IMG/VR virus record: IMGVR_UViG_3300032895_000099 | Location: 1 to 20,414 of that record | Direction: 5' to 3' (one strand) | From: a virus | DNA: 20,414 nucleotides | Shown: positions 1-20,414 of the stretch, one piece after another | Numbering within the stretch: the first letter of the stretch is position 1 | Layout: every line of letters begins with the position of its first letter | Notes under the pieces: generated by a model | What the model was told of the DNA's origin: nothing | What the model saw: only the letters and a program-made list of their open reading frames with translations | Databases searched by the model: none | Position numbers and translations under genes: made by a program

Positions 1-1
1 C

Positions 2-316
2 TGCGGCACGCCTGTGGCTGTTACTGACTGCTCGTCTATGAGTGAGCTGGCTGGTCCTGGGTGGAAGATTCCGTGCCCGCTGCCATCCAGCAAGTTCTGG
101 GTGCCTGCGCACCGCGGCTGGTGGCGCAGGCCCGACCCAGCGCTGATAGCTGACGCATATGAGCAGGCTTTCCAGGTGCGTGAGAACGGCAAGATGATGG
201 AGCTGCGCGGTCAGTCGCGTGAGTTTGCGCTGGCGTATGATGCTGATGTGGTGCTGACGCAGCGCTGGAAGCCCGTCCTTGACGAGATTGAGTCGAATCT
301 GCCGGAAAACGGGTGA
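2..316 (+). CDS. GT4-family glycosyltransferase, C-terminal fragment
   Basis: This is the 3' end of a gene that enters from outside the window; the frame is open from base 2. The visible N-terminal residues (CGTPVAVTDCSSMSELAG) match the donor-binding loop near the C-terminus of group 1 (GT4, GT-B fold) glycosyltransferases, which usually reads like GTPV-x-x-x-xSSxxEL-x-G. The following residues up to LPENG fit the usual closing helix. A GTG at 14 could be read as a start, but it lies inside the conserved motif, so the gene is better treated as truncated by the window edge. It overlaps the next gene by a GTGA junction at 313-316, so it is the first visible member of the sugar operon. Its likely role is transfer of a nucleotide-activated sugar; acceptor unknown. 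Confidence 0.85.
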   Translation, partial: CGTPVAVTDCSSMSELAGPGWKIPCPLPSSKFWVPAHRGWWRRPDPALIADAYEQAFQVRENGKMMELRGQSREFALAYDADVVLTQRWKPVLDEIESNLPENG

Positions 317-972
317 GCAGCCCGCTTGTCTCAGTTGTCACGCCTACGTGGCAGCGTCCGCAGACCTTGCTGGCTCATGCGCTGCGTTCGGTGGCAGCGC
401 AAACCTGCCGCGACATTGAGCATGTGGTCGTCACCGATGGTGATGATGCGCATCTTACGCAGCGGCTGTGGGGCGCGGGGTATGACTGTCACGGTGGCGC
501 GCACGGGCGGCGCAGGCTCGTAAAGCTGGGCCGTAACTGGTCGCAGGTGTATGGCGAGGCGGGTGGGGTGGGTACTACCGCCCGCCTGGCTGGGGCGCTG
601 GCAGCCGCAGGTGAGTGGATTGCTTACCTGGATGATGATGACGACTGGGCACCTGAGCATCTGGAAAGCATGCTCAAGCTGGCTGAGGCTAATCCTGGTG
701 CGGATCTGCTGTTCAGCGCCTGGCGTCAAGGTGAGTGCGTTATCGGCGGTCCTGAACCCAAAGTCGGCGATATTGGCACCTCGATGATGATGCACCGTCC
801 CCGCCTGCTGACGGTAAGCATGTGGCAGGCGCTGGACGGCTACACAGCAGACGGCCAGCTAGCCGAACGCTGGGCTGCGGCTGGCGTCAGGTGGGCGTTC
901 AAGCCTGAGCCAACCGTCACCTTGCGCGAACATAACCATGGCCGTCCTGAGCCGGCTGGTGAGCCGCTGTGA
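313..972 (+). CDS. GT2-family glycosyltransferase (GT-A fold)
   Basis: A 219-residue protein. Residues 4-12 (PLVSVVTPT) are the first strand of a GT-A fold, TDGDD near 41-45 is in the nucleotide-sugar region, and YLDDDDDW at 105-112 supplies the DxD-type metal and nucleotide-sugar site. The C-terminus is shorter than in processive enzymes and has no membrane segment, so a soluble single-transfer enzyme is likely. The GTG start at 313 overlaps the stop of the preceding gene, and its own stop overlaps the next start (GTGA at 969-972), indicating translational coupling. Family membership is clear; sugar donor and acceptor cannot be read from the sequence. Confidence 0.92.
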   Translation: MSSPLVSVVTPTWQRPQTLLAHALRSVAAQTCRDIEHVVVTDGDDAHLTQRLWGAGYDCHGGAHGRRRLVKLGRNWSQVYGEAGGVGTTARLAGALAAAGEWIAYLDDDDDWAPEHLESMLKLAEANPGADLLFSAWRQGECVIGGPEPKVGDIGTSMMMHRPRLLTVSMWQALDGYTADGQLAERWAAAGVRWAFKPEPTVTLREHNHGRPEPAGEPL

Positions 973-1829
973 AGCGGGCGCTGGTCACAGGCGACCAGGG
1001 CTTTATAGGCGCACATATTAGCGGGGCGCTGGCACAGGCTGGCTATGACGTTGCCGGCGCGGACCTGCTGGACGGGTTCGACGTGCGCCGCAACATGGCT
1101 TACCTGGGCCAGTATGACGTCGTCGTGCACTGCGCGGCTGCGGTAGTCACTACCGCAGCTAAAGCCGCAGCCAGCGTTGGGGTGGCAGCTAACCTGGCGA
1201 TTGATGCTGCGCTGTTTGAGTGGGCGGCGCAGGTGCAGCCTGGGCGGCTGGTGTATTTCTCTTCGTCATGTGCGTACCCTGCGCGGCTGAGTGAGCTGGC
1301 TGGCCTGCAGCTCAGCGAGTCTGACATAGACCTGCAGGAGCCGCGCTGGCCGGACGGCATCTACGGATGGGTGAAGCTGACTGGCGAGCAGCTGGCTGCG
1401 GCTGCACGCGAGGCTGGGGTGCCAGTCACGGTGGTGCGCCCGTTCAGTGTGTACGGCCCAGGCATGAAGGGCGGCTTTGCGTTCAGGTCGTTTGCGGAGC
1501 AGGTGCAGTCCCGTGCTGACCCAGCTGAAATCTGGGGGGACGAAAGTCAGGTCAGGGACTTTATCCACATTTTCGACGTGGCAGCCGCAGTGCTGCGCAT
1601 AGTCACTGACGGGGTTGAAGGACCCGTGAACCTGGGCACAGGCACTGGTACCAGCCTGGATGAGCTGATGACTATGATGACCACCGCCGCTGGGTACAAA
1701 CCAGCGGTGGTTGTGAACAGCAGCCGCCCAGCGGGGCTGCACCGTCTGGTGGCTGACCCAGCGCGGCTGAACAGTTTCTGCCCGCCGCAGGTAACCCTGC
1801 GCGACTACATAGCTAAGCTGAAGTGGTAA
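969..1829 (+). CDS. NAD(P)-dependent nucleotide-sugar epimerase/dehydratase (extended SDR)
   Basis: A 286-residue extended short-chain dehydrogenase of the GDP/UDP/dTDP-sugar epimerase type. The Rossmann motif is GDQGFIG at residues 8-14, followed by the HCAA segment near 54-57. The catalytic set is visible: the serine stretch YFSSSC at 97-101 and Y132-G-W-V-K136 (YxxxK). RPFSVYGPG later in the protein is a typical substrate-pocket motif and VRDFIHIFDVA is the conserved second half of the family. It probably makes or remodels the activated sugar used by the flanking glycosyltransferases. The GTG start at 969 overlaps the upstream stop. Exact chemistry (epimerase, dehydratase or reductase) cannot be assigned by eye. 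Confidence 0.93.
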   Translation: MKRALVTGDQGFIGAHISGALAQAGYDVAGADLLDGFDVRRNMAYLGQYDVVVHCAAAVVTTAAKAAASVGVAANLAIDAALFEWAAQVQPGRLVYFSSSCAYPARLSELAGLQLSESDIDLQEPRWPDGIYGWVKLTGEQLAAAAREAGVPVTVVRPFSVYGPGMKGGFAFRSFAEQVQSRADPAEIWGDESQVRDFIHIFDVAAAVLRIVTDGVEGPVNLGTGTGTSLDELMTMMTTAAGYKPAVVVNSSRPAGLHRLVADPARLNSFCPPQVTLRDYIAKLKW

Positions 1830-2950
1830 TGCACGCTGAAGCAATGCAGTGGATTGCGGGGCACGCCAGCCGCGGGCCTGTGCTGGATGTTGGCGGGCGT
1901 GATGTGAACGGCACCCCGCGGCATCTGTTCCCAGGCGAGTACACGGTGCTGGACATGCGGCCAGCACCCAACGTGGACATAGTTGCTGACGCGGCCACCT
2001 GGCGAACTGACCGCCGCTGGCCTGTGGTGGTGTGCAGTGAGGTGCTGGAGCACACGCCGCAATGGCGGGCAGTGGTGCGCACCTGCGGCCTGGCGCTGGC
2101 ACCAGGCGGCCGGCTGATAATCACCTGTGCCGGGCCAGGCCGTCCCGAGCATTCGGCTTACGACGGCGCACTGACGCTGCAGCCAGGCGAATACTACGGC
2201 AACGTTGACCCAGCAGAACTGGCAGCGGTGCTTAAGGAATGCGGGATGACGGATGTGACAGTAGACCAGGCCGGGCATGACGTGCGGGCGGTGGCCACAG
2301 CGCCGCTCACTTCCCATCAGATCAGCTGGGAGCCGCAGCCGTTTCCGCATGCTGTAACTGATGGCCTGTGGGACGCTGACCGCCTGGCTGCGGTGGCTGA
2401 TGAGTTCCCGTCGCCAGATTCACCTGCCTGGCACTGGTACGGTGAAGCACACGAACGCGGCAAAGGCGAAGGCAGCGACCCAGCCACCTGGGGTCCGCAA
2501 ACCCGTTCCATGCTCGCCGACATGATGGCCATGGCACCCGAGCTGGAAACCATCACCGGGATTGAGCAGCTGACCGCTGACACTTACGGCGGTGGCATGC
2601 ACATGACAGGTGAAGGTGGCCGTCTGGCTATGCACCGCGACTTCAACATTCACCCGCAGCTGCGGCTGGAACGCCGGCTCAACTTTCTGGTGTTCCTGAA
2701 CCCAGTCTGGGAACGCGACTGGGGCGGGGTGCTGTACCTGGGCCGCCACCGTGAAGTCGAGGTACTGCCAGTGGCTAACCGCACGGCTATCTTCGCCTGC
2801 ACAGGCAAAAGCTGGCACGGGCATCCTGAGCCTGTCACAGGTGAGCACTGGCGCAAATCACTAGCCTGTTACTTTTATGCGCCTTTGCGGCCACCCCTGC
2901 CTCAGCAGGGCACCATCTGGCTAAGCGAAGACGGCGGTCATGATGGCTGA
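1823..2950 (+). CDS. Two-domain protein: SAM methyltransferase fused to 2OG-Fe(II) oxygenase
   Basis: A 375-residue protein with two catalytic domains. Residues about 1-150 are a class I SAM methyltransferase of the methyltransferase-11 type: VLDVGGRDVNG (20-30) is motif I, SEVLEH (72-77) is the middle motif and LAPGGRLIIT (92-101) is the late strand. Residues about 165-360 resemble a prolyl-hydroxylase-like 2-oxoglutarate/Fe(II) oxygenase: H271-x-D273 in the sequence AMHRDF, WGGVLYLG (300-307), a distal histidine in SWHGHPEP (H332 or H334) and an Arg in HWRKSL (R344) for 2-oxoglutarate. The GTG at 1823 or the ATG at 1829, which forms a TAATG overlap with the upstream stop, may be the start; the ATG is attractive. 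Known relatives modify sugars or proteins; which one applies here is inference. Confidence 0.9.
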   Translation: MVMHAEAMQWIAGHASRGPVLDVGGRDVNGTPRHLFPGEYTVLDMRPAPNVDIVADAATWRTDRRWPVVVCSEVLEHTPQWRAVVRTCGLALAPGGRLIITCAGPGRPEHSAYDGALTLQPGEYYGNVDPAELAAVLKECGMTDVTVDQAGHDVRAVATAPLTSHQISWEPQPFPHAVTDGLWDADRLAAVADEFPSPDSPAWHWYGEAHERGKGEGSDPATWGPQTRSMLADMMAMAPELETITGIEQLTADTYGGGMHMTGEGGRLAMHRDFNIHPQLRLERRLNFLVFLNPVWERDWGGVLYLGRHREVEVLPVANRTAIFACTGKSWHGHPEPVTGEHWRKSLACYFYAPLRPPLPQQGTIWLSEDGGHDG

Positions 2951-3614
2951 CATGCTGGTGCTGGTGCCGTCAAGGGAACGGCCAGCTAACCTGGCACGGT
3001 TCACGGCAGCCGCACAGGACACCCTCGGCGGCGCAGCTGACCTGATGTTCGTTCTCGATGAAGACGACCCGCTGCTTGAAGACGCCATCGCTGTAGCAAC
3101 TGAGAACAGGATTCTTACCCGCGTGCAGCCGCGGATGCTGACGGTGCCCAAGCTTAACGCCGCAGCGCTGGCTTACTGCGGCGCATACCCAGTCATCATG
3201 TTCACAGGCGATGACACCGTGCCGCGCAGCCGCTGGTGGGATGCTGACATTGTGTCAGCAATGAGTGACCTGGTTACGGGTTACGTCTACCCTAATGGCC
3301 TGGGCCGCACCGACATCCCCGAGCATGTGGCTATCTCCACTGACATCATCCGCGCGCTCGGCTGGTTCGGGCTGCCGTCCATCAGGCACTACTACGTGGA
3401 TGAAGCCTGGGCTGACCTGGGCAACGGCGCGCAGTGCATAACGTACCTGCCTGACGTGGTGGTGGAGCACCTGAACCCGCTGTACGGCAAAGGCCCGCGT
3501 GACCACATTGTGCGGCTAGGTGAGTGGCATGCTGATGCTGACCGCCAGGCGCTTGAAGCCTGGCGTGCGGACGGCCTGGAAGCCGACCTTAAAACCGTCC
3601 GCAGCCTGCTGTAA
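2940..3614 (+). CDS. GT-A-like glycosyltransferase, last gene of the sugar operon
   Basis: A 224-residue protein starting LVLVPSRERP, a common opening of small GT-A-like transferases in actinobacteriophages. MFVLDEDDP (36-44) and the metal-site-like FTGDDTVPRSRWW (88-100) support a nucleotide-sugar fold, and HYYVDEAWADLGNG resembles the acceptor-side segment. The start at 2940 lies inside the end of the oxygenase gene, an 11-base overlap, so it belongs to the same operon. Its 3' end overlaps tail to tail with trpS by 26 bases (3589-3614). It may act on the same acceptor as the other glycosyltransferases; this is inference from gene order. Confidence 0.87.
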   Translation: MMADMLVLVPSRERPANLARFTAAAQDTLGGAADLMFVLDEDDPLLEDAIAVATENRILTRVQPRMLTVPKLNAAALAYCGAYPVIMFTGDDTVPRSRWWDADIVSAMSDLVTGYVYPNGLGRTDIPEHVAISTDIIRALGWFGLPSIRHYYVDEAWADLGNGAQCITYLPDVVVEHLNPLYGKGPRDHIVRLGEWHADADRQALEAWRADGLEADLKTVRSLL

Positions 3615-4632
3615 GGTTCCGCTTCCAGGATGGCGACGGCTCGCGGCCGATAGCTTTGCGGACCCGGGTCATCAGCTCCACCGCTTCTGGACGGGCGCGC
3701 TGCGCCCCTACCGCAAGGATGTGCTCGATCTGGCGCTTGTCGGCCATCAGCTCCCGGTAACGCTCGCGTGGTTTGGCCAGGAACTCGTTGAGCAGGCCGA
3801 ACACCTGGTCTTTGAGTTCCTTCCACGACATCGCGCCGGCCTCCAACGCCTGGCGCACCCGCAGGGTGTCTTCAGGGTCGGCGATTTCCCGGTAAATCTG
3901 AAACAGGCCGGTGCTTTCGGGGTCCTTCGGCTCGTCAGGCGCTGAGGAGTCGGTCTTAAACCGCCTGATCAGCTTCCGAAGCTCATCAGGCTCGGCGAAC
4001 AACGGGATTACGTTGCCATAGGACTTGCTCATCTTCCGGCCATCAGTGCCAAGGATGTTGGCTGCTGTCGGGCTCACCAGCAGTTCAGGAACCTTCAGCA
4101 CCTCGCCATAGGTGAGGTTGAACTTCCCCGCTATGTCGCGGGTCATCTCCACATGCTGGGACTGGTCCCTGCCTACCGGGACAACGTCGGAGGAGAAGAT
4201 CAGGATGTCGGCTGCCATCAGCACCGGGTAGGAGTACAGGCCCATGTTCACATCAGCGTCGAGGTCGGCCTTGCCCTTCGCCTGAGCGTGCTCAACAGCA
4301 GCCTTGTAGGCGTGCGCCCGGTTCATCAGACCCTTAGGCGTGACGCAGCCAAGGATCCACGAAAGCTCGAAGACCTCCGGAATGTCTGACTGCCGGTACA
4401 GCGTCACCCGATCCGGATCCAGGCCCATCGCCAGCCACGCCGCAGCCACCTCGTAAGTGAGGTCAGTCAGTGTCTGAGGATCCTTCACTGTGGTCAGCGC
4501 GTGATAGTCGGCGATGAAATAGTAGGTGTCGTAGCTTTCTGTCAGCGCCAGGGCAGGACGGATGGCACCGATATAGTTCGCGACATGCGGGATGCCTGTC
4601 GGCTTGATCCCTGTCAGGGAACGCCTATCCAT
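3589..4632 (-). CDS. trpS: Tryptophanyl-tRNA synthetase
   Basis: Attaches tryptophan to tRNA-Trp using ATP. The protein is 347 residues from the ATG at 4632, close to the usual length for bacterial TrpRS. It opens LTGIKPTGIPHVANYIGAIR: the first class I signature, usually HxGN here, reads HVAN, with alanine in place of the normally conserved glycine. YFIADYHALT follows as in TrpRS, and the second signature is intact as GRKMSKSYGN. The ATG at 4632 is preferred over an upstream in-frame codon at 4707 because GGAGAA sits about ten bases before it and homology begins there. About 15 C-terminal residues look non-native, and the stop lies inside the convergent glycosyltransferase gene. Codons appear somewhat richer in ATC, GAC and GAG than in neighbours. 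Presence in a phage late region is unusual. Confidence 0.95.
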   Translation of the reverse strand: MDRRSLTGIKPTGIPHVANYIGAIRPALALTESYDTYYFIADYHALTTVKDPQTLTDLTYEVAAAWLAMGLDPDRVTLYRQSDIPEVFELSWILGCVTPKGLMNRAHAYKAAVEHAQAKGKADLDADVNMGLYSYPVLMAADILIFSSDVVPVGRDQSQHVEMTRDIAGKFNLTYGEVLKVPELLVSPTAANILGTDGRKMSKSYGNVIPLFAEPDELRKLIRRFKTDSSAPDEPKDPESTGLFQIYREIADPEDTLRVRQALEAGAMSWKELKDQVFGLLNEFLAKPRERYRELMADKRQIEHILAVGAQRARPEAVELMTRVRKAIGREPSPSWKRNLTAGCGRF

Positions 4633-4767
4633 GCTCAAGGTTCTCCAGATGAGGAGGGCTGCGATGCGAGGCTCCACTGGCGCGGCTCCAGCTGCCCGCG
4701 CACTCAATGCGCGAAAGCTGTACGGTCCGCGCGATGCTTGGCTTCCGTGGGAACTGTGGGAGGGTTT
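4633..4767. promoter_or_regulatory. Divergent spacer between trpS and the 4768 gene
   Basis: 135 bases separate the start of trpS (leftward) from the start of the small protein gene (rightward). The spacer holds the trpS ribosome binding site (GGAGAA on the minus strand), a second site for the possible leader ORF at 4651-4658, one TGGCTTCCG element at 4739-4747 and the GGGAGGG site at 4758-4764 for the 4768 gene. It must contain the trpS promoter, but no convincing -35/-10 pair stands out. Confidence 0.4.
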
Positions 4768-4774
4768 ATGCTAG
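4664..4774 (+). CDS. Possible 36-residue leader ORF upstream of 4768
   Basis: A short frame beginning ATG at 4664 after a strong GAGGAGGG ribosome binding site at 4651-4658. It encodes an Ala/Arg-rich start (MRGSTGAAPAARALN) and a Trp-rich end with AWLPW-x-x-W, and stops at 4774 so that it overlaps the start of the next gene by seven bases. It could be a translation-coupling leader peptide for that gene. The Trp-rich part coincides with a copy of the recurring TGGYTTCCG element, so the reading frame may be incidental. No family recognised. Confidence 0.35.
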   Translation: MRGSTGAAPAARALNARKLYGPRDAWLPWELWEGLC

Positions 4775-5049
4775 CACTCAGCCAGACCGTAGTCAGCACC
4801 ACCGCTGTCACCCTGGGGGTGCTGGGGCCAGGCTGCTCGCTGACAGTTCAGCCGCCAGCCAGCGGTGGCACCACCGTAGCCATCGGCAACGGCACTGGTG
4901 CGGTGACGCTGACCAGTGGCTACCTGCTTAATGCTGGCGGTGCGCCTGTGTTCATATCTTTGCCACCCACGTCGCAGTCGGCCACTATTCAGGCTATTGC
5001 CGCTGCCACCAACCAGGCCATTGGCCTGGCCTGGGTTTCAGCGTACTAG
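4768..5049 (+). CDS. Small Ala/Thr/Gly-rich protein of unknown function, possibly virion-associated
   Basis: A 93-residue protein from ATG at 4768, preceded by GGGAGGG about four bases upstream, the best ribosome binding site in this area. A longer in-frame extension to 4501 exists but is antisense to trpS and has no such site. The protein is rich in Thr, Ala, Gly and Val with alternating small residues (GCSLTVQPP, AVTLTSGYLLN), which suggests beta strands as in head decoration or fibre-like virion proteins. There are no catalytic motifs, and I do not recognise the family. It lies at the head of the structural half of the window. Confidence 0.75.
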   Translation: MLALSQTVVSTTAVTLGVLGPGCSLTVQPPASGGTTVAIGNGTGAVTLTSGYLLNAGGAPVFISLPPTSQSATIQAIAAATNQAIGLAWVSAY

Positions 5050-5061
5050 CCGTCATGGTTC

Positions 5062-5070
5062 TGGTTTCCG
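5062..5070 (+). repeat. TGGYTTCCG intergenic element, copy B1
   Basis: TGGTTTCCG about 12 bases after the stop of the 4768 gene. It belongs to a family of eight exact TGGYTTCCG or one-mismatch copies in plus-strand spacers at 4739, 5062, 5096, 7957 (TGGATTCCG), 8982, 9000, 9066 and 11479. The extended region in several copies contains CCG soon after the stop and GAT before the TGG. Confidence 0.6.
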
Positions 5071-5095
5071 CTGACTCGATGGGCCGCTCACCCGT

Positions 5096-5104
5096 TGGTT
5101 TCCG
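5096..5104 (+). repeat. TGGYTTCCG intergenic element, copy B2
   Basis: A second TGGTTTCCG in the same spacer, 34 bases after the first. It sits in the loop of a short possible hairpin with CCGT at 5092-5095 and ACGG at 5107-5110. No gene is seen on the plus strand between 5050 and 5123. Confidence 0.55.
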
Positions 5105-5123
5105 CTACGGTGTTGGACCCCCC

Positions 5124-5312
5124 TTACGTTTTCTTATTTCTTCCCTTCCCGTGTGGTGGCCGCCGCATTCTCGGGTTCACGATTTCCTGGTCGCTGGCGT
5201 CAGGCCGCAGCGGGCTGCTGATATTGCCGTGAGTGGGGCAGCGCCACCGCGGCGGGTTGCCGTAGCTGCGCAGCGTAGTTCCGCATTCAGGGCACGTTGG
5301 CTTACTCGCCAT
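5124..5312 (-). CDS. Small zinc-ribbon protein
   Basis: A 62-residue protein from ATG at 5312 with a GGGAAGGAAAA ribosome binding site directly upstream on the minus strand. C7-x2-C10 (CPEC) and C25-x2-H28 (CPTH) form a probable one-metal zinc ribbon, followed by a basic tail ending GKGRNKKT that could contact nucleic acid. It is divergent from the next plus gene with a 37-base spacer and convergent with the 4768 gene. A competing plus-strand frame across this region lacks a clear ribosome binding site and motifs. Function unknown; small zinc ribbons like this are common accessory genes in actinobacteriophages. Confidence 0.78.
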   Translation of the reverse strand: MASKPTCPECGTTLRSYGNPPRWRCPTHGNISSPLRPDASDQEIVNPRMRRPPHGKGRNKKT

Positions 5313-5349
5313 TTTTCCTTCCCTTCCCTGGTGGAGGCTTCAGTATACT

Positions 5350-5622
5350 ATGCCGCAGGTACAGTTGCCTACTGGCTGCAATTCCCTGAAGTTCAGCGAC
5401 GGTAAAGAGTACTACGGGAAACGTGGCGGGCATGTGAACGTCAGTGATGAGCATGCCAGGGAGATAGGTTCCAGCTCAAACGGGCAGCTGGGCATCGTAT
5501 CTGGCACGCAGGCGCTGGTGGTTGGCACTAAACGCGGCCAGTGGTGCTGGCCGTGCGGACGCCTGTGGCAGGCATGGTCAGCTGAGTGCCCTAAGTGCGG
5601 CCAGCCGACCACCCCTCAGTGA
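5350..5622 (+). CDS. Phage protein with C-terminal zinc ribbon
   Basis: A 90-residue protein from ATG at 5350, with GGAGG at 5333-5337 (spacing about 12, slightly long). The N-terminal half (VQLPTGCNSLKFSDGKEYYG, then GGHVNVSDEHAREI) looks like a small beta domain. The C-terminus carries C66-x2-C69 (CWPC) and C80-x2-C83 (CPKC), a likely zinc ribbon. Proteins of this pattern occur near capsid and connector genes of actinobacteriophages, but no biochemical role is known to me. Its last seven bases overlap the end of a convergent microprotein gene. Confidence 0.85.
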   Translation: MPQVQLPTGCNSLKFSDGKEYYGKRGGHVNVSDEHAREIGSSSNGQLGIVSGTQALVVGTKRGQWCWPCGRLWQAWSAECPKCGQPTTPQ

Positions 5623-5738
5623 TACGGGTACGGTGGCCGGCGTCCAGCATGCCAGCGCAGCCAGCAGCGTACCCACCAGGCGAATGCTTGCCTGGCCCAC
5701 GCCCGCTGCTGGCGTTTAGCCGTTCTGCTGGCGCTCAT
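5616..5738 (-). CDS. Arg/Trp-rich 40-residue microprotein
   Basis: A short gene whose ATG at 5738 overlaps the stop of the preceding membrane microprotein gene in an ATGA junction, so it is translationally coupled. The product begins MSASRTAKRQQRAWARQ and contains WWVRCWLRW, giving a very basic, tryptophan-rich peptide of 40 residues with a single Cys. The composition resembles membrane-active cationic peptides, but no family is recognised. It ends seven bases inside the convergent zinc-ribbon gene. A similar pair (membrane microprotein, then Arg/Trp-rich microprotein) occurs at 13748-14055. Confidence 0.6.
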   Translation of the reverse strand: MSASRTAKRQQRAWARQAFAWWVRCWLRWHAGRRPPYPYH

Positions 5739-5860
5739 TGTTGGCCCCGCTTCCAGGCTGCCCTCGCAGCCAGCCACGGCACGAAATGCTCCAGGGTTTT
5801 ACGGAGGCAAACGTAGCCTATGAGCATTAAGGCCAGCTGTACGTACTGAGCGATTTCCAT
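5735..5860 (-). CDS. Single-pass membrane microprotein, 41 residues
   Basis: Starts ATG at 5860 with an AAGGGG ribosome binding site about nine bases upstream on the minus strand. The product has a hydrophobic stretch YVQLALMLIGYVCL (residues 6-19), a second amphipathic segment HFVPWLAARAAW and a basic end WKRGQQ, so a short membrane protein is likely. It lies between the MazG-like gene and the basic microprotein gene, whose start overlaps its stop. The size is below that of typical holins, and no lysis genes are adjacent; function unknown. Confidence 0.65.
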   Translation of the reverse strand: MEIAQYVQLALMLIGYVCLRKTLEHFVPWLAARAAWKRGQQ

Positions 5861-5881
5861 TCCCTGTTTCCCCTTTCCTTC

Positions 5882-6304
5882 TCAGGCGTCCTCTTCGGGG
5901 AGTATCGCCGGCAGCACGACTGCGGATGGTTCCTCGCACACCACGCACGGCGGCCCAGCCCCCACCAGCGGCCGGCCGTCCTTGGCGTAGTCGGGAATGT
6001 GCGCAGCGCATACTGACTCTTCGTGAGCCTGCAGTGTATTGTTCGCGTTCACCTGAGAATAGGCAAGCATGGCGCAAGCGGCTATGTCCAGAAGCTCGTT
6101 ACCTGCCCGATCCGATACTAGGTGCAAGAAGCGTTTATTCTCGGACCAGAGGTCATACAGCTCCTTCGTCTCGTCCTGAATGCTGGATATTGCCATGCGG
6201 AGGCCGTTCCTGTTAAAACCAAAGAGATCGGCGTCAAAACCTTCCCTGGCTCTTATCTCGCTTATTCTGGCCAGCAGGTCGTGCATCGCTTTCCCATTGC
6301 TCAT
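5882..6304 (-). CDS. MazG-like protein with C-terminal Cys motifs
   Basis: A 140-residue protein from ATG at 6304, preceded by GGGAGG about eight bases upstream; a longer frame from 6361 would overlap the upstream gene without gain. MazG-type nucleotide pyrophosphohydrolases carry an ExxE-spacer-ExxD metal site in a helical bundle. Here E45-T-K-E48 and E70-L-L-D73 fit with 21 residues between. The C-terminal part has C99 and H102 plus C120-x2-C123, possibly a zinc site. Its ATG overlaps the stop of the cupin-like gene (ATGA at 6301-6304), so the two are coupled. It may hydrolyse a nucleotide triphosphate or an alarmone-type nucleotide; substrate unknown. The assignment rests on motif spacing only. 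Confidence 0.75.
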   Translation of the reverse strand: MSNGKAMHDLLARISEIRAREGFDADLFGFNRNGLRMAISSIQDETKELYDLWSENKRFLHLVSDRAGNELLDIAACAMLAYSQVNANNTLQAHEESVCAAHIPDYAKDGRPLVGAGPPCVVCEEPSAVVLPAILPEEDA

Positions 6305-6780
6305 CCGCTTTCCTCCCTTACCCGGCCCGCACAAGGATGATGACCTTGTGAAGCGAACCACTTGTTAGCCTTACGGAACTTGCCGTTCTTCCAGAATCCC
6401 CAGCTGCGGGTTTTAGGACCAGTTATCAGCAGTGTCCAGGCACCCCCACGGTCTGGGACGACGGTGTGCTGGTGCGAGGCTGGCCGGTACCGCAGCATCC
6501 CAGCCCGCAGGTGCTCGTTGCCGCCTGGGGTGCGGTCAGTGTACCCGCCGCGCAGCACCAGGGTAATGAACCACCACGGATGGTCATGAAAAGCACGGTC
6601 GTCGTCTGGGCCGAGCCAATGGTGAACACGCACTGAGCCTACGCCGCGTATTTCCAGACGCCACCGTATGACGTACGGGCACTGCGGGAACCCGAGTGGT
6701 TCCCGCCACCTGAATTGGTACCGGGGGATGGATTGCGACCCACCGACCTTCGCTTCATCTGAGCGACGCTCTTTACGCAC
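6301..6780 (-). CDS. Cupin-like protein
   Basis: A 159-residue frame with histidine-rich cupin-like motifs: HDHPWWF at 65-71 and GGYTD at 78-82 as the first motif, and H103-x-H105 with WTLLITGP as the second. This pattern is seen in a small family of phage and bacterial proteins that usually start just before PYxxRW; here PYVIRW is at 35-40. Enzyme or binding role unknown. The only standard start upstream of that segment is the GTG at 6780, which lies inside the D-loop of a tRNA-like gene, so the first about 21 codons would be encoded by the tRNA body. GGGG seven bases before the GTG could serve as ribosome binding site. The 3' end is coupled to the MazG-like gene. Confidence 0.75.
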   Translation of the reverse strand: MRKERRSDEAKVGGSQSIPRYQFRWREPLGFPQCPYVIRWRLEIRGVGSVRVHHWLGPDDDRAFHDHPWWFITLVLRGGYTDRTPGGNEHLRAGMLRYRPASHQHTVVPDRGGAWTLLITGPKTRSWGFWKNGKFRKANKWFASQGHHPCAGRVREESG

Positions 6781-6794
6781 TGAGCTACCCCGGT
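6716..6794 (-). tRNA. Atypical tRNA or tRNA-derived element (anticodon position reads GAT)
   Basis: Folding the minus strand by eye gives a complete cloverleaf of 79 nt with encoded CCA: acceptor ACCGGGG/CCCCGGT (7 pairs), D-stem GCTC/GAGC, anticodon stem TCGCT/AGCGA (5 pairs), variable AGGTC, and T-stem GGTGG/CCATC (one G-U). Several features are abnormal: the anticodon loop CAGATGA has A where U33 is expected, the D-loop AGTGCGTAAA lacks the GG pair, and the T-loop GTCGCAAT has eight bases. The central triplet reads GAT (Ile) if the loop is taken literally. The stems are too regular for chance, so this is either a diverged phage tRNA or a decayed one. It is not a tRNA-Trp for the nearby trpS. 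Confidence 0.6.
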
Positions 6795-6804
6795 TCGCTG
6801 GAGC

Positions 6805-7020
6805 CTAGTTTCCCTTCGGCCCCCAGGCCACTATCAGACGGCAGTAGCAGCACAGCTGCGGCAGCTTGCCGCCGTCGAACTTCTGTATGCGCTTAGCAGG
6901 GGCACAATGATGCCCCAGCTCGCACAACGTGTGGGCGTACAGCAGAGCCACGACTTCCTCGCGCAGCTCCGCAAGGTACTCACGCGGCGTAGCGCGCACG
7001 CGGTATGCACGTAGCTTCAT
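6805..7020 (-). CDS. Small Cys/His-rich protein
   Basis: A 71-residue protein from ATG at 7020 with GGGG about eight bases upstream, the first gene of the reverse island. The N-terminal half is a charged helix (PREYLAELREEVVALLYAHT). Potential metal ligands follow: C33, H37, H38, C39 and then C57, C58, C60 in LCCYCRLIV. It probably binds zinc. No family recognised. Its stop is 11 bases before the 5' end of the tRNA-like gene. It is divergent from the 7085 gene with a 64-base spacer. Confidence 0.75.
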   Translation of the reverse strand: MKLRAYRVRATPREYLAELREEVVALLYAHTLCELGHHCAPAKRIQKFDGGKLPQLCCYCRLIVAWGPKGN

Positions 7021-7084
7021 ACTTCATTCCCCTTTCCCTGGTTACAGCTCCCCGAATACTACTACGCCGTAAAGGAGAAAACAA

Positions 7085-7726
7085 TTGCCGGTGTTTGCTC
7101 GCGCCGACGTCATGTCGGTTGCCATACCCGTGGAAAGCGGAGGCTGCGGTCAGACGCACAGCCGACCCGTTCACCAGGGTGCCCCCGTTCAAGTGTGGAA
7201 GCTGGTGTGCCCGCGCTGCGAGACACCCATCCGCAAAGACATAGAGTCTTCCACGGTCAGCTGGACTGACAAAGAAGGCAAAAAGCGTACCGTGAACACG
7301 TCTACCTGGGGTGACCACGAGTTCCGTATCCCCCAGACGCCAGACGAAGCCAGCCTGACCATGGACATGGAACACGAAGCCCAGAAGCAGATGGCTGCTA
7401 CCATGCAGGGCCTGGCTGCTGAGGTGATGTCTAAGCATCAGGTGCAGCGTGTCACCCAGATTGATGAATCCGTCAAGGCTGACATGATGCAGGCAGCTCA
7501 CTCGCATATTGCGGAGCTGCAGGCCCAGATTCGTGAACTGCAGCAGCTGGTTCAGGGTCAGCAGAACGTGCAGGCCATGGCTGAGGTGGCTGCTGAAGCA
7601 TTTGTGCCAGCCCAGCCAGCAGCAGGCAAGTGCCCAGCGTGCGGTGGTCCTTCGGTGCGGCGTAACCGTAAAGGCCCTACGCCCAGGTGTGAGGCATGCC
7701 GGGCAAACGGGAAGAGTCACAGCTAG
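7085..7726 (+). CDS. Phage protein with zinc motifs at both ends and a central coiled coil
   Basis: A 213-residue protein from the TTG at 7085, with AAAGGAGA ending about eight bases upstream. The N-terminal block (ARADVMSVAIP, then HSRPVHQGAPVQVWKL) and the CPRC at 42-45 match a conserved actinobacteriophage protein found among capsid and connector genes. Residues 95-165 are helical and Gln-rich, probably a coiled coil. C183-x2-C186 and C202-x2-C205 form a C-terminal zinc site surrounded by basic residues (VRRNRKGPTPR). Role unknown; gene position suggests a head-assembly or virion-associated function, which is inference. Confidence 0.88.
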   Translation: MPVFARADVMSVAIPVESGGCGQTHSRPVHQGAPVQVWKLVCPRCETPIRKDIESSTVSWTDKEGKKRTVNTSTWGDHEFRIPQTPDEASLTMDMEHEAQKQMAATMQGLAAEVMSKHQVQRVTQIDESVKADMMQAAHSHIAELQAQIRELQQLVQGQQNVQAMAEVAAEAFVPAQPAAGKCPACGGPSVRRNRKGPTPRCEACRANGKSHS

Positions 7727-7757
7727 GTTGTCATGGCGGCGGCGCGGTGCACCCAGC

Positions 7758-7943
7758 ATGCACGGCAGCGACTGTGAGCGCTGCGGCACATCAGGCAAGG
7801 GCCGCACGCGCCGCCACCCAGCCGTAGCCCAGTGTTATGAGTGCCACGCCCAGGTTTGCGAACGGCACCAGTGGTGGACAGGTGACGATTCGCTTTGCAC
7901 CACATGCGCACGTGACCTGGGTTACAACGTGAAGCTGCGCTGA
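7758..7943 (+). CDS. Small zinc-finger protein
   Basis: A 61-residue product if started at ATG 7758; a TTG at 7728, two bases after the previous stop, would add ten basic residues and cannot be excluded because neither start has a strong ribosome binding site. Ligand pairs C6-x2-C9, C26-x2-C29, C34-x2-H37 and C47-x2-C50 are arranged like a two-zinc cross-brace finger of the B-box or FYVE-like kind. The basic stretch GKGRTRRH lies between the first two pairs. Function unknown; the metal-ligand pattern makes it a convincing protein despite the short length. Confidence 0.72.
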   Translation: MHGSDCERCGTSGKGRTRRHPAVAQCYECHAQVCERHQWWTGDDSLCTTCARDLGYNVKLR

Positions 7944-7956
7944 GCCGCTGAAGATG

Positions 7957-7965
7957 TGGATTCCG
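7957..7965 (+). repeat. Intergenic element, copy C (TGGATTCCG)
   Basis: A one-base variant of TGGYTTCCG, 13 bases after the stop of the zinc-finger gene and preceded by GAAGATG, which matches the extended GAT context of the other copies. Confidence 0.5.
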
Positions 7966-7990
7966 CTTGGTTCCTTGGACTGCGCAGCAA

Positions 7991-8008
7991 TTCGCCTTAC
8001 CAGGCGAA
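7991..8008 (+). other. Stem-loop before the head-tail adaptor gene
   Basis: TTCGCC and GGCGAA form a six-pair stem around the loop TTACCA, 14 bases before the CGGAGG ribosome binding site of the 8031 gene. It is followed by A/T-rich ATTATAAA rather than a T run, so it is not a clear terminator; it may stabilise or regulate the mRNA. Confidence 0.4.
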
Positions 8009-8030
8009 ATTATAAACCCATCGGAGGCTC

Positions 8031-8969
8031 GTGGTTGTAAGCGTCTACGGGCCAGGCACACCGTATGTGACGCCGCAGCTGCTGACCAATGCACCCACTG
8101 GCATAACCTGGAAGTCCATTCCGTCGCCGCGGGCTACACCAGCTGAGCAGTTTGCGGAGCAGCTGAACATCTGTGCCCGCGCAACCAGCATGGTTGACAC
8201 CGAATGCAACCAGGTTGTCCGTGCGACTGTGGACACCGAAACCCAGCAGGGTCCTGACCTGTTCGTCACCATCAACTACCAGACTGGCGTAGGCCGCGTG
8301 GTGCTGCAGCGCTGGCCTGTCATACAGGTTCTCGGTGGCCAGTGGACACCCACAGCGACGTTCCCGCCTGACTGGCAGCCGATAGCTGGCAGCCAGTTCG
8401 TTATCGAACGCCCAATCATCGGCTTGTACGGCACTAACGTGCCATCGGATGCTGGTGAAGGCGGCCAGGCTGTCTTGGTCGCTCCTGGGTACCTTAACTG
8501 GGGATACGGCCGTAACGGCTGCACCATCCAGATTACGTACGTCAACGGCTGGCCGCATGCTTCGCTCACTGCGGATGCTGTGGCCGACTCCATGATTCTG
8601 CAGATTGACGACTGCACTGGCTGGGCTCCTGTCAGCGCCGGCGGTCAGGGTGCATGCGGCGTGCTGAAAGACTCCGCCAACCAGGAAGCCGTCACAGTGA
8701 CTGCGGCATCAGCCCAGTCAGGTCCAGGCTATGTGACACTGGCAGCGCCGCTGGCGTTTGACCATGGTGCTGGCGTTACCCTCACCACCATTCCTGAGCA
8801 GCTGCAGCAGGCCACCATCCTGTTTGCTGCGGCGCAGGCGCTGACCCGTGGTGCTACCGCCACCACCATTCAGACAATCAGCGGTACGGGCCAGGCTACG
8901 GCTTCAGGTTCTGAGCAGCTGATGACTGATGCTAAAGCACTGTGCGAGCCGTACAAGCGGATGTGGTAG
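8031..8969 (+). CDS. Head-tail adaptor (connector) protein
   Basis: A 312-residue protein from GTG at 8031 with CGGAGG at 8022-8027. It is longer than minimal head-tail adaptors but has a suitable architecture: an N-terminal helical part (TPAEQFAEQLNICARATSMVDTECNQ), a beta-rich middle (VVLQRWPVIQV, LNWGYGRNGCTIQITYVNGWP) and a C-terminal helical part (LQQATILFAAAQALTRG, then MTDAKALCEPYKRMW) typical of gp6/gp15-like connector subunits. Its place directly before the tail terminator fits. Such proteins form a ring between portal and tail. The subtype is inferred from architecture and order. Confidence 0.75.
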   Translation: MVVSVYGPGTPYVTPQLLTNAPTGITWKSIPSPRATPAEQFAEQLNICARATSMVDTECNQVVRATVDTETQQGPDLFVTINYQTGVGRVVLQRWPVIQVLGGQWTPTATFPPDWQPIAGSQFVIERPIIGLYGTNVPSDAGEGGQAVLVAPGYLNWGYGRNGCTIQITYVNGWPHASLTADAVADSMILQIDDCTGWAPVSAGGQGACGVLKDSANQEAVTVTAASAQSGPGYVTLAAPLAFDHGAGVTLTTIPEQLQQATILFAAAQALTRGATATTIQTISGTGQATASGSEQLMTDAKALCEPYKRMW

Positions 8970-9096
8970 CCGTGAGGATCTTGGTTTCCGTGCGGGGCGT
9001 GGTTTCCGCGGTCCACGTCGTGCTACTGGCTACCGCTGAGCATCTGGAGGAGACCGCTTCGCCTATGGTTTCCGCCTCTACCGTGGAACAGTCCCG
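8970..9096 (+). promoter_or_regulatory. Spacer with three TGGTTTCCG copies and a coupled mini-ORF
   Basis: This spacer holds exact TGGTTTCCG copies at 8982-8990, 9000-9008 and 9066-9074. The second sits between CGTGG and CCACG, which can form a hairpin. A GTG at 8972 opens a 44-codon frame ending TAA at 9106 across the start of the next gene; inside it, GGAGGAG at 9046-9052 precedes an ATG at 9065 in the same frame, giving a 13-residue peptide starting MVSAS. This may couple translation to the TTG start at 9097, which has no good ribosome binding site of its own. The coding value of the longer frame is doubtful. Confidence 0.45.
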
Positions 9097-9603
9097 TTGC
9101 CTATAAACAGTACTCAGGTATACATCAAGAGCCTGCTGGACGGTCTCATTGTGCCTGGGAACAGCCGCACACTCGAAGCTTACATCACACCAGAAGACCC
9201 CCGTGATGAAGAGAACCCTGCCGCATACATCTGGCCCAGCAACGGCAGCGAGAACAGGCAGGCCGTGCCACGGGTTGGCGCAGACACAGCTCACCCCACC
9301 CAGGCAGGATGGAAAGAAGCCACTCATGAGCTGGACATATGGCTCACCTGGTTCAACGACGACTCCGACCCAAATGCGGACATCAGCTTCCCCGCTGTAG
9401 TTGACATCGTCATGTACACGCTGCGCTCGTCAGCCAACCCAGCCGTCATATACGACCAGCTGACAGGCATCGGCAGCCAGCTGATAGATGTTGGTGAGCG
9501 CATGACATACCGCATGGCTGGCGTGCGCTCCGTGGCTGACCAGAGATACCTGCGTTACGATGCGCAGCTGACGCTCGTACTTATTGAAGAACTGCAATCG
9601 TAA
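9097..9603 (+). CDS. Tail terminator protein
   Basis: A 168-residue protein starting at TTG 9097, the only standard start in the open part of this frame. YIKSLLDGLI at the N-terminus, a central VWLTWF-like strand segment (LDIWLTWFNDD), the helix AVVDIVMYTLRS and the closing strand RYDAQLTLVLIEEL fit tail terminator proteins, which form a hexameric ring that ends the tail tube and joins it to the head. The order adaptor, terminator, major tail protein is the standard one. Identification is by architecture and gene order rather than a diagnostic motif. Confidence 0.75.
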   Translation: MPINSTQVYIKSLLDGLIVPGNSRTLEAYITPEDPRDEENPAAYIWPSNGSENRQAVPRVGADTAHPTQAGWKEATHELDIWLTWFNDDSDPNADISFPAVVDIVMYTLRSSANPAVIYDQLTGIGSQLIDVGERMTYRMAGVRSVADQRYLRYDAQLTLVLIEELQS

Positions 9604-9628
9604 TTCCGGCAAGCCTTCGCCTGTCGTG

Positions 9629-9669
9629 CCCGCCTTTCCGCTAGCATTTAGCTGCTTGGGGGAAGCGGG
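9629..9669 (+). other. Structured leader before the HNH gene
   Basis: CCCGC (9629-9633) can pair with GCGGG (9665-9669), TTTCC (9635-9639) with GGGAA (9660-9664), and GCTA (9640-9643) with TAGC (9649-9652), leaving one bulge and a small internal loop. The HNH ribosome binding site GGAGG starts three bases after the stem. Leader hairpins that limit translation are known for some homing endonuclease genes of T4-like phages; a similar role here is inference. No T run follows, so a terminator is less likely. Confidence 0.45.
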
Positions 9670-9681
9670 ACGGAGGAGGAT

Positions 9682-10176
9682 GTGCCTGGTTCTTACCCTG
9701 GAATGCACGGCAGCTTGCGGGATCGGCTGCTAGCTAAGACCGTCATTGACCTGGACGCTCCGGCTACCGTAGACGATGCACCGTGCTGGCTATGGACCGG
9801 ATGCAAAACTAGGGGTGGTTACGGACAGATACGTGACGCCAACCGAGGTTCTGGCAACAGGACTAAAGTCTACGTCCACCGGGCTATGTATGAACTGTGG
9901 TTTGGCCCCATTCCAGACGGTCTGGAGCTTGACCATCTGTGTCGGAACCGGGCCTGCGTAAACCCAGCTCACCTTGAGCCAGTTACGCCGCTGGAGAATC
10001 TGAGGCGCGGTGAGTCGTCCGCTGCCAGATACGGCAAGCGGACGCACTGTGAGCAGGGGCATGAGTTCACCCTGGCCAATACCATCATCCGTGAGAACGG
10101 TGGGCGCAGGTGTCGGGAGTGTAAGCGCATCTATGAACACGAGAAGTACCTAGCCCGTAAAAGTGGAGGTTCTTGA
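9682..10176 (+). CDS. HNH endonuclease (probable free-standing homing endonuclease)
   Basis: A 164-residue protein from GTG at 9682 with GGAGGAGG closely upstream; an ATG at 9703 is a possible later start. CWLWTGCKTRGGYGQI is the common N-terminal motif of phage HNH_3-type endonucleases, VHRAMYELWFGPIPDG leads to the catalytic LDHLCRNRACVNPAHLEPVT, with His in LDH and Asn/His in CVNPAH. A C-terminal CxxGH and CRECKR pair probably binds zinc. It sits between the tail terminator and the major tail protein, a frequent insertion point for mobile endonuclease genes. Its stop overlaps the TTG start of the major tail protein gene. Confidence 0.93.
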   Translation: MPGSYPGMHGSLRDRLLAKTVIDLDAPATVDDAPCWLWTGCKTRGGYGQIRDANRGSGNRTKVYVHRAMYELWFGPIPDGLELDHLCRNRACVNPAHLEPVTPLENLRRGESSAARYGKRTHCEQGHEFTLANTIIRENGGRRCRECKRIYEHEKYLARKSGGS

Positions 10177-11465
10177 CGGCAGTCGTTATTGCAACTCCCC
10201 AGCCGGTGTTCCCGGTCTCGGAGAGGTTCGTGGGGATTGCCCGAGAAACTACCTATGGGACGCCAGTTAACCCTTCTGTCACGATTCCTCTTACTTCGTT
10301 CTCCCCTCAGGATAAGCCTGTATGGATTATGGACGAAGCCTGGCGTGGGGCTATGGCTGGCGAGTATGACATGCTACAGGGTCCGCTGTGGGCTGAGACT
10401 TCGTTCGGTGGCCCTGTGTACGGTGACACCGTTGGGCACCTGCTGTACAACATTCTGGGTGACTACACCCAGGCTGCTTCAACCACGGCACCTATTACTA
10501 CGCTGTCCACTGCGGTAGCTGCCACTGCGGGGACGCTGCCTGTGGCCACTGGGACCAGCTTCACCAACGGCATGTATGTTGAGGTGTTCCAGTCAGGCAG
10601 CAGCGGGCCAGCGGAAATTGTGGAGGTCTCCTCAGCCACGTCCACCACTATTGTGCTGTCGGCTGGCACGCCCATCCGTTTTGGGCACAGCAGCGGCGCA
10701 ACCGTGGTGAACACCACTGGGACTTCGTCCACGTTCACCAACACGTTCTCGCTGCTGAACAGCATTGTGAACACGGGGCAGCCGTATGCTTCGGGCCAGC
10801 CGCCGTCGCACACGTTCACTGACCGTACGCAGGTGCCTGGGGTGTCTAACAACCTGGCGGCACAGTATGCGTTCGGGTGCCTGAGCCAGCTGACGCTCAC
10901 AGGCAGCGCCCAGGGTATCTTCATGATGAGCGGCAACATGACCTCGTTCAGTTATGCCGCTCCTAACTCAGCTCCGACAGCGAACGTCAGCTCAGTGCGG
11001 GCAACCCCTAACTGGCGTTCCACTGTCGGCATCAACGGGACCGTGTCTGGGTCGCCTGTGAACGACCTGACTGAATGGGAGTTCCAGCTCAACCGCGTGA
11101 TTGAGCCGATTCCCACCACTGACGGCACGCAAAGCCCGTACACCATTGCCCGCGGTAAGTTCACCGCTACGGCCAAGCTGACCTACCAGCCCAGCGTTGA
11201 CCTGACCGCGCTGACCTACATGCTGAACAACACCCAGCCGCAGCTGCAGATTATCTACTCAAACGGCCTGTCGGGCACCAGCAACATTACGTACACCATC
11301 AACGTGCAGCTGGGTGCGTTTGACACGTCCAACATCAACGAGTCCAGCGCACTGTTCGGGTATGACGTGACAGCGAAGCTGATAGCCAACACCACCAACG
11401 TTGGCTGGAGCGGTGGCTACTCGCCTATCAGCGTCGCTGTTGCTAACGCCATCCCCGTGTACTGA
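10173..11465 (+). CDS. Major tail (tube) protein
   Basis: A 430-residue protein beginning at TTG 10173, which overlaps the HNH stop (TTGA); GGAGG lies only three bases before it, so initiation may be weak or coupled. SERFVGIARETTYGTP near the N-terminus is a typical opening of actinobacteriophage major tail proteins, followed by Gly/Thr/Ser/Val-rich beta structure throughout and an insertion of repeated-Thr segments (about residues 105-180: TTAPITTLSTAVAATAGTLP and later VEVSSATSTTIVLSAGTP) resembling a surface domain. It polymerises into the tail tube. Size and position before the chaperone genes support the call. Confidence 0.85.
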   Translation: MTAVVIATPQPVFPVSERFVGIARETTYGTPVNPSVTIPLTSFSPQDKPVWIMDEAWRGAMAGEYDMLQGPLWAETSFGGPVYGDTVGHLLYNILGDYTQAASTTAPITTLSTAVAATAGTLPVATGTSFTNGMYVEVFQSGSSGPAEIVEVSSATSTTIVLSAGTPIRFGHSSGATVVNTTGTSSTFTNTFSLLNSIVNTGQPYASGQPPSHTFTDRTQVPGVSNNLAAQYAFGCLSQLTLTGSAQGIFMMSGNMTSFSYAAPNSAPTANVSSVRATPNWRSTVGINGTVSGSPVNDLTEWEFQLNRVIEPIPTTDGTQSPYTIARGKFTATAKLTYQPSVDLTALTYMLNNTQPQLQIIYSNGLSGTSNITYTINVQLGAFDTSNINESSALFGYDVTAKLIANTTNVGWSGGYSPISVAVANAIPVY

Positions 11466-11659
11466 CCCGCAGGATCTCTGGCTTCCGTGGCCGACTTGGG
11501 GCCGTTTGTCCCATGGCTTACGTCACAACCCTGGGCCGTTGCAACTTTGGCTCACGCCGCAGGTCTGGGCCGCAGGTGCTTTGGCTTGCGTATCAGCATT
11601 GGTGACTTACCAGCAACCGTATACCCGTTACGTCTGAGCACAAAAACAAGGGGTGATGA
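11466..11659 (+). promoter_or_regulatory. 194-base spacer between major tail protein and chaperone genes
   Basis: It starts with a copy of the intergenic element (TGGCTTCCG at 11479-11487, preceded by CCGCAGGATCTC after the stop). No convincing gene was found: frames starting at 11487 and 11514 lack ribosome binding sites and familiar motifs. The end contains AAAACAAGGGGTGATGA, the ribosome binding site of the chaperone gene. Repeated short GGGCCG and GCCGCAGGT words occur within it. It could hold a promoter or an mRNA processing site. Confidence 0.4.
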
Positions 11660-12103
11660 ATGCGCGCTGACCTTAAGTCAGGTGCCTGGGTGGAGCTGCG
11701 CGGTGCTGACCAGCTGGTAGCTGGGGACAAGCTGGCGCTGCACCAGTCCACCGTGCTGCCTGTGAACGGTGCCGAGCTGGACGAGCTGGCGGAAGGCCGC
11801 GGGCGGATGAGCTTCAGCCTGGGGACCGTGGACGAGCAGCTGTATAACGTGCTGGCCCGCCTGATTCAGGCATGGAGTTACCCGTATGTGCTGCCGCGTG
11901 ACGACATCACCCAGGATGACAACGGCAAGCGCACTTACGATGAGAGCCTGAAACGGCTGCCGCTGGACGACTGGAACGAACTGGAAGAAATCACAGCCCC
12001 GCACATGGACAAGCTGCGGGCGTCCCCAAAAGGCAAAAGAACGACCTCTACACGCTCAGCGTCTTCCTCCGCGGCCAGGGGACGCAGCTCCCAGACGGTC
12101 TAG
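11660..12103 (+). CDS. Tail assembly chaperone, unshifted (G-type) product
   Basis: A 147-residue protein from ATG at 11660 with AAGGGG about nine bases upstream. The body (residues 1-120) has short strands and helices (VELRGADQLVAGDKLAL, then VDEQLYNVLARLIQAWSYP and LDDWNELEEITAPHMDKL) typical of siphoviral tail assembly chaperones, which bind the tape measure protein. After the CCCAAAA slip site the zero-frame tail becomes low-complexity Ser/Thr/Arg (TTSTRSASSSAARGRSS), as usual when the shifted frame is the one under selection. Confidence 0.88.
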   Translation: MRADLKSGAWVELRGADQLVAGDKLALHQSTVLPVNGAELDELAEGRGRMSFSLGTVDEQLYNVLARLIQAWSYPYVLPRDDITQDDNGKRTYDESLKRLPLDDWNELEEITAPHMDKLRASPKGKRTTSTRSASSSAARGRSSQTV

Positions 12104-12243
12104 ACCCTGTCACGCTGCGGCGCTGCATTTACCTGGTGAAGTTCGGCCTGCATCCTGATGTGTCAGATGCGCTGCCAGTTGAGGTGGACACCTGGCTGCT
12201 GCCAGTGGCGCTCACCATCCGCCGTATTGAGAACGGGGACTGA
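11660..12243 (+). CDS. Tail assembly chaperone, -1 frameshift (GT-type) fusion product
   Basis: Shares residues 1-124 with the unshifted product, then continues in the -1 frame from 12031. The shifted part reads RQKNDLYTLSVFLRGQG, then LRRCIYLVKFGLHPDVSDAL and ends LTIRRIENGD before TGA at 12241-12243, giving about 194 residues. It is a well-formed protein sequence in contrast to the zero-frame tail. The stop is two bases before the next gene. Two-product chaperone pairs are nearly universal in long-tailed phages; only a fraction of ribosomes make the fusion. Confidence 0.85.
12025..12031 (+). other. -1 ribosomal slippery site CCCAAAA
   Basis: The heptamer is in register as C CCA AAA (X XXY YYZ) with the chaperone frame and lies just before the zero-frame sequence becomes low-complexity. 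Re-pairing on CCC AAA moves the ribosome into the frame that stays open to 12243. No strong downstream pseudoknot was identified by eye. Confidence 0.85.
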
Positions 12244-12245
12244 CT

Positions 12246-12752
12246 GTGGAGCCAGCGGACCTGCCAGACTACCTGGATGCGCTGGCTGACCGCATTGACC
12301 CAGCTACCCGCGCAGCAGCCAACGGCATGGCGCAAGCCTACGACAAGGGTCTTAAGACTGACGAGCTGGTGCGCACCACAGGTCACCCGTCAGCACCTGG
12401 GTCACCGCCGGCGCTGGAAAGCGGGCGGCTGCGGGACAGCCTGCGGATAACCCAGGCAGCTGATGCTGGCCTTTACCGCTGGCGTTCAGCCGTCAACCCG
12501 AACACCGTCTACGCTCACATTCAGGAGTACGGTGGCGACATCTGGGCTAAGCACACTTACGTTGACCGCAGGACAGGAATAACCAGGCCAGGGTTCCTGC
12601 GGTGGTCAGGACCAGGAGGGGTTCACTTCGCACGGCATGTTCACTTGCCTAAGCGCCCGTACATGAGCGCAGGCACCAGGCGTATGGCTGCGGACGGCAC
12701 CTTGAGAAATGGTGCCGTCCGCAGCTTTAATGCTGAGATGGGGTTCAGCTGA
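12246..12752 (+). CDS. Tail-completion-like protein (HK97 gp10 / Mu G-like)
   Basis: A 168-residue protein from GTG at 12246, two bases after the GT stop. The pattern GSPPALESGRLRDSL, then VYAHIQEYGGDIWAKHT and HLPKRPYMSAGTRRM is typical of HK97-gp10/virion-morphogenesis-type proteins that close the tail or head-tail joint, including the usual ending with a xxPRPYMxPA-like motif. The position after the chaperones rather than before the major tail protein is uncommon, so the name is a structural guess. The downstream neighbours are on the other strand and convergent. Confidence 0.8.
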   Translation: MEPADLPDYLDALADRIDPATRAAANGMAQAYDKGLKTDELVRTTGHPSAPGSPPALESGRLRDSLRITQAADAGLYRWRSAVNPNTVYAHIQEYGGDIWAKHTYVDRRTGITRPGFLRWSGPGGVHFARHVHLPKRPYMSAGTRRMAADGTLRNGAVRSFNAEMGFS

Positions 12753-12792
12753 ACCCCGTGCATACACTGGCTTACGTACGCCCTCTGGGGGG

Positions 12793-13050
12793 TTACTCCC
12801 AGTCGTGGGAGCCGCTGTGGTCGCGCGGAAGTGAGCACACGCCGGCTACCCGTACCGCGTGGCACAGGTCGTCTGCCAACGACTGCCATGCCCGCGGCAG
12901 GAACCCTTCCTGGCTGAGCCAGGCGTCCAGTGCCGCAAACGAGCCAGTGAATTCCTCGGCAGCGGTGAACTCGGCAGCGCTGCCACGCTCGGCACGTTCC
13001 CAGTTCCGCATAGCCTCACGGCAGGCGGCCAGTGCCTTGTCAGGGTCCAT
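12793..13050 (-). CDS. Small acidic phage protein, unknown function
   Basis: An 85-residue protein from ATG at 13050 with AAGGTGAAGAG directly upstream. It starts five bases after the stop of the amidotransferase gene, so it is last in the reverse operon. The product is mainly helical and acidic (REAMRNWERAERGSAAEFTA) and ends CSLPRDHSGSHDW, a short C/H-containing tail frequently seen at the ends of small actinobacteriophage proteins. No catalytic motif is visible. Confidence 0.78.
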   Translation of the reverse strand: MDPDKALAACREAMRNWERAERGSAAEFTAAEEFTGSFAALDAWLSQEGFLPRAWQSLADDLCHAVRVAGVCSLPRDHSGSHDWE

Positions 13051-13054
13051 CTCT

Positions 13055-13726
13055 TCACCTTTCCCTTAGAGCCTGCTCACGCAGGGTACCTGTCAGGTGA
13101 CATGAGCGGCAGATCAGCTCGGTGGTGGGCTGCTGGTTGCAGACGCCGCATATGCCTGGGTGGCGGTGGCCAGCACCTGTGTAGTCATCGTTGGAGTGCC
13201 AGCGCCGGCTGCCTTCCCACGTGCATGTGCTGCTGTCTCCGTTCAGCAGGTACACCTGCTGGTTGTACCTGGGTTCGCTGGTCAGTATCAGCACCTTGTT
13301 GCCCTTGCCGAGGGTGGACTCCAGCAGGGCTCTGCGGCCCAGGTCGTCCAGCTCCCACCGGGGCAGTATCTCCGTGGCGAACACGCGGGTGTCACTGCGG
13401 CCGTCAGCGGTGTCAAACATGTACCCGTTGTGCATAATAAGGGTGCTGCCGCCAGCGCTGACAGGCTGGCAGTTAGCTGACGACAGCTCACCGCCTGTGG
13501 AATAACGGCAGTGGAAGGCTGCTGGACCGTCAGGGCATCTGATGCGCGCCGCCATAAAGGTGTCCACTGCCTCTTGGGCATCAAGCGTCCGCATGAACAG
13601 CAGCCCGCCGCGCAGTGGCGCAACTGGTATGACCCAGCCGTAACCGTCTGGGTTCAGCTTAGCGGCGTTCTGCAGCTGCTCAAGGGCAGGTGTAACGCCA
13701 GGTGACAAATACTGGATGTAGCACAT
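13055..13726 (-). CDS. Class II glutamine amidotransferase-like (Ntn hydrolase) protein with zinc tail
   Basis: A 223-residue protein from ATG at 13726 with AAGGGG about nine bases upstream. Met is followed by Cys2, the N-terminal nucleophile of class II glutamine amidotransferases. Other signatures align: NPDGYG (25-30), HCRYST (72-77; Arg for glutamine), HNGYMFD (99-105; oxyanion Asn-Gly) and SDT (111-113). These domains release ammonia from glutamine for a partner synthase; no synthase or transferase domain is fused here. C193, C196, C206 and C209 at the C-terminus form a probable zinc ribbon. Unusual cargo in a tail-gene region; its partner may be a host enzyme, a gene outside the window, or it may act as a hydrolase. 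Confidence 0.85.
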   Translation of the reverse strand: MCYIQYLSPGVTPALEQLQNAAKLNPDGYGWVIPVAPLRGGLLFMRTLDAQEAVDTFMAARIRCPDGPAAFHCRYSTGGELSSANCQPVSAGGSTLIMHNGYMFDTADGRSDTRVFATEILPRWELDDLGRRALLESTLGKGNKVLILTSEPRYNQQVYLLNGDSSTCTWEGSRRWHSNDDYTGAGHRHPGICGVCNQQPTTELICRSCHLTGTLREQALRER

Positions 13727-13747
13727 TCGTTCCCCTTCCTGTTTAAC

Positions 13748-13840
13748 TTACCACCAGCCGCTGCGGGTGCCGCCTTTAGCGGCTCGCTGCTGAGCGGCTC
13801 GTGTGTGGCGGTAGTTCCGCCAGCGGCGCAGCCACCTCAT
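13748..13840 (-). CDS. Arg/Trp-rich 30-residue microprotein
   Basis: ATG at 13840 overlaps the stop of the membrane protein gene (TGATG), so translation is coupled. The peptide MRWLRRWRNYRHTRAAQQR and its end GGTRSGWW are strongly basic and Trp-rich. It resembles in composition the 40-residue product at 5616-5738, which also directly follows a membrane microprotein. The amidotransferase gene starts 22 bases after its stop. Short length makes this less certain than the neighbours. Confidence 0.5.
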   Translation of the reverse strand: MRWLRRWRNYRHTRAAQQRAAKGGTRSGWW

Positions 13841-14055
13841 CAGGGCCTGCCTTTGGCTGGTGTCAGCGAAGTGAACATGCAGTGCCCAGCGCACTGGGCC
13901 AGCTGCTCCACATGCACCAGAAAAACCAGCCCAATGCCAGCCGTCATTAGCATAGCGGCCAGCAGCAGTGTGTACGTGAGTTCGCGGCTGAAGTAGTCCC
14001 GTGCGTCAGCCCAGGTGAGAATCACTGGCCGTCCGCGGGTCAGAAAAGCATGCAC
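13840..14055 (-). CDS. Small single-pass membrane protein
   Basis: About 71 residues if started at GTG 14055, which has GGGGAGG eight bases before it; GTG at 14061 would make a GTGA overlap with the upstream stop and is an alternative. The sequence has a short basic N-terminus, a charged segment (WADARDYFSREL) and one strong membrane span (TLLLAAMLMTAGIGLVFLVHV), then a Cys-containing tail. It is coupled to the Trp/Pro-repeat membrane protein upstream and to a basic microprotein downstream. Function unknown. Confidence 0.7.
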   Translation of the reverse strand: MHAFLTRGRPVILTWADARDYFSRELTYTLLLAAMLMTAGIGLVFLVHVEQLAQCAGHCMFTSLTPAKGRP

Positions 14056-14057
14056 TG

Positions 14058-14468
14058 TCACCACCTCCCCGCAGCGGGAAAGTGCCGTGACAGGTCCATA
14101 GTAGTGGTGTCAGCCGCTGGCTGAGCTGGAACCCAGAACTGCCAGCCTGCGGGCGGCTGTGGCCATGCTGGGTCAGGCTGCCAGCCTGGGGTCCACTGCC
14201 AGCCGACTGGCGGCTGTGGCCAGCCTGGGGCTGGGCTGAACCGCCACCCAGATGCTGGCTGCTGGTGCTGCACGTGCCTGTGGGCAACCTTGCGGCCGAT
14301 GGCCTGGTAAGCCTTGCGCTGCTGGTCGTTCGGTGTGAACGTCCAGTGGATGAACTTGGCCAGGCTGCTCAGGACCACCCAGCATATGACGAACGGCAGC
14401 GCTATAGCACTGCCTATAGCCATCATCCACCACGGCACCCACACCGTGGTTCTCCTGGTTCTTCTCAT
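14058..14468 (-). CDS. Membrane protein with C-terminal Trp/Pro repeats
   Basis: A 136-residue protein from ATG at 14468 with GGGAAAAGGACG directly upstream; longer upstream frames run antisense to the tape measure gene and are not used. After a basic start (MRRTRRTT) there is a membrane segment (about residues 12-40, MAIGSAIALPFVICWVVLSS), a basic linker, and then repeats of the type GW-x-W/F-x-P-GWP-x-PP-x-GW between about residues 82 and 120. Trp/Pro repeats of this kind occur at membrane-anchored actinobacterial proteins and may mediate protein contacts. The repeats are also visible as direct repeats in the DNA (about 14105-14235). It is the first gene of the second reverse island. Confidence 0.78.
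   Translation of the reverse strand: MRRTRRTTVWVPWWMMAIGSAIALPFVICWVVLSSLAKFIHWTFTPNDQQRKAYQAIGRKVAHRHVQHQQPASGWRFSPAPGWPQPPVGWQWTPGWQPDPAWPQPPAGWQFWVPAQPAADTTTMDLSRHFPAAGRW
14105..14235. repeat. Coding direct repeats in the Trp/Pro-rich protein
   Basis: GGCGGCTGTGGCCA occurs twice (near 14152 and 14211), each followed by a GCTGGG or GCCTGGGG word, with further related GCCAGCCTG units between. They encode the PGWP-x-PP-x-GW type repeats of the membrane protein, so they reflect protein repetition rather than a separate element. Confidence 0.6.
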
Positions 14469-14550
14469 CGTCCTTTTCCCTTCCCTGTAGTGCCAGGCGT
14501 ATACGTAAACAGGTTCGGGCTCTTGTTTATTTCCGCTCACGGGAGGTGCT
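14469..14550. promoter_or_regulatory. Divergent spacer between the second reverse island and the tape measure gene
   Basis: 82 bases containing the minus-strand ribosome binding site near 14470-14480 and the plus-strand GGGAGG at 14541-14546. A weak version of the intergenic element, TTATTTCCG, lies at 14528-14536. No clear promoter was identified. Confidence 0.35.
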
Positions 14551-17040
14551 GTGCCGTCTCTTGACGATGTGACGCAGCGCTTTATAGCGGACACCGCCGG
14601 GTACATCGGCCCGATGCGGGAAATGATTGAGGCGGCCAAAGAATTCCGCGATGCCACCGCTGAAGACGATGCTTCGAGCGACGAGCTGCGGGACAGCCTG
14701 GACAGGCTGACTGATGCTGTCTGGGAGCTGCTGGGGCCAGTTGATGACCTGGCTGCCACGCTGAAGGTAAACGGTGAGGCGCTTGACTCCGTACGGGACA
14801 AAGGTGCGGAAGCCGCTGAAGGACTGAAGCAGGTCCGCGATGCCAGCGTTGAAGACGATGCTGCACTGGACGGTGTGCGCAACCGCGCCGATGAGACAGC
14901 CAGTGCTTTTTCCCGGCTGCGCGACAAAGCTGTGGAGACCGCTGGTGCGCTGGGGCTGGTTGATGCCGCAGCAGAAGGCGAGGGCGGCGAAGGCAGCGGC
15001 CTGCTGGGAACTGTCGCCTTGTGGGGCTCGCTGGTTGTGGCGATAGCTGCTGTGTTGCCAGCGGTAGCTGCTGTGGCGGCATCGTTTGGTGCGTTTGCGG
15101 CGTTTGCTTACCCGGCTGTCAGCCAGGTTGTCACAGCTATCGAGGGCGGCTCCTCGGCTATTGCCAAGCTGCCAGTGCCGCTGCAGACGGTAGCTAACGG
15201 CGTGCTGAACCTGGAAAGCGCCTGGAAGAAACTGGCTGGCACATTCCAGCCGCAGGTAATCCAGATAATGAACCAGGCACTGGGAATAGCTGACAAGCTG
15301 CTGCCTGAGATAGTGCCGCTGGCCCAGGCGGGTGGTAAGGCTATCTCCAGCATGCTGAGCATGCTGGGCCAGGGCCTCCAGTCGCAGGGGTTCCTGCAGT
15401 TCCTCAAGACGATGACCGCGCTGGCTGTGCCAGCCACGCAGGCCATTATGCGCCTGCTGGGGGCGCTGATGCAGTTCATCAATGCGACCATTGAGGCGCT
15501 GGCTCCTTTGTCGGTTCCGTTCATCAACACCATCACCATGCTGGTTAAGGTGCTGTCGGGTCCGCTGGTAGCCGCGTTCAAGCTGGTCATTGAGATATTC
15601 GTCGGGCTGGCCAGTGCTCTTTCTCCCGTGCTGCCGCTGCTGTCTAAGTTTGCGACAGTGCTGATTAACGATGTCGGAAGCTCGTTCGCTGGCCTTATCC
15701 CTATGGTGAAGCAGCTGGCTGAGGACCTGCTGCCCAGCCTGCGGGATGCCGTAAAGGTGATTGAGCCGCTGCTGGCTTACATGCTCACCCCGAACTCGCC
15801 TTTGATGACCGCACTGGGCGCGCTGCTTAAAATGCTGCCGTCTACGCTGCATTTCCTGGACGAGATTATGAACTTCCTGGCTGGCCACCCGATGTTCACC
15901 CGGCTGGCAGTCGACATCCTGAGTGCCTACGCAGCCCTGAAAATCCTGTCAGGCTGGTTCAGCAGCCTGACCTCAGCGCTGTCCATTTTTACTAACCCGG
16001 TGTTCCTGGTCATTGCGGCCATAGCGCTGCTGGCGCTCGGATTCTACGAGCTGTATGAGCACAGCGCTGAGTTCCGCAAGATAGTCAAGGACGTCGGTGA
16101 GGCGCTTAAAGATGACCTGGAAGCTGGCTTTAAGGCTGCCGCCGCGATTATCAAATGGTTCGAGGGCGCACCTCTTACTTCTATCAAGTCCGCGCTTAAG
16201 CAGGCCGAAGCCTGGTGGAAGCAGCACGGCAAAGAGGTTGAGCAGATTGTCTCAGCATGGCTGAAAATGGTGTCAACCGAGTTCACGGTAGCCATGAAGG
16301 TTATCACCACTGTGATTAAGGTGGCGCTGGCCGTTCTGGTGCCATTCTGGAAGGCCAGCTTTGAGGCAATGGAAGCCATTATGAAGTTCATCTGGCCAGT
16401 TATTGCCAGCGTTGTCACCACGGCTATTCACCTGATTGTGAACATTATCTCGGTGGCGCTGGACCTGCTGACGGGGCACTGGAGCCAGGCGTGGCACGAC
16501 ATGGGGACGCTGGTTTCCCAGCTGCTGACTGGCATGGCGAACACAGCCAAGGACATTATTGACGGGCTGGCCAATGTTTTGTTCACGGCCGGTGAGCATG
16601 TTATCGACAGCCTGATAGACGGAATCAAGTCCCGCATCGGCGGCATCACCAGCGTGATGGGTGGCGTGGCTGGCATGATAGCTGACGCTATCGGCCACAG
16701 CCCAGCCAAGTACGGGCCGCTCTCAGGCAGTGGGGCACCTGAAATCCGTGGCCTGCACCTGGCGCAGGACCTGGCCCGTGGTATTCTCGCTGGCCGTTCC
16801 CAGGTGCAGGCGGCGATATCGGCTGTTGCGGGAGCTGCGGGTGCCAGCATTGGCGGCACTACCGCTGCCTCAGCCAGCCCTGGGGTGCATGTGACGGTGC
16901 CGGTGTCGCTGGCCCCAGGGCTGAGCTACACCAATCCCCAGTTCCTCAACGGCATGCAGCAGGTCATTCAGGAGTCAATTCTGCGGTACACGCAGGTAAA
17001 CCAGTCTAACGGCATGTTTGGCTTCCAGAGGCGCTCGTGA
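14551..17040 (+). CDS. Tape measure protein
   Basis: An 829-residue protein from GTG at 14551 with GGGAGG five bases upstream. It begins MPSLDDVTQRFIADTAGYIG and continues as long Ala-rich alpha helices, with hydrophobic spans at about 153-195 (VALWGSLVVAIAAVLPAVAA and on) and about 480-505 (NPVFLVIAAIALLALGFYEL). The C-terminal part contains HSPAKYGPLSGSGAPEIRG followed by LAQDLARGI, a common signature of tape measure proteins of phages of Gram-positive bacteria. It sets tail length and may help DNA cross the membrane. At about 0.15 nm per residue the tail would be roughly 120 nm; this is an estimate. It overlaps the next gene by a GTGA junction. Confidence 0.95.
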   Translation: MPSLDDVTQRFIADTAGYIGPMREMIEAAKEFRDATAEDDASSDELRDSLDRLTDAVWELLGPVDDLAATLKVNGEALDSVRDKGAEAAEGLKQVRDASVEDDAALDGVRNRADETASAFSRLRDKAVETAGALGLVDAAAEGEGGEGSGLLGTVALWGSLVVAIAAVLPAVAAVAASFGAFAAFAYPAVSQVVTAIEGGSSAIAKLPVPLQTVANGVLNLESAWKKLAGTFQPQVIQIMNQALGIADKLLPEIVPLAQAGGKAISSMLSMLGQGLQSQGFLQFLKTMTALAVPATQAIMRLLGALMQFINATIEALAPLSVPFINTITMLVKVLSGPLVAAFKLVIEIFVGLASALSPVLPLLSKFATVLINDVGSSFAGLIPMVKQLAEDLLPSLRDAVKVIEPLLAYMLTPNSPLMTALGALLKMLPSTLHFLDEIMNFLAGHPMFTRLAVDILSAYAALKILSGWFSSLTSALSIFTNPVFLVIAAIALLALGFYELYEHSAEFRKIVKDVGEALKDDLEAGFKAAAAIIKWFEGAPLTSIKSALKQAEAWWKQHGKEVEQIVSAWLKMVSTEFTVAMKVITTVIKVALAVLVPFWKASFEAMEAIMKFIWPVIASVVTTAIHLIVNIISVALDLLTGHWSQAWHDMGTLVSQLLTGMANTAKDIIDGLANVLFTAGEHVIDSLIDGIKSRIGGITSVMGGVAGMIADAIGHSPAKYGPLSGSGAPEIRGLHLAQDLARGILAGRSQVQAAISAVAGAAGASIGGTTAASASPGVHVTVPVSLAPGLSYTNPQFLNGMQQVIQESILRYTQVNQSNGMFGFQRRS

Positions 17041-20000
17041 CTAGCCCAGCCGCCTACCTTATTGGCGTTGGCACGCTGGCTACAGGTACCACCTGCGTCA
17101 TCACCGCTGGCAGTGGGGGTGGCCAGCAGAACAACGCTGGCGATGCGATTATCGTAGGCGCATCAGCATCGGGCACGCAGACGGTCTCCAGCGTCACCGA
17201 CTCCGCTGGCAACATCTACACCGAGTGGAACTCCAGCGCTGCCCAGAACCCGACCAGCGGATGGATAGCTGACGCCAGCGGCAATCCTGGCGGCCCAGCG
17301 CCGCTGGGTGCGACGGGCACTATTACGGTCGTATTTAATGCCAGCACTGGAACAAAGATAGCTGGCGCGGTTGGCTGCCCTGGTGTGGCTGACAGTCCCA
17401 TAGACCAGAACCCCACCACCACGTCTAACGCTGGGTCAACGTCACCGTCGATTACTTCGGGTGCGCTTACCCAGCCAGTGGAAATCTGTGTTGCCATAAT
17501 GACTAACGGCAACGCCGGCGGCGAGTCAATGGTGTGGGCGGCTGGCTGGACGAGCTGGTTTGACCTGTTTGCTGGTGCCGGCGGGCAGGTCATGAGCATG
17601 GCCACCATGACCACCGCATCATCGTCGGCGGTCACGGCCAGCGGTACCATCAGCAGTGCCAAGTGGTGCATGCTGCTGGTGACGCTGCGGCTGTATGCCA
17701 ATGCTGTGTTCAACAGCTTTGAGACAGGCACGGCTGGCTCCACGGTCAGCACGGCTAACTCTGGCGGTGGCTCAGGCTTCTGGAACAACGCCTTTGACAC
17801 CGTGGCCATAGGCACCGCCGCAGCGTACACCTACCAGGGCACGGTTGTGGCGCACGGGTCGCTGGCTGCCCAGGTGACCACGGGCACTGCTGCTGTCACG
17901 TCGGTAGCGGAGTGGGGGGTGTCAGTAGGGTCACTGGCTCAGGCATGGTTCCGCTTCTATGCGTATTTCCCTTCGCCGCTGACCACGCCCGTGCGGGTGT
18001 TCACCGCCCAGGGGTCGTCTGGTAATGCGGCTTCGGTGCTGCTGTCTACCACTGGTGCCATTCAGGTGTGCGACTCCACCAACCTGGCTAAAGCCACGTT
18101 CGCTTCCACGCTGCCCACCGGGCAGTGGTTCCGCATGGAAGGCGAGATAACTGGCAGCGCGACTGCTGGGAGCCTTACCGCCAGGCTGTACACGGTGATG
18201 GATTCCGCCTACCCAACTGAGACGCAGACAGCCAGCAGCGTTAACACGCTGGGCCTGGTTGGGCCGTTCTGGTTTGGCCAGGGCACCGCGGTAGCCAGCA
18301 CCGCGGCGTTCTACCTGGACGATGTGGCAGTTTCAGCCAGCGGGTACATGGGGCCGGCTTCGCCACTGAGCGTTACGCAGCTGGCCTCGGCGGGTTACAG
18401 CGCTCAGGAAGGATTTGTGGCACCCCCGCCACCACCGACGTACTCGCTGCAGGTTGACCCTGAGAGCAACAACCCAGGCGACTGGCTGATTGCTGTTGTC
18501 AGCATCCGCCAGCCTGCTGCTGGCTGGCAGGTAACCACTGTCGGCACGCCGCAAACCGCAAACTACTTCCTCGTTGGCACGGCGGCGGCTGTCGGCATCT
18601 ACCCTGGGTCGCGCTTCACCGATTCAGGCAACCCAGGCCAGACGTTTGTCATCCAGAGTGTCTCCGCGCCGACCACAGGCACCATCACCGTCTACTACGC
18701 GCCAGCCAGCACCAGCCTGATGACCGCTGGCAACGTGCTGACGCAAGGCGGCGTCACAGTCTCCGTGGCTGACGACGCACACAACTGGTGGTACCCACTG
18801 GGTACCGTGCAAGGTTTCTCTAACGCCGCCACCAGCAGCGCCGCCGGGCTGATGCGCACCACTGTGTGGGCCGCACCAGCCGCACGGGCTGTAAATTACC
18901 TTACCGTTGCCCCGAGTGGGGTGTACGCAGCGCTTAACGTCACCCTGCTTGACGTTTCAGGACTGAGCCCGTACGCGGCGCTTGAGGCAAACATCAGCAC
19001 CTACGCAGCCAGCGGTACCACGCTGACGCTTGCCACCAGCACCCCGCCAGCCCAGGCGCTGGTGTTCAGCTCAGTGAACATAGGCTACGTGCCTAACAGC
19101 CCAGTGCTCACTGGCAGCGGCTGGTCTGCGACTGTCGCAGCAACCACGGTCAACGGTGTTGACCACAACGGCGACTCTTACAGCGTGCTGGCATGGCAGT
19201 ACACCACCCTGACTACCAGCGCCACGTGGACGTCGACCATTGCCGCAGCCATGAGCGCTGAGTCGCTGGTGCTCAGCGTAACAGGGACCGCCCCCGCGCA
19301 GAGCAACCCGTACTGGCCGTGGACCACCACGGAAATAGCAGCTGACCGTGGTCCTGGCGACACCATTGACATGCTGACGTGGCAGCCGCTTTCACAGGCC
19401 AGCGGCTCGCCCCGGTCACGCGTGCTGAGCATGCAGATGACGCAAGGCAAGCAGTACATGCTTGACCAGCTGCAGGCCGGCCAGGGTTCCATGACGCTGG
19501 ATGACCCTGACCAGACGCTTATCCCGCCTGGCTCAGGCCAGTTTTCAGGGCTGGACTCTGGGACGCCGTTCCGTGTGCGCCAGGCATGGGCAGGCGGCCC
19601 ATGGCAGGTGCAGTTCGCCAGCGTGAACGGCGAGAACCCGCTGGCATACAGCCTGTCTGGCCAGGCGGTCACACCTAACCAGGTATACACCGCCACCGCG
19701 TACCTGGGCAGCAACACCAGCGCGGGTGCTGCACTCAGCCACGTGGGTGCGTTCCTGGACACTGGCCCAATGCAGGTGGCTAACTTCACTGCGGCGCTGG
19801 CCCAGTGGACGGGACTGGGGCTGCCCCGGCCGTCTGTGTGCCGTTACTACCTGGCGCAGTCCACGTTCACGTATGACACCAACATGCAGGAGATGGTGGC
19901 GGCTGGCATCAAAATCTGCCTGGATGTCCGCCCAGCTTACAATCCCGTAAGTTCCACTGACCTGGCGAACCTGACCACGCTGCTGCAGACCCTGCGGGCT

Positions 20001-20414
20001 GCTGGCGCTAACTGTGACATCTGCATCTGGCATGAGCCATACTATTCTGGGCTGACCGTAACCCAGTACCAGAACGCAGTCGAATATTACGGTCCCACCG
20101 TCCGCCAGTATTACCCGCTGGTTTTTGTCACCAGCGTGCAGAGCGTCCAGAACAACAGCGAGAACAGTTACTACCCAGGGGATGCGTACGTAGACAAGTG
20201 TGCTACGGACTATTTCTGCTGGGATTACGCTGGCGACGGGTACACGCTCACTACCGCGGCTACGCCAGCTAACAATGCTAACCCGCCTAAGCCGTTTGGC
20301 ATATGGGAACTCGGCAGCTCTACCGACCCCATCGTCGGGCAGTCCACAGGGTCTACAGCGGCATTCCTTAACTATGTTGCGGTGTTTTTTGCTGAGCGGC
20401 TGCTGGACGGGTAC
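17037..20414 (+). CDS. Very large minor tail / tail-tip protein with putative glycoside hydrolase domain, 3' partial
   Basis: The frame from GTG 17037, overlapping the tape measure stop (GTGA), stays open for 1,126 codons to the window edge with no stop. Residues 1-220 are beta-rich and Gly/Ser/Ala/Thr-rich. Residues about 225-430 resemble a LamG/concanavalin-like carbohydrate-binding domain (VFNSFETG to FYLDDVAVS). A proline hinge APPPPPTY is at 462-469. Residues about 790-850 (RSRVLSMQMTQGKQYMLDQL, then DDPDQTLIPPGSG and GTPFRVRQAW) match the distal-tail-like core of actinobacteriophage minor tail proteins. From about 905 (GAFLDTG) it looks like a GH26-type TIM barrel: WHEPY with E1000 as likely acid/base and IWELGSS with E1091 as likely nucleophile. 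It may degrade host surface glycans during adsorption. Confidence 0.9.
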   Translation, partial: MTSPAAYLIGVGTLATGTTCVITAGSGGGQQNNAGDAIIVGASASGTQTVSSVTDSAGNIYTEWNSSAAQNPTSGWIADASGNPGGPAPLGATGTITVVFNASTGTKIAGAVGCPGVADSPIDQNPTTTSNAGSTSPSITSGALTQPVEICVAIMTNGNAGGESMVWAAGWTSWFDLFAGAGGQVMSMATMTTASSSAVTASGTISSAKWCMLLVTLRLYANAVFNSFETGTAGSTVSTANSGGGSGFWNNAFDTVAIGTAAAYTYQGTVVAHGSLAAQVTTGTAAVTSVAEWGVSVGSLAQAWFRFYAYFPSPLTTPVRVFTAQGSSGNAASVLLSTTGAIQVCDSTNLAKATFASTLPTGQWFRMEGEITGSATAGSLTARLYTVMDSAYPTETQTASSVNTLGLVGPFWFGQGTAVASTAAFYLDDVAVSASGYMGPASPLSVTQLASAGYSAQEGFVAPPPPPTYSLQVDPESNNPGDWLIAVVSIRQPAAGWQVTTVGTPQTANYFLVGTAAAVGIYPGSRFTDSGNPGQTFVIQSVSAPTTGTITVYYAPASTSLMTAGNVLTQGGVTVSVADDAHNWWYPLGTVQGFSNAATSSAAGLMRTTVWAAPAARAVNYLTVAPSGVYAALNVTLLDVSGLSPYAALEANISTYAASGTTLTLATSTPPAQALVFSSVNIGYVPNSPVLTGSGWSATVAATTVNGVDHNGDSYSVLAWQYTTLTTSATWTSTIAAAMSAESLVLSVTGTAPAQSNPYWPWTTTEIAADRGPGDTIDMLTWQPLSQASGSPRSRVLSMQMTQGKQYMLDQLQAGQGSMTLDDPDQTLIPPGSGQFSGLDSGTPFRVRQAWAGGPWQVQFASVNGENPLAYSLSGQAVTPNQVYTATAYLGSNTSAGAALSHVGAFLDTGPMQVANFTAALAQWTGLGLPRPSVCRYYLAQSTFTYDTNMQEMVAAGIKICLDVRPAYNPVSSTDLANLTTLLQTLRAAGANCDICIWHEPYYSGLTVTQYQNAVEYYGPTVRQYYPLVFVTSVQSVQNNSENSYYPGDAYVDKCATDYFCWDYAGDGYTLTTAATPANNANPPKPFGIWELGSSTDPIVGQSTGSTAAFLNYVAVFFAERLLDGY

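Follow-up and report, generated by a model that had tools for sequence, protein, structure and literature searches.

Why would a phage from a probably mid-sized lineage of actinobacteriophages carry a single aminoacyl-tRNA synthetase gene, when phage-borne synthetases are known mostly from very large phages? The question is raised by a trpS gene, encoding tryptophanyl-tRNA synthetase (TrpRS), in the window, as we call the whole stretch of DNA analysed here (20,414 nucleotides). This window takes in the whole of the IMG/VR record, a linear 20.4-kb fragment without end repeats, and holds head-tail, tail and tape-measure genes. The locus amounts to a natural experiment, in which the enzyme is a typical TrpRS save for a Gly-to-Ala change in its most conserved ATP-binding motif and related phages lack the gene; should the enzyme be active, it could reveal a pressure favouring the carriage of one synthetase. 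We propose that trpS probably encodes an active, laterally acquired TrpRS, carried as a moron, that loads host tRNA-Trp with tryptophan during infection and may serve as an extra dose or a backup.

Table 1. Features of the trpS locus, in positions of the window
Feature	Position	Strand	Basis or remark
trpS (tryptophanyl-tRNA synthetase, PRK12556 type)	3589-4632	-	NF009207, TIGR00233 and PF00579 above cut-off; AlphaFold model; TrpRS 5TEV/5TEW the best structural match
GGAG, possible ribosome binding site	4643-4646	-	Sequence; 10 nt before the trpS ATG
First class I signature HVAN, residues 16-19	4576-4587	-	His16, Ala18, Asn19
KMSKS motif, residues 200-204, intact	4019-4033	-	Translation and alignment
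Non-native C-terminal tail of TrpRS	3592-3640	-	Cellular relatives stop near residue 330; low pLDDT
Insert relative to related phages, 1.74 kb	3615-5349		trpS, 93-aa ORF and 62-aa ORF
93-aa ORF inside the insert	4768-5049	+	
62-aa zinc-ribbon-like ORF inside the insert	5124-5312	-	
Left flank: phage glycosyltransferase, phrog_14945	2940-3614	+	
Right flank: 90-aa zinc-ribbon-like protein	5350-5622	+	Conserved in all four related contigs

A complete TrpRS gene

The trpS ORF runs from an ATG at 4632 to a TAA at 3589-3591 and encodes 347 aa with no internal stop. Its product gives a full-length match to TIGR00233 (trpS; 289 bits against a cut-off of 177), a match to PF00579 (190 bits against 21) and one to NF009207/PRK12556 of NCBIfam that lies narrowly above the cut-off (481 bits against 479), and by these profile matches it is a bacterial-type TrpRS of subtype NF009207. 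The AlphaFold model, built on an input of 35 sequences, has a mean pLDDT of 92.9 and is closest to Neisseria gonorrhoeae TrpRS (5TEV and 5TEW, TM 0.88-0.93), and the protein is predicted with good confidence to have the TrpRS fold. The initial annotation had described a complete gene with an intact KMSKS motif and its own ribosome binding site; the first two points are borne out, and the GGAG ahead of the start codon is a plausible site. A sigma-70 scan, whose consensus may not fit the host, gave no convincing trpS promoter, and nothing credible came from an Rfam search for RNA leaders of the T-box or a similar regulatory kind.

trpS as an insertion between genes that adjoin in related phages

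Four related contigs of 8-64 kb were compared with the window: L102/L168 (64 kb), L166 (42.8 kb), L167 (43.2 kb) and L103 (8 kb). Wherever a contig covers the region, the glycosyltransferase gene is followed in a conserved order by the 90-aa zinc-ribbon-like gene, the 213-aa gene and the head-tail adaptor gene, and a PF00579 gene was found in none of the four, which may themselves be fragments. L108, which belongs to the 64-kb contig, has only 5 bp between the end of its glycosyltransferase gene (8330) and the start of the following gene (8336), and the roughly 450 bp that L166 has there would not accommodate a TrpRS gene, whereas in the window the same flanking genes are 1.74 kb apart, with trpS on the opposite strand and two small ORFs between them. 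By this comparison trpS is genuine phage cargo, a moron lying as an extra gene between genes that adjoin in related phages. A megablast search among annotated phages gave no close relative of the window, and a tape-measure search of viral contigs added no relatives.

The earlier description of trpS as lying opposite to the operons on both sides holds for the left flank, but the strands on the right are mixed (4768-5049 plus, 5124-5312 minus, 5350-5622 plus, then 5882-7020 minus). An ordinary phage size, which was also assumed, is not something that a 20.4-kb fragment allows one to read; the contigs of the relatives give the range stated above.

Like its cellular relatives, the enzyme has a natural core that stops near residue 331, after which the phage ORF continues for 16 residues, its final 8 codons being antisense to the 3' end of the glycosyltransferase gene. 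Model confidence falls in this C-terminal tail, which looks like an insertion scar. An alternative is that the locus is an artefact, either of a chimeric contig or of a base-call error at GCG that makes HVAN out of HVGN (GGG): the record is a single metagenomic contig and Ala differs from Gly by one base. However, both flanks follow the gene order of independent relatives, which also counters a chimeric join at 3600 or 4640, named in the initial annotation as an outcome that would lessen the novelty. Furthermore, the trpS ORF runs into its neighbour, its composition fits the phage, and the search for cellular TrpRS gave none above 61% identity. The GC content of trpS (60.8%) matches that of the surrounding phage genes, and its codon-use index of 0.695 compares with 0.64-0.73 for the other main phage genes and 0.46-0.54 for antisense frames. 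Flank synteny, the scar-like tail and phage-like GC and codon use together make a strong case against an assembly chimera, and an artefact of either kind is very improbable.

Other accessory genes were seen in the window and its relatives. A second cargo slot (5623-7084) holds three leftward ORFs and a tRNA-Ile(GAT) gene where the relatives have roughly 5-315 bp; one of these ORFs matches phrog_4786 ('cysteine dioxygenase'/cupin-like), and the tRNA gene (6716-6794) overlaps the annotated start of the ORF 6301-6780. In the related 64-kb phage the slot holds an ORF with two DUF397 stretches (L108:8535-8834, minus strand), DUF397 being a family mainly from actinomycetes, and the same phage has three tRNA genes (L109:9239-9311, 13332-13404 and 19698-19773, for Arg-ACG, Pro-TGG and Lys-TTT), none of them for Trp. 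Left of the glycosyltransferase gene, a single plus-strand ORF (1823-2950) encodes a SAM-methyltransferase-like domain fused with a 2OG-Fe(II) oxygenase domain and lies among sugar-modification genes (glycosyltransferases and an epimerase). An HNH endonuclease gene (9682-10176, plus strand), directly before a major tail-type gene, is present at the same place in L103 and missing there in L108 and L166, with a related HNH gene elsewhere in L108, and looks like a mobile homing-type endonuclease. Before the tape-measure gene and on the opposite strand, a glutamine-amidotransferase-like ORF (13055-13726, minus strand; weak purF/GATase_6, phrog_25883) has a 39% identical homologue elsewhere in a related phage (L107).

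Affinity with Actinomycetota enzymes and the probable host

The nearest cellular TrpRS are those of Actinomycetota, at 59-61% identity. Protofrankia coriariae and Pseudonocardia sulfidoxydans have enzymes 59% identical to that of the phage, and other Actinomycetota genomes (G091, G425 and G426 among the closest) reach 60-61%. Likeness to these PRK12556/NF009207 enzymes is full-length and includes the Lys of GIKPTG, the same Trp pocket and KMSKS; they differ in being cellular, in ending near residue 330 and in having HLGN or HIGN in place of HVAN. In a maximum-likelihood tree, the phage TrpRS groups with Actinomycetota enzymes at moderate support (87/75), whereas in a larger sequence set it pairs weakly with a long-branch sequence (79/89); an exact donor is thus not fixed by the tree, as the placement shifts once more sequences are added. 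The enzyme resembles the Actinomycetota type, and the initial reading is supported in so far as a full-length TrpRS of actinobacterial type lies in a phage structural-gene region.

The host is probably an actinobacterium and the phage a siphovirus-like member of a mid-sized lineage. Homologues of the left-flank glycosyltransferase occur in 69 phage records, all of them Streptomyces, Arthrobacter or Actinoplanes phages, and the head-tail protein matches Arthrobacter phages and also one Thermoanaerobacterium phage. Together with the DUF397 ORF of the related phage, these matches hint at Actinomycetota. A prophage search of 396 Actinomycetota genomes gave no convincing head-tail match.

The HVAN signature and the remaining active site

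The first class I signature of the phage enzyme reads HVAN, Ala18 being encoded by GCG (4579-4581). Gly occupies the third signature position in all 114 other aligned TrpRS, cellular and viral, in 36 of 36 further actinobacterial TrpRS of the same type (30 HLGN, 4 TLGN and 2 HVGN) and in about 30 additional viral TrpRS with a readable motif, so that the phage protein alone has Ala among some 180 other TrpRS examined. Since all of these have Gly, Ala18 is genuinely unusual for a TrpRS, and the initial reading of HVAN in place of HxGN is upheld. That HVAN might be a trait of a clade was rejected on the same sets, including the 36 actinobacterial sequences in which a common host-clade HVAN, which would have lowered its novelty, was not found. 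A back-translated HVAN pattern gave 16 matches in viral contigs, none of them a TrpRS.

The rest of the active site is conserved. In the 114-sequence comparison the phage TrpRS keeps 39 of the 40 columns that are conserved at 95% or more, the signature Gly being the sole break. The Trp pocket was compared with that of the E. coli-type enzyme, with residue roles taken from PMC10201369. Gly9, His45, Trp93, Leu125, Tyr128, Met132, Asp135, Ile136, Val144 and Gln150 (E. coli numbering) are all kept; phage Asp142 corresponds to Asp135, which binds the indole nitrogen in E. coli TrpRS (PMC10201369), and the Trp-specific pocket (Asp, Met, Tyr, Gln and His) is thus retained. The phage enzyme departs from E. 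coli at four pocket positions (Phe7 to Leu, Gln11 to Lys, Val42 to Ala and Val49 to Thr), each time with the residue that the nearest Actinomycetota enzymes (L006, L007 and L124) also have.

It might be argued that an enzyme altered in its ATP-binding signature is a passenger whose activity is impaired or gone, and that Ala18 and the read-through tail mark early decay after acquisition. Such decay would accord with the invariance of Gly18 in the other TrpRS, with the non-native tail and with three related records without a TrpRS, which imply that the gene is dispensable. On the other hand, 347 codons have stayed free of stops and frameshifts despite a long divergence (the nearest relative is 61% identical), only one conserved column is changed, and Ala is the mildest of replacements, a small change by one base (GGG to GCG), and is tolerated in TyrRS, so that decay appears unlikely. 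The third signature residue is Ala in class I relatives, namely human cytoplasmic TyrRS (HVAY) and a Plasmodium TyrRS (HIAQ) (PMC2813244). These class Ic enzymes belong to the same subclass, but they charge Tyr, are eukaryotic and differ in the fourth signature residue. As Ala is found in these related synthetases, the Ala18 enzyme need not be inactive, and the signature Gly was taken as highly conserved and not as defining for TrpRS membership. The converse proposal, that Ala18 is adaptive, retuning ATP binding or shielding the enzyme from a host toxin or inhibitor and so making it a dedicated counter-defence translation factor of an ordinary-sized phage, is improbable. A PADLOC search gave no hit to a known defence protein.

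Possible roles during infection

We favour active cargo, for which the following course may be envisaged. A PRK12556-type trpS of the Actinomycetota kind would have inserted on the opposite strand, next to the glycosyltransferase gene on one side and, on the other, to the small gene ahead of the head-tail genes. During infection, a dimeric TrpRS would be made that activates Trp with ATP and may charge host tRNA-Trp, the window having no tRNA-Trp gene of its own, with tRNA-Ile(GAT) as the sole tRNA found. The benefit, the least certain step, might lie in an added dose of TrpRS or in a backup where the host enzyme is in short supply or has been inactivated, as by HipT-type kinases. The KMSKS serine of TrpS is the residue that HipT phosphorylates, and high-copy trpS suppresses the toxicity in E. 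coli (PMC6581861). As the phage enzyme keeps this serine, protection against HipT-type kinases would come from dose and not from an absent target. Against active cargo, the only conserved position that is broken lies within the ATP-binding signature, the C-terminus is altered, a single sequence carries the gene, the closest relatives do without it, and the window has neither a tRNA-Trp gene nor a further synthetase.

Several other uses have been considered for such a gene. Supply of Trp-rich phage proteins, one of the roles initially suggested, is weakened as an explanation, and was set aside, by the finding that across seven homologous protein pairs the Trp content is 2.1% here against 1.9% in a relative without TrpRS, which is nearly as Trp-rich. 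A reading of TGA as Trp, or some other recoding in which the phage TrpRS serves a suppressor tRNA, has the presence of a phage TrpRS in its favour; it is extremely improbable and was rejected, as no stop codon is used more often in the window than TGA, read-through is not needed for the main genes and there is no suppressor tRNA. For a non-canonical activity, likewise raised at the outset, the analysis gave no positive evidence.

An inhibitor-tolerant TrpRS could sustain translation while the host meets a TrpRS-directed antibiotic, indolmycin for instance, and phage Lys10, aligned with E. coli Gln11 (B. stearothermophilus position 9), is in keeping with this. Kitabatake et al. (2002) reportedly tied Lys9 (B. 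stearothermophilus numbering) to the indolmycin resistance of Streptomyces TrpRS1, which is like the phage enzyme in this Lys but is a chromosomal second copy linked to antibiotic resistance. Second trpS copies confer indolmycin resistance (reviews PMC9437257, PMC6804068). However, the Lys is clade-wide, present in 36 of 36 further actinobacterial enzymes of this type, and no antibiotic-related gene was recognised in the window. One TrpRS each was found in 34 of the 35 Actinomycetota genomes checked, though the first-look filter could miss a second copy that is divergent, and the PRK12556-type enzyme is usually the sole TrpRS found in its genome. Given its clade-wide occurrence and the single TrpRS found in genomes, Lys10 is the usual housekeeping state and not a phage adaptation. 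The suggestion of an indolmycin bypass by a resistant second copy is thereby weakened, and there is only a slight chance that inhibitor tolerance accounts for the gene.

Other phage-borne TrpRS

Synthetases are indeed rare in smaller phages, as was initially stated, but TrpRS turns up repeatedly in phage contigs of very large size. Of the 37 TrpRS-like loci that IMG/VR gave, 17 are in contigs above 150 kb, and a huge phage may have as many as 15 synthetases (PMC7162821). Among annotated phages, a credible example is Microcystis phage MaAM05 (274 kb), and many other TrpRS matches in that collection look like host DNA in deposited fragments. The TrpRS of MaAM05 and of IMG/VR contigs of 150-620 kb are like the enzyme described here in being phage-borne with an intact KMSKS, but their contigs are much larger, Gln stands at the Lys position in most, and all readable signatures have Gly. 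A phage-borne TrpRS is therefore not new, and the case here is real and somewhat unusual, not categorically new. A second ordinary-sized case is L003 (IMGVR_UViG_2521172697), a 49.5-kb phage-like contig that likewise has a single TrpRS near terminase and portal genes; this intact enzyme has HIGN and Gln, comes from a different phage and is an independent acquisition on a different TrpRS branch. In L003 the TrpRS gene lies at 5830-7044 (plus strand), the terminase gene at 8533-10719 and the portal gene at 10991-12478, with a tRNA-Asn gene close by.
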